Positions 1-64,000 of a stretch of 64,000 nt of DNA are shown here, one piece after another. The notes under the pieces were generated by a model. The model did no database searches and was not told the DNA's origin. It worked only from the letters and a program-made list of their open reading frames with translations. Positions within the stretch are counted from its first letter, which is position 1. Every line of letters starts with the position of its first letter. The translations under genes and the position numbers were made by a program. The stretch is from a virus, in IMG/VR virus record IMGVR_UViG_3300048999_000166, positions 58,430 through 122,429 of that record, one strand, 5' to 3'.

Positions 1-166
1 ACCCTCACCAGTCCGGTAATCAATAGTCCAACCGGAATAGTGAAGGGCGACGTTGGTCTCGGGAATGTTGATAACACTTCTGACGCCACCAAGAATTCCG
101 CAACCGCCACACTCACTAACAAGACCCTCACCAGTCCGGTAATCAATAGTCCAACCGGAATCGTGG
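1..166 (+). repeat. Two direct copies of a 43-bp coding repeat
   Basis: Bases 1-43 and 124-166 are identical except for one base. They encode the repeated TLTSPVINSPTGIV segment of the fibre shaft, so this is a protein-level repeat conserved at DNA level and may allow recombination that changes fibre length. Confidence 0.9.
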
Positions 167-612
167 CGAGTGACGTCGGAGCGCAACCGCTCGATGGCGA
201 TCTCACCGCGATCGCGGCATTAACTCAGACTTCCGGGTATGTTATCACCAGTAATGGCACGACGTGGACGGCGGCTGCGCCCACCGCATCGTGGTCCACT
301 TTCGTTGAGACGCTAGCGGACGGTTCCACCCTCTCTCCCGACTGCCAGAATGGCTTGATTAGGGTGGGTTCATGCTCTTCATTGAGCCAGAACACTACGC
401 TGAACGCCCCCGCGAACGGATCGGTAGGAGCGACCTATCGGGCGCAAATCACTGCATTCAGCGGTAACTGGGTCGTTACGTTTTCGGGTTGGTTGGGCAC
501 CACGGATAACGCAACATCCTCCATCACCGTCCCGACGGGGAAGACGGCCAGCATCCTCGGGGAGTACTGCGCGGCCGGGTGGATGTATGGCGGCTATACC
601 TTGCAAGCCTAG
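1..612 (+). CDS. Tail fibre-like repeat protein, C-terminal part (5' end outside window)
   Basis: The frame is open from base 1, so the gene starts upstream of the window. The visible N-terminal part repeats a Thr/Asn/Ser-rich unit (TLTSPVINSPTGIV, then VGLGNVDNTSDA) typical of trimeric phage tail fibre shafts. The last ~100 residues form a non-repetitive domain with several Gly/Thr-rich strands and a few cysteines. It ends 11 bases before the next tail gene. Function as a fibre is inferred from repeat type and position; no enzymatic motif is visible. Confidence 0.75.
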   Translation, partial: TLTSPVINSPTGIVKGDVGLGNVDNTSDATKNSATATLTNKTLTSPVINSPTGIVASDVGAQPLDGDLTAIAALTQTSGYVITSNGTTWTAAAPTASWSTFVETLADGSTLSPDCQNGLIRVGSCSSLSQNTTLNAPANGSVGATYRAQITAFSGNWVVTFSGWLGTTDNATSSITVPTGKTASILGEYCAAGWMYGGYTLQA

Positions 613-623
613 GGGGATCAGTT

Positions 624-2459
624 ATGGCAACTCCAGCCGCGACCTTCTGCAATATTGGAGTCGGAGCCGGGAAGTCTAACTATCAGCTGGACTACAGCAC
701 GGCCACTGGCGCTGGGATTACCACCGCGACTCCCTCCACGCTGGCCAGCTCCACCGGTATCAGTAGCATTATGTATTCCTCTACTGACGGCAGCGCGATG
801 ATGCTGCGCTCGGACGTGGACGTCGATGTGATCGCCACCAACGGCTACCCGCGTTCGGAGTTCCGGGAGCGTCAGCAGGATGGTTCAACGCTGCGCGCGT
901 TCACCCCGACCAGCGGAGATCACTGGGCCGAGGTGTGGGAGTGTCCCACGCACCTGCCTCCGATCAAGCCCTCCTACGTCATGCTGCAGATGCACGACAA
1001 CAACGACGACATCATCGAGATCGCGTTGCAGCGGCGGACGGACTTCGCCACCACCGGCCTGTTGGAAATCGTCGCTCGGGTTAATGGCTCCAGTCAGGTC
1101 CAGATCGGCGTGGATGGCGGCGGTAACCCGGTCTACTACACCTGGCCGAAGCTGGTGACCACACACGTGTGGGGCACCTGGTACCGACTCAAGATCTACG
1201 TGGGAGCCATCCACTCGGGATCCACGGGATATGAGATCAGCTGTAATTCAGTGACCGTCAAGAATACTGACAACGTGAACATGCCAGCTATGAACACTTC
1301 GGGGGCGAACAGTTACTTCAAATGTGGTATGTATTTGCAAACGAAGTGGACTGGGAGTGGTACCCTAGGTCTAGAGACAGATCGAAATGAATACGGAGAG
1401 GCCGCGTTCCGCGATTTCCGTACTCATCACAATGGAGAAACCGACACTTCGATACAGACACGCGGAACAGATACGCCCGATACGGTCTCTAGCGTGGTGT
1501 GGGGAGCTAAGGCATCTGGTCACCAGACTACCCCACTGTCGTCGGGAGGTACCGGAATTACGCTTACTCCCGCGCTCCCCACTGGACTTGTCCTCGGAGA
1601 TATGGTGTTCTGCATTACTAGGACTAGTCGAGGTATCAATACCACTAGCGCTACGGCTGCCACCTCGGAAGCTCCCGGGCCACCTACCGCTCCATCGACG
1701 CCGAGCATCACCACTGGGTGGACAAAGCTGATCAGCACTCATATGCCTTTTGCGGCGGGGGACACCAATAGTGCGTATCCTGGTAGCCCCAATCTCCAAG
1801 CTCATACGATTCGGTGGCTACTGTTCGGTAAGCCCTGGGTATCGGGGGATACCGCTCCCACTGTGACATACGCGGCTGGTAATACTCTTACGGACACCAT
1901 GACCGCGCACGTGTTTAAGTGTTCCGGGTCTAAATACTCTACAGTGTTCGCGGAGGTAATTGATCAACCACCCAATGGCCTCGATCTGTCCAATCCGGCG
2001 GACAACAACAACACGATCACCGGCATCAACTATGCAGCCGCGACTAGCACGACCGTGCTCGGCCCCACTGCTGCCCTGGCCAGTAACGCCGAGGCAGGCT
2101 CGCTGGCCATCGCATGTGTCTACCACGAGACCAACACGACCAACACGACTATTGGCGTGGTGACCGGTGGATCGGATGGCCTAACGTGGGCCGCGGGGGG
2201 CGTCTCGAACACTACTACGGTGACACCGGCTAGCGGGTCCGGGGCGGAGTGCGATGAACCGGCCTTCGCGCACGACTGGGCTATCGTCCCCTCCAACGCT
2301 GGACAGGCCATCCCGGCCAAGCAGGCCGCAGCGACGATCAGTGGTGACGCGAACAAGCCCTCTACATCGCTCACCACCCCAGGCAGTGGGTGGGGCGTCC
2401 TGTTCACGATCGCGGCAGCTAGGAACCGCCGTAAGTGGATGCGGGCGGCGAGTTACTAG
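624..2459 (+). CDS. Tail protein with PL7-type (alginate lyase-like) polysaccharide lyase domain
   Basis: 611 aa. Start ATG 624 is preceded by AGGGGGATC. The N-terminal half carries the three motifs of polysaccharide lyase family 7: RSEFR (R77-R81), QMH (Q122-H124) and YFKCGMYLQ (Y231-Q239). In PL7 enzymes the Arg, Gln, His and Tyr of these motifs line the active site, and all four are present. The C-terminal ~300 aa are Thr/Ser/Gly-rich and probably form a beta-structured trimerisation or binding domain. Position directly after a fibre gene suggests a tail-borne depolymerase cutting uronate-containing surface polysaccharide; the substrate is unknown. The 3' end overlaps the convergent next gene by 4 bp. 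Confidence 0.8.
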   Translation: MATPAATFCNIGVGAGKSNYQLDYSTATGAGITTATPSTLASSTGISSIMYSSTDGSAMMLRSDVDVDVIATNGYPRSEFRERQQDGSTLRAFTPTSGDHWAEVWECPTHLPPIKPSYVMLQMHDNNDDIIEIALQRRTDFATTGLLEIVARVNGSSQVQIGVDGGGNPVYYTWPKLVTTHVWGTWYRLKIYVGAIHSGSTGYEISCNSVTVKNTDNVNMPAMNTSGANSYFKCGMYLQTKWTGSGTLGLETDRNEYGEAAFRDFRTHHNGETDTSIQTRGTDTPDTVSSVVWGAKASGHQTTPLSSGGTGITLTPALPTGLVLGDMVFCITRTSRGINTTSATAATSEAPGPPTAPSTPSITTGWTKLISTHMPFAAGDTNSAYPGSPNLQAHTIRWLLFGKPWVSGDTAPTVTYAAGNTLTDTMTAHVFKCSGSKYSTVFAEVIDQPPNGLDLSNPADNNNTITGINYAAATSTTVLGPTAALASNAEAGSLAIACVYHETNTTNTTIGVVTGGSDGLTWAAGGVSNTTTVTPASGSGAECDEPAFAHDWAIVPSNAGQAIPAKQAAATISGDANKPSTSLTTPGSGWGVLFTIAAARNRRKWMRAASY

Positions 2460-3142
2460 TCCGACTCTATCCACGTGGCCTGTCGTGCGTTCGGGAACAT
2501 CGATTCGCTCAAGGGTTCCGTCACGAAGAACCCCGCGATAGAGATCCGGTTGGCCCCCTCTACCTTCGTCACGAAGTGCAACGCGTCCGCCGCCATGAAC
2601 ACCAGCCGATTGGGCTTGGGGAAGATGAACAACCCATGCCCCGGTGACAACGCGCGCCGCGCCTCCTCTCGATCGTCGAGCCACGGAAGGATGTCTCCGC
2701 AGGACGGGGTATCGCGATCGAGGACGCAGAGGATGCCTCCCCAGTGCGGGCGCCACTCCGGGTGCGCGAAGTAGATGTACGACCCGGCCCCGCCTGGCTC
2801 GTCCGCGTGCAGGGAGAGACCGCTACCTGGCGGGTACACCCACGGAGCGAAGTTGACGAACTCATGATCGTCCACCACCGTCTTGAGTAGCTCGTGTTCG
2901 TGGGCGGACCCGACAAGCGTGCAGAACCGATCGAGCACGCGCGGTCCGGGCATCGGAGCGCGTTGTCCCGTCAAGGGGAAGCCATCGTGCGGACGCCACA
3001 CCTTCGACACGGTCGTCACATGGACATTCTGGAAGGTGCTGGAGCTGATCCAGTTGAACAGCTGGGAAGCGTAGTCGGCGTCGAACACGTCGTCGAAGAC
3101 CGCGACCTTGTCGGTGAGCAGCGCGGGCTTATCGAAGTCCAT
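2456..3142 (-). CDS. 2OG-Fe(II) oxygenase (prolyl 4-hydroxylase-like)
   Basis: 228 aa. The iron-binding triad is visible as H112-A-D114 (LHADEPG) and H189 (ALHFVTKV), with R199 placed to bind 2-oxoglutarate (RISIAGFF). Length and motif spacing fit the small P4H-like oxygenases common in large phages. It sits convergent to the tail genes, so it may hydroxylate a virion protein such as the fibre, but the substrate cannot be read from sequence. Confidence 0.85.
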   Translation of the reverse strand: MDFDKPALLTDKVAVFDDVFDADYASQLFNWISSSTFQNVHVTTVSKVWRPHDGFPLTGQRAPMPGPRVLDRFCTLVGSAHEHELLKTVVDDHEFVNFAPWVYPPGSGLSLHADEPGGAGSYIYFAHPEWRPHWGGILCVLDRDTPSCGDILPWLDDREEARRALSPGHGLFIFPKPNRLVFMAADALHFVTKVEGANRISIAGFFVTEPLSESMFPNARQATWIESD

Positions 3143-3151
3143 GTGCTCACT

Positions 3152-3415
3152 CTATCGGCGCTGACCGCAGCTGCGGCAGCCCTCGAAGTCAGCGGGCCGA
3201 TGCTTCCACGGCCGGCGCTCCTCGGGGCGCCCCTCCCACACTTCGGCCCAGCGGTGGCGACCGACTCTGCACAGGGTCGCGGCCAGGAGCTGATCCTTGC
3301 GCCGGTAGGACCACGTCATCTGCAGGTGGTTGCGCGTCCCGCCGTAGAGGCCGCGGCAGTACGCGGACCCGGGCCAGTGATCGAGCGGGTGGAACTGGGA
3401 GAAGTCGAGCTTCAT
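3152..3415 (-). CDS. Small Cys/His protein, unknown function
   Basis: 87 aa. It contains CRVGRH (residues ~48-53) followed near the C-terminus by CRSCG, a spacing that could form a single zinc site. The middle is rich in Arg and Trp. It lies 9 bases upstream (in transcription) of the oxygenase gene. Not recognised beyond the possible zinc ribbon. Confidence 0.6.
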   Translation of the reverse strand: MKLDFSQFHPLDHWPGSAYCRGLYGGTRNHLQMTWSYRRKDQLLAATLCRVGRHRWAEVWEGRPEERRPWKHRPADFEGCRSCGQRR

Positions 3416-3536
3416 GTGGTTACCCCGTGACGTGGGTCAGCCGGTGAGGTAGTAGTCCAGCCGGGTCCGGAGATCAGCCCTTCGCCATCGTGGGTGCACC
3501 CAGAGAATGACCGCGCAGAGGCGCGCCCGGCTAGCG
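3416..3536 (-). other. 121-nt gap, nothing assigned
   Basis: Between the 87-aa gene and tRNA-Trp. It holds short self-complementary segments such as GGGTGCACCC near 3491-3500, but no reading frame with a start signal and no T-loop motif. Confidence 0.4.
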
Positions 3537-3604
3537 CACGGGCGGAAGGAATCGAACCCTCGCCTGGCGGTTTTGGAGACCGCCGGCTCGCCATGAGCGC
3601 CCAT
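3537..3604 (-). tRNA. tRNA-Trp (anticodon CCA), short D arm
   Basis: The RNA has a 7-bp acceptor stem (AUGGGCG with CGCCCGU), an anticodon arm GCGGU-CUCCAAA-ACCGC with anticodon CCA, and a T arm GAGGG-UUCGAUU-CCUUC. The D region is about five bases shorter than normal, with only GCUC-AUGGC-GAGC available, which competes with the acceptor stem. No CCA is encoded. The anticodon and T arm are clear; whether it works as a tRNA is uncertain because of the short D arm. Confidence 0.7.
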
Positions 3605-3609
3605 CTGGT

Positions 3610-3667
3610 GACGACAGGGCCCCGACCAGAAGGAGTTTGGGACGCCCCGGTTCGAGGCCCTGTCATC
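3610..3667 (-). ncRNA. Stable hairpin RNA between two tRNA genes
   Basis: Bases 3610-3621 pair with 3656-3667 in a perfect 12-bp stem (one G-U). The loop holds about 34 nt with CCGG and CUGG that can pair further. It fills nearly all the space between tRNA-Trp and tRNA-Met, so it may be a processing signal or a separate small RNA. It lacks the ACAU loop of the Y-like units downstream. Confidence 0.5.
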
Positions 3668-3668
3668 G

Positions 3669-3744
3669 TAGCGGTTCCGAGATTCGAACTCGGGATCTCA
3701 AGGTTATGAGCCTTGCGGGGACGGCCGAACTCCCCTAAACCGCT
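3669..3744 (-). tRNA. tRNA-Met or tRNA-Ile2 (anticodon CAU)
   Basis: Full cloverleaf: acceptor AGCGGUU with AACCGCU, D stem GGGG with CCCC, anticodon arm CAAGG-CUCAUAA-CCUUG (CAU), variable loop AGAUC, T arm CCGAG-UUCGAAU-CUCGG, discriminator A. CCA is not encoded. CAU may mean elongator Met or, after lysidine modification, Ile; the first base pair A-U is not of the initiator type. Confidence 0.9.
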
Positions 3745-3748
3745 CTGT

Positions 3749-3811
3749 GCGACACCCCCGCCAGCTAGCTGTTCAGCAGGGCCCAGGGGCCCTTTCGCCA
3801 GCGGGGGTCGC
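3749..3811 (-). other. Branched GC-rich RNA structure downstream of the 91-aa gene
   Basis: A closing stem GCGAC-CCCCGC with GCGGGG-(GU)-GUCGC encloses two small hairpins, GGGCC-CCUG-GGCCC and GCUG-AA-CAGC. It follows the stop of the 91-aa gene on the minus strand and precedes tRNA-Met, so it could end the Ro60 operon transcript or mark the tRNA 5' end. There is no U-tract. Confidence 0.45.
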
Positions 3812-3826
3812 GTCGGTGAGCTTAGC

Positions 3827-4102
3827 TCAAAAGCCGCGCTCGCGCTTCATATCAGCGGTGAGATCGTCGAGCTTCCGGATGAACTCACCGAGGTCGATGT
3901 TGTGCAGGATGTGCGTGGTCCGGGCGGTGGTCTCGTCCTCGTAGACGATGTGCACCTCGATGTCGGAGTAGGAGCACGTCTCGCAGTAGCCGCCCCAGGT
4001 GGTCTCCTGGTCGACGGACAGGACGCGGTCGATGCGCGTGACACCCTGGCGCTCCAGGTAGCGCTTGACTACCTCGTAGAACCCCAGGGTGCCCTCGCTC
4101 AT
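3827..4102 (-). CDS. 91-aa protein after the Ro60 gene, unknown function
   Basis: MSEGTLGFYEVVKR start, with a CETC pair in the middle (GGYCETCSYSD) and an acidic, probably beta-rich second half (IEVHIVYEDET). It follows the Ro60 gene directly, with the Ro60 stop adjacent to its start, so the two are almost certainly co-translated. No family recognised; a partner role in the Ro RNP is possible but only by position. Confidence 0.65.
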   Translation of the reverse strand: MSEGTLGFYEVVKRYLERQGVTRIDRVLSVDQETTWGGYCETCSYSDIEVHIVYEDETTARTTHILHNIDLGEFIRKLDDLTADMKRERGF

Positions 4103-5767
4103 CTAGATCGCTCCTCGTGCGAAGTCGGCCAGCAGGTTCGGGACGTTCGAGTCGAAGCCCGAGACATCCAGCGTTCCCTCGTCGGCCGGGTCCGCGATCG
4201 TGAACTCAGTCGGCGTCAGCGCGACCACCGCCAGCCGGGTGTTGATGCCGGAGGTCTCGCGGTAGCGCTTCAGAGCCTGCTGCGGGTGGATCGCCCCCGC
4301 CCACGTCTCGTTGTCGGTCAGCACCTCGATGACGTCGTACTCCTTCTTCAGCGCGCCCGCCCACAGCATGGGCAGCGCACAATCAGTGGAGCCGAACGGG
4401 AGCCGCTCGATGGTGCGTACCGCATCGTCGAGCCGCTGACGCGGGCTGAGCGCCAGCTCGCTCACGTCGGTGAACTGCTGGCTCCGACCCCAACCGCCAC
4501 CGGTGAAGCCGATGACGTCGCACGCGGGCTCCGTCGCCATCGTGAACAGCGCCAGCGCCGCCGTGACCTCCCGGCAGGTGATCGCCGAGTAGTTCGGCTG
4601 GCGGTAGCCGCCGCGACCCTTGCGGGGCGCGCCCTGAGCCGGGCTACCCATCGAGCCGGACACGTCCAGCGCGAGCAGGTGCCGCTTGTTCGAGGGCTCG
4701 AAGGTCCCGAAGGTCCGGTAGAACGCGGAGTCGAGCGCGTCCACGATCTGACGCTTCGGGCTCCAGGTGTTCTCCCCCATCATCGACTGGCCGCGGCTGT
4801 AGGTACGCAGCGCGACCAGCGCGTTGATCGGGTGGATCCGGGCCTTGCGCAGCTTGTCGGTGTCCTGCAGCTGCGCGGTCACCGTCGCCAGCGACTGCGC
4901 CGAGTTGAACACCCCCAGGTTCGTCAGCCGCGGCAGCTGCCGGATCAGCGCGGTCATCGGGACACCAGCGGCGATCAGGGCGTGCCACACCTCCGCCTGA
5001 GTCACCGCGGCGTCGGGCAGCGCCTCCCAGGGCAGCCGGAAATTAGTGACCAGCTCGACCCACTGCGCGACGGTGGTCGCCTCCTGCGCCTTCTCGAACG
5101 CATCCACCAGCGCGGGCTTGACCTTCGGGTCGCTGTCCTTGCCCTCGTGCTTGACCATCCAGTCGAACAGCGCCTTGCGCTCCGGCTCGTCGGTCTGCGG
5201 GTGGGACAGGCGCAGCAGATCGCGGTGGCTCCAGCCCTCGCGCTGCCGGTACTTGATCGCCTGGTAGGCCACGGACTCGACCGGCTTATCGAGGTACCAG
5301 TTGCGCACCGCCCGACGCAGCCCACCGCCCCAGCCGCGGAACTGCTCCGCGTAGCGGGTGAACAGGTAGAGGTGCGTGCCGGTGCGGCACACCTTCGAGA
5401 CCGCATCGTTGGCCGCCCGCCGGGCCGCCTCTGTGCCGCCCAGCGCCGACACAGCGGCGAGCGCGAAGATGGCCGGGTTCTGTCGCGGCGCTCGACCCGC
5501 GACCGAGATCTCGACGATGCGCTCGACCAGCCACTCACCTCGGTCACGCGCGGCGGCCAGGATGACCTGCGCGTTGTCCTTGGTGAGGTCGGCCTCGGTC
5601 ACGTAGTAGGTACCGCCATCGGTGCCGAGGGTGAGGAAGCGGTTGACCCGCGTCTCATCGCCGACCTGGAAGACATAGCCGCCCGCGTTGTTCTTGACCT
5701 GGCGGGGGTCAGCCTTCTCCGACTGGGGAGTCTTGCGGGTACTGATTGCGGTCAGTGCGTCGGCCAT
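4103..5767 (-). CDS. Ro60-like RNA-binding protein (TROVE domain + vWA)
   Basis: 554 aa from ATG 5767, which has AGAGGAAAG upstream; the upstream in-frame ATG at 5806 lies inside the last Y-like RNA. The TROVE HEAT-repeat ring shows hallmark Ro60 segments: FRGWGGGLRRAVRNWY, GWSHRDLLRLSHPQ and RIHPINALVALRTY. The C-terminal vWA domain has a complete MIDAS: D368-V-S-G-S, the Thr of FGSTDCAL (~461) and the Asp of LTDNETW (~485). Ro60 binds misfolded RNA ends in the ring and Y RNA on its outer surface; bacterial homologues (Rsr) work with YrlA RNAs and exonucleases. The ten Y-like units directly upstream supply matching RNAs. Confidence 0.95.
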   Translation of the reverse strand: MADALTAISTRKTPQSEKADPRQVKNNAGGYVFQVGDETRVNRFLTLGTDGGTYYVTEADLTKDNAQVILAAARDRGEWLVERIVEISVAGRAPRQNPAIFALAAVSALGGTEAARRAANDAVSKVCRTGTHLYLFTRYAEQFRGWGGGLRRAVRNWYLDKPVESVAYQAIKYRQREGWSHRDLLRLSHPQTDEPERKALFDWMVKHEGKDSDPKVKPALVDAFEKAQEATTVAQWVELVTNFRLPWEALPDAAVTQAEVWHALIAAGVPMTALIRQLPRLTNLGVFNSAQSLATVTAQLQDTDKLRKARIHPINALVALRTYSRGQSMMGENTWSPKRQIVDALDSAFYRTFGTFEPSNKRHLLALDVSGSMGSPAQGAPRKGRGGYRQPNYSAITCREVTAALALFTMATEPACDVIGFTGGGWGRSQQFTDVSELALSPRQRLDDAVRTIERLPFGSTDCALPMLWAGALKKEYDVIEVLTDNETWAGAIHPQQALKRYRETSGINTRLAVVALTPTEFTIADPADEGTLDVSGFDSNVPNLLADFARGAI

Positions 5768-5786
5768 GGTCTTTCCTCTCATGAGT

Positions 5787-5905
5787 GGACCCGCGCGGGC
5801 ATGCACATATCGAGACTGGAGGTCCCACCTCCAGCAGGTAAAGCCTGCCTTGGTGCGACTCCCGAAGCCGGAAGATAACCAGCCTCGTCCGGCCCGCGCG
5901 GGCCC
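5787..5905 (-). ncRNA. Y RNA-like unit A (nearest the Ro60 gene)
   Basis: Lower stem of 14 bp (5892-5905 with 5787-5800), internal loop CGGA against a long AU-rich side ending ACAU/GCAU, then a 9-bp upper stem CGAGGCUGG with CCAGUCUCG. The tip carries small hairpins including GCAGG-CUUUA-CCUGC instead of a clear tRNA mimic. Its 3' end lies 7 nt from the Shine-Dalgarno of the Ro60 gene. Confidence 0.7.
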
Positions 5906-5913
5906 GTGTAGGG

Positions 5914-5978
5914 GATGGGCATGTGAGCGACAACCGGTTCAAGTGAGAGTTGTGTTAACCGACTGTCTCCGGCCCATC
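5914..5978 (-). ncRNA. Y RNA-like unit B (short, no tRNA-like tip)
   Basis: Lower stem GAUGGGC with GCCCAUC, internal loop CGGAG against CGCUCACAU, and a 10-bp upper stem ACAGUCGGUU with AACCGGUUGU. The tip is about 15 nt and unstructured, so this unit is essentially the Ro-binding helix alone. Confidence 0.75.
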
Positions 5979-5999
5979 TTCACTATAGAATTGTATTGC

Positions 6000-6114
6000 G
6001 ACAGCGGGCATGTTGTGACGTACCGGGGTTAAGCGGCATCCAGCCCGAGCGAGGAATCGAACCTCGACCTTCTTTTTCGCAGAAAGATAACCGATGTGTC
6101 TCCGGCCCGCTGTC
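6000..6114 (-). ncRNA. Y RNA-like unit C with T arm and anticodon-like hairpin
   Basis: Lower stem GACAGCGGGC with GCCCGCUGUC (10 bp), loop CGGAG against CACAACAU, imperfect upper stem ACACAUCGG with CCGGUACGU. The tip holds a good T arm (CGAGG-UUCGAUU-CCUCG) and a hairpin UCUUU-CUGCGAA-AAAGA resembling an anticodon arm with GCG. The conserved GCCGGAG can also pair with CUCGGGC as an acceptor stem (6 of 7), but no normal D arm exists, so it is tRNA-like rather than a safe tRNA call. Confidence 0.7.
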
Positions 6115-6134
6115 CATTATCTAGTTTTATAGGG

Positions 6135-6201
6135 GGACAGGCATGTGATGATGACCGGTGTTTGTCCGTTACAAGGGTAACCGACCATCTCCGGCCTGTC
6201 C
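6135..6201 (-). ncRNA. Y RNA-like unit D (short)
   Basis: Lower stem GGACAGGC with GCCUGUCC (8 bp), loop CGGAG against CAUCACAU, and a perfect 9-bp upper stem AUGGUCGGU with ACCGGUCAU. The tip has only a 4-bp UUGU/ACAA hairpin. This is the cleanest example of the bare Ro-binding module. Confidence 0.75.
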
Positions 6202-6221
6202 TTCAATATCGAGTTGTAGAG

Positions 6222-6352
6222 GGATGGGCATGGAGTTCGACGACCGGTACGGAGGCCTAGGGGTGGGAGTCGAACCCACGCCTCGGGACCGGAGTCCCGC
6301 GTGCTCCCGGACTGCACTACCCCAGAGGTAACCGACTGCCTTCGGCCCATCC
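6222..6352 (-). ncRNA. Y RNA-like unit E enclosing a complete tRNA
   Basis: Lower stem GGAUGGGC with GCCCAUCC, then CCGAAGG, which equals the conserved 5' loop of vertebrate Y RNAs, against CGAACUCCAU. The upper stem GGCAGUCGGU pairs with ACCGGUCGUC with one mismatch. The tip is a whole tRNA in normal order (next entry). Confidence 0.75.
6255..6326 (-). tRNA. tRNA-Arg (anticodon CCG) embedded in unit E
   Basis: Acceptor UCUGGGG with CCCUAGG (two wobble pairs, one of them U1-G72), D arm GUGC-AGUCCGGGA-GCAC, anticodon arm CGGGA-CUCCGGU-UCCCG region with anticodon CCG and U33, T arm GUGGG-UUCGACU-CCCAC. No CCA is encoded. It could be processed out as a working tRNA or remain as a Y RNA tip; the weak first pair and the enclosing stem favour caution. 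Confidence 0.7.
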
Positions 6353-6362
6353 TTGGCTATGC

Positions 6363-6496
6363 GAACGCGGACATGTAAGTGACTGCCGGGGAAAGTGACT
6401 TACCAATTCGTCCACACTGTGTGCTAACACAGCGGCGGGACTCGAACCCGCATCCCCACCTTTCGAGGGTAACCGACCGTCGTCCGGCCCGCGTCC
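6363..6496 (-). ncRNA. Y RNA-like unit F with circularly permuted tRNA mimic
   Basis: Lower stem of 10 bp (GGACGCGGGC with GUCCGCGUUC, wobble pairs included), loop CGGACG against CACUUACAU, upper stem ACGGUCGG with CCGGCAGU. The tip (6391-6464) reads, 5' to 3': anticodon-stem 3' strand GAAAG, T arm GCGGG-UUCGAGU-CCCGC, acceptor CGCUGUG closed by UUAGCA onto CACAGUG, D arm GAC-GAAUUGGUAA-GUC, then CUUUC, which pairs back to GAAAG. Every tRNA helix is there but the halves are swapped, the YrlA arrangement. Confidence 0.8.
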
Positions 6497-6592
6497 AATA
6501 TTGAGTTATAGGAGCCCGGACTCGCATCCCATCGGTGTTAGTTCCTCCGCCCGGGCGGAGAGGCACCGTGTGCCTGGGGCTAGTCCTAGGTA
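6497..6592 (-). other. Spacer with decayed tRNA-like element between units F and G
   Basis: This inter-unit gap is much longer than the others (10-21 nt). It holds two strong hairpins, GGCAC-ACG-GUGCC and CUCCG-CCCGGG-CGGAG, flanked by UAGGA and UCCUA that could form an acceptor end, and a poor T-arm-like segment (GGGAUGCGAGUCC). It looks like a degenerate tRNA or a unit that lost its Y stem. Confidence 0.4.
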
Positions 6593-6704
6593 GAACGGAC
6601 ATGGTGAGCAGCACCGGAGTGCGGACTCGAACCGCTCGAAACTCAGGTGTTATCCCTCGTCTCCGTCAGCCAGATGCGATAACCGATACTCGTCCGGCCC
6701 GTTC
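6593..6704 (-). ncRNA. Y RNA-like unit G with T-arm-bearing tip
   Basis: Lower stem GAACGGGC with GUCCGUUC (8 bp), loop CGGACG against GCUCACCAU, perfect 8-bp upper stem AGUAUCGG with CCGGUGCU. The tip has a T arm (GCGG-UUCGAGU-CCGC) and an extended arm GAGAC/GUUUC with a 16-nt loop; a full cloverleaf could not be drawn. Confidence 0.7.
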
Positions 6705-6725
6705 CTAATATGAAATTGTTTAGTT

Positions 6726-6825
6726 GGACAGGCATGTTCAGGCAGAACCAGATCTACCATGAAGGCGATCCTCGCGGAGCCTTTCACCGGAGTCGAACCG
6801 ATAACTGATTCCAGTCGGCCTGTCC
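6726..6825 (-). ncRNA. Y RNA-like unit H, YrlA-like tip
   Basis: Lower stem GGACAGGC with GCCUGUCC, diverged loop (CGACUGG against CUGCCUGAACAU), upper stem AAUCAG with CUGGUU. The tip runs T arm AUCGG-UUCGACU-CCGGU (6786-6802), then an acceptor-like hairpin GAAAGGC/GCCUUC capped by UCC-GCGA-GGA, then a D-loop-like AUGGUAGA. The order T arm, acceptor, D arm again matches a permuted tRNA mimic with a closed acceptor stem; the D stem is weak. Confidence 0.7.
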
Positions 6826-6834
6826 TCATTAGGC

Positions 6835-13213: not shown

Positions 13214-14005
13214 CTACCGGCCTAGCAGTACTGCTCCAGCGAACTCCGGGGCGCGACCGCGATGCACGTTGGCGATCCGCACGAAGTTCTGCTCGTCGGT
13301 CATCAGCGCCAACATCTGCGCCAACGCGACGTCTTGATCAGGTAACCACTGCTCACTCATGCTGGGGTGGGCGCACAGCCTGCCCGCAGCCTCACCTCGT
13401 TCATCCAGGTACACCACGTTGCCGGCGTTACCGCGCTCGATGCGGTAGCGGTTGCCCTCCGACCCGGTGCACACGAAGTGACCTTCAGCTTCGTACTCCG
13501 CCCGCTGCTCGGGGGTCAAGAACTCCATCAAGGTGTTACGCGCTCGTGTCCGAGCGGCCTCCTGCGCGGCGATGCGCGCGGTGCGCTCCTCGTTCTGCCG
13601 CAGGATGCGCGCGGCGCGGGCCGCCTCTTCCTCGGGGGTGCGCACGCGAGGAGGGTCGTAGTAAGGGACCTGGAGCGGCGGGGGGTCGTAGAAGATGGTG
13701 TTATTGCCGGTGCCCATGGTCGTCCCCCAGGTGACGTTGGCGAGGTTGCCGAACGCGGTGGTCGCGGTGGTGATGGCGCCGGAGAACCCCTGCATCGCGG
13801 TGGCCAACGAGTAGGTCACCGTGGAACCGGCGTTCTGCCAGTCGGTCCACTCCACGCCTCCGGCGGTCAGTCGCCGTACGCCCCACGCCCGCTCGGCGAG
13901 CTGTTCGGTGCGCCGGGCGAGCCGCGGGCCAGGCTCGTCAGCAGGATGAAGCGGCGCCCGTACCAATGGGTACGAGCGCCGCTTCATCACCCTACGAGGG
14001 GGCAT
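13214..14005 (-). CDS. Paralogue family member 1 (LTxEQR...LCAHP domain)
   Basis: 263 aa from ATG 14005 (GTAGGAAC upstream). The N-terminal third is unrelated to the other members; a charged helical linker (EEEAARAARILRQNEERTAR) leads to a conserved C-terminal domain of ~110 aa: LTPEQRAEY, GSEGNRYRI, GNVVYLDERG, GRLCAHP, LPDQDVALAQMLALMTDE. The same domain recurs at 36845, 37315 and 38214. No known fold recognised. A 20-bp inverted repeat lies inside its first codons. Confidence 0.8.
   Translation of the reverse strand: MPPRRVMKRRSYPLVRAPLHPADEPGPRLARRTEQLAERAWGVRRLTAGGVEWTDWQNAGSTVTYSLATAMQGFSGAITTATTAFGNLANVTWGTTMGTGNNTIFYDPPPLQVPYYDPPRVRTPEEEAARAARILRQNEERTARIAAQEAARTRARNTLMEFLTPEQRAEYEAEGHFVCTGSEGNRYRIERGNAGNVVYLDERGEAAGRLCAHPSMSEQWLPDQDVALAQMLALMTDEQNFVRIANVHRGRAPEFAGAVLLGR
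13945..13988 (-). repeat. 44-nt inverted repeat inside the start of paralogue 1
   Basis: Bases 13945-13964 pair with 13969-13988 at 19 of 20 positions with a loop of 4 nt. It covers codons ~7-21 of the gene and would fold into a very stable hairpin in the mRNA just after the start codon. Confidence 0.85.
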
Positions 14006-14014
14006 CGTGAGTTC

Positions 14015-14233
14015 CTACCGGGCCCGACGTTCCTGGACCCACCGAACGACGTCGCGGGTGCAGTACCAGGCGAGGAATGCCACCCCTCCGAGGCACAGCA
14101 AGACCCCGATCAGGTGCACCAGCGGTGCCGCGATCAGCACGAGAAAGCCGAGAACGAGCGCACCTACGCCCATGAGGGTCGGGATGTCGAGCAGCTTGCG
14201 GGAGTAGGACTTCGAAGGCTGGGGCTCACTCAT
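14015..14233 (-). CDS. Two-pass membrane protein
   Basis: 72 aa. Polar N-terminus (SEPQPSKSYSRK), two hydrophobic segments (~20-37 and ~40-58) and a basic C-terminus (WVQERRAR). It lies between a Val-Gly-Gly-ending small protein and paralogue 1, in one operon. Confidence 0.7.
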   Translation of the reverse strand: MSEPQPSKSYSRKLLDIPTLMGVGALVLGFLVLIAAPLVHLIGVLLCLGGVAFLAWYCTRDVVRWVQERRAR

Positions 14234-14236
14234 CTC

Positions 14237-14464
14237 TCAGCCACCCACAAGCTGCGGGCTCATCAGGATGCGCTCCGCGTCCGGGTCGAAGTTGCGCAGC
14301 AGCTCACCGCGTGAACCGTCCGTGCGCGTCTTGTAGGCCAGATAGCGCTTCGCCTTGTGCTCGTCGAAGTTCTTCCGGGCCAGCTCGACCTCGGTGGCGT
14401 TGTTCTTGTCCCACTCGATCCGGGTGTCCCCGGTGTTGTTCTGGATCAGCAGTGTGCTCGTCAC
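14237..14464 (-). CDS. 75-aa protein ending in VGG, small form
   Basis: Starts TSTLLIQNNTGDTRIEW and ends PDAERILMSPQLVGG. It aligns end to end with the 104-aa protein at 39150-39464 (TGDT..W near the start, VPQTVGG at the end) although lengths differ. Both lie two genes or fewer upstream of a paralogue-family gene. The di-glycine end recalls ubiquitin-like and ThiS/MoaD-type beta-grasp proteins, but no E1 or JAB partner is seen in the window, so this is only a lead. Confidence 0.7.
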   Translation of the reverse strand: MTSTLLIQNNTGDTRIEWDKNNATEVELARKNFDEHKAKRYLAYKTRTDGSRGELLRNFDPDAERILMSPQLVGG

Positions 14465-15057
14465 GCGCTCTCCTTCATTGGTTGCTCGGCGGAGCGGAAA
14501 GCCTCCACCAACTCATCGAGGTGCATGGGGGTGAAGTCCCGCACGTCTACCCCGACGTTGACCTGTCGGCCGCTCTTGGCCCACGCGTCGTGGACGTGTC
14601 CGTGGGCCAGCCACAGCCCGTCGTCGCGCAGCCGGTACTGGTTGTAGCGTTCCTGGCTGGTGTGGTCGCCCGCATAGGGGAAGTGGCTGAGCATGATGTT
14701 CTGGTTGCCGTCGAGGCGGCGCCGCGCGTAGGTCTGCACGGAGTCGAAGAACGACATCCACAGCCCGATGTGCTTGTAGGCGTCGCGCTCGCCTGACCAG
14801 CACTTATCGTGGTTGCCCGCGATCAAGTGCTTGCTGCCGTTGCACCGGGAGATCTTCTCTAGGATCCCCATCTCCGAGCCCATCCCGACGTCACCGAGGT
14901 GCCATACCTGATCGTCGTGCTTGACGACCTTGTTCCAGTTCTCGATCAGGGTCTCGTCGTGCTCCTCGATGGTGGCGAACGGCCGCCAACCCTTGCCGGT
15001 GGCCGCCATCGCTCGGTGCCCGAAGTGGCTGTCCGCGGTGAACCAGACGTTGCTCAT
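14461..15057 (-). CDS. Calcineurin-like metallophosphoesterase
   Basis: 198 aa. All five motifs are present: D9-S-H11 (ADSHFGH), G-D (HLGDVG), GNHDK (81-85), HFPY and GHVH. Size fits small phage phosphoesterases that act on nucleotides or cyclic nucleotides/2',3'-phosphates. Stop and start codons overlap with both neighbours (ATGA). A second enzyme of this superfamily is at 45822-46679. Confidence 0.92.
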   Translation of the reverse strand: MSNVWFTADSHFGHRAMAATGKGWRPFATIEEHDETLIENWNKVVKHDDQVWHLGDVGMGSEMGILEKISRCNGSKHLIAGNHDKCWSGERDAYKHIGLWMSFFDSVQTYARRRLDGNQNIMLSHFPYAGDHTSQERYNQYRLRDDGLWLAHGHVHDAWAKSGRQVNVGVDVRDFTPMHLDELVEAFRSAEQPMKESA

Positions 15058-15218
15058 TCGTCGTCCTTCAGACTTTCGAGGAGCTGCTGGTGCTCCTCCT
15101 CAGTGAGGCAACCCGGCCACCGGCACGGGTTGGAACACACGTGGTCGAGCGGCACGAACAGATCGAGTGACTGCGTGCAGTCCCGGTGGCAGCCGCACTC
15201 GTCGCGCTTGTCCTTCAC
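15054..15218 (-). CDS. 54-aa Cys-rich protein
   Basis: Starts at GTG 15218, overlapping the previous stop (GTGA), and ends in an overlap with the phosphoesterase start. Cysteines cluster as CGCHRDC and CSNPCRWPGC, suggesting two metal sites. No family recognised. Confidence 0.6.
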   Translation of the reverse strand: MKDKRDECGCHRDCTQSLDLFVPLDHVCSNPCRWPGCLTEEEHQQLLESLKDDE

Positions 15219-15496
15219 CAGTGCTTGTTGTCGTCGCGCATCTGCTCACCCCCTCGCGGGGCCTGGTACATGTCCGGGATGCCGTCGAACGTGGCGCTCT
15301 CCTCGATCGCGGGCTGGATCGCCACCACACGATCGACCGACAGGAACTCATCGTCGTCATCGTCAGCGAACGTGGTCGGCTCCTCGGCGTAGTGCTGCTC
15401 GTCGAGAGCCTCGGCTGCCTGGCGTCGCTTCCAGTAGATCGCTGCGGCGATCGCTACCGCGAGGAGTACGACGATTCCGATGATGATGACCGTCAT
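15215..15496 (-). CDS. Membrane-anchored acidic protein
   Basis: 93 aa from ATG 15496 (GAAGGACG upstream). One N-terminal transmembrane segment (TVIIIGIVVLLAVAIAAAIY), a basic stop-transfer KRR, then an acidic cytoplasmic tail with DDDDDE. Function unknown. Confidence 0.7.
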   Translation of the reverse strand: MTVIIIGIVVLLAVAIAAAIYWKRRQAAEALDEQHYAEEPTTFADDDDDEFLSVDRVVAIQPAIEESATFDGIPDMYQAPRGGEQMRDDNKHW

Positions 15497-15509
15497 GAGA
15501 CGTCCTTCG

Positions 15510-15719
15510 TCAGGCGCTGAGCGCGTAGGTATTCGGGTTGGCGATGTGCGGTGCACCGTCGGCGTTACACGTGATCCGACCGGACGCGACGTGCTTCCAC
15601 CAGGCGACACCGTCGTTGTTGGATGAGGAGAAGGTGGTAATGACACACCGGCAGTGTCGGCAACGCTGGCGGGGGTGCGGCTGGCCGAGCGCCTCGTTGT
15701 ACTGCGCAGACTTGGACAC
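15510..15719 (-). CDS. 69-aa Cys/His protein
   Basis: GTG start at 15719 with AAGGAG four bases upstream. CRHCRC lies near residue 20 and a later Cys in ITCNADG; histidines at HPRQR and HVASG could complete a zinc site. First gene of a minus-strand operon divergent from 15828. Confidence 0.6.
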   Translation of the reverse strand: MSKSAQYNEALGQPHPRQRCRHCRCVITTFSSSNNDGVAWWKHVASGRITCNADGAPHIANPNTYALSA

Positions 15720-15728
15720 GGGACTCCT

Positions 15729-15790
15729 TGGCTGGGGGCGTGAGTTGTGAGTATTGAGTGTCTTGCTGCAGTTCGCAACCATCATATCGG
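15729..15790. promoter_or_regulatory. Divergent control region with repeated elements
   Basis: On the minus strand it has GACACTCAATACTCAC, a variant of the element at 9705 and 13136, followed by GCCCCCAGCCAAGGAG, which recurs at 30150-30165 before another operon. The plus side leads to the gene at 15828. Promoters in both directions are likely; exact hexamers are unsure. Confidence 0.45.
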
Positions 15791-15827
15791 TCGTTACATT
15801 CCCATGCGGTCGGTAGGGTAGCGCGCC

Positions 15828-16244
15828 ATGGGCAGCAAGAAGTACAAGGGCTGGGACACGAAGCCCAAGCTCGACGAGGCCCGGGTCATCGCTCCCGAGG
15901 CTCCCCCCACTCCCCGCGCCAAGAAGGACCGTCGCCGCTGGTGCAAGGGCAAGGTCGGCGTCGATCACAAGCTGGTCATCCAGAAGAGCAAGAACAGCCA
16001 CTACGCGCGGGTCCGCTGCGGTTGGCAGTGCGAGCACCACTGGATGGCGTTCCTGCACGGGAAGCGTTGGACGGCGACCGGTGAGGCGTTCTGGTCGTGC
16101 CGCCACCAACGCGCCTGTGTCAACTGCGGGAAGATCTTGGAGCACTACGGCGTCGGGCGTGAGTGCCCCGACTGGACGCCGAAGCCCGAGAAGCTGGTCT
16201 GCGACTGCTGGTCGTGCACGCACCGCTACGCCAAACAGACGTAA
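15828..16244 (+). CDS. 138-aa Cys/His/Trp-rich protein, possible zinc protein
   Basis: Basic N-terminus (MGSKKYKGWDTKPK) and a C-terminal half with CGWQCEHHW, CRHQRACVNCG, CPDW and CDCWSCTH, enough for two or three zinc sites. It opens the plus-strand lysis and surface region. Family unknown; nucleic-acid binding is likely from charge. Confidence 0.65.
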   Translation: MGSKKYKGWDTKPKLDEARVIAPEAPPTPRAKKDRRRWCKGKVGVDHKLVIQKSKNSHYARVRCGWQCEHHWMAFLHGKRWTATGEAFWSCRHQRACVNCGKILEHYGVGRECPDWTPKPEKLVCDCWSCTHRYAKQT

Positions 16245-16258
16245 CGAAAACTAAGATG
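16241..16258 (+). promoter_or_regulatory. Promoter-like motif shared with the Lsr2 gene
   Basis: GTAACGAAAACTAAGATG matches GTAACGAAACTATGATG at 49490-49506 except for one deletion and one substitution. TAAGAT/TATGAT fits a -10 hexamer. It is followed by a ~120-nt leader with a GGGACC/GGTCCC hairpin before the secreted protein gene. Confidence 0.5.
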
Positions 16259-16377
16259 AATCCGAAAGCAACGTAACGGGACCCCGTGCGTCTCGTTAGA
16301 CGTTAGGTCCCAGCCGGAATCAGACCGGATGGGTCGGGCTCTTCCAACCCAGACGTAGACGAGAGGCTTAAAAGATC

Positions 16378-16815
16378 ATGATTCGCAAGCTTTGTACGGC
16401 CGTTGCCACCGCCGCGGTCCTGGTTGGCGGGACCCTGGGCATGGCTGGCGTGGCCAACGCCGCGACTCCGGCCCCCACCAACTTCGGTGGCATCGGTAAC
16501 GGCAACATCGTGTGCTCCCTGACCAGCAACATCCTGAGCGGCAGCAACTGCGGTTCCGGTCGCGGCCACCGGCTCGGCGGGCACTTCCGTGGCGGGCGCT
16601 GGGACGGCGACCAGACCATCATCCTGAACGGCGCTAACTACGGCGTCAGCGACTGCGGCTGCGGCACCGACTCGGTGGTCCTCACCCCGCAGGTGGTGCA
16701 GGTCCCGACCGTCGTGCGGGGCATCGAGACCGGCGACGGTAGCTGCGGCCTGTCCGGCGCCTACTTCGGCCGCCTCGGAGGCCTGCGCGGCATCCACCGT
16801 GGCCTGCACTTCTAA
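16378..16815 (+). CDS. Secreted Gly-rich protein with signal peptide
   Basis: 145 aa, GAGAGG upstream. Signal peptide with hydrophobic core AVATAAVLVGG and a cut after ANA (~28). The mature part is Gly/Asn/Arg-rich with several cysteines (CSLT, NCGSG, DCGCG, SCGLSG). It has the architecture of actinobacterial surface proteins such as chaplins, but no conserved chaplin domain can be claimed. It precedes a sortase gene; no LPxTG-type motif is seen. Confidence 0.7.
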   Translation: MIRKLCTAVATAAVLVGGTLGMAGVANAATPAPTNFGGIGNGNIVCSLTSNILSGSNCGSGRGHRLGGHFRGGRWDGDQTIILNGANYGVSDCGCGTDSVVLTPQVVQVPTVVRGIETGDGSCGLSGAYFGRLGGLRGIHRGLHF

Positions 16816-16890
16816 ATAATCATGGACGCAGCCGAGCGTGATCGGGTGCGTCGGAGGCAAGACACTCGACGAAGCCGGGGGTGGTGGGGC

Positions 16891-17724
16891 ATGACGCTCC
16901 ACCGCTTCCGGCTTCATCGTCCCCGGGCCCTGTCGCTGGTCGATACGTCCGGGATGCCCTTCGCTGTTTCACGTAAGGTCGGCCGGCGCTTCGCCTTCGG
17001 TACGGCCCTCGTGATCGCGCTGGTTCTGATCATCTTGCCCCGCGTAGCCCTGACCCCCGCATCAGTACCCACTCCCCCTGACCTCACCTCTCCCGGCGCC
17101 TCGACGGTCAGCATTCCGCTACCGACGCAGTCCCCGGTCGCGCCATCCAGAGTCACTACTGTTCAACCGCCCGTTACCGTCGTGCAAACCGCCACGGTCA
17201 CCGTGCCGGCACCCCCCGAAGCGACCACCGCCTCCGCCGCGACGAGCACCCCGGTGAAGGTCCACCCCGTCGCTATCAGAATCCCCTCGATCCAGGTATC
17301 GTCTCGTGACGTCGTCCCTGTCGGGCGCAACCCCGACAAGAGCATGGCGGTCCCGCCACTGTCCGCGGTGGGAGAGCTGGGCTGGTACAAGTACGCACCC
17401 GTACCGGGCGACATCGGTCCAGCGATCGTGGTGGCTCACGTTGATCAGAATGGTCATCAGGGGCTGTTCGCCAAGCTGAACCAGCTCCAAGCCGGGGAGA
17501 TCGTGGAGATCGACCGCAGCGACGGTCAGACCGCGACCTTCCAGGTGACCCGCAACGAGACGTTCCCCAAGACCCAGTTCCCCGCCTCAATCTTTCACAA
17601 CACTCCTGACTCAGAACTTCACCTGATCACCTGCACCGGCACTGTGGACAAGGTCCATCATCGGTATCTAGATCAGGATGTCGTGAATGCCGTCCTCGTC
17701 TCCATGCGTCCCACCGCTGGCTGA
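16891..17724 (+). CDS. Sortase (class F/E-like transpeptidase)
   Basis: 277 aa from ATG 16891 (GGGGTGGTGGGG upstream); ATG 16822 would add 23 residues but has no Shine-Dalgarno. Transmembrane segment near 30-50, a long Pro/Thr/Val-rich linker, then the sortase barrel. Catalytic residues are visible: His in VVAHVDQ, Cys in LITCTG and Arg in HHRYLDQ. Sortases anchor secreted proteins to peptidoglycan; class F enzymes are typical of actinobacteria. A phage copy next to a secreted protein suggests surface display during infection or sortase recruited for superinfection control. Confidence 0.88.
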   Translation: MTLHRFRLHRPRALSLVDTSGMPFAVSRKVGRRFAFGTALVIALVLIILPRVALTPASVPTPPDLTSPGASTVSIPLPTQSPVAPSRVTTVQPPVTVVQTATVTVPAPPEATTASAATSTPVKVHPVAIRIPSIQVSSRDVVPVGRNPDKSMAVPPLSAVGELGWYKYAPVPGDIGPAIVVAHVDQNGHQGLFAKLNQLQAGEIVEIDRSDGQTATFQVTRNETFPKTQFPASIFHNTPDSELHLITCTGTVDKVHHRYLDQDVVNAVLVSMRPTAG

Positions 17725-17959
17725 CTGGTACCACACCGATGAGGCATATGACCCCATCGTCGAGTTCTTGCGCGCCGATCTGAAGCGAGCACGGTGGATG
17801 CTGCAGCAGCACATCCCCGACCACTGCGGCTGGTGCTATCACCAGGGCGCCTTCGAGCAGTACCGCTGGCCCTGCCAGCTGTTTCAGTGCGCGCACGACG
17901 CCATGATGTCGGCACTTCCCCCCGCTCGGGACTTCCTCAAGAGAGTGAGTGGCACATGA
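17687..17959 (+). CDS. 90-aa Cys/His protein
   Basis: Overlaps the sortase 3' end by 38 bp in another frame and ends in an ATGA overlap with the next gene. Central segment CGWCYHQG and CQLFQCAHD could bind zinc. AGGATG precedes the start. Unknown function. Confidence 0.6.
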   Translation: MPSSSPCVPPLADWYHTDEAYDPIVEFLRADLKRARWMLQQHIPDHCGWCYHQGAFEQYRWPCQLFQCAHDAMMSALPPARDFLKRVSGT

Positions 17960-18327
17960 ACCATCACCCACCGCCGCCGCCTCCGCATCACCCCCCGGAA
18001 CCACCGAGTTGGAATCCCTTCACGAACATCAATCACCGGCTTTCGGCGATTGAGGAGAAGCTCACCCAGATTGGAGTCTCGATGGCCACCCAGGCCGATG
18101 TTGATGCTCTTACCCAGGCCGTTTCCGACCTGACCGCCAAGGTGACTGCCGACGACAGCCAGCTCCAGGCTGGGGTCGCGGCGGTCCAGGCGTGGATCGC
18201 TAACCAGCCGGCTGATGTGGATGTCAGCGGGCTGCAGGACGCGGTCAGCCAGCTCTCCGCTGGCGTGGACGCGGTCGGCGCGGACGCCGCGAACGTGGCG
18301 AACCTCGTACCGCCGGCCACGAGCTGA
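17956..18327 (+). CDS. Pro/His-rich N-terminus plus coiled-coil protein
   Basis: 123 aa. The first 17 residues are nearly all Pro and His (HHPPPPPPHHPPEPP); residues ~25-115 form a heptad-like helix (ADVDALTQAVSDLTAKV and similar). ATG overlaps the previous stop. It lies directly before the endolysin; a role as a minor virion or lysis-associated protein is possible but unproved. Confidence 0.65.
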   Translation: MNHHPPPPPPHHPPEPPSWNPFTNINHRLSAIEEKLTQIGVSMATQADVDALTQAVSDLTAKVTADDSQLQAGVAAVQAWIANQPADVDVSGLQDAVSQLSAGVDAVGADAANVANLVPPATS

Positions 18328-18407
18328 AGTTAGTTTCATGATGGACCGCCAGCCGGTCGGGTTCTGTGGTGGTACCCGGCCGGCTGGCCCCTTCTACGGG
18401 GAGCGCC

Positions 18408-19361
18408 GTGGCTGATCTCGTGCAGGGTGTCGATGTCAGCAAGTGGCAGGGCGCGGTCAACTGGACCTCGGTCAAGGCCGCCGGCAAGGCGTTCACTTAT
18501 GTCAAGGTCAGCGACGGAACCTCCTCGTCCTACTCGACCGCCGCCGCCCAGTTTCATGAGGCAACAGCCGCGGGACTGGTCACCGGTGCCTACCACTACG
18601 CGCAGACCAGCTACTCGGCCGAGGCCAACGCCGATGCCTTCGCCTCGCAGATCAATGCCCTCGGAGCGATCGTCGGACACTTGCCCCCGTGCCTTGACTT
18701 AGAGGCCGGCAGTGGATCGCTCGGAGTCTGGGCCAACACCTTCTTCAGCGAGCTTCGCCGGTTGACCGGCGTGACGAGGGTGATGCTCTACTCCGGCGTC
18801 TCGTTCTTCACCCACCAGATCACCGAGACTTGGATGGATGACGACGTACTGCTCTGGCTGGCCCACTACGGGGTGCCGGCGGGACAGCCGGGCTACTCCA
18901 GCCCGCGACTGGTGATGCACCAGTACTCGCAGAGCGGACAGGTCTCCGGAGTCGCCGGAGCGGTCGACCTCGATGTCGCGCTGCGGCCGCTCGATCAACT
19001 GACGGGAGACGACCCTATGGCCGGCTTGACCCCGGATCAGGACGCGAAGCTCACCGCCGCCTACCAGTTCATCACCGGGAGCGCTGACGTCGTGCCGCAA
19101 GGCGAGGACTGGCCGGGCTGGCCTACGTGGCCGGGCGGGACGGATGAGCACCTCACGGCGACTGACTACCAGCGCCGCACCAACGTCCAGCTCAACGCGC
19201 TCGCCTCGGCGGTCGCGGAGCTGGCGAACCAGACTTCGATGCTGTCGAAGCGCACCAGCACGCCACCGCCGCACCTGACCAACACGGACATCAACCGTAT
19301 CGCGGCGGCCGTTGTCTCGTTACAAGAATCGAAAGAGTCCCCAGCTAAGGAGCCTGAATGA
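18408..19361 (+). CDS. Endolysin, GH25 muramidase
   Basis: 317 aa from GTG 18408 (GGGGAG upstream). The GH25 start motif GVDVSKWQG and the catalytic DLEAG are present, with a YHYAQ strand and a final D in AVDLDVAL. The C-terminal ~110 aa (from MAGLTPDQD) are a separate helical region with a Trp-rich WPGWPTWPGG linker, possibly wall-binding or multimerising. It cuts the MurNAc-GlcNAc bond of peptidoglycan. The stop overlaps the holin start. Confidence 0.93.
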   Translation: MADLVQGVDVSKWQGAVNWTSVKAAGKAFTYVKVSDGTSSSYSTAAAQFHEATAAGLVTGAYHYAQTSYSAEANADAFASQINALGAIVGHLPPCLDLEAGSGSLGVWANTFFSELRRLTGVTRVMLYSGVSFFTHQITETWMDDDVLLWLAHYGVPAGQPGYSSPRLVMHQYSQSGQVSGVAGAVDLDVALRPLDQLTGDDPMAGLTPDQDAKLTAAYQFITGSADVVPQGEDWPGWPTWPGGTDEHLTATDYQRRTNVQLNALASAVAELANQTSMLSKRTSTPPPHLTNTDINRIAAAVVSLQESKESPAKEPE

Positions 19362-19741
19362 ACACTATCCTCGCCTACCTCGGGCGTGAACCAGTCAAGA
19401 TCGGAGCCCTGATCGCCGCCATTCTCGGCCTCGTGTCCGGGCTCGGGCTCGACGTCTCGGTCGACCAGCAGGGTCTGATCAACGGAGCGGTGGTTCTGAT
19501 CATCGGCTTCATCAACACGCTCGTGGTCTCCGAGGAGAGGGCGCTCCCGCTGATCTCCGGAGTCGTGCAGGCGACGCTCTCGGTCGCGCTGAGCTTCGGA
19601 CTCCTGCTCTCCCCGCAGGTGCAGGCTTCGATCATGACCTTCGTGGTCGCTCTGGTGGCAATGTGGCAGCGCACCCAGGTCACCGCTCCGGTGCCGGCTG
19701 AGATGGTCTCCAGCCGCGGCTCCCACGCACTGCTCGACTAA
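19358..19741 (+). CDS. Holin-like membrane protein
   Basis: 127 aa with three hydrophobic segments (~15-30, ~38-58, ~65-100) and a polar tail, starting inside the endolysin stop codon (ATGA). Position right after the lysozyme and topology fit a holin that opens the membrane for lysis. No signature motif, so the call rests on context. Confidence 0.75.
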   Translation: MNTILAYLGREPVKIGALIAAILGLVSGLGLDVSVDQQGLINGAVVLIIGFINTLVVSEERALPLISGVVQATLSVALSFGLLLSPQVQASIMTFVVALVAMWQRTQVTAPVPAEMVSSRGSHALLD

Positions 19742-19763
19742 CTGAAACGAAGATGACACCCGG

Positions 19764-19797
19764 CCCCCGCTCCGAAATCGGAGCGGGGGTTTCTTCT
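19764..19797 (+). terminator. Rho-independent terminator after the holin gene
   Basis: CCCCCGCTCCG, loop AAAT, CGGAGCGGGGG, then TTTCTTCT: an 11-bp GC stem plus T-rich tail, 23 bases after the holin stop. Confidence 0.92.
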
Positions 19798-19814
19798 GCC
19801 CAAAGGAGATTTCG

Positions 19815-19961
19815 ATGGTTATTTTGATCTTGGTCATCATCGCGTTGCTGTTGGCGATCTTCAGCCTGGTCCCGTTCGCTAACAACTGGCCGCTGCTCGC
19901 GGTCGCGGTCATCCTGCTGTCGGTGGCGATGCTGGCCGGCAGCGCGGGAGTGTTCCACTGA
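19815..19961 (+). CDS. 48-aa two-segment membrane protein
   Basis: Strong AAAGGAG 7 nt upstream of ATG 19815. Two hydrophobic helices (VILILVIIALLLAIFSLV and LLAVAVILLSVAMLAG) joined by PFANNW. Placed after the terminator in the lysis region, it could be a second holin or antiholin. Confidence 0.7.
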   Translation: MVILILVIIALLLAIFSLVPFANNWPLLAVAVILLSVAMLAGSAGVFH

Positions 19962-19975
19962 TCGCGTTGCGTGTG

Positions 19976-20031
19976 AGCTAGCTGCCCCAGCTCGGCCCAG
20001 TTTCAAAGCTCGTGAACGGGGGTAGCTAGCT
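19976..20031 (+). other. Long-stem hairpin ending at a TTG start codon
   Basis: AGCTAGCT-G-CCCC (19976-19988) pairs with GGGG-GT-AGCTAGCT (20018-20031). The right arm contains the likely ribosome-binding GGGGGT of the next gene and stops one base before its TTG, so folding would hide the start. Confidence 0.55.
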
Positions 20032-20364
20032 TTGTTTCCCGACTTGTTCCGTCAGGCGGCCACGACCGGCACTGACAATGGGATCGATCTGTCCCAGCCT
20101 TTGGTGCAGTACGGTGCGGTAGGAGTCCTGGCAACAGCGGCGATGTTCTGGGCATGGACCCTCTACAAGCAAGCGCAGGACAACATGAAGCGCGAACGAG
20201 ATCGAGCCGATCGACTCGAAGCTGAGATCGCCAAGCTCAACGCCGACATCCACGGGAAGTACATTCCCGTGTTGACCCGTGTCACCGACGTGCTGCAGGA
20301 CTTCCTCTGGAACGCCCGCGATGATGGCCGTGGCCACCATCCCAGCGGTCGGGGCCGCACATGA
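20032..20364 (+). CDS. Membrane-anchored coiled-coil protein
   Basis: 110 aa from TTG 20032. A transmembrane segment (~28-45, YGAVGVLATAAMFWAWTLY) is followed by a charged coiled coil (MKRERDRADRLEAEIAKLNAD). This layout resembles Rz-type spanins or small tail-associated membrane proteins; it sits in the lysis region. TTG is chosen because the hairpin and GGGGGT lead into it. Confidence 0.65.
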   Translation: MFPDLFRQAATTGTDNGIDLSQPLVQYGAVGVLATAAMFWAWTLYKQAQDNMKRERDRADRLEAEIAKLNADIHGKYIPVLTRVTDVLQDFLWNARDDGRGHHPSGRGRT

Positions 20365-20522
20365 GCCCACTCCACCGACGGAACCACAGCGTAGACAAAA
20401 TCATCTTGGACTCCGAGGAGCTGCGCGCCCAGCTGGTAGCTACCGTGGAGCAGCTGGAGTTGTTCGTGGCCGAGTTCGCCAAGGAGCTTGAAGAAGGCCA
20501 CGTGGGGGAGGACGACGAGTGA
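20361..20522 (+). CDS. 53-aa acidic helical protein
   Basis: ATG overlaps the previous stop and the gene ends in a GTGA overlap with the next. Sequence is a single acidic helix (SEELRAQLVATVEQLELF, then KELEEGHVGEDDE). Probable partner of the adjacent membrane proteins. Confidence 0.65.
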   Translation: MSPLHRRNHSVDKIILDSEELRAQLVATVEQLELFVAEFAKELEEGHVGEDDE

Positions 20523-20977
20523 GCCAAGATGAACACGAGGGCCCGGCACGCGAACAGGGAGAGGCCGGTGCGCGCGGTGCAGCCGCGCTGGTCACCCCCC
20601 TGATCGAGGCGATCGGGGCACTACGCGTTGCCATCGAAGGCCTGGAGGCTCGGGCCGATCGAGCGCGACGCAACATCACCGGCATCGTGATCGCGGTCAT
20701 TATCGACGTGATCTTCACGGCCTGCATCACGATCGTGTACATCGGACAGGAGCAAACCGCTGCTCAGGTGGCGGATACGCGCAACGAGATCTTGTGTCCG
20801 CTGTACGCAAGCTGGCTCGGGACCTACAACCCGAACACCCGCGCGCCGGGACTTGATCGTGCCACCTACGAGAACGTGTTCGGCCAGATGCGCGTCCAGT
20901 ACCAGCACCTGAGCTGCACCACTCCGCTCGTACCCAAGCCGACTCCGACGACGCCGAGTGCACCACCGTCGAAGTAG
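20519..20977 (+). CDS. Membrane protein with exported Cys-containing domain
   Basis: 152 aa from GTG 20519. N-terminal amphipathic helix, one transmembrane segment (~54-75, ITGIVIAVIIDVIFTACITIVY), then an outside domain with LCPLY and LSCTTP cysteines and a Pro/Thr-rich tail. Coupled to its neighbours; unknown role in the lysis region. Confidence 0.65.
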   Translation: MSQDEHEGPAREQGEAGARGAAALVTPLIEAIGALRVAIEGLEARADRARRNITGIVIAVIIDVIFTACITIVYIGQEQTAAQVADTRNEILCPLYASWLGTYNPNTRAPGLDRATYENVFGQMRVQYQHLSCTTPLVPKPTPTTPSAPPSK

Positions 20978-20993
20978 CGCCCTGGGAGGCCTC

Positions 20994-21971
20994 ATGCAGC
21001 GACCCGCCTGGTTACCCTGGCCGCACTCGCCGGGCACCTCGCTCGGGGTATTCCTCACTCTCGGTGTGGTCGCGGTCGGCCTGATCACCTGGGTGGGGGT
21101 GTCGGCCTCGCATCGCCAAGCGTCGCAGACCTCCGCCGCGGTGGCGCAAGGCCAAGGACTGGCTGACCCCATCCTGCAGCTGTGCGGCCAGGGTGGGGAC
21201 GTCGCGTTGCGGCTACAAGGCGCGGGGCTCTGCGATGCGGCGCAGAACGTAAAGGCCGATCCGGTAGCTCCGCCCGCCGCGTTGTCGGGTCCGCAAGTCC
21301 AGACCATGATCGATAACGCGGTACGCAACCGAGCCGCGGCGCTCCCGCCTCCGAGCACCGCGCCCGCGACTCCGGCACCCACCCCTCAGCAGATCCAGGA
21401 CATGATCAATAACTCCATCGATAGCCGTCGTCCGCCAGCGCAGGCGGCGGCACCCAGCCCGCGACAGCAGCCGGCGCCTCCGCCGTACTACCCGCCTCCG
21501 GCACCGCAGTACCAACAGCCCGCGTACCAGCAGCCGCCGCAATACCAGCAGCCGCAGTACCCGAACTACCCGCCGACTCGGGGCTACCCGTCGGGCGGTG
21601 GTTGGCCCTCAGACGGTGGTACGCGTCCACCGGGCGGTCGCCCTCCCCGTGGTGGCGGTGGAGGCCAGTGGCCGCCCGTGGGCGGCTCAGGCGGCGGCGA
21701 GTGGCCGCCTCGTGGCGGTGGTGGATACCCGGGCCAGCCGCCGTATCAGTATTCGAGCGGGTACCCGGGCGGCTACGGCGGCGCAGGTTATCCGTACCCG
21801 GGCTACCCGTCGTACCCGAGCTACCCACAGCAGCCCTACCCGTATCCGGCGCAGCAGCCGACCTACCCGAGCTATCCACAACCGCGTCCACAGCCTGTGG
21901 AACGGGGAGGCGGTGGCCGGCAGTCCGACGGCGGAGGACTAATCGGGCAGCTCGGCCTGCACGTCGGCTAG
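20994..21971 (+). CDS. Membrane protein with long Pro/Tyr/Gln/Gly-rich tail
   Basis: 325 aa from ATG 20994 (GGGAGG upstream). One N-terminal transmembrane segment, a ~100-aa soluble stretch with a short repeated motif (QVQTMIDNAVRNRAA and QIQDMINNSIDSRR), then ~170 residues of low complexity: YQQP repeats, GGGG blocks and YPSYP repeats. It is predicted to be disordered, perhaps a sticky or phase-separating surface tail. The last 33 bp overlap the convergent gene. Confidence 0.75.
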   Translation: MQRPAWLPWPHSPGTSLGVFLTLGVVAVGLITWVGVSASHRQASQTSAAVAQGQGLADPILQLCGQGGDVALRLQGAGLCDAAQNVKADPVAPPAALSGPQVQTMIDNAVRNRAAALPPPSTAPATPAPTPQQIQDMINNSIDSRRPPAQAAAPSPRQQPAPPPYYPPPAPQYQQPAYQQPPQYQQPQYPNYPPTRGYPSGGGWPSDGGTRPPGGRPPRGGGGGQWPPVGGSGGGEWPPRGGGGYPGQPPYQYSSGYPGGYGGAGYPYPGYPSYPSYPQQPYPYPAQQPTYPSYPQPRPQPVERGGGGRQSDGGGLIGQLGLHVG

Positions 21972-22175
21972 CGGCGGCTCGACGAACATCGGCATCAGAC
22001 CGTCGCTCGGTGCCACCTTGGTCACTTCGGTCCAGCCGCTCGCGGTCCCGCGGTTGTTGAAGGTGCGGGTGCTGTTGTCAGCGAACCGGTAGACCCTTGT
22101 TCGATTGCCGTTGAACATCGCGTCCGAGTACTCGTCGACGCGCACGTGATCCTGGGGTAGGTCGGACAGCCACAC
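21939..22175 (-). CDS. 78-aa protein, unknown function
   Basis: GTG 22175 with AGGAG five bases upstream. Polar sequence VWLSDLPQDHVRVDEY, then a probable beta region (RTRVYRFADNSTRTF). It converges on and overlaps the Pro/Tyr-rich gene. Not recognised. Confidence 0.6.
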   Translation of the reverse strand: MWLSDLPQDHVRVDEYSDAMFNGNRTRVYRFADNSTRTFNNRGTASGWTEVTKVAPSDGLMPMFVEPPLADVQAELPD

Positions 22176-22401
22176 GGCGTCTCCTACTGTCTCGGGGGGC
22201 GGGGTGCGAGTGCTGCATCTCGATCGAGTCGATGGTCTGTGGCGTCCGTTGGCACACCAGGCGCCCGAACCAGATCGAGTTCGGATGGTAGTTGCGTCGG
22301 TGCTCCCACGAGGCCTTGCACATGAGCGAGTAGCTGTGGAAGTTGCCGGAACGCGCACCGCAGCCTGGGTAGGAGCACCGCCAGTCCCAATTGAGGGCCA
22401 T
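22078..22401 (-). CDS. 107-aa Cys-containing protein, 3' end uncertain
   Basis: ATG 22401 has GGACGGAGG upstream. The first ~70 residues look genuine (CSYPGCGARSG, MCKASWEHRRNYHP). The C-terminus runs 98 bp into the next gene in another frame and becomes Arg-rich, as expected of a shadow, so a frameshift or an early end is possible. Confidence 0.45.
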   Translation of the reverse strand: MALNWDWRCSYPGCGARSGNFHSYSLMCKASWEHRRNYHPNSIWFGRLVCQRTPQTIDSIEMQHSHPAPRDSRRRRVAVRPTPGSRARRRVLGRDVQRQSNKGLPVR

Positions 22402-22492
22402 GGGTCCTCCGTCCCAGCGCGTAGCGGCGCAGATCGCAGCCGTCGCAGTTCTCGTCCGGCGGGCAGCGGCGCCACCTCATCACGGGACTCAC
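22184..22492 (-). CDS. Possible small CxxC protein, heavily overlapped
   Basis: Starts MSPVMRWRRCPPDENCDGC, a convincing zinc-type N-terminus, but after ~30 residues the frame overlaps the 107-aa gene completely and reads as a shadow. It may be a short real gene disrupted by a frameshift near 22400. Confidence 0.3.
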   Translation of the reverse strand: MSPVMRWRRCPPDENCDGCDLRRYALGRRTHGPQLGLAVLLPRLRCAFRQLPQLLAHVQGLVGAPTQLPSELDLVRAPGVPTDATDHRLDRDAALAPRPPRQ

Positions 22493-22493
22493 C

Positions 22494-22550
22494 TTACTTG
22501 TTGCGCCATGCCCAGCAGAAGAACACCACGAGGGCCAGCACGGTGATCAC
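22494..22550 (-). CDS. 18-aa hydrophobic peptide gene (tentative)
   Basis: GTG 22550 overlaps the stop of the DnaJ-zinc-like gene (GTGA) and encodes VITVLALVVFFCWAWRNK, a single membrane helix with a basic end. The coupling and membrane-peptide composition support it; its size makes it uncertain. Confidence 0.35.
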   Translation of the reverse strand: MITVLALVVFFCWAWRNK

Positions 22551-22741
22551 AGCGGTGGCGTGAATCCGGACACCCAGCCTTCACCGTCGCAGTTTGGACA
22601 CGGGGTGTCCTGGCAGCCGTTCCCGAAGCGGTCGGGGTCGGCCATCGCCTGTTCCAGCGGCAGCCCCCCGCAGTACACCGCCATTCGGTAGGTGTGCACG
22701 TGCCGCAGCCCGTTACAGTCCGCACACCGGCTGCGTGTCAC
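22547..22741 (-). CDS. 64-aa protein with DnaJ-type zinc pairs
   Basis: CADCNGLRH near the N-terminus and CPNCDGEGW near the C-terminus follow the CxxCxGxG rhythm of the DnaJ zinc domain, reduced to two pairs. It overlaps the upstream gene by 4 bp. Confidence 0.7.
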   Translation of the reverse strand: MTRSRCADCNGLRHVHTYRMAVYCGGLPLEQAMADPDRFGNGCQDTPCPNCDGEGWVSGFTPPL

Positions 22742-22938
22742 GGCAGCCCGTGGCCGTCGTCGTAGCAGGCCAGCACGAACCCGTACTTCTGCTCACCGCT
22801 GAAGGAGTCGTGGACGTAGGGCATCGGCTCGACGCCCTCGATCGCCAGATAGCGGTCGTAGCCGTTGCCGTGGTAGACGAACACCTCCGCGCGGGGATCG
22901 TAGGTGTTCAGCAGCGCCTGCAGCTCCGCGACGTTCAT
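22738..22938 (-). CDS. 66-aa phage protein, unknown function
   Basis: Starts MNVAELQALLNTYDPRAEVFV, a helix followed by a strand as in many small phage proteins with an alpha/beta start, then acidic and aromatic residues (YDRYLAIEGVEPMPY). ATGA overlap with the gene before it. Confidence 0.65.
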   Translation of the reverse strand: MNVAELQALLNTYDPRAEVFVYHGNGYDRYLAIEGVEPMPYVHDSFSGEQKYGFVLACYDDGHGLP

Positions 22939-23426
22939 CGAATGTCGTGGAGCTGCAGGGCGAGCCGCTCGCACTCGGCGCGCACGTAGGTCAGTGTCTT
23001 GTAGGTCGCCCCGGTGCGCGCGTAGAGGTCCCACATCTCCGGCGCGTGGGTCCGGTAGGCCGGCATGATGTCGTTGTAGTGACCGCAATCCCAGCCGAAC
23101 CACCAGACATCGCCCGGCTGTCCGGGCTCCGGCACGTGGCAGACCGCGTGCTCGATCGGTCCATCGTCGTTGCAGCTCGCCGCGAAGGTCAGCCCACCGT
23201 GCACGGACACGTCCGCCTCTTCGTAGCCTTCGCCGTGCAGCGGATGGCCGGGGTCCACCGCGACATAGCCGCACCAGCTTCCCTGCCACGGGTTGGCCCG
23301 CACCGCCAAGCACGGCATGCCGGTCACCGCGTCGGTCCAGCTGACCTTGTCGGGCTCACCATCCCAGGGCCCCGGTCCCCAGCCGGTGCGGTCCATCTCC
23401 GGGTTGATGTAGGTCTTCTCAGTCAT
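22935..23426 (-). CDS. 163-aa phage protein with WWFGWDCGHYND motif
   Basis: ATG 23426 follows CGAGGGACC. The central segments LAVRANPWQGSWCGYVAV, GGLTFAASC and WWFGWDCGHYNDIMP recur, to my knowledge, in actinophage hypothetical proteins. The many Trp, Cys and Gly suggest a compact beta fold. Biochemical role unknown. Confidence 0.65.
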   Translation of the reverse strand: MTEKTYINPEMDRTGWGPGPWDGEPDKVSWTDAVTGMPCLAVRANPWQGSWCGYVAVDPGHPLHGEGYEEADVSVHGGLTFAASCNDDGPIEHAVCHVPEPGQPGDVWWFGWDCGHYNDIMPAYRTHAPEMWDLYARTGATYKTLTYVRAECERLALQLHDIR

Positions 23427-23637
23427 GGTCCCTCGCATGAAATTCGCGGTGCACGGGCCGCAGCGACCCGAGCACCATCGCGCCGCAGAGGCGGCACGGC
23501 CAAAGGTTGAGTTCTTGTTCGAGGATCTCCAGGCCGAGGGCTTCCCGGATCTCACGCTCCTCGTCGGTCTCGATCTTGTTCGGGACCTTGACCGTCAGGA
23601 ACCAGTAGAAGGTCTCGTCGCACACCCGTAGTGCCAT
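23419..23637 (-). CDS. 72-aa single zinc-finger protein
   Basis: An N-terminal aromatic strand (CDETFYWFLTVKV), an acidic helix (ETDEEREIREALGLEILEQE) and a C-terminal CRLCGA...HREFHARDHD which can bind one zinc in C2H2 style. Likely DNA- or protein-binding adaptor. Confidence 0.65.
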   Translation of the reverse strand: MALRVCDETFYWFLTVKVPNKIETDEEREIREALGLEILEQELNLWPCRLCGAMVLGSLRPVHREFHARDHD

Positions 23638-23885
23638 CAGGCCGGCGGGTCTTCCGTTACCGGCGCTCCCAGGTACACCGTGACCGCAGCGGCGCCTTGA
23701 GGGCGGTCGAGGTCGCGCTCCGCCATCCAGGCCACCTCCAGCACGCGACGAGGGTGTTCGATGTCGAGGTCGTTGATGTACACCAGCTCACCCTTGCGCG
23801 GGATGAGGCTCATCCGACGTGGCGCCGAACAGCGCTGGTCCTGCTGGTCGCGGTAGCGGAAGATCACGAACGCGTTCTCGCTCAT
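23637..23885 (-). CDS. 82-aa protein, unknown function
   Basis: Beta-rich sequence (NAFVIFRYRDQQ, GELVYINDLDI, RRVLEVAWMAE, AAVTVYLGAP) that could form a small barrel. Overlaps the upstream gene by 4 bp. Not recognised. Confidence 0.6.
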   Translation of the reverse strand: MSENAFVIFRYRDQQDQRCSAPRRMSLIPRKGELVYINDLDIEHPRRVLEVAWMAERDLDRPQGAAAVTVYLGAPVTEDPPA

Positions 23886-24130
23886 CGTGGGTCTCTCATG
23901 CTGCGGAGCCGAATAACGGATCGGACGATGAGCGCGATGGCGGGCAGGAGAGCGAGCGCGGCGTAGGTGTAGCCCAGCGGGCTCTTCGCGTGAGCGATGA
24001 GCCCCGCCCCCAGCACCCAAAGCGGGATCGTGATCACCAGGTTGAATATCAAGTCCGCGTGTTCTCCGCTCGCTTCGTTGTCCATGCTGCGCACCAACCG
24101 AAGCTCCGGCACCTGGCGGGGAACGTTCAC
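23882..24130 (-). CDS. 82-aa two-pass membrane protein
   Basis: GTG 24130 overlaps the preceding stop (GTGA). Two hydrophobic segments, LIFNLVITIPLWVLGAGLI and YTYAALALLPAIALIV, with a basic end RSVIRLRSMRDPR. Confidence 0.65.
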   Translation of the reverse strand: MNVPRQVPELRLVRSMDNEASGEHADLIFNLVITIPLWVLGAGLIAHAKSPLGYTYAALALLPAIALIVRSVIRLRSMRDPR

Positions 24131-24255
24131 TTCGTGCCGATGATCATTGTGCAGTCGTCGCACACGATGTGCCACGCCACGACGTTGCCCTTCCCGTCCA
24201 TGATCGGTACTTCGTGCGTGGATCCGTGCGTGCAGTTGCGTGGCGCGATCGCCAT
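24127..24255 (-). CDS. 42-aa small zinc-type protein
   Basis: ATG 24255. MAIAPRNCTHGSTHE, then VVAWHIVCDDCTMII: Cys and His pairs that could hold one zinc. Ends in a GTGA overlap with the membrane protein gene. Confidence 0.6.
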   Translation of the reverse strand: MAIAPRNCTHGSTHEVPIMDGKGNVVAWHIVCDDCTMIIGTK

Positions 24256-24289
24256 CTAGTTCACCCCTTCATGCAAAATTGGACGATGT

Positions 24290-25363
24290 TCAGTTCAGCA
24301 GGAGGTTGTCGTTCGTTTGCGCCCGCTTCCGAGTGACGCTGGTCGCCAGCGCCGCACCGATGAACACGATGCCCAGCGAGCCGGTCAACCACTCCGGCAG
24401 ATCCACCCCGTAGAGCTTCAGCATCATCACCATGCCCAGGAACAAGATCGCCCAGTGCGCGCCGTGCTCCAGGAACTCGTACTTGGCCAGCGTGCCGGTG
24501 CGGACCAGGTGCACGGTCATCGACCGCACCCACATCGCACCGGCGCCCAGTCCGGCCATGATCACTAAGACGCTGGTCGTAATGGCGAACGCGCCGATCA
24601 CCCCGTCGAAGGAGAAGCTGGCGTCCAGCACCTCCAGGCGTACGAACATGACAGCCGCGGCGGCACCGACCAGGGTGGTCAGCTTCGCGTGCCCGTCCTC
24701 GTCGTCGCTGTCGAACACCGCACCGAACAGGTCGAGTCCGACGTGCAGCAGCACCCCGATGATCGCGGCGGCGAACACCGCTGTGCGCTGCGCCGGCTCG
24801 ACCGTGAAGAACGCGATCACCGCGACCAGCAACATCACGAAGATGGTGATGTTGTCGAACCGACCCAACGGCGCCAGCCGCGACTCCAGCCAGCCGATCC
24901 AGTGGAGATCTTTCTCGCTGTCGAGGAAGTAGCTCACTCCGATCATGAGCAGGAAGGTGCCGCCGAACGCGTCGATCATCGGGCCGGCCTCGGCCAGGTG
25001 CTGCGCGTATACGGCCGGCTGGTGCACGGCGAGGCTGACAACCTCGGTGAAGCCCAGCCCGGCCGCCACCTGCACGATGAAGATCGGTAGGGCGAAGCGG
25101 ACCACGAACACGGCGAACACGATGCCGACGGTCATGAAAGCCCGCTGCCAGCCCGGGGACAGGCGCTGGATCAGCTTCGAGTTGACGACAGCGTTGTCGA
25201 AGCTGAACGTCACCTCCAGCGCGGTCAGGATCATGACGGTGAGCAGGCTGAGCCAGCCGCCGAACGACGCCACGGCTGCCCAGGCCAGCAGGGTGATGAC
25301 TGCGGAGGGCCCGTAGATGGCCCACAGATTCACCCGGGCCGAAGCCTCGGTCTCTGCGATCAC
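24290..25363 (-). CDS. DUF475/TerC-family integral membrane protein
   Basis: 357 aa from GTG 25363, overlapping the vWA gene stop (GTGA). Eight or more transmembrane segments with the TerC-type acidic motif FSFDNAVVN (~55) and a second copy DASFSFDGVIGAF (~250), as in DUF475 proteins. TerC-family proteins transport metal ions or support membrane protein metalation (Mn). It is the third gene of a TerD, vWA, TerC island. Confidence 0.9.
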   Translation of the reverse strand: MIAETEASARVNLWAIYGPSAVITLLAWAAVASFGGWLSLLTVMILTALEVTFSFDNAVVNSKLIQRLSPGWQRAFMTVGIVFAVFVVRFALPIFIVQVAAGLGFTEVVSLAVHQPAVYAQHLAEAGPMIDAFGGTFLLMIGVSYFLDSEKDLHWIGWLESRLAPLGRFDNITIFVMLLVAVIAFFTVEPAQRTAVFAAAIIGVLLHVGLDLFGAVFDSDDEDGHAKLTTLVGAAAAVMFVRLEVLDASFSFDGVIGAFAITTSVLVIMAGLGAGAMWVRSMTVHLVRTGTLAKYEFLEHGAHWAILFLGMVMMLKLYGVDLPEWLTGSLGIVFIGAALATSVTRKRAQTNDNLLLN

Positions 25364-26139
25364 GACAGCACTCCGGCCTTCGTCGCGGCGGCGACCCAGG
25401 AGTCCCACTCGTCGGCCATGGCGTCGGCGAACTCCATGTCGGACACGGACGCGGGGTCGGCGAACGACTTCGCGTCTACGTTGTCGACGAGTCGGAGATC
25501 GGGGTTCATGTCGTCGAGGTCGTTCAGGTAGGGGACGTCACGGATGGCCAGGAACTTCACGAACACCGGATAGCCGGCCAGCTCCACCACGATCCTGGTC
25601 GCGGCGGACTGAGAGTCTGGGTTCCCGTCGGTGATGACCACACAGAAGATCGGCTCGTCGGTGGTCTTCGCCAGGTCCCGGACCGCGACCAGGGCCTTCG
25701 CCAGGTCGGTGCTGCCCATCTGGCGTGGCTGCCAGATCTGGTTGTCGACGACGCCACGGTAGTTCTCGACGGTCACATCGACGGTGGGGTGCAGGACCGA
25801 GTCGAACGGGATCACCGGGACGGTGCCATCGACGTCGATCTGCAGCGCGAAGCCGAGCACACGCTCGACCAACGTCTGCACCTTGCCGTTGGAGTAGTCA
25901 GCGTGCATCGAGCCGGAGTGATCGAGCACCAGCACGGCCTGCGCGCGGATGCCGGCCAGGCCCCGCTTGCTCAAGGCGATACCGGCCTTGTCGGCGCGCT
26001 TGGCCAGATCGATGTGGCCGGCGTCGCGGACCTTCGAGAGGTTGATCGCGGAACTGCCGGTGGCGTCCTTGGTGAGGTTGATGGTCCGTGCCGGACCGGA
26101 GGTGGGAGTGGGTTCGGACTTGCGGCTGAACAAGCTCAT
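25360..26139 (-). CDS. vWA protein of the tellurite/stress type (TerF/TerY-like)
   Basis: 259 aa. The N-terminus repeats short TerD-like segments (TINLTKD, AINLSKV, HIDLAK, IALSKRG), then a vWA domain with MIDAS D-H-S-G-S (~73-77), the Thr of GSTDLAKAL and D of ITDGNPDS. Such proteins occur with TerD and TerC in bacterial stress islands, where they are thought to form calcium- or metal-dependent complexes at the membrane. Confidence 0.88.
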   Translation of the reverse strand: MSLFSRKSEPTPTSGPARTINLTKDATGSSAINLSKVRDAGHIDLAKRADKAGIALSKRGLAGIRAQAVLVLDHSGSMHADYSNGKVQTLVERVLGFALQIDVDGTVPVIPFDSVLHPTVDVTVENYRGVVDNQIWQPRQMGSTDLAKALVAVRDLAKTTDEPIFCVVITDGNPDSQSAATRIVVELAGYPVFVKFLAIRDVPYLNDLDDMNPDLRLVDNVDAKSFADPASVSDMEFADAMADEWDSWVAAATKAGVLS

Positions 26140-26174
26140 GGTCTTGCCTCTCTGACTGGGGTGGGGGCTGAGAA

Positions 26175-27191
26175 TCAGCCGATGTGGTACGCGGTCACGA
26201 GCCCCTGCAGCTCGTCCTTGAAGCCGTCTCCGATGGCCCGGAAGTTCCAGGACTGGTCGCGGCGGTAGAGCTTCCCGAACACCAGCGAGTTGACTCCGGC
26301 GTTGGTGTCCTCGGTGAGGTCGTACCGAGCGAGTTCGGTGTTGCTGGACTCATCGATGACCCGGACGAACGCGTTCTCGACCAGCCCGAAGTTCTGGTCT
26401 CCGCGTGCCTTCGCCTCATGGATGGTCACCGCGACCACCAGCTCGGTGACCTCCGCCGGCACCCGGGCGAGATCGACCACGATCTGCTCGTCGTCGCCGT
26501 CGCCACCGCCGGTGAGGTTGTCGCCCTGGTGCACAACCACGTTGTCCGGGGCCGCCATGTGGTTGTAGAAGACGAACCACTCGGGGCTCACGCACGCGCC
26601 CGAGGCGTTGAGGCCGATGACGGAGGCGTCGAGGTCGTAGGCGGCACCGTCGGTGCGTCGAACGTCCCAGCCGAGACCGACGCGGACCTTGGCGAGGGTG
26701 CCGCCCGCCTCCTTGGTGAGGTCGACCTTGCCGCCCTTGCTCAAGTTGATAGCCATGGGAAATCCCTTCGTTGGTTTGCCGCTGATGACCACGCCCGATG
26801 GAGCGGTGGCCAGGGTCATGCCGATCTCACTCAGCCACGGATGCAGCGGGGTGTCGGTGAGCTTGGAGAGTTCGTGAGTATCGCGGTAGGGATCGGCGTC
26901 CGATGCTCGACAGATTCCGGTCGCTACCACAGAGGTGCCGTTCCATTGCCCGATCTGCATCCAGTCGGCGGGGTCGGCGGCCATGATGACCGCGCCCCAG
27001 TGGTTGGTCAGGGAGGTGGGGATGTAGGCGTCGCGGCCCGCCATCAGATCGGCGGAACGACCGCCGGCCCTGCTGACGAACTGGTGGAGCAGGTACCAGC
27101 CTCGGTTGGTGACCAGGAGTGATCGAGCCGCGAAGTCGCGGGCGGTGAGGCCGAGGTCAGTCCGGTTGGCGGGCGTCCAGTGAGTAACCAT
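26175..27191 (-). CDS. TerD domain fused to an N-terminal domain of unknown function
   Basis: 338 aa in one open frame. Residues 1-145 are a well-formed unknown domain (WYLLHQFVS, WGAVIMAADPADWMQIGQW, PYRDTHELSKLTDT); residues 146-338 are a complete TerD (MAINLSKGGKVDLTKEAG start, GWDVRR, FVFYNH, GDNLTGGGDGDDE calcium loop, AVTIHEA, FRAIGDGF). An internal ATG at 26756 has GAAGGG upstream, so TerD may also be made alone. TerD domains bind Ca2+ through the acidic loops seen here. Confidence 0.88.
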   Translation of the reverse strand: MVTHWTPANRTDLGLTARDFAARSLLVTNRGWYLLHQFVSRAGGRSADLMAGRDAYIPTSLTNHWGAVIMAADPADWMQIGQWNGTSVVATGICRASDADPYRDTHELSKLTDTPLHPWLSEIGMTLATAPSGVVISGKPTKGFPMAINLSKGGKVDLTKEAGGTLAKVRVGLGWDVRRTDGAAYDLDASVIGLNASGACVSPEWFVFYNHMAAPDNVVVHQGDNLTGGGDGDDEQIVVDLARVPAEVTELVVAVTIHEAKARGDQNFGLVENAFVRVIDESSNTELARYDLTEDTNAGVNSLVFGKLYRRDQSWNFRAIGDGFKDELQGLVTAYHIG

Positions 27192-27194
27192 GGG

Positions 27195-27338
27195 TCATGC
27201 CGCGCTGCTCTTCAGCGCCGCCTCGGCCTCGGCGACCAGCTCCTTCGCCTGCCGGCGAAAGGCGAGCTGCCCGATGATCTCCCAGACGCCCCAGCAGGCC
27301 GCGAGTGCCCAGATGATCAAAGCGAGCCAGCCCCACAT
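27195..27338 (-). CDS. 47-aa membrane-anchored helical protein
   Basis: ATG 27338 sits in TGAGATG at the previous stop. MWGWLALIIWALAACWGVW is a signal-anchor; the rest is a charged helix (FRRQAKELVAEAEAALKSS). It ends just before the TerD-fusion start. Confidence 0.65.
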   Translation of the reverse strand: MWGWLALIIWALAACWGVWEIIGQLAFRRQAKELVAEAEAALKSSAA

Positions 27339-27339
27339 C

Positions 27340-27864
27340 TCAGGACTCTCTCGTCGGAGGGTCCATCATGTCGGAGAGCGATGCGACCAGCCGGTCACCG
27401 AACTCCCGCTGCTCGGGCGTGAGCGGACCCTTCCCGACCGCCTCGATGCCGCGCTGCCAGCGCTCGTCGGTGTCGACGGCCACGGGCAGCATCAGCTTGG
27501 TCTTCAGGGCGGCGCGGATCTCCTCGGGCAGCCACGGGGGCAGCTTGAACCAGATCCGGGCGTACGTGCAGTCGAAGCCATCGTCTTCGTCGCGGATGTA
27601 GAGCGGGTGGTTGACCACCGACTGCATCGCGCACGCCGGACAGTGCGCCTGCGGAGCTACTTCGAGGTGCTCGCAGGTGCGGTTGCCGCCACCGTTACGG
27701 GTGTAGGTGCAGACCACCGGCTCACCGTCGCGGTCCGGCTCCAGCCAGGCGTCACGCAGACGACCGACGTCCACCGGAGCGTGGGCGTGGACGAACCCCA
27801 GCAGCAGCGAGACGCGCTCGGGGCGCTTCGGGTCCGGGAACACCAGCCCGTACATGCCGCTCAT
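27340..27864 (-). CDS. 174-aa protein, unknown function
   Basis: Starts MSGMYGLVFPDPKRPERV. A Cys/His stretch CTYTRNGGGNRTCEH...CPACAM may bind zinc; the C-terminal ~80 aa are helical. Overlaps both neighbours by one base or so. No family recognised. Confidence 0.6.
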   Translation of the reverse strand: MSGMYGLVFPDPKRPERVSLLLGFVHAHAPVDVGRLRDAWLEPDRDGEPVVCTYTRNGGGNRTCEHLEVAPQAHCPACAMQSVVNHPLYIRDEDDGFDCTYARIWFKLPPWLPEEIRAALKTKLMLPVAVDTDERWQRGIEAVGKGPLTPEQREFGDRLVASLSDMMDPPTRES

Positions 27865-28391
27865 CAGACCTCTCCCTTCTTGATGGCCTCGGCGACCGCA
27901 TCGAGCGTCGACCGATCGACGGCCTCGCAGAGTGCGTTGATCCAGGGCACCATGTTCTCGGTGCCGTCCCAGTCCCTCCAGCGGATCGCTAGCTTGACGG
28001 CCGCCTCGATGATCGGCTTATCGCGCTCCAGCTTCTGCAGCGCGGCGTGCAAGCTCTCATCGAGCGCCGTGGCCTGTTGCTCCCACTCGGCGTTGGTGTG
28101 CACTTCCTCGTCCGTCGCGGCCGCCTGCTCCTCGTGGCACGGGCACTCGCAGATCTCGCCAGCCGGGTCCGAGCACTCGTCGTGGTAGCCGATCGAGCAC
28201 TGGCGGTTGCGACAGTGGTCATACGGGCGCCGCTCGGTCCGATCGGCGCCGGTGAGCCGGTCGGTGTACTGCGCGTCGGTCTCGCCCGGCAACCCCGGCG
28301 GCATCTCCGGGTAGTAGCGGGCGCGCACCACCATCATCGGTTGCTCGGCGCGGATGTGGATGCCCACGCCGGGCACGGGCTGCTCAGTCAT
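27864..28391 (-). CDS. 175-aa protein with Cys-rich centre
   Basis: ATG 28391 has GGAGATCGC upstream and overlaps the preceding stop. Residues ~60-85 hold CRNRQCSIGYHDEC and CECPCHEE, a zinc knuckle-like cluster; the C-terminal half is helical. Unknown function. Confidence 0.6.
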   Translation of the reverse strand: MTEQPVPGVGIHIRAEQPMMVVRARYYPEMPPGLPGETDAQYTDRLTGADRTERRPYDHCRNRQCSIGYHDECSDPAGEICECPCHEEQAAATDEEVHTNAEWEQQATALDESLHAALQKLERDKPIIEAAVKLAIRWRDWDGTENMVPWINALCEAVDRSTLDAVAEAIKKGEV

Positions 28392-28585
28392 GCGATCTCC
28401 ACCCACTCCTGGATCGTGGCGAGGACGGTGTCGTAGTCGCCGGACGTTGCCTGCTTGGTGAACTCGGTGATCTCCTCGGCAGGCACGCGAGCCCGCCGAA
28501 GGGCTCTGCGAACCGTCCCGATCAGCATCATGGCGTTGCCGTCGGTGCCGACCAGCTCGACCGTGATGTCCGGGTGCTTAGGCAT
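28388..28585 (-). CDS. 65-aa conserved phage protein
   Basis: PDITVELVGTDGNAMMLIGTV, then helical RRALRRARV, and ATSGDYDTVLATIQEW. The pattern ITVELVG.DGNA and SGDYD is familiar from small actinophage and host proteins of unknown role. Four-base overlap with both neighbours. Confidence 0.7.
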   Translation of the reverse strand: MPKHPDITVELVGTDGNAMMLIGTVRRALRRARVPAEEITEFTKQATSGDYDTVLATIQEWVEIA

Positions 28586-28946
28586 CGACGCTCTCCTTCA
28601 GCGTGATCCGCAGCCTCTGGCTGGAGTGGCCCTCGATCGCGCCCTCCCACTCCTGGAGGTTGGCGAAGTCCCGGGGCGACCAGTACCCGTACGCGAACTC
28701 CTTCAGCTCACCGGCCGGGTGATCGAGCGGGTTCGTGACCGCGAACAGCCCCGCTTCCAGCCTCTCGAAGGAGCCCGGCGTGCGATGGCTGGAGCGCCCG
28801 GTCATCAGGAACGAGACGTGCTTGTCGGGGTGCCGCAGCACCGGGTAGGTGCCGGGTTCGACGAACATATCGCCGCTGTCGGTCTTGTAGACCCGCGACC
28901 GCAGCACCTCGACGGTCCCGATCTCCACGGATAGCCGCTCACTCAT
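28578..28946 (-). CDS. 122-aa protein, unknown function
   Basis: Beta-rich N-terminal half (RLSVEIGTVEVLRSRVY, FVEPGTYPVL) and a KHVSFLMTGRSSHRTPG loop. Overlaps its neighbours at both ends. Not recognised. Confidence 0.6.
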   Translation of the reverse strand: MSERLSVEIGTVEVLRSRVYKTDSGDMFVEPGTYPVLRHPDKHVSFLMTGRSSHRTPGSFERLEAGLFAVTNPLDHPAGELKEFAYGYWSPRDFANLQEWEGAIEGHSSQRLRITLKESVDA

Positions 28947-29394
28947 CGCGGGGCACCTCCGACAGGTAGAGCGTGGCGGGTTCGGCGCCCAGCCACTGCT
29001 CGACGTCCAGGTAGTCGGCGTCGAACTCCGGCGGCATCTGGATCTCTCCGTCGGTGACCACCTCCGCCATCTGGTAGAGCACCGCCACCGCTTGACGCCC
29101 CTTCAGGGCGGCGGTGTGATAGAAGAACGCGTTTCGTAGGGCGGTGCTGGACAGTCCCAGCACGTCCGCGGCGACGTACTCGATGGACCGGTACTCCCCG
29201 TCCACCTCAACGAGGCCTGCGTTCGCTAGACCATCGACGTAGTCTCCGACCAGCGTCACGGCATGGCCCGCGAAGCAGGCGGTGGTTCCGCACGAGGTGG
29301 GCCTCCACCAGGTGTCCATGTTCACGAGGCTCGTATCCGCCGCCATGATCTCCAGCGTCTTGCGGAAGTTCGGGATGTTCAGTCCCTCGATCAC
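28939..29394 (-). CDS. 151-aa protein with CGTTACFAGHAV motif
   Basis: GTG 29394 overlaps the previous stop. Helical N-terminus (NFRKTLEIMAAD), the segment WWRPTSCGTTACFAGHAVTL, and a long helical remainder. The CGT.AC..GHA pattern occurs in several phage hypothetical proteins; function unknown. Confidence 0.65.
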   Translation of the reverse strand: MIEGLNIPNFRKTLEIMAADTSLVNMDTWWRPTSCGTTACFAGHAVTLVGDYVDGLANAGLVEVDGEYRSIEYVAADVLGLSSTALRNAFFYHTAALKGRQAVAVLYQMAEVVTDGEIQMPPEFDADYLDVEQWLGAEPATLYLSEVPRDE

Positions 29395-29702
29395 GACTGG
29401 TCCTCCTTCTTCTCGGCCAGCTCGGTCGCGCGGCGCAGCGAGGCAGCGAGCCCGGAGAAGTCGTTGCCGGGAGCGATGACCGAGGAGTTCTCGTTCACCA
29501 CCTGGTCGAAGCCCCCAACCCTGGGCAGGTCCGGGATCGCGTCGTGCGTGCCCGGCGGGCAGTCGCACTGGGTGAGGTTGTACTCCGAGGCGAGTCGCAT
29601 GGCGGCCTCGATGAGCATCCCCATGGCCTCCTCGGGTGGCATGCCGAGACCCATGGTCACGTTGCCGTTGTCGTCCTTGGTCAGCATGATCACACCGGAC
29701 AT
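29391..29702 (-). CDS. 103-aa protein, unknown function
   Basis: Met-rich helix MPPEEAMGMLIEAAMRLASE near residue 22-40, CDCPPG, and a C-terminal charged helix ending AEKKEDQS. Overlaps its downstream gene by 4 bp. Confidence 0.6.
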   Translation of the reverse strand: MSGVIMLTKDDNGNVTMGLGMPPEEAMGMLIEAAMRLASEYNLTQCDCPPGTHDAIPDLPRVGGFDQVVNENSSVIAPGNDFSGLAASLRRATELAEKKEDQS

Positions 29703-29703
29703 G

Positions 29704-30138
29704 TCAGCCCTCCTCTACCTTCTCGATCGAGCCCGCGCTGACCCACCAGGTGTGGACCTGCTGGACGCGTACTTGCTTAACGTCGGCCTCCAGCACGGTG
29801 ATGCCGGCGTCGGAGCGGTCCAGAATGATCTTGAACCGCACTTTGTCGCCGACCTCGAACTTCGGCTTGGCGCGGTGCTCCAGCAGCGCCTTGATCCACC
29901 GACCGACGACCTTCTTGATTAGTTCGTCGTGCAACGTACGCGGAGTGACGTCGATGTCGAACGATTCGGCGGCGCCGCGCAAGGTGCTGAAGTTCTCGGT
30001 GCGCCAGTGCTCCAGCATCCGTTGCACGAACGTTCCGCGCTCGACGTCAGAGCTGAGGTCGTACTCCTGCTCGAACCTCCGCAGGTCGTTCTCCAGGGCG
30101 CCAGCGGTCGGCATGAGCCGTGGGTAGGGGACGTTCAA
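29704..30138 (-). CDS. 144-aa protein with C-terminal SH3-like stretch
   Basis: TTG 30138 is taken as start (AAGGAG ten bases upstream); ATG 30114 is an alternative. Helical first half, then KPKFEVGDKVRFKIILD, DVKQVRVQQVHTWWV, SAGSIEKV: a small beta barrel of the kind used for binding nucleic acid or protein. First gene of an operon. Confidence 0.6.
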   Translation of the reverse strand: MNVPYPRLMPTAGALENDLRRFEQEYDLSSDVERGTFVQRMLEHWRTENFSTLRGAAESFDIDVTPRTLHDELIKKVVGRWIKALLEHRAKPKFEVGDKVRFKIILDRSDAGITVLEADVKQVRVQQVHTWWVSAGSIEKVEEG

Positions 30139-30144
30139 TGCGGT

Positions 30145-30200
30145 TGTGCTCCTTGGCTGGGGGCGTGGTGTTAAAGTTCGTATTGCACGAGTTTAGTGTA
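30145..30200 (-). promoter_or_regulatory. Operon control region with two repeated elements
   Basis: On the minus strand: AACTCGTGCAATAC, shared with the region upstream of 35872, followed by GCCCCCAGCCAAGGAG, shared with the region upstream of 15719. Likely promoter plus leader for the 30138 operon. Confidence 0.45.
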
Positions 30201-30744
30201 GCGCGTTTTCGCCCACCGCGTCGACGTGTGCCTCGATCTCCGGTAGCGACATGAGCTGGGTGACGGTTGGCAGTTGATCGAGGAAGGAACGAGCCGCCTG
30301 CGTCTCCAGCGCATCGAGCGCGAGGTTGCGCAGCAGGTCCGCCTCCTGGCGCTCCAGCGTCACACGCGCGGTCTTCGCCTGTGCCCTGATGCCGGCCGCC
30401 AGCGCGCGCCGCAGCTGGTCACGGTCCTCGTACTTGCGGTAGACCTGCGGGGCGTTGTAGTTACCGACGCGGTCCCACTTCCCGCCCTCGAAGAGCTTCT
30501 CGTGCTTGGCCACGACCTTCTTGAGCTTTGCGTTGACCTCCTCAGTCACCGCCGCGATCTCCCGGCGCAGGTCGTCGGCCTTCGCGTCCTCCTCGCGGAA
30601 GCGATCCATGATCCGAACGCCCGCTTCGGCCATCATCTCCGCCTCGCGCTGCGCCACCTCCGCGCGCAGCACCTTCATGTGGTGGCGCACGATGGAGCGC
30701 AGCTCGGTGCGCTCGCGGGTGGTGATCTTTGCTGGCGCGCTCAC
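30193..30744 (-). CDS. 183-aa coiled-coil protein
   Basis: Almost entirely helical and highly charged (MKVLRAEVAQREAEMMAEAG, RREIAAVTEEVNAKLKKVV). Overlaps the vWA gene upstream by 4 bp and may be its partner. No domain recognised. Confidence 0.65.
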   Translation of the reverse strand: MSAPAKITTRERTELRSIVRHHMKVLRAEVAQREAEMMAEAGVRIMDRFREEDAKADDLRREIAAVTEEVNAKLKKVVAKHEKLFEGGKWDRVGNYNAPQVYRKYEDRDQLRRALAAGIRAQAKTARVTLERQEADLLRNLALDALETQAARSFLDQLPTVTQLMSLPEIEAHVDAVGENALH

Positions 30745-31379
30745 TTCTTGTCGCCCTTCATCGCCTCAGTACGCTGCTCCTCGGTGAAGCCCACCGACTG
30801 TCCGCCTGCGGCCTGCGCCACATAGCCGCCCATCGCCGCGAGTCCCGAACGCGTACCGACCGAAGATGCGCTGTAGCTCATCGAGCGGTCGCGGCGGATG
30901 CCGAGGCGCCCTCCGACCTCGATCGCGTCCTGGTTGGCGCCGAGGTAGATGATCTGCCAGCCGTAGTTCTCTTCCTGGTGCAGCACCATCTTCTTGATCG
31001 CGTCCCAGCTGTACTCCTGCGACCAGTTCTCCATGCCGTCGGTCATGATCGCCACGATCACGGTGCCGGGGCGCTGCTCCTCGGGCAGCGCCGCCAGCTC
31101 CTCCCCGAACTCGGTGATGGAGCGCCCCATCGCATCGAGCAGCGCGGTGTTGCCGCCGGGACTCAGCGCGAACCTCGGGGCGTTCTTGGCGTCGAGCGAC
31201 TCGTGCACCAGCACGTAGTCGTGGTTGAACTGCGCGACCCGGATGGTGCGTCGATCGTCGGCCTTCGCTTGGTCGGCGATGAAGGCGTTGACGCCACCCT
31301 CGGCGTCGGCCTTGATCGACTGCATCGATCCGCTGCGGTCGACGAGCAGCATGATGGCGGTGTAGCTGGCGTCGGTCAT
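30741..31379 (-). CDS. vWA domain protein
   Basis: 212 aa. MIDAS D-R-S-G-S-M at ~14-19 in a strand (TAIMLLVDRSGSM), Thr in PGGNTALLDAM, D in IMTDGMENWS. The tail is Gly/Gln-rich and helical. Resembles phage and bacterial TerY-like vWA proteins; may work with the AAA+ ATPase encoded at 33873-35357 in the way MoxR ATPases work with vWA proteins. That pairing is inference. Confidence 0.85.
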   Translation of the reverse strand: MTDASYTAIMLLVDRSGSMQSIKADAEGGVNAFIADQAKADDRRTIRVAQFNHDYVLVHESLDAKNAPRFALSPGGNTALLDAMGRSITEFGEELAALPEEQRPGTVIVAIMTDGMENWSQEYSWDAIKKMVLHQEENYGWQIIYLGANQDAIEVGGRLGIRRDRSMSYSASSVGTRSGLAAMGGYVAQAAGGQSVGFTEEQRTEAMKGDKK

Positions 31380-31394
31380 GGCTGGGCTTCTCCT

Positions 31395-31889
31395 TCAGTT
31401 GGCGGGTACTTCGATCGGAACCAGATCGCCACGGCGGCGGCTGGAGCGGGTCATGTGCCGGTGTGCCAGCACGATCGAGCCGGCGGTCGCCACGTTGAGC
31501 GAGAACGCCCGCGGCGTCGGGATCTGTATGACATCGTGGCAGCGCGTCAAGATGGAGGCCGGGATCCCCTCGGTCTCCGAGCCGAGCAGGTAGAGCGCGC
31601 GCTCTCGGTGGACGTAGTGGTCCAGCGGGACGGCGTCGTCGGTCATTTCCACCGCCACCAGCGCGCACCCCCACGGCAGCCGCATCACCATGTCCTCCAT
31701 GTCGGCGTAATGCAGCAGCGGGACGTGGCGCGCGGTGTCGGGGGTGTCGCTGGACTGCTTCTGGTAGCGGGTACCCCCGACGGTCGCCACGAACGCGGCC
31801 TCGTAGCAGGCCGCGGTGCGCCACAGCCCTCCCACGTTCTCTTCGCGACGCGGCCGGTAGATCGCCGTTCCGAAGTAGCCCCTGCTCAT
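31395..31889 (-). CDS. SPOUT RNA 2'-O-methyltransferase (TrmH/SpoU family)
   Basis: 164 aa from ATG 31889 (GAGGTAACGGG upstream). Motif 1 N19-VGGLWRTA, motif 2 YLLGSETEGIP (100-110) and motif 3 IPTPRAFSLNVATAG (123-137) form the knotted SAM site. Size equals the minimal SpoU enzymes that methylate ribose in tRNA or rRNA. With tRNA and Y-like RNA genes in the same genome, a phage tRNA or Y RNA is a plausible substrate. Preceded by three strong RNA hairpins. Confidence 0.9.
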   Translation of the reverse strand: MSRGYFGTAIYRPRREENVGGLWRTAACYEAAFVATVGGTRYQKQSSDTPDTARHVPLLHYADMEDMVMRLPWGCALVAVEMTDDAVPLDHYVHRERALYLLGSETEGIPASILTRCHDVIQIPTPRAFSLNVATAGSIVLAHRHMTRSSRRRGDLVPIEVPAN

Positions 31890-31908
31890 CCCGTTACCTC
31901 TGCTCGTC

Positions 31909-32074
31909 GGAGCCGTTGTGCTGAGGGAGCAACCACAACGGCCTCCCCGCGTCCTTATGTAGAACCCATCCCCGCCCGATGCTCGCGGGCGCGGATGGAA
32001 AATGGCCCTCGGCCAGCGCTTTGTAGCCTCTTCCCACGTGTCGTGGGTTGGTGGCTCGGTGCTGGCCGAGGGCC
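31909..32074 (-). other. Leader with three consecutive long hairpins
   Basis: Stem 32004-32017 with 32061-32074 (14 bp, inner CCCAC-GACAC-GUGGG hairpin); stem 31967-31998 (CCAUCC...GGAUGG with CGCCCG/CGGGCG); stem 31909-31943 (GCCGTTGTG with CACAACGGC). They lie between the 43-aa gene and the SPOUT gene. The first resembles a small RNA or terminator with short U-rich flanks on both strands. Confidence 0.6.
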
Positions 32075-32097
32075 CCTTTCTTCGTTTCTGGCCCGAC

Positions 32098-32229
32098 TCA
32101 GTCGTCGGATTTGGCCGCCTCGCGGTAGAGCCGGGTGTACATCCGGCGCCGCGAGTCGTAGGTCGCCCAGGCATCGAGCACGACGAGGACGACGATCAGT
32201 GCGATCTTGTGGTTCTTGGACAGGGCCAT
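32098..32229 (-). CDS. 43-aa membrane peptide
   Basis: ATG 32229. MALSKNHKIALIVVLVVLDAW is a signal anchor; tail TYDSRRRMYTRLYREAAKSDD is polar. Follows the 64-aa gene within 4 bases. Confidence 0.6.
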   Translation of the reverse strand: MALSKNHKIALIVVLVVLDAWATYDSRRRMYTRLYREAAKSDD

Positions 32230-32232
32230 GAG

Positions 32233-32427
32233 TCAGCTCTTCCTGTTGTTGCTGGCGGCTTCCTGCTTATCGACCTCACCCTGGCGGATGCGCGCGACCT
32301 TGTCCTGGTGGGACTGGGGAGCCTTGCCCTGGTCGTCTTTCTCCTGGGCCTCGTGCGAGTCGCGGGTGCGGTAGTCCTGTTGCTTGTCGCCGGTGTGCGG
32401 GTCGTACTTGCCGAAGTGGAAGGCCAT
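32233..32427 (-). CDS. 64-aa hydrophilic protein
   Basis: ATG 32427 with AGGAGAACCCAGCC upstream. Sequence is charged and probably disordered (HTGDKQQDYRTRDSHEAQEK). Unknown function. Confidence 0.6.
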   Translation of the reverse strand: MAFHFGKYDPHTGDKQQDYRTRDSHEAQEKDDQGKAPQSHQDKVARIRQGEVDKQEAASNNRKS

Positions 32428-32439
32428 GGCTGGGTTCTC

Positions 32440-32643
32440 CTAGATGCTGAGCGTCATGTCGTAGAGGTCGAGGGTAGCGAGCGGAAGCTGGTAGGTCGGT
32501 GGAATTCCGAGCGGTGCGAGCGGAATCAAGATTCCCCGGTGGAGGGAGGATGCCGGCGCGTAGCTCGGGGGGCTCGCGTCCGCGCCGGCACCCAGTACGA
32601 GCACTCCCCCGATGAGTAGTGCTCGTACGACTTTGAGGGTCAC
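32440..32643 (-). CDS. 67-aa exported protein
   Basis: GTG 32643 overlaps the HicB-like gene stop. VTLKVVRALLIGGVLVLGAG is a signal peptide followed by ADASPPS; the mature part is Pro/Leu-rich. No lipobox cysteine. Confidence 0.6.
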   Translation of the reverse strand: MTLKVVRALLIGGVLVLGAGADASPPSYAPASSLHRGILIPLAPLGIPPTYQLPLATLDLYDMTLSI

Positions 32644-33020
32644 GCTGGAGGGATCACCGCGACGATCGCCCTCCAGCACGCCATGCAGAACATGTTGAGT
32701 GGCTCGTTGTGGCCGGCGACTTCGTTGTGGGGCTCGTCGGCGATCCAGTGGACCACCGTGACGCTCTCGACCTCCAGCGAGTCCACCTCGGCTCCGCACC
32801 GACCGCACCGCGTCTGGCAGCCGCAGCCCTCCTCACAGCCCTCGGCCTCAACGGTGACTGCCACGTCGGACATCTCGATGTCCTGATCGGAGGCGATCAC
32901 TCCACGTGCCATGGTCTCTACTTCGTCCCACGAAGTCGCTTGTGTGAGTAGGTTCAGTTCGGGGATGCGGATCATCCACCAGCCATCTTCGCGGGTTACT
33001 TCGGCGCGGTAGGTGTTCAC
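32640..33020 (-). CDS. HicB-like domain with zinc-ribbon tail
   Basis: 126 aa. Residues 1-50 follow the HicB/DUF1902 strand pattern (YRAEVTREDGWWMIRIPELN, TQATSWDEVETMARGVI). Residues ~60-80 hold CEEGCGCQTRCGRCG, and FCMAC lies near the end. HicB is an antitoxin for HicA, but no HicA-like gene is adjacent, so this may be a lone adaptor of HicB fold. Confidence 0.7.
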   Translation of the reverse strand: MNTYRAEVTREDGWWMIRIPELNLLTQATSWDEVETMARGVIASDQDIEMSDVAVTVEAEGCEEGCGCQTRCGRCGAEVDSLEVESVTVVHWIADEPHNEVAGHNEPLNMFCMACWRAIVAVIPPA

Positions 33021-33565
33021 GAGGTCTTCTCCATGCTCGGGTCGGGCACGGGCGTCAGCTCCTCCTCGCCGTCACCATCCCAGCCACGACACCACGGACA
33101 CCACGGGCGCAGCAGCCGGTGCTCACGCCAGGAGGCCAGGAAGAACACGGTCTCCAGCGGCCACACGATCTGGACGATGTAGAAGTCGGTGAACGCCACC
33201 ACCGCATCGACGCCCAGCAGCAGCGGGATGATGAACTTCCAGCTGACCGCCAGATGGAAGTACCAGAGCAGACGCCGCGGCCAGCCGGGCACCGTCGCCC
33301 GGACTGGTCCGTCGGCGGGCACCGCGCTCATGCACGGCAGGCACATGACGTTGCGTTCGTGGTAGAGCGCGCCCACGATCGAGGTGAAGACCAGCACCTG
33401 CGGGATCTGCGACCACCAGGTGAACGGCAGGATCTGGGTCGGATGCATCCCGTACCACCAGGCGTGCATGAACAGGTTGGTCACGCCCAGCCAGATCGCG
33501 GCGTGGGTGACTTTCGCGCTCATCCCGGACAGGTGGCGCTTGAACTCGCCGGAGCTGGTGGTCAT
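33017..33565 (-). CDS. 182-aa multi-pass membrane protein with CxxC pairs
   Basis: Four hydrophobic segments (around 22-40, 50-66, 98-120, 128-148) and cytosolic CLPC and CPWC pairs. The C-terminus is acidic (DGDGEEELTPVPDP). Unknown function. Confidence 0.7.
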   Translation of the reverse strand: MTTSSGEFKRHLSGMSAKVTHAAIWLGVTNLFMHAWWYGMHPTQILPFTWWSQIPQVLVFTSIVGALYHERNVMCLPCMSAVPADGPVRATVPGWPRRLLWYFHLAVSWKFIIPLLLGVDAVVAFTDFYIVQIVWPLETVFFLASWREHRLLRPWCPWCRGWDGDGEEELTPVPDPSMEKTS

Positions 33566-33870
33566 TCGAGCACGCCCTTCGCGCGCAGGTGTTTCACGAG
33601 CCTAGCGTGCTCGGCATCCAGGCGCGGGAACTCGCGCTCCAGCTCCTCGATCCGGGCGATGTCATCTCGACGGAGCCGCGCGTGACTGGACTTCAGGATG
33701 CGCACGGCGGTGAAGATCTGGTCGTTCGTAACGCCGTACGGCAGCCCGAGGATGGAGGCGAGCCCCTCTCGGAGATCGCGACCCGCATCAATCTTGGCGG
33801 TGATCATCTCGACCGCGCCCGCGATATCGATGTTGAGGTCAGGACGCCGCGGATCTCCGAGAGGGGACAT
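33562..33870 (-). CDS. 102-aa helical protein
   Basis: MSPLGDPRRPDLNIDIAGAV, then charged helices (RLRRDDIARIEELEREFPRL). Lies between the AAA+ gene and the membrane protein gene with 4-bp overlaps. Unknown role, maybe an AAA+ cofactor. Confidence 0.6.
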   Translation of the reverse strand: MSPLGDPRRPDLNIDIAGAVEMITAKIDAGRDLREGLASILGLPYGVTNDQIFTAVRILKSSHARLRRDDIARIEELEREFPRLDAEHARLVKHLRAKGVLE

Positions 33871-33872
33871 CG

Positions 33873-35357
33873 TCAGTTCCTCGCGGCGCTACGGCCGACT
33901 TCGAGCTGCGGGCGACGCAGCGTGAACGCCGGGTCACCGTCGTCGTCGAGCACTCGGAAGTCGTCGACCGTGTCGGTGATCGTGTCGCGCAGCACCCGAT
34001 CGAAGGTGGGCAGCGGCTCCGGGTCGGCGGCGTCCTTGTGGAGCTTGAGCTGGGCGTGCAGGCTCTTCGCCGCGTACACCAGGTCTTCGGTCTCCAGCCG
34101 GTAGCCCAGCTCCCCGCCGATCCGGTTGATGGCGAAGCTCCGTGCGCGGTCGGCGGTCGCCTTCACGAACGCCGGCAGGAACCTACCGGGCGCCTTCGGC
34201 TCGCACATCTGCTCGTGCACGGCGTCGAAGTCGATCTCACCCATCTTGTTGGGGTCGATCACCTTGCGCAGCAGCTCCTCGGTGGCCGGGGCATCGAGTT
34301 CCGCGATCTCGATGACGTAGTCCAACCGTCCCGGACGCAGCATGCCCGGCGGGATCCGCTGGATGAAGTTCGAGGAGAGCGCGACCATGATCTCGCCGCC
34401 ACCCTTGGCGGTGATGCCATCGAAGGCGTCCAGCATCTCGGAGATCTTGCGTGGGTTCGAGGAGCCGGACGTCTCAACGTCCACGTCCTCGATCCACACC
34501 ACGGCCGGAGCGTAGAGGCGCGCGGTCTGCAGCACGTCCTGCACGGAGTCGCGGCCTGGGCGAGCCATCACGAAGGTCCAGCCGTTGGCGACGGCTTCCT
34601 TGGCCAGCATCTGCCCGATGCTGGTCTTGCCGGTCCCGTAGGGGCCGTGGACCAGCACCGCCCGCTTCAGCGGGATCTTCTCCGCGCGGTAGGAGTGCGG
34701 GTAGCGCATCGCCGCGAACAGCGCGACGTCGAGCTGCGCCTTCACGTCCTGGGCGAAGACGATTTGGGACGGATCGAACGACTCCAACCCCTCGATGAAG
34801 TCGAGCCGGCTCGCGCCCGCGACAGCCTTGCCGCGGTAGATGGAGCCGTTCTTGAGCTGCTCGGAGACATCGGCGAAGAAGGCCTGGACCTCCTTCTCGT
34901 AGCGCTTCTTGGCCTCGACCTTGATGGCGAATACCTCACCCAGGTCACGGTCGTTGGTGCCGGTCAGGTAGACCTCGGCGTTGTCGAGCACCGGGATGCT
35001 CATCAACCCCCACGGGGCCTGCACGGTCTTACCGTTCGGTCCGATCGGGACTTCCAGCACCTGCGGAGGCTGCGGCCCGAACATGGTCATCATGTCCTTG
35101 CCCATGGTGATCCCGTAGCGGGACTTGAGCACCACGGCGGTGGCCACCGCTCCGTCGTAGCAGCGGTATTTGAAGATCTTGGTGAAGTTCGAGACGCGGG
35201 ACTCTTCCTCGCGCTTCGCCTCGAAAATCTTGATGGCCTTGGAGTAGGTCATCTCGCGGGGGAGCGTAAACAACTGCAGTTCGTCAGTGCGGAACTCGAT
35301 CTCATCACCAGTGATGATGTCGTCCTTGTCGATCGAGTCAGCGGCAATGCGGGCCAT
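33873..35357 (-). CDS. AAA+ ATPase (Cdc48/FtsH-type module)
   Basis: 494 aa. The N-terminal ~200 aa are a unique domain. Walker A G238-PYGTGK244-T, Walker B VVWIED (286-291), sensor Asn330 (ALSSN) and arginine finger region RPGRLD (341-346) are complete. A helical lid and an acidic tail follow. It should remodel or unfold protein complexes; no protease domain is present. Possible partner of the vWA protein at 30741. Confidence 0.9.
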   Translation of the reverse strand: MARIAADSIDKDDIITGDEIEFRTDELQLFTLPREMTYSKAIKIFEAKREEESRVSNFTKIFKYRCYDGAVATAVVLKSRYGITMGKDMMTMFGPQPPQVLEVPIGPNGKTVQAPWGLMSIPVLDNAEVYLTGTNDRDLGEVFAIKVEAKKRYEKEVQAFFADVSEQLKNGSIYRGKAVAGASRLDFIEGLESFDPSQIVFAQDVKAQLDVALFAAMRYPHSYRAEKIPLKRAVLVHGPYGTGKTSIGQMLAKEAVANGWTFVMARPGRDSVQDVLQTARLYAPAVVWIEDVDVETSGSSNPRKISEMLDAFDGITAKGGGEIMVALSSNFIQRIPPGMLRPGRLDYVIEIAELDAPATEELLRKVIDPNKMGEIDFDAVHEQMCEPKAPGRFLPAFVKATADRARSFAINRIGGELGYRLETEDLVYAAKSLHAQLKLHKDAADPEPLPTFDRVLRDTITDTVDDFRVLDDDGDPAFTLRRPQLEVGRSAARN

Positions 35358-35457
35358 GCGTCAATTCCTTTGATTGAGTGATGGGGGAAGCGCGGTAATG
35401 CAAGGCTCGGGGGACGCGCGGGCGGATGAATGATCCTTTTCGTTGGCTGGGGCTAGA

Positions 35458-35510
35458 GGCACGGAGCGGGAATAGTGGAACGTCCGATCCCCGTATTCCC
35501 ACTCCGTGCC
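35458..35510 (-). other. 17-bp inverted repeat upstream of the AAA+ gene
   Basis: GGCACGGAG-C-GGGAATA (35458-35474) pairs with TATTCCC-A-CTCCGTGCC (35494-35510), one mismatch, 19-nt loop. It lies between the secreted His-rich gene and the AAA+ gene on the minus strand, so it could end the former transcript or be a small RNA. Confidence 0.65.
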
Positions 35511-35524
35511 CGAGGGAGGTTACC

Positions 35525-35872
35525 TCAGTGCTTGGTGTCCTTATGCACCGGCCCCTTGTGAATGGGGCCGTGGGACACCGGGTGGTGACGAATGGGGCCG
35601 TGGAAGATCGGGTGCCCCCGGTGGATAGGACGCGGGTGGAAGGCGGGCTTGCACACGAAGTGCCAGCGTCCGCCCCAGAAGCGCCAACAGCGATCGCCGC
35701 GATGGTCGCCACGGCGATCAGCAACGAACGCGACCGTGGTCACCGAGGTGGCCACCGGCGCGGACGTCGGGGTGGAGGCCTGCGCCACCGGAGCGGTGAG
35801 CACGGCGGCGAGCGCCATCGCGGACACCACACCGCCCAGCGCCAGGCCGCGAGACTTCAGATGAGAGAGCAC
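35525..35872 (-). CDS. Secreted His-rich protein
   Basis: 115 aa from GTG 35872 (AAGGAG seven bases upstream). Signal peptide LALGGVVSAMALAAVLTAPVAQA. The mature part ends in a His/Pro repeat region (HPRPIHRGHPIFHGPIRHH and HGPIHKG), a likely metal-binding tail. A CWRFWGGRWHFVCK segment may form a disulfide loop. Confidence 0.7.
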   Translation of the reverse strand: MLSHLKSRGLALGGVVSAMALAAVLTAPVAQASTPTSAPVATSVTTVAFVADRRGDHRGDRCWRFWGGRWHFVCKPAFHPRPIHRGHPIFHGPIRHHPVSHGPIHKGPVHKDTKH

Positions 35873-35884
35873 TACGTTCTCCTT

Positions 35885-35930
35885 GCTGGATGTCGTGCTG
35901 AGTGAGTATTGCACGAGTTGGGGGAGTTTT
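35885..35930 (-). promoter_or_regulatory. Promoter-like element upstream of the His-rich gene
   Basis: AACTCGTGCAATACTCACTCA on the minus strand, sharing AACTCGTGCAATAC with the region at 30174-30187. Located ~30 nt upstream of GTG 35872. Confidence 0.45.
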
Positions 35931-35988
35931 GCCACCGGGGGGTCCGGGTGCCATCTACGTCGCTCAAGAGCGCCTCGGCGTTACCGGG

Positions 35989-36027
35989 ACTACTTCAAAC
36001 TGTCCAGACTGGGCAGCTTGAAGTAGT
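35989..36027. repeat. 39-bp palindrome related to the one inside the ParB gene
   Basis: ACTACTTCAA, then CTGTCCAG-A-CTGGGCAG, then TGAAGTAGT. The core and flanks match the 51-bp palindrome at 54796-54846 (TACTTCA, CTGTCCAG, CTGGACAG, TGAAGTA). Intergenic position suggests a protein-binding site or transcript hairpin. Confidence 0.8.
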
Positions 36028-36041
36028 TCACACCGAGAGGC

Positions 36042-36075
36042 GCGGAATTTGGTGCAGGTACGCACCAAATTCCGC
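36042..36075. repeat. Perfect 14-bp inverted repeat after the STAS gene
   Basis: GCGGAATTTGGTGC, six-base loop, GCACCAAATTCCGC, three bases from the stop of the STAS gene (36078). Could be a terminator without T-tract, or an operator next to the 39-bp palindrome. Confidence 0.8.
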
Positions 36076-36077
36076 AC

Positions 36078-36419
36078 TCATCCAGCGTCGACACCGTGGT
36101 TCTCCCGTACCCGTTGGTAGATCTTGAACAGATCAGTGAGGGGCTGAGCGGTGATGTCGCCGGGCAGCGGCACCAGGGTGGACTCGGTGAGCAGCAGTCC
36201 CTCTCGGACACTCAACATCGAAGAGGCGTACGACAACAGCTCCGACAGTCCGGGGTCGAGATCGTAGGCGTCCACCAGATCGACCAGGAGATCGGTGATA
36301 CCTGAATCGAGCAGGGTCTCCACCTGGGAGCGCAACTGGTGCATGGAGTGAACGTCCAGTCGTCCGGAGACCTGAATATTCGCCCGTCTATCGTCGATAA
36401 ACACCGTTATAGCCGCCAC
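36078..36419 (-). CDS. STAS-domain (anti-sigma-factor antagonist-like) protein
   Basis: 113 aa; GTG 36419 with GGAGAG ten bases upstream is taken as start, GTG 36455 is possible. The fold pattern is strand TVFIDDRRANIQVSGRLD, helix VHSMHQLRSQVETLLDSG, strand TDLLVDLVDAYDLDPG, helix LSELLSYAS, as in SpoIIAA. The usual phosphorylated Ser after the second strand is replaced by DPG, so partner switching by phosphorylation may be lost. It may bind a host anti-sigma factor. Confidence 0.75.
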   Translation of the reverse strand: MAAITVFIDDRRANIQVSGRLDVHSMHQLRSQVETLLDSGITDLLVDLVDAYDLDPGLSELLSYASSMLSVREGLLLTESTLVPLPGDITAQPLTDLFKIYQRVRENHGVDAG

Positions 36420-36515
36420 GTCTTTCACTCTCCAATCGAGTAGGACGGCGGCCACCGGTTGGCTCGCCGCCAGGGTCTAGGGCGGTTCGTCAAGGGTTCC
36501 CGGGATTTGCCCGGG

Positions 36516-36761
36516 TCAGGTCTCCGCGGTGTTGATCGGCGCCTCCCCACCGGATTGTTCCGGCGCTAGGTGCCGGATCCATAGCTCTACCGAGCAGGGA
36601 GAGGTCTTACCGCAGTCGCGGCATAGCCCATCCTTGGCGGCGCGATGCTGTTTTCGAGCCCGGGGTAAACATTCCGGGAACAACCGGAAAAAGTGCACGA
36701 TAAAATCCGGCACCCGCTCCGGGTGTGCTCGCTCCGGTTGTGTGTCCATCAGATCGGTCAC
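36516..36761 (-). CDS. 81-aa CxxC protein
   Basis: Helical N-terminal half (VPDFIVHFFRLFPECLPRAR) then CRDCGKTSPCSVELWIRHL. The GTG start at 36761 has no clear Shine-Dalgarno; ATG 36749 is an alternative. Unknown function. Confidence 0.55.
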   Translation of the reverse strand: MTDLMDTQPERAHPERVPDFIVHFFRLFPECLPRARKQHRAAKDGLCRDCGKTSPCSVELWIRHLAPEQSGGEAPINTAET

Positions 36762-36844
36762 AATTCACCACGGAGCTGACAGGTATTCTGTCTCGGCATT
36801 GCTGCGTGTCACTTCCTCCAGTAAAATGTTCTCCGCTTTACTAC

Positions 36845-37318
36845 CTACCGTCCGAGGATTCCTTCGCAGGCCTCTCGGAAGAACTGTCGGATATGCCAGA
36901 GCCAGCCAGCCTTGACGCACGGAGGCCAGTATCCCCCCATCTCCAGGTTGGCCTTGCGCACGAACGCCCGCTCGTCGGTGACCAGCGCCAGGAACTGCCC
37001 GAGCATCAGATCCTCATCGGGGATCGGGCGGCGAGCCCCGTTGGGCCACTGATCGGGCGCCGCGCAGAGCGACCCGCGAGTTCGTCCGGCGCTGTTGAGC
37101 CACGCGACGTTGAAGATGTGTCCTCGGGAGATCCGGTAACGAGTCCCCCGCGAGCCGGTCAGCTCGAAGTACCCGAGCCGCGCATAGTCCTCGCGCTGCG
37201 CGTCGTCGAGCATCCGCATCAGCAGGGCGAGCGCGTTGCCCTGCGGGGTGCCGGGGTAGGCGTGCATCCACCATCGGCGGTGTTCGTCGCGCACATACTC
37301 GTCGAGGGAGAAGCTCAC
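36845..37318 (-). CDS. Paralogue family member 2 (short form)
   Basis: 157 aa from GTG 37318, overlapping the stop of member 3. It is little more than the shared domain: LDDAQREDYARLGYFELTG, GTRYRISRG, NVAWLNSAG, GSLCAAP, IPDEDLMLGQFLALVTDE, then a short helical tail. Last of three tandem copies. Confidence 0.8.
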   Translation of the reverse strand: MSFSLDEYVRDEHRRWWMHAYPGTPQGNALALLMRMLDDAQREDYARLGYFELTGSRGTRYRISRGHIFNVAWLNSAGRTRGSLCAAPDQWPNGARRPIPDEDLMLGQFLALVTDERAFVRKANLEMGGYWPPCVKAGWLWHIRQFFREACEGILGR

Positions 37319-38208
37319 CACGGCCCCCCGATGCGGCCGATCCGGTTGAACTGGTAATACCGGCCACCGGGATACGGGATGCCCGCGTAGTTGTCAGGTC
37401 GGCGCACCATGGTCGCCACCAGCTCCTTGCACACCGCGCAGTCGCACGGGGCGACATCGGTCAGCCGCCCCTCCGCGGCCATGCGACGAGCGTAGGCGGC
37501 GTGCTTGGGGTGGTGCGTCGGGTAGTTGCCCGAGAACAGGTTCGCACTATCGAGGAAGGAGTCCTCGTCGGTGATCAGCTGCAGCATCTGCCCGAGGAAC
37601 TGGTCCTCCACCGGCAGGTAGCGCCCATCGGGGGTGTAGCCCTTCGGATAGGCGCAGTACCTGCCGGCATCGATGCGGGAGCTGCCGCCAAGAGCAACGG
37701 ACCTGCGCCAGAGGACGTTGCCGCTCGCGTTGCCGTCGGTCTTGATCCGGTAGAGCGTGCCCTTCGAGCCGACCACCTCGAAGTACTTCCAGTCCCGGTA
37801 GGTCTTGCGCTGGTCCTCGTTCAGGAAGCTCCTCAAGGTCTCCTGGGCCTTCGCCTGGGCGGCGGAGCTATCCTCCGTGATCCGCGCCCGCGCCTGCATA
37901 GGCGCACCACCGATACGGACATCGACCCAGCCGTTGTCCAGCCCGACGAGTCCAGCCCGCAGTCGATCTATCTCTCGGGTGAAGGCCTCCAGGGCATTGA
38001 CGGCCGGGTAGTTGTCGAACCGAATCTCGACGCGCGCTCCGTCGACGAGAGCGTGCTCGGCCGTGCCGGTCACCGTGTCGTTGTCGTTGAGCCGCAGCCC
38101 AAGCGCGACCAACCGGGTATCGCGCGCCCGCTTCCTGGCGGCGGTCTGGCGGGCTAGCTCCCGAGCACGTTCCCGATCTCGTTGCCGCTGCTGCCCCATC
38201 CCGAACAT
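37315..38208 (-). CDS. Paralogue family member 3
   Basis: 297 aa from ATG 38208; GTG 38217 in an overlap with the previous stop is possible. Unique N-terminal region (ARELARQTAARKRARDTRLV, then EIRFDNYPAVNALEAFTREI), shared domain (LNEDQRKTYRDWKYFEVVG, GTLYRI, GNVLW, GRYCAYP, LPVEDQFLGQMLQLITDE) and an extra C-terminal piece with CDCAVC. Middle of the tandem. Confidence 0.78.
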   Translation of the reverse strand: MFGMGQQRQRDRERARELARQTAARKRARDTRLVALGLRLNDNDTVTGTAEHALVDGARVEIRFDNYPAVNALEAFTREIDRLRAGLVGLDNGWVDVRIGGAPMQARARITEDSSAAQAKAQETLRSFLNEDQRKTYRDWKYFEVVGSKGTLYRIKTDGNASGNVLWRRSVALGGSSRIDAGRYCAYPKGYTPDGRYLPVEDQFLGQMLQLITDEDSFLDSANLFSGNYPTHHPKHAAYARRMAAEGRLTDVAPCDCAVCKELVATMVRRPDNYAGIPYPGGRYYQFNRIGRIGGPW

Positions 38209-38213
38209 CGCGC

Positions 38214-39116
38214 TCACCACCGTGCCGAGTACTTGCGCTTGTGCAGCGGGTGCACCTCGCCATCGAGGTGGTGTGCGATCCCCATCCAGCGCCCCTCGTC
38301 GGTCACGATCTCCAGCATCTGGGCGAGGATGTGATCGGCCAGCGGGAGGTTGCGTGCGGCGAGAGTGTTGTAGGTGTCGGAGTGCGCGCAGAGCTGTCCG
38401 CGCTTCTTGTCGTCCTTGTCCAGCCACCACACGTTGCCCGAGGGGGAGCCGTAGGTCTTCGCGCCGAACACCCGGAAGCGGGTACCCAGCGAGCCGGTGA
38501 TCACGAACCAGTCGTTGACGTCCAGCGAGGTGCGCTGCTCCTCGGTCAGGTAGCGGCGCAGCGTCGCCCAGGCGGTCTTGTCGGCCTTCGTGACCGCCTC
38601 TCGGCGCTCGCGCTGGTGGTGTTCGCGCAGTGCATCCTCGCGGTCGCGCTCGGCCTTCCAGGCGTTGAAGCGACGGGTAGCCCAGCCGCGCTGGGCGGGC
38701 GTCGCGGACGGGCGGGGGAGGCTGATCTTGACCATCGTGTAGCTCTGGCGGTCGTAGCGGTCGACGTCATCACCGCGGGAGACGCCGTGCTCGACGGAGT
38801 CGACGTCGCCGCGGATCGCGGCGCGCAGGTCGTCCGCGGTGATGATGTAGCCGGGGGCGGCGGTGGAGAACCGGAAGCAGAAACGGCGTACTTCTTGGCC
38901 GTCCTCCTCCGCGAACAGCAGATCCCCGATCGGGTTCATGTACGCGGAACGGATGTCGGGCGAGCAGAGCACGAACTTCAGGTCTTCCCGAATGGTCATG
39001 CGGCCGATGACCGCTTCGGGGTCGTAGGCCAAGGGTGGGTGGGGAGCGGCCGACGGGCCCGTGGCATCCACGGGCCCGTCGGTTCCGTCCGCTCCCCCCG
39101 AAGGAGGTTCGGTCAT
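38214..39116 (-). CDS. Paralogue family member 4
   Basis: 300 aa. N-terminal domain (LKFVLCSPDIRSAYMNP, FCFRFSTAAPGYIITADDLR), a charged linker (AERDREDALREHHQRERREA), then the shared domain (LTEEQRTSLDVNDWFVITG, GTRFRV, GNVWWLDKDD, GQLCAHS, LPLADHILAQMLEIVTDE). The first 30 codons are Gly/Ala/Pro-rich and contain a long hairpin; ATG 38999 would exclude it but lacks a Shine-Dalgarno. Confidence 0.78.
   Translation of the reverse strand: MTEPPSGGADGTDGPVDATGPSAAPHPPLAYDPEAVIGRMTIREDLKFVLCSPDIRSAYMNPIGDLLFAEEDGQEVRRFCFRFSTAAPGYIITADDLRAAIRGDVDSVEHGVSRGDDVDRYDRQSYTMVKISLPRPSATPAQRGWATRRFNAWKAERDREDALREHHQRERREAVTKADKTAWATLRRYLTEEQRTSLDVNDWFVITGSLGTRFRVFGAKTYGSPSGNVWWLDKDDKKRGQLCAHSDTYNTLAARNLPLADHILAQMLEIVTDEGRWMGIAHHLDGEVHPLHKRKYSARW
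39041..39097 (-). repeat. 57-nt inverted repeat inside the start of paralogue 4
   Basis: GGGGAGCGG, then GACGGGCCCGTGG, loop CATC, CACGGGCCCGTC, then CCGTCCGCTCCCC: about 22 pairs with a small internal loop. It lies in codons ~7-25 of the gene, the same place as the hairpin of paralogue 1, with unrelated sequence. Confidence 0.8.
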
Positions 39117-39149
39117 CGTGCTACTCTCTGTTGTTAGGTAAGGCTACGC

Positions 39150-39464
39150 TCAGCCGCCCACGGTCTGGGGGACCATGATGACGGCCGCGGCGGTGCTCGC
39201 CTCATCCCAGCTGCGGGTGATGACCGCGTCGTTACCGGTGTCGGTCTCGCTCGCGGTCATGTGGGCCCGGTAGCCCAGCGCCAGCATCTCCTTGAACTTC
39301 GCCTCGGCCAGCGCGAGGTCGTGAGCGACCACCGCGTCGGCGACGCGACCGGCGTCGGAGCGCCCGTCGGCGAACGCCTCGTCCACCGCGGCGATCAGCT
39401 CGGGGCTGGCCTCCCAGGTGAGAGTGGTGTCTCCGGTCGAGTCCAGCACGTGCAGAGTTGCCAT
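39150..39464 (-). CDS. 104-aa protein ending in VGG, large form
   Basis: Starts MATLHVLDSTGDTTLTWEAS and ends IMVPQTVGG. It aligns with the 75-aa protein at 14237-14464 at both ends; the centre carries an insertion (DAGRVADAVVAHDLALAEAK). Immediately upstream of paralogue 4. Confidence 0.75.
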   Translation of the reverse strand: MATLHVLDSTGDTTLTWEASPELIAAVDEAFADGRSDAGRVADAVVAHDLALAEAKFKEMLALGYRAHMTASETDTGNDAVITRSWDEASTAAAVIMVPQTVGG

Positions 39465-39539
39465 GGTCAGTCTTCTCCTGTGATTGGGTTTACGGGGAAG
39501 CCACCGCGCTGGGTCGCACGGCGCGATTAGTTACTCGAC

Positions 39540-39678
39540 TTTGAGCAACTAGGAAGGGACCGAGGTCGAGGGAGTCAGCCTCTCGCCTCCGCACGGACGG
39601 TTGACAACGTCGCCCGCGTTAAATCCGGTAGACCGCGCGCCTATTGCCGCGCCTCGGCCCACTTCCTAGTTGCTCAAA
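39540..39678 (-). ncRNA. Candidate structured RNA 1, 17-bp closing stem
   Basis: TTTGAGCAACTAGGAAG (39540-39556) is the exact complement of 39662-39678. Inside, CCGAGG pairs with CCTCGG. Read on the minus strand, GCCGAGG and CCUCGGU could make a 7-bp acceptor-like stem around a ~85-nt core, so this too may be a tRNA-like RNA on a long stem. Strand is inferred from neighbouring genes. Confidence 0.6.
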
Positions 39679-39692
39679 GGACAGCGTTAATT

Positions 39693-39793
39693 CCAGCGGA
39701 TAAGGGAGGGCCAGAGGCGGAATCAACACACGTCGACAAAGCGCACATGGCCCTGCCCGGTGGTTGGCGCTCTGGCCCTCCCGTATCCGCTGG
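39693..39793 (-). ncRNA. Candidate structured RNA 2, 23-bp closing stem
   Basis: CCAGCGGATA-A-GGGAGGGCCAGAG (39693-39716) pairs with 39770-39793 with one mismatch, enclosing ~53 nt. It is the most stable stem noted in the window. Orientation is not certain. Confidence 0.6.
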
Positions 39794-39833
39794 ACAAAAC
39801 ACTCAGGGGCTGATGATGCTAGCGCGAGAATCG

Positions 39834-40232
39834 CTAACTAGCGGAGTGCAATTGGGTGACATTGTCGTCCGCCGCGGACGCGCGCACCCGACCCTCGGTC
39901 AGCGCCTTCTCGAAGTCCTCGTTGTACGCGCCGGCCGCGAAGTCCGCCTGGACGAGTCCGCTGCGCGGCACCAGATAGCCGGGCTCGTAGTGGCGGCGGC
40001 GCCCGTAGTCGAGCCGGTGACCGCTGTTGTCGATCAGGAAGGAGCGGGTGGCCGCGCAGCGCGGGCAGACCTCGGTACGCTCCCGCACCCCGGCGGAGAC
40101 GATCGTGTAGATCGCTCGCGGTGACCAGGAGTGGCGGTTCGTGCGACAGTCCCGGAAGGGCTTCGGGTACATGCCGAGGATCTCGCCCTGCGATTTACCT
40201 CGGTAACTAAGCCTGCGGTTACGTACTGCCAT
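39834..40232 (-). CDS. 132-aa zinc-type protein
   Basis: ATG 40232 with GAGGTCCCCAGCC upstream. Basic N-terminus (AVRNRRLSYRGKSQGE), CRTNRHSWSP, and CPRCAATRSFLI give two potential metal pairs. First gene of the long minus-strand block, divergent from the HTH gene. Unknown function. Confidence 0.65.
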   Translation of the reverse strand: MAVRNRRLSYRGKSQGEILGMYPKPFRDCRTNRHSWSPRAIYTIVSAGVRERTEVCPRCAATRSFLIDNSGHRLDYGRRRHYEPGYLVPRSGLVQADFAAGAYNEDFEKALTEGRVRASAADDNVTQLHSAS

Positions 40233-40389
40233 GGCTGGGGACCTCGCTTAGTCAGGGAACGTGGGACCGCCGAACCGAGGTGCTGAGTAGCAGTGTCAGC
40301 CCGGCGGTGAGAGCAACCATAGTGCGTTTTGGGGGGAATGCAAGTAGTGATGTTTGCGCACGTCTCGCACACCTGTCACGATACGTGGC
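40233..40389. promoter_or_regulatory. Divergent intergenic region
   Basis: 157 bp between the minus-strand zinc protein and the plus-strand HTH gene, where transcription diverges. It should hold promoters for both blocks and is the natural operator for the HTH protein; no clear consensus hexamers were picked out. Confidence 0.45.
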
Positions 40390-40659
40390 ATGAGGCCGAG
40401 ACAACCACAAGATCCAGACTGGGTGACCACCGGCCCCGCAGCTGAGGCTCTCGGTGTGCACCCCAACACGCTGACCCGTTGGTACCGGGAAGGTCTGGTC
40501 ATCCCCGCGGCCACGACCGCCCGCGGTCAGACGCGCTGGAACATTCCCGATCTTCAGCGGCAAATTAATACACTCAATGCCCGTCGAGCGCGCGCGAAAA
40601 GCGGCGAACAAGACGATGAGTCCCCACCCGAAGAAGCCCCGATAGAGGCGGTGGGGTAA
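40390..40659 (+). CDS. MerR-type helix-turn-helix protein
   Basis: 89 aa from ATG 40390 (no Shine-Dalgarno; possibly leaderless). WVTTGPAAEALGVHPNTLTRW is a winged HTH of the MerR/excisionase type, followed by a wing (REGLVIPAATTARGQTRWN) and an acidic tail. It stands alone at the point of divergence, so it probably regulates the early region or itself. Confidence 0.85.
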   Translation: MRPRQPQDPDWVTTGPAAEALGVHPNTLTRWYREGLVIPAATTARGQTRWNIPDLQRQINTLNARRARAKSGEQDDESPPEEAPIEAVG

Positions 40660-40924
40660 CTTGCGCGCCAGCCCCACATACAAGTAGCGGGCCGTCCCAT
40701 GGGAACGACCCGCTACTTGTTAGGTGCCCCAGCCATGAAGCAACCAAAGGATCCGCATCGAGAAAGTGAACCTCGACCAGCGGGCAGCAGCCCCAGACCA
40801 TGACGAAGAGGGCCGCTGACATCACTGTAACCCGGCGTTCACCCCACGCGCCAGGCACTCGTCCGAAACGTGACCCGTATCGCGGACGGTCGTTGACCAC
40901 AGTGACTCAACTCCAACCCCGAGG
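40660..40924 (+). other. 265-nt gap with a terminator-like hairpin
   Basis: ACAAGTAGCGGG (40680-40691) pairs with CCCGCTACTTGT (40709-40720) in a 12-bp stem extended by CGT/ACG, after the HTH gene. Beyond it, TTGACC near 40892 could be a -35 element for the next operon. No other gene is seen. Confidence 0.5.
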
Positions 40925-41191
40925 ATGTGCTCCCCCGTGCAAGATCAGACCACTCTTTTCCAGCTCCCCATGCTCACCCTGGACATCACTAACAGCTGGG
41001 AGTTCACCGACCCGTACGGGGTCGTCGAGGACCCGCAGAAGAACACCACCATCGAGTGGCTACGCGAGTGCCCGCACGCGGAGACCGAGTGCGCCGCCAA
41101 CGAGTGCCGCGACTGCGGCACCCCGATCGGGTGGGCGCTGGTCAGCGAGTTCCTGGCCCGCGAGCGTGGACGTGCTGATGAAGGTGAGTAA
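40925..41191 (+). CDS. 88-aa Cys-containing protein
   Basis: ATG 40925 (GAGG just upstream); GTG 40937 is an alternative. WEFTDPYGVVEDP, CPHAETECAANECRDCG gives four close cysteines for zinc. First gene of the plus-strand early-type operon. Confidence 0.6.
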   Translation: MCSPVQDQTTLFQLPMLTLDITNSWEFTDPYGVVEDPQKNTTIEWLRECPHAETECAANECRDCGTPIGWALVSEFLARERGRADEGE

Positions 41192-41363
41192 GCTAGAGGG
41201 CGTTCTGTACGTTTTGCACTTCTTCCAGTGGGTGGGCGTCGCCATCTGCCTGCCGCTGCTGCTCTTCTTGCTCTACGCCCTAGCCATCCACCTGCGTCGC
41301 AGCCGCACCAAAGACAAGGCAAACCATGACCCCGCCGGAATCGACCGACCGCCACGACCATGA
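41178..41363 (+). CDS. 61-aa membrane protein
   Basis: MKVSKLEGVLYVLHFFQWV, then a hydrophobic helix VAICLPLLLFLLYALAIHL and a basic tail. It overlaps both neighbours. GTG codons slightly upstream are possible starts. Confidence 0.55.
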   Translation: MKVSKLEGVLYVLHFFQWVGVAICLPLLLFLLYALAIHLRRSRTKDKANHDPAGIDRPPRP

Positions 41364-41574
41364 CAGCGAGAGTGTGTCGCAGCGCAAGCGCGACCGGCTC
41401 AACCTGCTGAACCTCGCCGTCACCACCGCGCACGACGATGAGGCGCGCCCGCTCGACCTGCTGCGGCGCTTCGAGAGCGCGCGGATCGATGTGATGGTGG
41501 ACGCGGTGATGGACCGTACGCTGTCCGCACTCGATGAAGCGTCGGACTATCTGCTGGACAAGGGGAACCTATGA
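41326..41574 (+). CDS. 82-aa helical protein
   Basis: Acidic N-terminus (STDRHDHDSESVSQRK) then two helices (LNLLNLAVTTAHDDEA, RIDVMVDAVMDRTLSALDEA). Overlaps the previous gene by 38 bp and the next by 4. Unknown function. Confidence 0.6.
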   Translation: MTPPESTDRHDHDSESVSQRKRDRLNLLNLAVTTAHDDEARPLDLLRRFESARIDVMVDAVMDRTLSALDEASDYLLDKGNL

Positions 41575-41954
41575 CCGAGGCGAAGATCTGGGTGCTCACC
41601 GTCTGGTCGAAGGTGTGGGAGCTGCGCACCGTCGTGCTGTTGTGGGCCAGTTTTCTGGCGACCTTCATCGCGCTGTTCGAGCTGATTACCGACAACAACG
41701 CCTGGCGCAGCTTCGGGTGGGCGTTCATCGCCGCAGTGCTCATCGTCGCACGTTGGTTGGCCCTGCACGACGAGCAGATCGCCAATATGAACGTCGTTCA
41801 AAAGGCCGATCAACAGCTGCGCGAGGCGGTGGTGGCGCACCAGGCGAAGCTTGAGCGCGACATCGCGCTGCTGCGGTCGCAGCTCGACATCCATATCCGC
41901 TCCACTACCGCCGGGGTCCGCCCTCGCCCGACTCCCTACAAGCGCACTCACTAA
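41571..41954 (+). CDS. 127-aa two-pass membrane protein with coiled coil
   Basis: Hydrophobic segments at ~20-40 and ~47-63, then a helix (QKADQQLREAVVAHQAKLER). Same layout as the 95-aa protein at 58941, which also has TDN before its second helix, so the two may be distant relatives. Confidence 0.65.
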   Translation: MTEAKIWVLTVWSKVWELRTVVLLWASFLATFIALFELITDNNAWRSFGWAFIAAVLIVARWLALHDEQIANMNVVQKADQQLREAVVAHQAKLERDIALLRSQLDIHIRSTTAGVRPRPTPYKRTH

Positions 41955-41969
41955 GGAGGTTCCCCAGCC

Positions 41970-42269
41970 ATGGCTAGACCGCCCTTCGAGAGCTGGTCGC
42001 AGTCCAAGCTCGTCGGATACCAGGACATCCTGCTGGTCATGCGGCAGAAGCAGGCCTTCCCGCCCGACGCCTGGCAGTGCCAGTGGCTCGATGACCGCAT
42101 CAGCGCCATCGACAAGGTGCTCGACGCGCGTGTGCAGCAGCTGTGGAGCGAACTGGTCGGGGTGATCGAGAAGAGCATCGACACCGAGGCTGGCCTGGAG
42201 GCGGCCATTCAGGCCGCAATGAAGCGCCACCCCGCCGGCTCCGCGCTGCCCCCGAAGGACACGCCGTGA
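41970..42269 (+). CDS. 99-aa helical protein
   Basis: Strong AAGGAGG with the CCCCAGCC box before ATG 41970. Helical sequence with WSQSKLVGYQDILLVMRQ and RVQQLWSELVGVIEKSID. Ends in a GTGA overlap. Confidence 0.65.
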   Translation: MARPPFESWSQSKLVGYQDILLVMRQKQAFPPDAWQCQWLDDRISAIDKVLDARVQQLWSELVGVIEKSIDTEAGLEAAIQAAMKRHPAGSALPPKDTP

Positions 42270-42565
42270 TCGAGGTGCTCTACGACCACCAGCCGTGGCC
42301 CATCGGATTCCCCGAGGAGATCGCGGTCCCCGGCCGGACGCTGGTGGCACGCGACAAGAACGGCGTCGAGGTGGCGCGGTGGGACCAGGACCCGGGCAAC
42401 GATGCGCGGCGGGCCACCGGCGTGCTGCCCGACACCATCATCTGGGAGAGCAAGGTGGAGACCACCCCGAAGCTGCGTCAGTGGTGGCTGTGGCACCAGA
42501 TCATCTCCGAGTGCATGCATCGCGGCTGGACGCTGACGTCGATGCCGCCGGGGGAGAAGCCATGA
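42266..42565 (+). CDS. 99-aa protein, unknown function
   Basis: GTG 42266. VIEVLYDHQPWPIGFPEEI, RTLVARDKNGVEVARWD: strands typical of a small beta fold, then WWLWHQIISECMHRGW. Overlaps both neighbours. Confidence 0.6.
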   Translation: MIEVLYDHQPWPIGFPEEIAVPGRTLVARDKNGVEVARWDQDPGNDARRATGVLPDTIIWESKVETTPKLRQWWLWHQIISECMHRGWTLTSMPPGEKP

Positions 42566-42759
42566 CGAGCGACAGCCGTTACAACGTCACCTGGATGTGC
42601 AGCGAGTGCGGTGAGAAGTGGGCCGACCCAGAGCAGTCGGACACACCGTGCACGGCTACCGCGGGGTGCTCGGGAGAGCCGTTCGGGGTCGCGTACTGGG
42701 CGGGCGAGGCGGACGGTAGCGAGACCCGCTACAACTCCGACGGGACGCGTGCCTCGTGA
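42562..42759 (+). CDS. 65-aa zinc-ribbon protein
   Basis: WMCSECGEKWADPEQ and CTATAGCSGEPFG give a CxxC...CxxxxxC ribbon. Coupled by ATGA and GTGA overlaps. Confidence 0.65.
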   Translation: MTSDSRYNVTWMCSECGEKWADPEQSDTPCTATAGCSGEPFGVAYWAGEADGSETRYNSDGTRAS

Positions 42760-43001
42760 CCGTGCTCAACGCCATCACCTGGTTCTTCATCCTCACCACC
42801 TGGCAGATGAACCTCATGACCCTAGCGGTCGGGTGTATCTCGCAGGCGGAGTTCTCGGCCACGATGGGGGACATGGAGGGCATCTACATCAACCTGCGCA
42901 GGGCGCGCAGGTTGCGGCGCTTCGGGTGGCCGTGGGTGCGGCTCGTGCCCTACTTCCGGGAGCGGCTCTACCCACCCAGAGTGGAGGCGAAGAAGTGGTA
43001 G
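42756..43001 (+). CDS. 81-aa protein with N-terminal membrane helix
   Basis: GTG 42756. LNAITWFFILTTWQMNLMTLAV is hydrophobic; the C-terminus is basic (NLRRARRLRRFGWPWVRL). Overlaps the ParB-like gene start. Confidence 0.6.
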   Translation: MTVLNAITWFFILTTWQMNLMTLAVGCISQAEFSATMGDMEGIYINLRRARRLRRFGWPWVRLVPYFRERLYPPRVEAKKW

Positions 43002-43873
43002 CGATCGAGTTTTCGGAGGGACGAGTGCTGGTAGGGGCTGAGATCGTGCACCCAGCGGCGAAGATGTTCCCGACCGGCGACGAGGAGTACGTGCACGAGC
43101 TGGCCGCGAGCATCAAGATCGAGGGTCAGCTCACCGCGATCGTGCTCACCCCCGACGGCCAGATGCTGGAGGGCCGCGGGCGGTGGGCGGCCTGCAAGAT
43201 AGCGGGCATCACGCCGGTGACCAGGGTCGAGCGAACGGTCAACCCCTGGAACTACATCCTGGCGTCGAACTCCGAGCAGCTGAAGAACCTGCCGGAGTCG
43301 CAGCGAGCGATGGTGCTGGGGCAGGTCCCGATGTTGGGCTTCGTCGGGACCCCCACTGGGGGTGTAGGTGAACCCCCGTCGCGACGCGGGTTGGAGGAGC
43401 TGACCGGCGTCAGCTCGACCACCATCTACCGCGCGCAACTCATCCACCAGCACGGGGTGCCGGGACTCATCGAGCTGACCGCTGAGGGGTCGGTTCCGTT
43501 GACCACCGCGTGTCGGATGAGCGAGGCCGACGTCGCGGTGCAGCAGCGCTTCGTCGAGCGCGTACGCGCTGGTGAGAACCCTCGTTTCATCGCCAAGCCC
43601 ACCGAGCGCAGGCTCGCACGCATCCCGAAGGAGCCGCGCTCCCCCGCCCGCGCCCCGATGCGCAACCGCCACCGCTTCGTGCGCAAGCAGACCGTCACGC
43701 AGTTCCTGGACACGCTGTCCTCGCTGAGCACGATCATCGACGCAGCCGAGGCGCTCGACCCCGGCATCACCCCCGAGGAAGCCCGCGCTTTCCTCTACGA
43801 ACTGTCCCGTAAGCACATCGCGTATCGACGTATCTGCGATCTACTCAAAGAGCGGAAGGAACAGCAGTCATGA
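42995..43873 (+). CDS. ParB-like nuclease/CTPase domain protein 1
   Basis: 292 aa from GTG 42995 (GGAGG eight bases upstream). ParB N-terminal pattern: YVHELAASIKIEGQLTAIVL, then E59-GRGR63 in MLEGRGRWAACK, then a HTH region (LEELTGVSSTTIYRAQLIHQ) and a basic linker. Phage ParB-like proteins act as regulators or nickases rather than partition proteins. No ParA is in the window. Followed directly by a second member. Confidence 0.85.
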   Translation: MVAIEFSEGRVLVGAEIVHPAAKMFPTGDEEYVHELAASIKIEGQLTAIVLTPDGQMLEGRGRWAACKIAGITPVTRVERTVNPWNYILASNSEQLKNLPESQRAMVLGQVPMLGFVGTPTGGVGEPPSRRGLEELTGVSSTTIYRAQLIHQHGVPGLIELTAEGSVPLTTACRMSEADVAVQQRFVERVRAGENPRFIAKPTERRLARIPKEPRSPARAPMRNRHRFVRKQTVTQFLDTLSSLSTIIDAAEALDPGITPEEARAFLYELSRKHIAYRRICDLLKERKEQQS

Positions 43874-44769
43874 GTTCACCATTGACCACCGAATTCTCTG
43901 GAATACCCGAAGCCCTCCAGGCCAAGATCGTCGAGGCTCCGACGGTGGCCTCCCGGCGCAAGTTCATCGATAGCTTCATCGCCACCGACCTCTCGGTCGA
44001 TCCGGTCGTGCAGCGGACCATCGACACGAACTGGGTCAACGCCCGCAAGGGGAGCTTCACGCCCAACGCTCTGCACGTGCTGACGGTGTCGCTGCGGGGC
44101 AACGGCCTCAAGCACATCATCGATGGCCAGCACCGCCACGCGCTCGCCCTCGCGGTCGACTACCACGAGCCCCTGACCTGCGAGGTCTACATCGGAATGA
44201 CGCTCGCCGAGGAGGCGCTGCTCTTCCGTCTGCTGAACGACCGCAAGAAGGTCACCCCGATCGACAACTTCCGGATCAGGGTGATCGAAGGCGAGAAGAT
44301 CGCCACCGATCTGACCGAGATCCTGACCCGCTACGGGTGGATCGTGCAGCCCAACAAGTCCCGCCACAGCCTCCAGGCCGTCACCGCGCTGGAGCGCATC
44401 TACACCGGCTGGGGCCCGAAGAAGTCCCAGAACCTCTCGACGGTCGAGTCCGTCATCTCGATCATCACCGCCGCCTGGGACGACAACCCCGACGGGGTGC
44501 GCGCGGAAATCATCACCGGCCTGGGCATGGTGCTGATGCGCCACGGAGACAAGATCAACGTACGTCGCCTCGTCGCGCAGATGAAGGCGGTGCCCGGCGG
44601 ACCAGCGGCGTTGTCGCGGAGGGCGAAGGCGCTGCGCGAGATGTCGGGCGGCATGAAGATCGGGGACGCGGTCGCCACAAACTTCGTCCATATGTCGAAC
44701 TCGAACTTGACCAAGGACTCGAAGAACCGGCTCCCCAGCTGGATGGAAGAAGAGGACTACGACGAGTGA
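43870..44769 (+). CDS. ParB-like protein 2 with DGQHR motif
   Basis: 299 aa. D85-GQHR89 (HIIDGQHRHALAL) is the ParB/DndB-type signature; it is followed by a long helical region (LFRLLNDRKKVTPIDNFRIR). Of the DUF6551 kind. It may use CTP or DNA as ligand. The stop overlaps the next start. Confidence 0.85.
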   Translation: MSSPLTTEFSGIPEALQAKIVEAPTVASRRKFIDSFIATDLSVDPVVQRTIDTNWVNARKGSFTPNALHVLTVSLRGNGLKHIIDGQHRHALALAVDYHEPLTCEVYIGMTLAEEALLFRLLNDRKKVTPIDNFRIRVIEGEKIATDLTEILTRYGWIVQPNKSRHSLQAVTALERIYTGWGPKKSQNLSTVESVISIITAAWDDNPDGVRAEIITGLGMVLMRHGDKINVRRLVAQMKAVPGGPAALSRRAKALREMSGGMKIGDAVATNFVHMSNSNLTKDSKNRLPSWMEEEDYDE

Positions 44770-45050
44770 CCCCTTCGGACTACGTACTGATCGTGTGCAC
44801 CGCGATCCTGCTCGCGGTGGTGATCCACCTCTACTTCTACTGGCCGAAGCGCATCGCCGCGATACGGGAACTCACCGAGGTCGAAGTGCAGCTCTGCGAG
44901 ACGATCCGCCTGACCATGCAAGACCTGGAGTCGCGCGATCCGCAGCTGGTCGAGCACATGCAGCTCGGCTACGCGGAGCTGGACAAGATGGAGGCGACGC
45001 TGCGGCGCACCACCCTCGCGCTGACCGTGTTGAAGAAGGGTGGGATATGA
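44766..45050 (+). CDS. 94-aa membrane-anchored coiled-coil protein
   Basis: GTG 44766. Signal anchor DYVLIVCTAILLAVVIHLYFY, then a charged helix (EVEVQLCETIRLTMQDLESR). Confidence 0.65.
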   Translation: MTPSDYVLIVCTAILLAVVIHLYFYWPKRIAAIRELTEVEVQLCETIRLTMQDLESRDPQLVEHMQLGYAELDKMEATLRRTTLALTVLKKGGI

Positions 45051-45253
45051 GCGGAGAGCACCTCCCTGGTCGAGTCCAGGTGCGGCGCAGCGGGGCGACG
45101 ATGTCGGTCCGCAACTCCGACTATCCGTCGGTGGCGGTGTTCTTTTCCCCGACGGTGTGGATCAAGTTCGTGGAGCAAATAAAAGCAGGAGAGTTCGATA
45201 GCATTTCGGTGCTCGGATCATCCGCCATCCAGGACTGGGAAGAGAGCGCGTAA
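45047..45253 (+). CDS. DUF397 domain protein, partial domain
   Basis: 68 aa. VQVRRSGATMSVRNSDYPS, then FFSPTVWIKFVEQIKAGEFD: this is the second half of DUF397 (VAVRDSK...F....W..F...IK.GEFD). The first half with SSYSG..CVEV is missing or reduced. DUF397 proteins are partners of XRE/DUF5753 regulators in actinomycetes and are rare in phages. Confidence 0.75.
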   Translation: MSGEHLPGRVQVRRSGATMSVRNSDYPSVAVFFSPTVWIKFVEQIKAGEFDSISVLGSSAIQDWEESA

Positions 45254-45456
45254 TGGCCGTGAACAAGGAACTCCACAAGTCGAGCTACTCCGGCAACGGA
45301 GGATGCGTCGGCGTCAAGCTCAGCGACGACGGTGAGCGCGTCGAGGTCTGGGACTACAAGGACTTGTCCAAGAAGTCGGTGCTCAGCACGGTCACGACCG
45401 AGAGCTGGGCGCACTTCATCCAGGAGTGCAAGGACGGGGAGTTCGACCTCCCGTGA
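45253..45456 (+). CDS. DUF397 domain protein
   Basis: 67 aa. Complete DUF397: LHKSSYSGNGGCVGVKLSD, RVEVWDYKDLS, TTESWAHFIQECKDGEFDLP. Tandem with the partial copy above; stop and start overlap. In hosts DUF397 genes accompany small HTH regulators, so this pair may interfere with such a host system. Confidence 0.88.
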   Translation: MAVNKELHKSSYSGNGGCVGVKLSDDGERVEVWDYKDLSKKSVLSTVTTESWAHFIQECKDGEFDLP

Positions 45457-45626
45457 CCGCACGCCTCGGCGCGAACCCCGACTACCAACGCGGATGGGTC
45501 GATGGGGTGCGCTGGCAGCGCCAGCGCATGGCCGCGCTGCTCATCGCCGCCGAGCAGAACCCGGCCGCGCGCGTGCTGCTGAACGAACTACTGGCTGGAG
45601 ACGAGGAAGAGGTGGCTACGACATGA
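45453..45626 (+). CDS. 57-aa protein, unknown function
   Basis: GTG 45453. VTARLGANPDYQRGWVDGVR and a helix RMAALLIAAEQNPAARVLLN. The YQRGW.DG motif is common in small actinobacterial proteins. Confidence 0.6.
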   Translation: MTARLGANPDYQRGWVDGVRWQRQRMAALLIAAEQNPAARVLLNELLAGDEEEVATT

Positions 45627-45847
45627 CCGGGATCGTGCTGTGCGCGTTGGCGGGGCTGTGCGCGCTGGCCGGGTTGGTGCTGTACCTGCTGCCCCCGCTG
45701 GCCGGCGCCTCGATGCCTCCGATCAAGCAGAGGCTGCTCGGCTCCGGGTTCTGGTACGGCGTCGCGCTGTTGTTGCTGGTGGTCGCGCTGGAGTGGGGCA
45801 ACATCGGGGTGATCTACAGCCATGCCGGGCTCACCGGATACCGCTGA
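45623..45847 (+). CDS. 74-aa two-pass membrane protein
   Basis: Segments TGIVLCALAGLCALAGLVLY and FWYGVALLLLVVALEW. Overlaps the phosphoesterase gene by 26 bp. Confidence 0.65.
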   Translation: MTGIVLCALAGLCALAGLVLYLLPPLAGASMPPIKQRLLGSGFWYGVALLLLVVALEWGNIGVIYSHAGLTGYR

Positions 45848-46679
45848 TCCCACCGAGGTGCTGCTGTGCGGGGACTGGCACGGCAACACCCGCTGGGCCA
45901 CCAGCGTCATCGATATGGTGCCCGAGTTCATTCCGGAGGGTCCTCGGGTCTTGCTGCAGCTCGGGGACTTCGGGATCTGGCCGGGCCGTGCCGGCGAGGA
46001 CTACCTCTACGACGTCACCGAGGCGCTCAAGGAAGCCGATGCGCAGCTCTGGTTCGTGGACGGCAACCACGAGGACCACTCACAGCTCTACCAGCTACGC
46101 CAGACCCGCACCGGGACCGACCGCTACACCGCTCCCTACGAGATCACCGAGCGCATCACCTGGCTGCCGCGTGGCTACCGGTGGCGCTGGCACGACCGGA
46201 CGTGGCTCGCGCTCGGTGGCGCGACCTCAGTAGACCGGACGCTGCGCACCGTCGGTGTCGACTGGTGGGCCGGTGAGGCGCTCACCTACGAGGACGTGAC
46301 CGCGGCTCGCGCCGGAGGTCAGGTCGATGTGATGGTCACCCACGACTGCCCCGACGGCGTACCGAACGCGTTGCGCCACGGCAACGAGACCGTGCCGGCC
46401 TGGTGGGAGCTGGGGCCCGCCATCGAGCACCGGCGCGTGCTGCGCGCCGTCGTCAACGATGTGCGCCCGGAGTGGCTGTTCCACGGGCACTTCCACCACC
46501 TGCACGACAGCTCCGTCGACTTCGGGTACGGGCCGCTGCGGGTGATGGGGTTCGACTGCGATGGTGTGCTGACCGGCAACAGCCTGCTGTTGAACGTCGA
46601 GACGATGAAGATCACCAACCCGTGGGATAACTCCGCCGCGACGTGGGCGAGCCGCCGCCGGCAGAGGGGGTCTCGATGA
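45822..46679 (+). CDS. Calcineurin-like metallophosphoesterase 2
   Basis: 285 aa. Motifs GDWHG (~17), LQLGDFG (~46), VDGNHEDH (~79), VTHDCP (~170) and HGHFHHLH (~217) are all present. Longer than the enzyme at 14461 and closer to bacterial DNA- or nucleotide-acting members. ATG 45822; GTGC context lacks a strong Shine-Dalgarno. Confidence 0.9.
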   Translation: MPGSPDTADPTEVLLCGDWHGNTRWATSVIDMVPEFIPEGPRVLLQLGDFGIWPGRAGEDYLYDVTEALKEADAQLWFVDGNHEDHSQLYQLRQTRTGTDRYTAPYEITERITWLPRGYRWRWHDRTWLALGGATSVDRTLRTVGVDWWAGEALTYEDVTAARAGGQVDVMVTHDCPDGVPNALRHGNETVPAWWELGPAIEHRRVLRAVVNDVRPEWLFHGHFHHLHDSSVDFGYGPLRVMGFDCDGVLTGNSLLLNVETMKITNPWDNSAATWASRRRQRGSR

Positions 46680-46960
46680 GAATCTCCCGGCCTTGCTACG
46701 ACAAGATGCATCGCTGCCCCGGGTGGGCGGGCGGCGGCATGCGGTTCGCAAAGGTCGATCGCTGCGAGAACGGGCGCGTCTCGGTGCCCTACGGACAGCC
46801 GTACTGGAAGTGGCGCACCTGCCGCTGCTCCACGTGCAACGTACTCGTGCTGCCCTACAACGTCCGCTGGGTCGACATCCGCTGGCTGGGCTACTACCTG
46901 CGACCCACCTACTGGGTGCGCGAGGTGCGCTACCGGTACGACAGAAGGAAGAACCGATGA
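46676..46960 (+). CDS. 94-aa basic Cys protein
   Basis: MRISRPCYDKMHRCPGW, CENGRVSV, TCRCSTCNVLVLPY: cysteines for one or two zinc sites, with many Arg, Tyr and Trp. ATGA overlap with the phosphoesterase. Confidence 0.6.
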   Translation: MRISRPCYDKMHRCPGWAGGGMRFAKVDRCENGRVSVPYGQPYWKWRTCRCSTCNVLVLPYNVRWVDIRWLGYYLRPTYWVREVRYRYDRRKNR

Positions 46961-46976
46961 AGTGGTCGGCGCGGTC

Positions 46977-47195
46977 ATGACGTTGCGACACGAGCTGCAC
47001 CGGATGCTCACCGAGCCCAGCCGCTACGTCAACCCGCGCGTGTTCGCGGTGGTGTCCATCATGTGGATCATCATGGCGTTCGGGTTCGTGGTGGCCGTCT
47101 CGCTCGGGTGCTGGTGGCCCGCCGCGATCTACTTCGTGGTCGGCGCCGTCTACACGGTGCTGGTCTACCGGCACTGGCCCTGGAGGAAGTCATGA
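46977..47195 (+). CDS. 72-aa two-pass membrane protein
   Basis: MTLRHELHRMLTEPSRY then two hydrophobic helices (VFAVVSIMWIIMAFGFVVAV and WWPAAIYFVVGAVYTVLVY). GTG 46962 would add five residues. Confidence 0.6.
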   Translation: MTLRHELHRMLTEPSRYVNPRVFAVVSIMWIIMAFGFVVAVSLGCWWPAAIYFVVGAVYTVLVYRHWPWRKS

Positions 47196-47521
47196 CCGAC
47201 CACAGCTGCTCGGTGTGCGGAGGACCCTTGCGCGACCCCGCGACGCCCATCGATGAGCACTCGTCCGCCTACGACCACACGCCCGACTGTCGCATCGCGC
47301 AGCGTCGTGAATACAACAAGGGCGTCAAGCGCATGAAGGAGCTGATCGAGGCCTCCTCGCTCGGTACTCCCGGCGCGCAGGCCTTGATCAAGATCGGGCG
47401 ACTCTCCGTGCAGGGCCTGAGCAACGAGGAGATCGAGGCGGCGCTCACCCCCGCCGAGCGCAAACTCGCTCGCGATGAACTCAACTGGCTGCAACGCCAG
47501 ATGGAACGACCGCAGTGGTGA
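47192..47521 (+). CDS. 109-aa protein with N-terminal zinc pair
   Basis: DHSCSVCGGPLRDP and a later HTPDCRIAQ, then a helical C-terminus with LTPAERKLARDELNWLQRQM. Overlaps the previous stop. Confidence 0.65.
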   Translation: MTDHSCSVCGGPLRDPATPIDEHSSAYDHTPDCRIAQRREYNKGVKRMKELIEASSLGTPGAQALIKIGRLSVQGLSNEEIEAALTPAERKLARDELNWLQRQMERPQW

Positions 47522-47527
47522 TCCCCG

Positions 47528-47860
47528 ATGGCTGAGCAAAAGTTCGAGATCTGCCCGCGCTGCGGGCGCACCGTCCATGTGCTGCTCAACGGCACCCTCG
47601 GGCGGCACCGGTACGCGATCAACCGCGTCGAGTATCCGTGCGTGGAAGGCACCAAGCCTCCAGCTCCGACGGGTGAGCTGGCGCGCAAGCGCGGCGTCGT
47701 CGCGCGTGCCCTCGCGCGAGCGGAGCGGGCTGAGGCGGAGTGCGACCGGCTCACCGAGGAGAACGAACGGCTGCGCGCACAGCTGAAAGTGTGGGAGGCG
47801 AAGCGCACCGTGGGCGGACCGCCCCGTCCCTACACCCCGAACTGGAAGGCGTCGACATGA
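47528..47860 (+). CDS. 110-aa zinc ribbon plus coiled coil
   Basis: FEICPRCGRTVHVL near the start, YPCVEG, then a leucine-rich coiled coil (AERAEAECDRLTEENERLRA). Suggests a dimeric nucleic-acid-binding adaptor. Confidence 0.65.
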   Translation: MAEQKFEICPRCGRTVHVLLNGTLGRHRYAINRVEYPCVEGTKPPAPTGELARKRGVVARALARAERAEAECDRLTEENERLRAQLKVWEAKRTVGGPPRPYTPNWKAST

Positions 47861-48156
47861 GCCACCACAAGCCCTGGGCGCTGGTGAAGGCCGAGAGACT
47901 GATCCGGTCGGGGCGCATTCCGCTGGACGATATGCGCTCCTACGGGGCGGCGCTGACGCTGTTCCTCGCCGAGTACGACCGACTCCAGGAGCAAGAGTCT
48001 GACGTGGCCCTGCTCATGGAGAACTACGACCGGCTGCTCAAGGTCGAACAGAGCCTGCGCACGCTGATCAACCTGCGTCGCAACCCCGGAAACGTCAAGG
48101 GAGCGGAGAACTTGGAGCAGGTGCTGTGGGACAAGCTGACGAGGTTGATCGGGTGA
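47857..48156 (+). CDS. 99-aa helical protein
   Basis: ATG overlaps the previous stop. RSGRIPLDDMRSYGAALTLF, then a helix (LLMENYDRLLKVEQSLRTLI). No family recognised. Confidence 0.6.
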   Translation: MSHHKPWALVKAERLIRSGRIPLDDMRSYGAALTLFLAEYDRLQEQESDVALLMENYDRLLKVEQSLRTLINLRRNPGNVKGAENLEQVLWDKLTRLIG

Positions 48157-48365
48157 ACGATCCGATGGAAATTGATCTCGACAAAGAGGACACCTGCGAG
48201 TGCGGGCATGCCATGGGTCCGCACCGGCTGCTCGGGTATCCCGACGAGCAGGTCGGGATGCCGGTCTCCGGCTGGATGCAGTGCCCGGAGTGCGACTGCG
48301 TTAAGACCTGGGAGATCAGCCCGGAGATGCTGCAAGCGGTGCGGAACGCGACCAATGGCAACTAA
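48153..48365 (+). CDS. 70-aa zinc-ribbon protein
   Basis: GTG 48153. EDTCECGHAMGPH and MQCPECDCVKTW form a four-cysteine ribbon with extra His. Overlaps the next gene by 11 bp. Confidence 0.65.
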   Translation: MNDPMEIDLDKEDTCECGHAMGPHRLLGYPDEQVGMPVSGWMQCPECDCVKTWEISPEMLQAVRNATNGN

Positions 48366-48990
48366 CCTGCCACCCGACGTCCGGGGCCGCGCCGCCCTAC
48401 AGGCGATGGCCGCCTACTTCTCCGCGAAGAACGCCCTGGCCTCGAAGCCGTGGCCAGCAGTGGTCGACGCCGTGACCTCCGTGGTCGCCGAGGAGATCGA
48501 GCGCCCGCTCCAGGCCCGGATCGAGGCGCTGGAGGAGAAGCTGGAACGCGACGCGTTCACGATCGAGCATCAGCGGCAGCTAATTAACCAGCAAGCCGCA
48601 GCTGGCATGGCACCCACGGTCAACGACTGGCCGGCATTCGACAGCGAATGGTCGGTGAACATGCGTGCCCATCTGGGCAAGAACGTCACGGTGGTTCTTC
48701 AGGATGAGCCAAACAGGGCCTCGATCACCGGCACGTTGCTGTCGTTCAGCGAGGACGGCGAGGTAGTGGTCCGCGCGGGCGACGGTACCGCGCACTGGTG
48801 TTGGCCCAACCTGCGTACTGAATCAGCGCGGGACACGCTCCAGACCCGGGTCGAGGTGCTCACCGCCGCGCTGACCGAGATCGCGGACGAAGCGGATCCG
48901 TGCACCGACGAGCGCACCGCCAGGCACTTCGTCGACTGCCCCGTGTGCGGCGCCCGTGCGGTGCTGGCTGCCGGCAAGGAAGAGTCGTGA
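48355..48990 (+). CDS. 211-aa coiled-coil protein with small barrel and zinc tail
   Basis: N-terminal helix, coiled coil (IERPLQARIEALEEKLERD), a barrel-like stretch (KNVTVVLQDEPNRASITGTL, GEVVVRAGDGTAHW), and C-terminal CPVCGARA. Unknown function. Confidence 0.6.
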   Translation: MATNLPPDVRGRAALQAMAAYFSAKNALASKPWPAVVDAVTSVVAEEIERPLQARIEALEEKLERDAFTIEHQRQLINQQAAAGMAPTVNDWPAFDSEWSVNMRAHLGKNVTVVLQDEPNRASITGTLLSFSEDGEVVVRAGDGTAHWCWPNLRTESARDTLQTRVEVLTAALTEIADEADPCTDERTARHFVDCPVCGARAVLAAGKEES

Positions 48991-49223
48991 CCACCTGGGT
49001 GACCATCGACAACAGCCGGCGCACCCCGAACGGAACCTACGCGGACCTCGCGGACTGCTACGGAGGCGGCATCGAGGTGGGCGACGTCGTCCACGTGATC
49101 GAGCGGAAGTCGCGGCGGATCGGTGGGGCGCTGGTCACCGGGATCGATGAGGAGTTCGTGTACCTCTCGCTGGCCTGGCACACACTCACCGACGCGTATT
49201 CGAGAAGAGGATCTACACCATGA
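48987..49223 (+). CDS. 78-aa protein, unknown function
   Basis: GTG 48987. TWVTIDNSRRTPNGTYADL, then EVGDVVHVIERKSRRIGGAL: a small beta barrel pattern. Overlaps both neighbours. Confidence 0.6.
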   Translation: MTTWVTIDNSRRTPNGTYADLADCYGGGIEVGDVVHVIERKSRRIGGALVTGIDEEFVYLSLAWHTLTDAYSRRGSTP

Positions 49224-49480
49224 CCGAAGAGTCACTAGTCATCAACCAATCGCACTACGACCGCTACCTGAAGTGCACCACCTGCGGGGCGAAGCGCGGC
49301 TCCCCCTGCTTCAGCCTGCGCACCCGCTTCCCGAAGCCACTGATCGGGGTGCACCCCGGCCGCCCGATGAACAGCGGTCGCCCGACGGTCATCCGACCCG
49401 GCCGTCGACCGACGAAACCCGACAACGGGGGCGTGTCAGTGGAGGACTGGCTGTCGCAGCACGGAGAACCCGATGACTAA
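49220..49480 (+). CDS. 86-aa basic zinc protein
   Basis: CTTCGAKRGSPCFSLRTRFP, then a Pro/Arg-rich basic stretch (HPGRPMNSGRPTVIRPGRRP). Could bind DNA. Stop is just upstream of the Lsr2 promoter region. Confidence 0.6.
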   Translation: MTEESLVINQSHYDRYLKCTTCGAKRGSPCFSLRTRFPKPLIGVHPGRPMNSGRPTVIRPGRRPTKPDNGGVSVEDWLSQHGEPDD

Positions 49481-49489
49481 AACTCGACC

Positions 49490-49506
49490 GTAACGAAACT
49501 ATGATG
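49490..49506 (+). promoter_or_regulatory. Promoter-like motif before the Lsr2 gene
   Basis: GTAACGAAACTATGATG, closely matching 16241-16258. TATGAT is a good -10 hexamer and would start the transcript ~45 nt before the Lsr2 ATG. Confidence 0.55.
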
Positions 49507-49555
49507 GGGCCGTTAGTGCCAGTGAACGAGCAAATCCGAGCGCAAGGAGCATTCA

Positions 49556-49879
49556 ATGGCCCAGAAGATTCAGGTCGAACTCATCGATGATCTCGACGGA
49601 ACCGTCGCCGACGAGACTGTCTACTTTGGACTCGACGGGAAGAGCTACGAGATCGATCTTTCTCACGACAACTCGAAGCTGTTGCGCGAGGGCTTGACGG
49701 AGTGGACGAACGCCGCCCGCAAGGCGGGCGCGAGCCACAAGCCCCGTTCGGCACCGCGCAAGTCTTCGCAGGTCACCTCGGCCGTGCGGGACTGGGCGAA
49801 CAGCAACGGCTACAAGGTCGCGGAACGCGGCCGCATTCCGGCTCAGGTGCAAGCAGCCTACGAAGCCGCGCAGGGGTGA
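49556..49879 (+). CDS. lsr2: Lsr2-like nucleoid-associated protein
   Basis: 107 aa, the full length of host Lsr2. The N-terminal dimerisation strand set is typical (QKIQVELIDDLDGT, ETVYFGLDGKSYEIDL); the C-terminal DNA-binding part has VRDWANSNGYKV and the minor-groove R91-G-R93. Lsr2 coats AT-rich DNA and silences xenogeneic genes; a phage copy could protect the phage genome, or oppose host silencing. It has its own promoter motif and GGAGC upstream. Confidence 0.95.
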   Translation: MAQKIQVELIDDLDGTVADETVYFGLDGKSYEIDLSHDNSKLLREGLTEWTNAARKAGASHKPRSAPRKSSQVTSAVRDWANSNGYKVAERGRIPAQVQAAYEAAQG

Positions 49880-50019
49880 CCTACTTCGGGTGGCGGGGCG
49901 TTGCCGTTGGTGGCGCCCTGCTAGCCGGCGGATTACTCGGCATCGGCGCCTACTTCTCCGCGAAGATTCTCGTCGAGCTGTTCGTCGGTTATAAAACCAT
50001 GAGGGGCTCCCGGCCATGA
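49876..50019 (+). CDS. 47-aa membrane protein
   Basis: GTG 49876 overlaps the Lsr2 stop. One or two helices (VAVGGALLAGGLLGIGAYF) and a basic end. Confidence 0.6.
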   Translation: MTYFGWRGVAVGGALLAGGLLGIGAYFSAKILVELFVGYKTMRGSRP

Positions 50020-50324
50020 GCATCGTGAACACCTTCCGCACCCCGGCGGCAAAAGTGATCTTCGTACTCGGGGGATTGCTGTCGCGGGTGAAGACCTACC
50101 AGCGGGTGTACTCGATGAACTGGGACGAGCCCGATGACAAGCCCGAGTTCACCTCGGCCGGACGGCGCTGGATTTCCAGCCGCCTCTCGATGCAGCTGCT
50201 GCACCTATCCGAGAAGGTCGATCCGGGCCATTGGGAGCACTGGGCGCTCGATCACGAGGACTGCCCGTCCGATGTGCGCTGCCCGCGCTGCGGCGGACAG
50301 CTCTGTCCCGATGATGAGGAGTAA
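50016..50324 (+). CDS. 102-aa protein with C-terminal zinc ribbon
   Basis: MSIVNTFRTPAAKVIFVLGG start, helical centre, and DVRCPRCGGQLCPDDEE at the end. Unknown function. Confidence 0.6.
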   Translation: MSIVNTFRTPAAKVIFVLGGLLSRVKTYQRVYSMNWDEPDDKPEFTSAGRRWISSRLSMQLLHLSEKVDPGHWEHWALDHEDCPSDVRCPRCGGQLCPDDEE

Positions 50325-50328
50325 CCCC

Positions 50329-50523
50329 TTGACCGGCGTCATCCCGAGGCCCCCGGATGTCTTCGCCAACCCCTACATCCGTTGCATGGACTGCCAGGAG
50401 CGGGTGACCAACGTCCGCTACCCGGGCAGCCTCAACGTCCCGTGCGGGCACCTCGACTGGGAGTCGAGCTGCCTGTCCTGGAGCGTCATCGATGGCTGCA
50501 CCTGCACCGAGGACCACGAATGA
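50329..50523 (+). CDS. 64-aa Cys-rich protein
   Basis: TTG 50329 preceded by GAGGAG at good distance; ATG 50311/50314 upstream is possible. CMDCQERV, PCGHLDW, SSCLSW, GCTCTEDH: probable two zinc sites. Confidence 0.6.
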   Translation: MTGVIPRPPDVFANPYIRCMDCQERVTNVRYPGSLNVPCGHLDWESSCLSWSVIDGCTCTEDHE

Positions 50524-50696
50524 AGATCGAGTTCAAGCTCCCCTGCTGCCCGAAGTGCATGATCAAAAGACTCGGGCGCTACACCATCGTCTGGGTGCTC
50601 GCGCTCTCGACGCTGGCCGGGCTCGCGGCGCTGCGGGCGCTGCGCTGGTTGAACGGCGACGACTACTACAGCTCGGTGGGTAAGGACGGCCGCTAG
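50520..50696 (+). CDS. 58-aa protein with CPKC pair and membrane helix
   Basis: MKIEFKLPCCPKCMIKRLGR, then TIVWVLALSTLAGLAALRAL. Overlaps the previous gene. Confidence 0.6.
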   Translation: MKIEFKLPCCPKCMIKRLGRYTIVWVLALSTLAGLAALRALRWLNGDDYYSSVGKDGR

Positions 50697-51110
50697 ATGA
50701 ACCCTCGGCTCACCCAGTGTCGATCCGGGCACACCCGCCGCTCCGACAACACGCGGGTGTACGTCCACCCCAAGGACGGGTATACGCGCTTGATCTGCCG
50801 AGACTGCGAGACCCGGCGTACCCAGACCCACCGCGCCAAGATCGCACCGCGTACCGCCCTCGTCGGTGAGCACACCGGCCTCCCCACCTGGACGCAGGAG
50901 GCGGACGAGCTGCGCGAGAACCCGGGTGAGTGGCGGATGCTCACCGATCGTGAAACTAACAGCCGCGCCTACACGATGGCGAACCAGATCAATCGCGGTG
51001 TGCTGTTCTCCTTCCGGCCCGCCGGTGACTTCGAGGCGGAGCGCCGCGGCACGCAGGTGTGGGCGCGCTACCTCGGTGACGGTGAGCTGCCCGACGAGCC
51101 AGAGGACTAG
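50697..51110 (+). CDS. 137-aa protein with HNH-like zinc N-terminus
   Basis: CRSGHTRRSDNTRVY and CRDCETRRTQTH follow the C..GH...CR.C pattern shared with the 63-aa protein at 60740 and the tail of the HNH gene at 57715. The C-terminal half is unrelated. The catalytic HNH residues are not visible. Confidence 0.6.
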   Translation: MNPRLTQCRSGHTRRSDNTRVYVHPKDGYTRLICRDCETRRTQTHRAKIAPRTALVGEHTGLPTWTQEADELRENPGEWRMLTDRETNSRAYTMANQINRGVLFSFRPAGDFEAERRGTQVWARYLGDGELPDEPED

Positions 51111-51113
51111 ACC

Positions 51114-51713
51114 ATGTTCGAGCGCTTCACCGACCGCGCCCGGCGCGCCACCGTGCTGTCCCAGGAGGAGGCGCGCACCCTCAACCACAACTACCTCGGC
51201 ACCGAGCACATGCTGCTCGGACTGCTGCACGAGGGGGAGGGGATCGCGGCGCAGGCGCTGGTCTCGGTGGGTCTCACCCTGGAGAGCGCCCGCGAGGCGG
51301 TGACGGAGCTGGTCGGGTCGGGGTCGTCCCCCAGCTCCAGCCACATCCCCTATACGCCACGCTCGAAGAAGGTGCTGGAGCTGGCGCTGCGGGAGGCGCT
51401 GCAGCTCGGCCATAACTACATCGGAACCGAGCACCTGCTGCTCGCGCTGCTGCGCGAAGGGGAGGGGATGGGAGCGCAGGCGATCGCCAAGCTCGGCTCC
51501 GACCTGGGCGGCGTACGGAAGGCGGTGCTGGCCATCCTGCGCGAGAGGCCGCGGGTGTCGGTGACGCTCAACGCCACCGACCTGCGGGTCAGCTCCGTCG
51601 ACCCGGAGCTGAAGGCGATGCGGCTGATGCTCGAAGCGCTGGAGGCACTCACCCCGGCGGCCCGCGAGCGCGTCATCACGTGGGCGTGCGCGCGGCTGCA
51701 GGGAGAGAGCTAG
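51114..51713 (+). CDS. Lone double Clp-N domain protein (ClpC N-terminus-like)
   Basis: 199 aa. Begins MFERFTDRARRATVLSQEEA as ClpC does, with two Clp repeats (LNHNYLGTEHMLLGLLHEG and LGHNYIGTEHLLLALLREG) up to ~150. There is no AAA+ module; the last ~50 aa are helical and unrelated. In ClpC this domain binds adaptors, substrates and phosphoarginine, so a free copy may act as decoy or adaptor for host ClpCP. Confidence 0.92.
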   Translation: MFERFTDRARRATVLSQEEARTLNHNYLGTEHMLLGLLHEGEGIAAQALVSVGLTLESAREAVTELVGSGSSPSSSHIPYTPRSKKVLELALREALQLGHNYIGTEHLLLALLREGEGMGAQAIAKLGSDLGGVRKAVLAILRERPRVSVTLNATDLRVSSVDPELKAMRLMLEALEALTPAARERVITWACARLQGES

Positions 51714-52583
51714 TCAGTCTCTCAGCTCCTCCAGCACGTCGCGATCGGCGTCCTCCTGCGTGATCTGCGCCTCGTAGGCGGGCTCGTCCCAGAAGATCCC
51801 GATCGCGTCGACGAACAGCTGCTGCAGGTCGACCGGGTCGAGCGCGTCGAGTTCCACCTGCACTGGCACGCGTTTGCCGCCGATGTGCCCGAAGTCGTGC
51901 GCCGCATGGATCTCCGGGTGGCGTGCGATGAAGCCGGGCGCCCGGCTGTCGGTGACCTTCCCGGCCTGCACTACGAGATCGTGCGCCTCGATCAGCTCCT
52001 CGCTCAGCCCGATTCGGATCGCCTCGTCCCAGCAGCCGGTGGTCTCGATGAACGAGCGTCCGATGTCCATCCCGGACGCATCGAAGTCTCCGGCGTAGAT
52101 CAACACGGCCTTGCGTCCATCGTCTCGGATCTCCCTCAGCACATCGCGCTCCAGCGACTCCGAGGAGTAGCCGCCCAGCGGCAGCACTGGCACCCCGAGA
52201 TCTCGGAACCACTCCTGCATCAGGCCCGCGAGCGCGTTCTTCTCCACACCCAACCACAGGCTCACCGGCTGGGTGGCCGCTCGATCGACGCGGTAGCTCC
52301 GCGCGACCCAGTCGATGGCGTCGGCCGGACTAGTCCACGCCAGCGGCTTGCGGATCGATCGACCGGCATCGAACAACGCCGGAAACTCACCGCGCCGCCT
52401 TGGCTTGGCGGTCTTCGCGGACAGCGTCTTGTAGGCCTGCTGGGTGTTGGGGATCAGCTGTTCGACGACGAGTCGGTAGAACAGCTGCCGCAAGGTGATC
52501 GGGATGTCGTAGGAGTCCACGATCTCCGCCGCTCGCGCGATGATCGGTGGCCAGTTCAGGAGTGGACTAGTCCGCGTTGTCAT
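51714..52583 (-). CDS. Topoisomerase VI-A/Spo11-like TOPRIM protein
   Basis: 289 aa. N-terminal winged-helix part with LRQLFYRLV (31-39) and a TOPRIM domain: E114 (LGVEKNALAGL), GGYSSESLERDVL, and D166-F-D168-ASG. It lacks a TopVI-B partner in the window. Such single proteins occur in phages and mobile elements. It is the only minus-strand gene in a 23-kb plus-strand block. Confidence 0.8.
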   Translation of the reverse strand: MTTRTSPLLNWPPIIARAAEIVDSYDIPITLRQLFYRLVVEQLIPNTQQAYKTLSAKTAKPRRRGEFPALFDAGRSIRKPLAWTSPADAIDWVARSYRVDRAATQPVSLWLGVEKNALAGLMQEWFRDLGVPVLPLGGYSSESLERDVLREIRDDGRKAVLIYAGDFDASGMDIGRSFIETTGCWDEAIRIGLSEELIEAHDLVVQAGKVTDSRAPGFIARHPEIHAAHDFGHIGGKRVPVQVELDALDPVDLQQLFVDAIGIFWDEPAYEAQITQEDADRDVLEELRD

Positions 52584-52748
52584 GCCGCCAGTATGCGCTA
52601 GGTGACTGGCTGGCCGCCAGTACCCGTTCTCTATCTAGCCTGGTGTGCGATCTGGAAGACTGCCTTGCGAAATACGGAGATATTCTGCTACCTTGTGTTG
52701 ACGCCCAGGAAAGTAGACGGGCTACACACACACAAAGGAGCAAGTTCA
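52584..52748 (+). promoter_or_regulatory. Leader of the ParB-like gene pair
   Basis: TTGACG at 52698-52703 with a possible TACACA -10 about 25 bases downstream is a weak promoter match. AAAGGAG precedes GTG 52749. The divergent TOPRIM gene starts at 52583, so its promoter is also here. Confidence 0.4.
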
Positions 52749-53732
52749 GTGGCTACACACATCACCGACCACAACAAGCTGCCCGACGAGGCTCGCCAGA
52801 CCGCCAACCTGATCAAGCGTCTCGGTTTCGACTGGGCGCTCGACCAGCGCTACCCCACCCCCGACGTCAGCAAGCGCGTCCAGGTCAGGCAGATCGCGCA
52901 CTACGCGCCGCCCGCGGAAGTCACGAAGTACGCGGCCGCGATGGCCCGCAACGACGCCTTCCCGCCCATCGTCGTGACCAAGGACGGATACCTGCTCGAC
53001 GGCAACACCCGCGCGGAGGCCGCCCGGCGCAACAAGTACCCGACGCTGCCGGCCTTCATCCTGGACAGGGAGTACGAGGGCGCCAACGACGCGGTACTGC
53101 GTCGGATGCACCTGCTCGGGGCGGGCTTCAACGTCCGCAACGGTCGCGGCATCGACCGGGCCGAGCAGATGAGCGCGGTTCTCGCGGTGGGCACCGGCAC
53201 CGACTACGACGCGAGCCGCATCGCGGCCCTGCTCGGGGTGTCGGCGGGCTTCGTCAACGGTGTGCTGTCCGAGCAGAAGGCCCGTGAACGCGCGGAGCGC
53301 ATCGGGGTGCACGTCAACGGTTCGGTGCCGTCGAGTCAGCTGCGTCGCCTGGGCCAGTCCGGGCTCAACGATGAGCCGTTCGTGGCCCTGCTCAAGCTCG
53401 CCCAGGATGCGGGACTCTCGGTCGGGGAGATCAACGAACTGATCAAGAAGGTCAAGGACGCCGGCAGCGACGCCGCCGCCCTTGAGCTGCTCTCGAAGGT
53501 CCGCGACGACCGCAAGGAGCAGATCGCGGAGTACTCCGCGATCGGTAAGTCACGTCCGGCGCACAGCTCGCAGCTGCGCCAGCGGCTTGGCTTCGTGCTG
53601 GGCTACGAGGACAATGCACGCGCCCTGGTGGAGCTGAACCCCACCCTGGCCGACACCCACACCGATGTGCTGACCCGGGCGATCGCGGTACTGACCGCCG
53701 CGCGGGCCTTCCAGGAAGAGAAGAAGGACTGA
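52749..53732 (+). CDS. ParB-like protein 3
   Basis: 327 aa from GTG 52749. ParB domain with YLLDGNTRAEAARRNKYPTL (DGNTR in place of DGxRR) and a HTH region (YDASRIAALLGVSAGFVNGV). Long helical C-terminus. Followed two bases later by ParB-like protein 4. Confidence 0.85.
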   Translation: MATHITDHNKLPDEARQTANLIKRLGFDWALDQRYPTPDVSKRVQVRQIAHYAPPAEVTKYAAAMARNDAFPPIVVTKDGYLLDGNTRAEAARRNKYPTLPAFILDREYEGANDAVLRRMHLLGAGFNVRNGRGIDRAEQMSAVLAVGTGTDYDASRIAALLGVSAGFVNGVLSEQKARERAERIGVHVNGSVPSSQLRRLGQSGLNDEPFVALLKLAQDAGLSVGEINELIKKVKDAGSDAAALELLSKVRDDRKEQIAEYSAIGKSRPAHSSQLRQRLGFVLGYEDNARALVELNPTLADTHTDVLTRAIAVLTAARAFQEEKKD

Positions 53733-53734
53733 CC

Positions 53735-55258
53735 ATGGCACAGCCCACCATCGCGGCCGCCCGGGTTAGCCGACTCACCGGACGCGGTCGTAATGACGAC
53801 CGCGGTGGTGGGCTGGCCCTGGTTGAGCTGTTCGAACCCATCCTGCGCACCCTCCACGAGAAGGGTGACGCCTCCGAGGAGACCCTCATCGCGGCTGTTC
53901 GCTCCGGGCAGCTCGGTCAGAAGACCGCCCGGCTGCAGGCCATCTACGACAGCGCGAACCCCTGGTCGGCGTTCATCACCGACGCGCTGGAGCAGCTCAT
54001 CGCCCGGGGATTTGTGACCGCGTACGCCTCCGGGCGCTACGCGGTCACCCCGAAGTTCTCCCCCGGCAAGGCGCTGACCGTGATCACCGCCGGTGGCGGA
54101 CAGCAGCCGGTCCGAGTCACCGTCCACACCGACGAGCAGCGCGCTGAGCGTGCCGGTGAAGCGACCTCGATGTACATCACGGAGCTGGCCAGCGAGCTGG
54201 ACGCGCGCCGCGGCGGCATCCGCCCGCTCGATCTGCGGCGCGTCGAGGAGCTGACCGCCTCGATGGACGCGTTCGGGTTCCGCAAGGAGTCGATCTTCAA
54301 CATCCTCAAGGACCAGCACGGGCGCGTACTCGATGGCCGCCACCGAATCGCCGCGGCGGAGAAGCTCGGCATCGAGTGGGACAACAAGCTCTACGTGCAG
54401 ACGGTCAAGGTCGCCGATGACCGGGAGGCGCTCGCGCTGACCTGGACGGCCAACGTCGGGCAGGCGGGCTGGACAAAGTCTGATCTTGATCGCATCACCC
54501 GCGCGCTCGGCGGAGAGTCTCCGGCGACGGTGCTCGGCATCAGGGTGCAGATCCGCAACCTGCTGCTCGACCGACTCGGTCGCGTGTCCGACCGTGAGGT
54601 CGCTCGGCTCGTCGGGTGCTCGGCCACCACGGTCGGGGCCTACCGCTCCGAGATGGAGGTGGCCGGCGACCTCGTCCCGTATGACCCAGAGGGGGAGAAG
54701 CGAGCCGCCATCCGCGCTGAGATCGAACGCGACCCAGAGGCGAGTGACTACTCGATCGGGAAGACGTTGGACGTCTCGCAGAACACGGTGAAGGCGGTTC
54801 GAGTACTTCAAGCTGTCCAGTCTGGACAGACTGAAGTACTCGAACCGGAGTCCGCCTCCGTGCCCGAGCCCGCCGCGCCCGCGAAGCCGTGGTCGAAGGC
54901 GCAGCTGATCGACAGAGAGTTGCTCGCGGACCCGGACCGCTCCGACAAGGAGATCGCGGCTCACCTGGGCTTCGAGGGCCCGAGGGCCAGCAGCTCGGTG
55001 TGGCGTCGGCGCAAGAAGCTCGAAGGCCAAGACCCGTACAACGGCTCGATCGAGGGCCCCAGGCCGAAGCCTGAGCCCGTCAAGGAGGTGTCGGCACCCG
55101 AACCTACCCCGGCCTCTCCGGACTCGCTGGAGCTGGCCTGGACCGAGGACGCGCGCGTGCTGGCCGCGCAGCTCTCGGCGTGGATGACGAACGAGAACGT
55201 GCTGCTAGAGCTGGGTACGCGTCTCGTCACCACCGCCCGACGGAGGGGCGCGAGCTGA
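53735..55258 (+). CDS. ParB-like protein 4, with internal palindrome
   Basis: 507 aa. Residues 30-110 look like a winged-helix domain; D200-GRHR204 (RVLDGRHRIAAAEKLGIE) is the ParB motif; further HTH-like segments at ~288 (VSDREVARLVGCSATTVGAY) and ~335 (ASDYSIGKTLDVSQNTVKAV), and a third near 410 (SDKEIAAHLGF). Codons ~354-371 (LQAVQSGQTEVLEPE) are a near-perfect palindrome in DNA. Likely a DNA-binding regulator or replication accessory. Confidence 0.85.
   Translation: MAQPTIAAARVSRLTGRGRNDDRGGGLALVELFEPILRTLHEKGDASEETLIAAVRSGQLGQKTARLQAIYDSANPWSAFITDALEQLIARGFVTAYASGRYAVTPKFSPGKALTVITAGGGQQPVRVTVHTDEQRAERAGEATSMYITELASELDARRGGIRPLDLRRVEELTASMDAFGFRKESIFNILKDQHGRVLDGRHRIAAAEKLGIEWDNKLYVQTVKVADDREALALTWTANVGQAGWTKSDLDRITRALGGESPATVLGIRVQIRNLLLDRLGRVSDREVARLVGCSATTVGAYRSEMEVAGDLVPYDPEGEKRAAIRAEIERDPEASDYSIGKTLDVSQNTVKAVRVLQAVQSGQTEVLEPESASVPEPAAPAKPWSKAQLIDRELLADPDRSDKEIAAHLGFEGPRASSSVWRRRKKLEGQDPYNGSIEGPRPKPEPVKEVSAPEPTPASPDSLELAWTEDARVLAAQLSAWMTNENVLLELGTRLVTTARRRGAS
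54796..54846. repeat. 51-bp near-perfect palindrome inside the ParB-like gene
   Basis: Arms GGTTCGAGTACTTCA and TGAAGTACTCGAACC are exact complements, around CTGTCCAG-T-CTGGACAG. Only two pairs in the whole site mismatch. Core and inner flanks match the intergenic site at 35989-36027. Confidence 0.92.
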
Positions 55259-55320
55259 ACGAGCGGGGGAGCGTTAAGATCGGCGTGAAGTTGCCGCATC
55301 TCAAGCGCTCCCCCGCTCGT
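55259..55320 (+). terminator. Terminator-like hairpin after the ParB pair
   Basis: ACGAGCGGGGGAGCG pairs exactly with CGCTCCCCCGCTCGT across a 32-nt loop that contains an inner GATCGGC/GCCGCATC stem; TTTG follows. The large structured loop is unlike ordinary terminators. Confidence 0.6.
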
Positions 55321-55354
55321 TTGAGCATGTAAGTCCCCAGCCTCGGAGTTCCCT

Positions 55355-55600
55355 ATGTCAGCAGTTCCCCCGCTCCCCGCGCACCTGCTCTACCAGGCCG
55401 ATCAAGCCCGCGCTCTCGTGGACGACTCCGTCTCCCGGATGCTCGCCGAGATGCGCGAAGACCTCACCCGCCTCGACCCAACCACCCTGTGGTGGGCGAT
55501 GGCGCACACCTGGTCGCACAACAACAGCAAGCACGAGCTGGCCACCGCGTTGGCCGCGGCGATGATGCGCCTCGCCCAGCAGCAGCCGCGGGAGAACTAG
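55355..55600 (+). CDS. 81-aa helical protein
   Basis: AHLLYQADQARALVDDSVSR, RLDPTTLWWAMAHTWSHNNS: helical with conserved-looking WWAMAHTW. Unknown function. Confidence 0.6.
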   Translation: MSAVPPLPAHLLYQADQARALVDDSVSRMLAEMREDLTRLDPTTLWWAMAHTWSHNNSKHELATALAAAMMRLAQQQPREN

Positions 55601-55681
55601 GTGCGCGCTCCGTGCGAGTGCGCGACGCTGTGCGATGGCTGTCGCGCTGACCTAGAAGACCTCAAGAGCAAGGAGGACTGA
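55601..55681 (+). CDS. 26-aa Cys-rich mini-protein
   Basis: GTG 55601 follows the previous stop at once, with GGGAG six bases upstream. VRAPCECATLCDGCRADLED has CEC and CDGC pairs enough for one zinc ion. Confidence 0.5.
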   Translation: MRAPCECATLCDGCRADLEDLKSKED

Positions 55682-55683
55682 CC

Positions 55684-55974
55684 ATGCCCGCGGATCTTGG
55701 ACCTTACCTACAGCCTTTCGGCATGCGATTCGACGCCGGGAGGTACCTCGAACAGTTCGAACGCATCGTCTGGACGGCGCACCGCAACGAGCGCAACCAG
55801 CTCGTGCTGACCGGCGCGCCCACCTACCCGGGCAAGTACGTGATCGCCAGGATCCCGGACGCTCCGAGAAACCCTCCCGCGCCCACCGCTGACACTCCCC
55901 CGACGGTCACGGTCGATGTCCGGCACTCCACGGACGGCACGAACTGGACCGACCTCATCACCTTCGCGGAGTGA
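55684..55974 (+). CDS. 96-aa protein, unknown function
   Basis: AAGGAGG upstream. MPADLGPYLQPFGMRFDAGR, FERIVWTAHRNERNQL, and a beta-rich C-terminus (TVTVDVRHSTDGTNWTDL). Not recognised. Confidence 0.6.
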   Translation: MPADLGPYLQPFGMRFDAGRYLEQFERIVWTAHRNERNQLVLTGAPTYPGKYVIARIPDAPRNPPAPTADTPPTVTVDVRHSTDGTNWTDLITFAE

Positions 55975-55977
55975 GAC

Positions 55978-56241
55978 GTGGACCGCGAGGAGATGAGACC
56001 GCGCTCCGACGATGAGATGTCGCACGACGACGAGGAGTGGTCGAAGGCTGGGCGCTCCCCGGAGTTCGCGCGCATCTCGCTGATCAACCAGACCTATAAG
56101 GCCGGGTTCAAGACCATCGAGGAGTGGTTGGCGAGCCTGCCTGAGGAGCGTCAGTCCAAGTGGCGCAAGGTCTACGAGACCCCGCTGCCCAAGCGACGCG
56201 GTCGCCCACGCAAACCGAAGCGAGAGGACCGACCGTGGTGA
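55978..56241 (+). CDS. 87-aa AT-hook protein
   Basis: GTG 55978. Acidic N-terminus (DREEMRPRSDDEMSHDDEEW), helical centre, and a C-terminal AT-hook KRRGRPRKPKR (~72-82) for minor-groove binding. Together with Lsr2 it gives the phage two AT-rich-DNA binders. Confidence 0.75.
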   Translation: MDREEMRPRSDDEMSHDDEEWSKAGRSPEFARISLINQTYKAGFKTIEEWLASLPEERQSKWRKVYETPLPKRRGRPRKPKREDRPW

Positions 56242-56519
56242 ACCCCTGGCCCGGCTATCTGTTCACCCGCGCGGACTGCCCGGAGATCCACCGAGGTCCG
56301 GAGGGCCCCAACGAGGACTTCGGGGCGTGCCCGCAGTGCGGCTCGATCAGCTGGGAGCTACGACCGGAGGGCCAGACCTACGGCCACCACCTGCCCGACT
56401 GCTCGCTGCCCAGCCGGCACGAGCGCTACTGCGTGGGCGGCGGCAGTGGTCACGCCCCGGCCGCGCTCATCCGCGGCTACTGGCCCGGCGACCACGCGGC
56501 GCTCGATGACAGTCTCTAG
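56238..56519 (+). CDS. 93-aa zinc protein
   Basis: GTG 56238 in a GTGA overlap. ADCPEIHRG, GACPQCGSISWEL, HLPDCSLPSRH, RYCVGGG: multiple Cys/His pairs. Overlaps the next gene by 14 bp. Confidence 0.6.
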   Translation: MNPWPGYLFTRADCPEIHRGPEGPNEDFGACPQCGSISWELRPEGQTYGHHLPDCSLPSRHERYCVGGGSGHAPAALIRGYWPGDHAALDDSL

Positions 56520-56889
56520 CGCCAACCGGGCCACCCGCGAGCTGCACATGGCGCTCGCTATGGCGGCGCTGCGCGGCGAGATCACCGACTTCCGCTCCCG
56601 CGCCAGCGAGGGCTACGTGCAGACGTTGGTCTACATCCCGGACGCGACCGACCTGGAGACACTCGCGCACGTCAAGGAGGTCTGCCTGACCGCCTTCGAC
56701 GACATCTTCCGGACCTACGAGATCCACCCTGATACCCGACGGCCGTGGACAAATTACAACCGCAAGCTCGGGTTCGCGTTCGAGCGGCCGCTGACCGGAT
56801 GGTCGATCTGCGAGGACGGTCCCTGCTCCAGCTGTCCGCACCACCCAGACCACTGGGACGTATCGAGGAGGACAGACAAGGGGGAATAG
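56506..56889 (+). CDS. 127-aa protein with Cys tail
   Basis: Helical N-terminus (RELHMALAMAALRGEITDFR), a strand YVQTLVYIPDATDLETLAHV, and CEDGPCSSCPHHPDHW near the end. Unknown function. Confidence 0.6.
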   Translation: MTVSSANRATRELHMALAMAALRGEITDFRSRASEGYVQTLVYIPDATDLETLAHVKEVCLTAFDDIFRTYEIHPDTRRPWTNYNRKLGFAFERPLTGWSICEDGPCSSCPHHPDHWDVSRRTDKGE

Positions 56890-56891
56890 CG

Positions 56892-57137
56892 ATGACCCAC
56901 GAGTTCCACCGACCGAAGTGGCACCCGAGTTCCGAGCAGCGCTGGGAGCGCTGCCCGCTGTGCGGTAAGCGCGGCTACCCGAACCGTGCGGTGGCACGCG
57001 AGCGGCGGCGCGCGCAGATCAGGCAGTACGGAGAAAAGATCAGCGACCTGTCCGTCTACAAGTGCGACTCCGGGATGTTCCACCTCGGGCACCCGCCCGG
57101 CCACCACTACGTGAAGGAGAACCTCGATGCCGGATGA
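56892..57137 (+). CDS. 81-aa zinc protein
   Basis: RWERCPLCGKRGYPNRAVAR, KCDSGMFHLGHPPGHHY. The CP.CGKR...KC..G.FH pattern is that of a small phage zinc ribbon. Overlaps the next gene by 11 bp. Confidence 0.65.
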   Translation: MTHEFHRPKWHPSSEQRWERCPLCGKRGYPNRAVARERRRAQIRQYGEKISDLSVYKCDSGMFHLGHPPGHHYVKENLDAG

Positions 57138-57324
57138 ACTGTTCACCTGCCCGACCTGCCAGTGCCCCGGCTACGTCCACAAGATCGATGGGATGCGTGC
57201 CCTCATCGCGCACCCGGGACGGCACTACCCGTGCCGGGTGGAACCGGAGAACTACACCTCGGACATCACGCTGGTGGCGTCCGACGAGCTGACGCGCCTC
57301 GACCAGGAAATGGAGCTGAGCTGA
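57127..57324 (+). CDS. 65-aa zinc protein
   Basis: FTCPTCQCPGYVHKIDG, HPGRHYPCRVEPE. Two Cys pairs with a His-rich centre. Ends in CTGA. Confidence 0.6.
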   Translation: MPDELFTCPTCQCPGYVHKIDGMRALIAHPGRHYPCRVEPENYTSDITLVASDELTRLDQEMELS

Positions 57325-57512
57325 CCTGGGCACCGCCGCCCTTGGAGCCGTGCGAGAACTGCGGCGCGAAGGTGGCCGTGTACCCGTGGGGGTTCGAGCA
57401 GGAGAAGACACTGTGTGAGTTCGACATCCACGAAGCGTGGGATCAGTTGTTCGCCAGTTGGGGTGAGCACACCCCCGAGCAATGCCGGAACCGACGAAGG
57501 GAACGAGCATGA
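57321..57512 (+). CDS. 63-aa protein with probable CTG start
   Basis: The frame has no ATG, GTG or TTG in a suitable place. CTG 57321 overlaps the previous stop (CTGA) in the same way as the ATGA/GTGA pairs around it, and GGAG lies five bases upstream. The protein has LEPCENCGAKVAVYPW and a tail CRNRRRERA. Confidence 0.55.
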   Translation: MTWAPPPLEPCENCGAKVAVYPWGFEQEKTLCEFDIHEAWDQLFASWGEHTPEQCRNRRRERA

Positions 57513-57718
57513 CCACGCAAGAGATCATCGCCGAGCAGCTGTCGGAGATCTACGGGTTCTCCCTGGAGCAGGTGCAGGGCAGCGCGACCCTGATCGCGGA
57601 GGCGCTGAACAGCCACACGATCGATACCGTCAACCTGTCTGGACGAGAGGCGCGCGCGGACTGGCAGCGCCTGCGCGAGCTGCAGCAGGAGGCGCAGGCC
57701 GCGCTGGAGAGCGAGTGA
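57509..57718 (+). CDS. 69-aa helical protein
   Basis: ATG overlaps the previous stop. MTTQEIIAEQLSEIYGFSLE is acyl-carrier-like in pattern but lacks the DSL serine; helix LRELQQEAQAALES at the end. Confidence 0.6.
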   Translation: MTTQEIIAEQLSEIYGFSLEQVQGSATLIAEALNSHTIDTVNLSGREARADWQRLRELQQEAQAALESE

Positions 57719-58152
57719 GCGCCCCACTCCCTCTCGTGCTGTCTGAGCGCGACGTGATCCGGTTTGTCTCCAAGGTCGACGCGCCGAATGAGAATGGCTG
57801 CCGACTGTGGAATCACAGCCTGGACACCAGTGGCTACGGCCAGTTTCACCTAGCTCGCCGAACCGTTAAGTCGCACCTGGTCGCGTGGGCACTGGAGCGC
57901 GGGTCGTTCCCCTCGGGCCTGGAGCCTGACCACACGTGCAACGTGCGCAGCTGTACAGCGGTCGAGCACCTGGAATGGGTCACGCACCGAGAGAACAATC
58001 GGCGCATCGCGGAACGCTCGACCCACTGCCGCCGCGGAGAGCACGCTTGGTCAGAACCCGGCGTCGCTATCGTGCGCCCGAACGGTCGTGAATGCCGGCC
58101 CTGTCGCCTCGCTAGACGGCGCCGACGCTATGCAGAGACAGGAAGGGCCTGA
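57715..58152 (+). CDS. HNH endonuclease
   Basis: 145 aa from GTG 57715. CRLWNHSLDTSGYGQFHLA, then the HNH core LEPDHTCNVRSCTAVEHLEW and VTHRENNRR, as in phage HNH proteins with DH.C....C....HL..VT..eN. The tail (HCRRGEHAW, CRPCRLARRRRRY) is a second zinc element shared with 60740. Homing or packaging-type nicking activity is possible. Confidence 0.88.
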   Translation: MSAPLPLVLSERDVIRFVSKVDAPNENGCRLWNHSLDTSGYGQFHLARRTVKSHLVAWALERGSFPSGLEPDHTCNVRSCTAVEHLEWVTHRENNRRIAERSTHCRRGEHAWSEPGVAIVRPNGRECRPCRLARRRRRYAETGRA

Positions 58153-58406
58153 TGACCACCCCTTCGGTAGGGCGGATTTGTCATTACGTGAGCTACGGGA
58201 CGCCCGTGCAGCCAGGTGGCTCGCAGGCCTTCACCAGCGAGTGCCGAGCGGCGGTCATCACCGAGGTCGGGGAGGAGACCGGCTTCGGGGTGCTGGTCGG
58301 GCTCGCGGTGCTCAACCCGACCGGCATGTTCTTCAACCGCGGCGTCGAGCAGGACGAGGAGTCGAAGGCCGGCGGGACCTGGCACTGGCCGGAGCGGATC
58401 GACTAG
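58152..58406 (+). CDS. 84-aa conserved small phage protein
   Basis: VGRICHYVSYGTPVQPGG, CRAAVITEVGEE, VLVGLAVLNPTGMFFNRG, GGTWHWPE. The strand-rich pattern VHYVSYGTP...CRAA.ITEV is found in small actinophage and host proteins of unknown role. Confidence 0.7.
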   Translation: MTTPSVGRICHYVSYGTPVQPGGSQAFTSECRAAVITEVGEETGFGVLVGLAVLNPTGMFFNRGVEQDEESKAGGTWHWPERID

Positions 58407-58855
58407 TGGTGAAGAAGCCGAAGCGGCTCACACTCCCGATCAACATCGACTACGAGTACACCAGCCCCGATGGCGCCCACGTCGTGGTGAACATGGTGGG
58501 CGCGACGCCCGAGCAGGCGGCGGTGGTGACCTGGCTGCGCGCGGAGGAGGCCTGGCGTAGCAAGCAGGACTGGAAGAACCGCGAGCGCGAGCGGAAGCTC
58601 AAGGAGAAGCAGGCGAAGGCCGAACTCAAGCTCAAAATCAAGCGCGCCGAGGCCCAGCACAAGGTGCTGATCGAGCAGGCCACGGGCTTCCGGCGCTCGG
58701 TGCTGGAACGCCACGCTCCGCAGGAGTCCTACGGCTACGACCGTGGACTGAAATGCTCCTACTGCGATGACGGGAGCCGCTACGAGCCCGAGCGGATGCC
58801 CTTCCCGTGCGCGGAGTACCAGTTCGCCCGCGAGTGGGAAGAGGAGAACCCATGA
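58406..58855 (+). CDS. 149-aa coiled-coil protein with zinc tail
   Basis: GTG 58406 (GTG 58409 also possible). Beta-like N-terminus (LTLPINIDYEYTSPDGAHVV), Lys/Glu-rich helix (ERERKLKEKQAKAELKLKIK), CSYCDDGSRYEPERMPFPC. Unknown function. Confidence 0.6.
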   Translation: MVKKPKRLTLPINIDYEYTSPDGAHVVVNMVGATPEQAAVVTWLRAEEAWRSKQDWKNRERERKLKEKQAKAELKLKIKRAEAQHKVLIEQATGFRRSVLERHAPQESYGYDRGLKCSYCDDGSRYEPERMPFPCAEYQFAREWEEENP

Positions 58856-58941
58856 TCGGGTGCGTAGGTGTGCTCCGCGCGATTGTGCGCCCCCGCGACC
58901 TATATTGCATCGTTAGCTGTACGAACCAATTGGATTGGTGA
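58852..58941 (+). CDS. 29-aa peptide gene coupled at both ends
   Basis: ATG 58852 overlaps the previous stop (ATGA) and TGA 58939-58941 overlaps the next ATG (TGATG). Product MIGCVGVLRAIVRPRDLYC then IVSCTNQLDW. The double coupling supports translation. Confidence 0.45.
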   Translation: MIGCVGVLRAIVRPRDLYCIVSCTNQLDW

Positions 58942-59228
58942 TGGTCAGTAGATTCCGCATCACGTGGCCGCTGCTCGCTCGCTGGGGACTGGCGGTCATG
59001 ATCACCGCGTGTGCGTTGGTCGCGTTCGTCTACCTGTTCACCGACAACAGCTCGTTGGCCCGCTTCTGGACGCTGACCGCGATCGTGCTGTTGGCGCTGC
59101 GGCAGCTGCTGGTGAACAGCGACAACCTCGCGGGGCTGCACGCCCGCCTCGACACCCTCGACCGCGGGCAGGGGCAGCTGACCGAGCTATACCGACGGCG
59201 TGCCTGGGGAGAGAGGCACGAGGAGTGA
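58941..59228 (+). CDS. 95-aa two-pass membrane protein
   Basis: Segments WGLAVMITACALVAFVYLF and FWTLTAIVLLALRQLLV, then a coiled coil (LAGLHARLDTLDRGQGQL). Similar layout to 41571-41954. Confidence 0.65.
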   Translation: MVSRFRITWPLLARWGLAVMITACALVAFVYLFTDNSSLARFWTLTAIVLLALRQLLVNSDNLAGLHARLDTLDRGQGQLTELYRRRAWGERHEE

Positions 59229-59283
59229 TCTAGTACTGTCCAGACAGATCCCCCGTTCACTAAATTAGGAGCAACCAACGATC
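59229..59283 (+). promoter_or_regulatory. Operon start with half-copy of the palindrome core
   Basis: TACTGTCCAGACAG at 59233-59246 resembles the CTGTCCAG core of the 54796 and 35989 palindromes. TAAATT and TTAGGAG follow before ATG 59284. It may be an operator for a ParB-like or HTH protein. Confidence 0.45.

Positions 59284-64000: not shown

What the first reader, a model, noticed from the sequence alone, without database searches (positions are those of the whole stretch)
54796..54846. 51-bp palindrome inside a ParB-like gene, with a second copy 18.8 kb away
Seen: GGTTCGAGTACTTCA / TGAAGTACTCGAACC arms around CTGTCCAG-T-CTGGACAG lie within codons ~354-371 of the ParB-like gene. The intergenic 35989-36027 site has the same inner design (TACTTCA, CTGTCCAG, CTGGGCAG, TGAAGTA), and a partial core is at 59233. 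Inferred: a binding site for one of the four ParB-like proteins, perhaps a centromere-like or autoregulatory site; or a mobile palindromic repeat.
Basis: partly seen in the sequence, partly recalled or inferred. Interest (0 to 1): 0.75.

Follow-up and report, generated by a model that had tools for sequence, protein, structure and literature searches.

The report
Self-encoded DNA target in ParB-like gene
A phage gene for a DNA-binding, ParB-like protein carries inside itself a long DNA palindrome, with two more copies elsewhere in the phage, that is most likely the protein's own landing site; the same arrangement turns up in ParB genes of unrelated phages and plasmids.

Summary
The 53-bp palindrome at 54795-54847 and its relative at 35989-36027 are real and far beyond chance. 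A third copy lies outside the window (record position 28247-28283, between a phage tRNA-Phe gene and the portal gene). The three share a 35-bp core at 31-32 of 35 positions. The "partial core at 59233" is not distinguishable from chance. The window is part of a 122-kb phage with a 127-bp terminal repeat.

Four close relatives have, at the tRNA/portal site, palindromes of similar size but different sequence inside near-identical flanks.

ParB-like genes chosen by protein similarity alone repeat the pattern. Seven of twelve phage genes, and two of three found in distant relatives of this phage, hold a palindrome beside the helix-turn-helix (HTH) that synonymous shuffling never matched; its sequence differs each time. 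On Persicobacter plasmids such palindromes flank parAB as multi-copy, parS-like sites, twice with a copy inside parB. Recognition-helix similarity predicts site similarity (partial Mantel p=0.016).

Best reading: three parS-like sites of the ParB-like protein whose gene holds one of them. No ParA was found, so regulation or DNA organisation is likelier than partition. Binding is inferred, not shown.

The parts
54795..54847 (.). Site C: 53-bp near-perfect palindrome in the linker after the second HTH of the ParB-like protein; proposed parS-like site
53735..55258 (+). ParB-like protein, 507 aa: ParB-like domain about 163-271, HTHs about 280-309 and 322-356, palindrome at codons 354-371, a third three-helix HTH about 388-429; proposed cognate binder
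35989..36027 (.). Site B: second copy, intergenic, between the end of minus-strand gene 36078-36455 and the start of the next minus-strand gene
53522..53543 (.). 22-bp perfect palindrome GATCGCGGAGTACTCCGCGATC inside the neighbouring ParB-like gene 52602-53732; possible own site of that protein, but not significant alone (25 of 200 synonymous shuffles reach it)
43371..43392 (.). 22-bp near-palindrome AACCCCCGTCGCGACGCGGGTT just before the HTH of ParB-like gene 42995-43873; suggestive only (26 of 100 synonymous shuffles reach it)

Best explanation
The palindrome is a DNA target of the ParB-like, multi-HTH protein encoded by the gene that contains it (53735-55258). The protein, as a dimer, binds site C in its own gene and the copies A (between tRNA-Phe and the portal gene) and B (intergenic). 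From there it regulates or organises phage DNA: autoregulation at C, and control of the late and accessory transcripts at A and B. Sites and recognition helices change together, which explains why relatives carry a different palindrome at the same place. Shown: the three copies, and the recurrence of palindromes beside the HTH in ParB-like genes. Inferred: binding by this protein, and what the binding does.
For: 1) Three copies with 31-32/35 shared positions, palindromy kept, including a two-sided change TACTTCA..TGAAGTA to TGCTTCA..TGAAGCA. 2) Twelve phage ParB-like/HTH genes picked by protein similarity only: 8 hold a palindrome scoring 10 or more at about codon 115-130 beside the HTH, 7 of them reached by 0 of 60 synonymous shuffles; arm sequences and encoded peptides differ. 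3) In distant relatives of this phage, ParB-like genes found by homology hold one beside the HTH: G012 16762-16785 (0/200 shuffles) and 104071-104092 (8/200), G018 18310-18335 (0/200). Across 22 contigs, 5 of 6 ParB-like genes against 30 of 814 other genes carry an internal palindrome scoring 10 or more. 4) Plasmids with a ParB of this subgroup, next to parA where annotated: pPP8 and JZB09-Plasmid15 have the palindrome inside parB plus 1 and 2 copies outside, the layout seen here; pPP3, pPP4, pAT3 and JZB09-Plasmid2 have 3, 5, 2 and 7 flanking copies. 5) Recognition-helix identity predicts site identity (rho 0.31, p=0.007; controlling for the N domain p=0.016; N domain alone rho 0.02). 6) Precedent: parS-359 of B. 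subtilis lies within parB (PMC4442127).
Against: No binding data. The ParB families where the pattern is clearest are only distantly related to this protein (shared ParB-like domain and HTH). No close homolog of this exact gene could be found, so co-change of gene C and site A could not be tested in the close relatives. Most phage examples have a single copy. Two other ParB-like genes of this phage have palindromes not beyond codon-usage expectation, and 4 of the 12 homologs have none. The helix/site correlation rests on 16 hand-collected sites without full phylogenetic correction.
Confidence: 0.6

Rival explanations
1. The palindromes are operators of another phage DNA-binding protein, such as an immunity repressor, dispersed like the stoperators of cluster A mycobacteriophages; the location in a ParB-like gene is incidental.
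For: The phage carries a tyrosine integrase, so it is probably temperate; sites are dispersed and differ between relatives at one locus, as expected for immunity specificity.
Against: Only three sites, one inside a ParB-like gene; palindromes beside the HTH are common in ParB-like genes. Stoperators, from memory, are short and asymmetric.
Confidence: 0.14
2. RNA hairpins: transcript processing, stability or termination signals whose stem matters and whose sequence is free to drift.
For: Predicted stems of -27 to -40 kcal/mol with z-scores of -6.3 to -8.4; site A follows the tRNA genes and keeps its stem while changing sequence in relatives.
Against: No consistent U-tract after the three copies; mismatches in the stems show no excess of G-U wobble by eye; does not explain the shared sequence of A, B and C, the place beside the HTH in ParB-like genes, or the multi-copy sites around parAB in intergenic DNA.
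Confidence: 0.1
3. A small mobile palindromic element, in the manner of Rickettsia palindromic elements or REP sequences, copied to three places including a coding linker.
For: Three similar copies; insertion-tolerant linker; shared core with unrelated flanks.
Against: No IS200/REP-type Y1 transposase in the record; no exact match to the core pattern in the genome or viral collections beyond this record; palindromes of ParB-like genes differ in sequence from gene to gene while keeping their place, which a copied element would not do.
Confidence: 0.11

Closest known systems
Type I ParABS partition (ParB bound to palindromic parS), pNOB8-like ParB subgroup on Bacteroidota plasmids
   Same: ParB-like domain plus HTH; palindromic sites in several copies; a copy inside the parB gene on pPP8 and JZB09-Plasmid15
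   Different: No ParA family match in the phage record; sites 19 to 66 kb apart in record coordinates rather than clustered; the site is longer (35-53 bp)
Bacillus subtilis parS-359 inside the parB (spo0J) gene
   Same: A parS site lies within the coding sequence of its own ParB (PMC4442127)
   Different: Chromosomal parS is, from general knowledge, a 16-bp sequence conserved across bacteria; here the palindrome differs between close relatives. The canonical GTTTCACGTGAAAC is present in this phage as a separate site
Dispersed centromere of phage-plasmid N15 and dispersed KorB operators of RK2 (from memory; N15 seen only as a citation)
   Same: A few palindromes scattered through the element, some in genes, bound by a ParB-family protein that also regulates
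   Different: Those have a partner ParA; here none was found and binding is untested
parABS of extrachromosomal mycobacteriophages such as RedRock (PMC7157519)
   Same: Actinobacteriophage-type ParB and parS loci
   Different: RedRock parS loci are eight direct repeats of an 8-bp motif, not long palindromes

Membership tests
ParABS partition system | ParA-type ATPase gene, normally next to parB | tested here: not met
   PF13614 and PF01656 find nothing in the record
ParABS partition system | ParB-family protein: ParB-like N domain plus HTH | tested here: inconclusive
   Several PHROG ParB-like partition families match residues 163-271 (best E 1.8e-5) and a Pfam HTH matches 280-301; Pfam ParB_N does not reach this gene
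ParABS partition system | CTP-binding motif and CTP-dependent spreading | not tested
   not examined
ParABS partition system | Palindromic site in more than one copy, one in or near parB | tested here: met
   Sites A, B and C; binding itself not shown
Self-sited ParB-like gene (the rule proposed here) | Palindrome beside an HTH, beyond synonymous shuffles | tested here: met
   Score 20, 0 of 200 shuffles, best shuffle 10
Self-sited ParB-like gene (the rule proposed here) | Encoded protein binds the palindrome | not testable with these tools
   needs gel shift or footprint
REP/RAYT or IS200-type palindromic elements | Y1 transposase in the genome | tested here: not met
   PF01797 finds nothing in the record
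Intrinsic terminator | GC-rich stem followed by a run of T | tested here: not met
   Only site A has a mildly T-rich tail; B and C have none

The most novel reading that the evidence does not exclude
A general rule: ParB-like and related HTH genes of phages and plasmids carry their protein's own hypervariable target palindrome inside the coding linker next to the DNA-binding domain, so that recognition helix and site travel together in recombination as one specificity cassette. A ParB-like gene's target could then be read off its own sequence.
Probability: 0.42. Interest if true: 0.78.

Novelty: new variant of a known kind. Interest (0 to 1): 0.64.

Why it matters
Targets of the many orphan ParB-like proteins in phages are unknown. 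If their genes carry the target inside them, targets can be predicted from sequence alone and tested at once, and a way of keeping a DNA-binding domain linked to its site through phage mosaic recombination becomes visible. It could also bear on how many co-resident plasmids of one host keep distinct partition specificities, as on the Persicobacter plasmids seen here.

Tried and rejected
Pattern CTTCANNCTGTCCAGNCTGGACAG in genome contigs and viral contigs: no hits. Blastn of the site against phages and plasmids: only chance matches. tblastn of the ParB-like protein: nothing but a weak hit to gp95 of Mycobacterium phage Bobby, an Omegavirus, whose alignment ends where the palindrome begins; no palindrome of score 8 or more in that region of Bobby. 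The genome-contig scan with the terminase returned only distant, mostly proteobacterial relatives, not used. Relatives of the B and C neighbourhoods in viral contigs: none found. Pairing of the left arm with the tRNA-Phe anticodon loop was considered and dropped because relatives do not keep it. The intragenic-palindrome idea came from a palindrome pattern scan, which is biased, so that gene (L187) was left out of the counts and only homologs picked by protein similarity were counted. Peptide similarity QSGQ between L187 and site C was judged an effect of the search pattern. AlphaFold on a 291-aa fragment was weak (mean pLDDT 50) except for the third HTH.

Full report
What is there. The window is positions 58430-122429 of a 122,429-base virus record whose first and last 127 bases are identical, so the phage genome is probably complete. 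It has large-terminase and portal genes, phage tRNAs and a tyrosine integrase. The palindrome named in the finding is real: arms 54795-54820 and 54822-54847 pair at 24 of 26 positions around one base. It lies at codons 354-371 of the 507-aa ParB-like ORF 53735-55258. The related site at 35989-36027 is also real. A third copy lies outside the window at record position 28247-28283, directly after a phage tRNA-Phe gene and before the portal gene. I call the three A (28.2 kb), B (window 36.0 kb) and C (window 54.8 kb). Their 35-bp cores agree at 31, 31 and 32 positions pairwise, and the exchange TACTTCA..TGAAGTA to TGCTTCA..TGAAGCA in A is a two-sided change that keeps the symmetry. Weaker copies were not found; the string at 59233 is a single 11-base match without a partner arm.

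Chance. Ten shuffled versions of the genome gave 1-7 palindromes scoring 10 or more and a best of 13; the real genome has 42, and C scores 20 and A 18. Shuffling synonymous codons inside the ParB-like gene never produced more than 10 (0 of 200 reached 20).

Relatives of the phage. A terminase search found close relatives. Where they carry the same tRNA/portal junction (G001, G002, G003, G006) the flanks are nearly identical, but the palindrome between them has different arms of about the same length. For example, G000 and G001 have 95.8% identical portal proteins over 480 residues, yet only 15 of 25 central positions of the palindrome agree. The symmetry is kept; the sequence is not. More distant relatives without the tRNAs show no such palindrome there.

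The clue that gave the direction. A degenerate scan found palindromes inside genes of unrelated phages, one of them a ParB-like gene (L187). Because that scan selects palindromes, I used it only as a lead and fetched twelve homologs of that protein by protein similarity alone. Eight carry a palindrome scoring 10 or more in the linker between the ParB-like domain and the HTH; seven exceed all 60 synonymous shuffles. Arm sequences differ from gene to gene, and the encoded peptides often have little in common. So the DNA symmetry, more than the peptide, is what is kept.

The same holds among distant relatives of this phage. The ParB-like genes of G012 (two) and G018 (one), found by homology or Pfam, each hold a perfect palindrome beside the HTH; two of the three exceed all 200 synonymous shuffles and the third is reached by 8 of 200. 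Over 820 genes of at least 120 aa in 22 contigs, 30 of 814 other genes but 5 of 6 ParB-like genes have an internal palindrome of score 10 or more. The fourth ParB-like gene of our phage (43870-44769), in which I see no HTH, has none. The palindromes in the other two (43371-43392 and 53522-53543) are not beyond codon-usage expectation on their own.

What the palindromes are. On Bacteroidota plasmids the same ParB subgroup lies next to parA. There, palindromes occur as repeated sites flanking parAB: three before parA on pPP3, five after parB on pPP4, two on pAT3 and seven upstream on JZB09-Plasmid2. On pPP8 and JZB09-Plasmid15 there is one inside parB plus one and two outside. That last layout, one in the gene and two elsewhere, is what our phage shows. 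Such repeated palindromes next to parAB are what parS sites look like. If they are ParB targets, proteins with similar recognition helices should have similar sites. Over 16 genes the correlation is rho 0.31 (permutation p=0.007), and p=0.016 after controlling for similarity of the N domain, which by itself predicts nothing (rho 0.02). This is modest, rests on hand-collected sites and has no full phylogenetic correction.

Mechanism. I take C, A and B as parS-like sites of the protein encoded around C. The palindrome lies between the second HTH and a third one that AlphaFold models with confidence (residues about 388-429), a linker that should tolerate extra codons. No ParA was found, so a KorB-like regulator or DNA organiser is likelier than a partition protein: feedback on its own gene at C, and an effect on the transcripts crossing A (portal and late genes) and starting near B. 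These last steps are inference.

Known and new. A parS inside its own parB gene is known in B. subtilis (parS-359, PMC4442127), and dispersed palindromic ParB sites are known from N15 and RK2 (from memory). What I did not find described in the open-access library is the recurrent placing of hypervariable palindromes beside the HTH of ParB-like genes across unrelated phages and plasmids; most subscription papers were not searchable. I therefore file this as a new variant of a known kind.

Noticed in passing
record position 23510-23533 (34.9 kb before the window); also G001 about 13070 and G006 about 8554: Canonical bacterial chromosome parS GTTTCACGTGAAAC inside a palindrome in an intergenic region, kept in two relatives. 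The phage may attract the host ParB; no phage ParA was found.
   Followed up: partly
record position about 23700-23920; G001 12.7 kb, G003 11.9 kb, G006 8.9 kb: Intergenic region rich in TGATCA repeats with hairpins such as TTGTTGATGATGTCCACACATGGACATGATCAACAA, whose arms also change on both sides in relatives; looks like an origin or operator cluster.
   Followed up: no
L011 2546-2582 and L012 4974-5010: A hairpin between tRNA-Tyr and tRNA-Phe has its 7-nt loop inverted between two close relatives (ATTCCAG versus CTGGAAT), as template switching at a palindrome would give.
   Followed up: no
L015 about 6510-6575 (G006): The tRNA-Phe gene seems to have lost its anticodon arm and is no longer called by ARAGORN, while the palindrome after it remains.
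   Followed up: no
L193 6505-6580, minus strand: Three tandem palindromes with two-sided changes encode KLDTVSNL-KTETVSDF-KSDTVSDL in the linker of an XRE/LexA-like repressor gene; the rule may extend beyond ParB-like genes. L180 14375-14401 is a possible further case after an HTH-like region.
   Followed up: partly
G014 1042-1073 and 2143-2178; G015 30028 and 30948: Distant relatives have two copies, about 1 kb apart, of another palindrome family with exchanged ends GAATTC/GATATC.
   Followed up: no
L014 about 6017 onward: The terminase match stops at residue 336 of 386 and is followed by sequence reading like an intein.
   Followed up: no
window 36042-36075: A second perfect 14-bp hairpin directly after the stop of minus-strand gene 36078-36455, next to site B; probably an ordinary terminator-like hairpin.
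   Followed up: no
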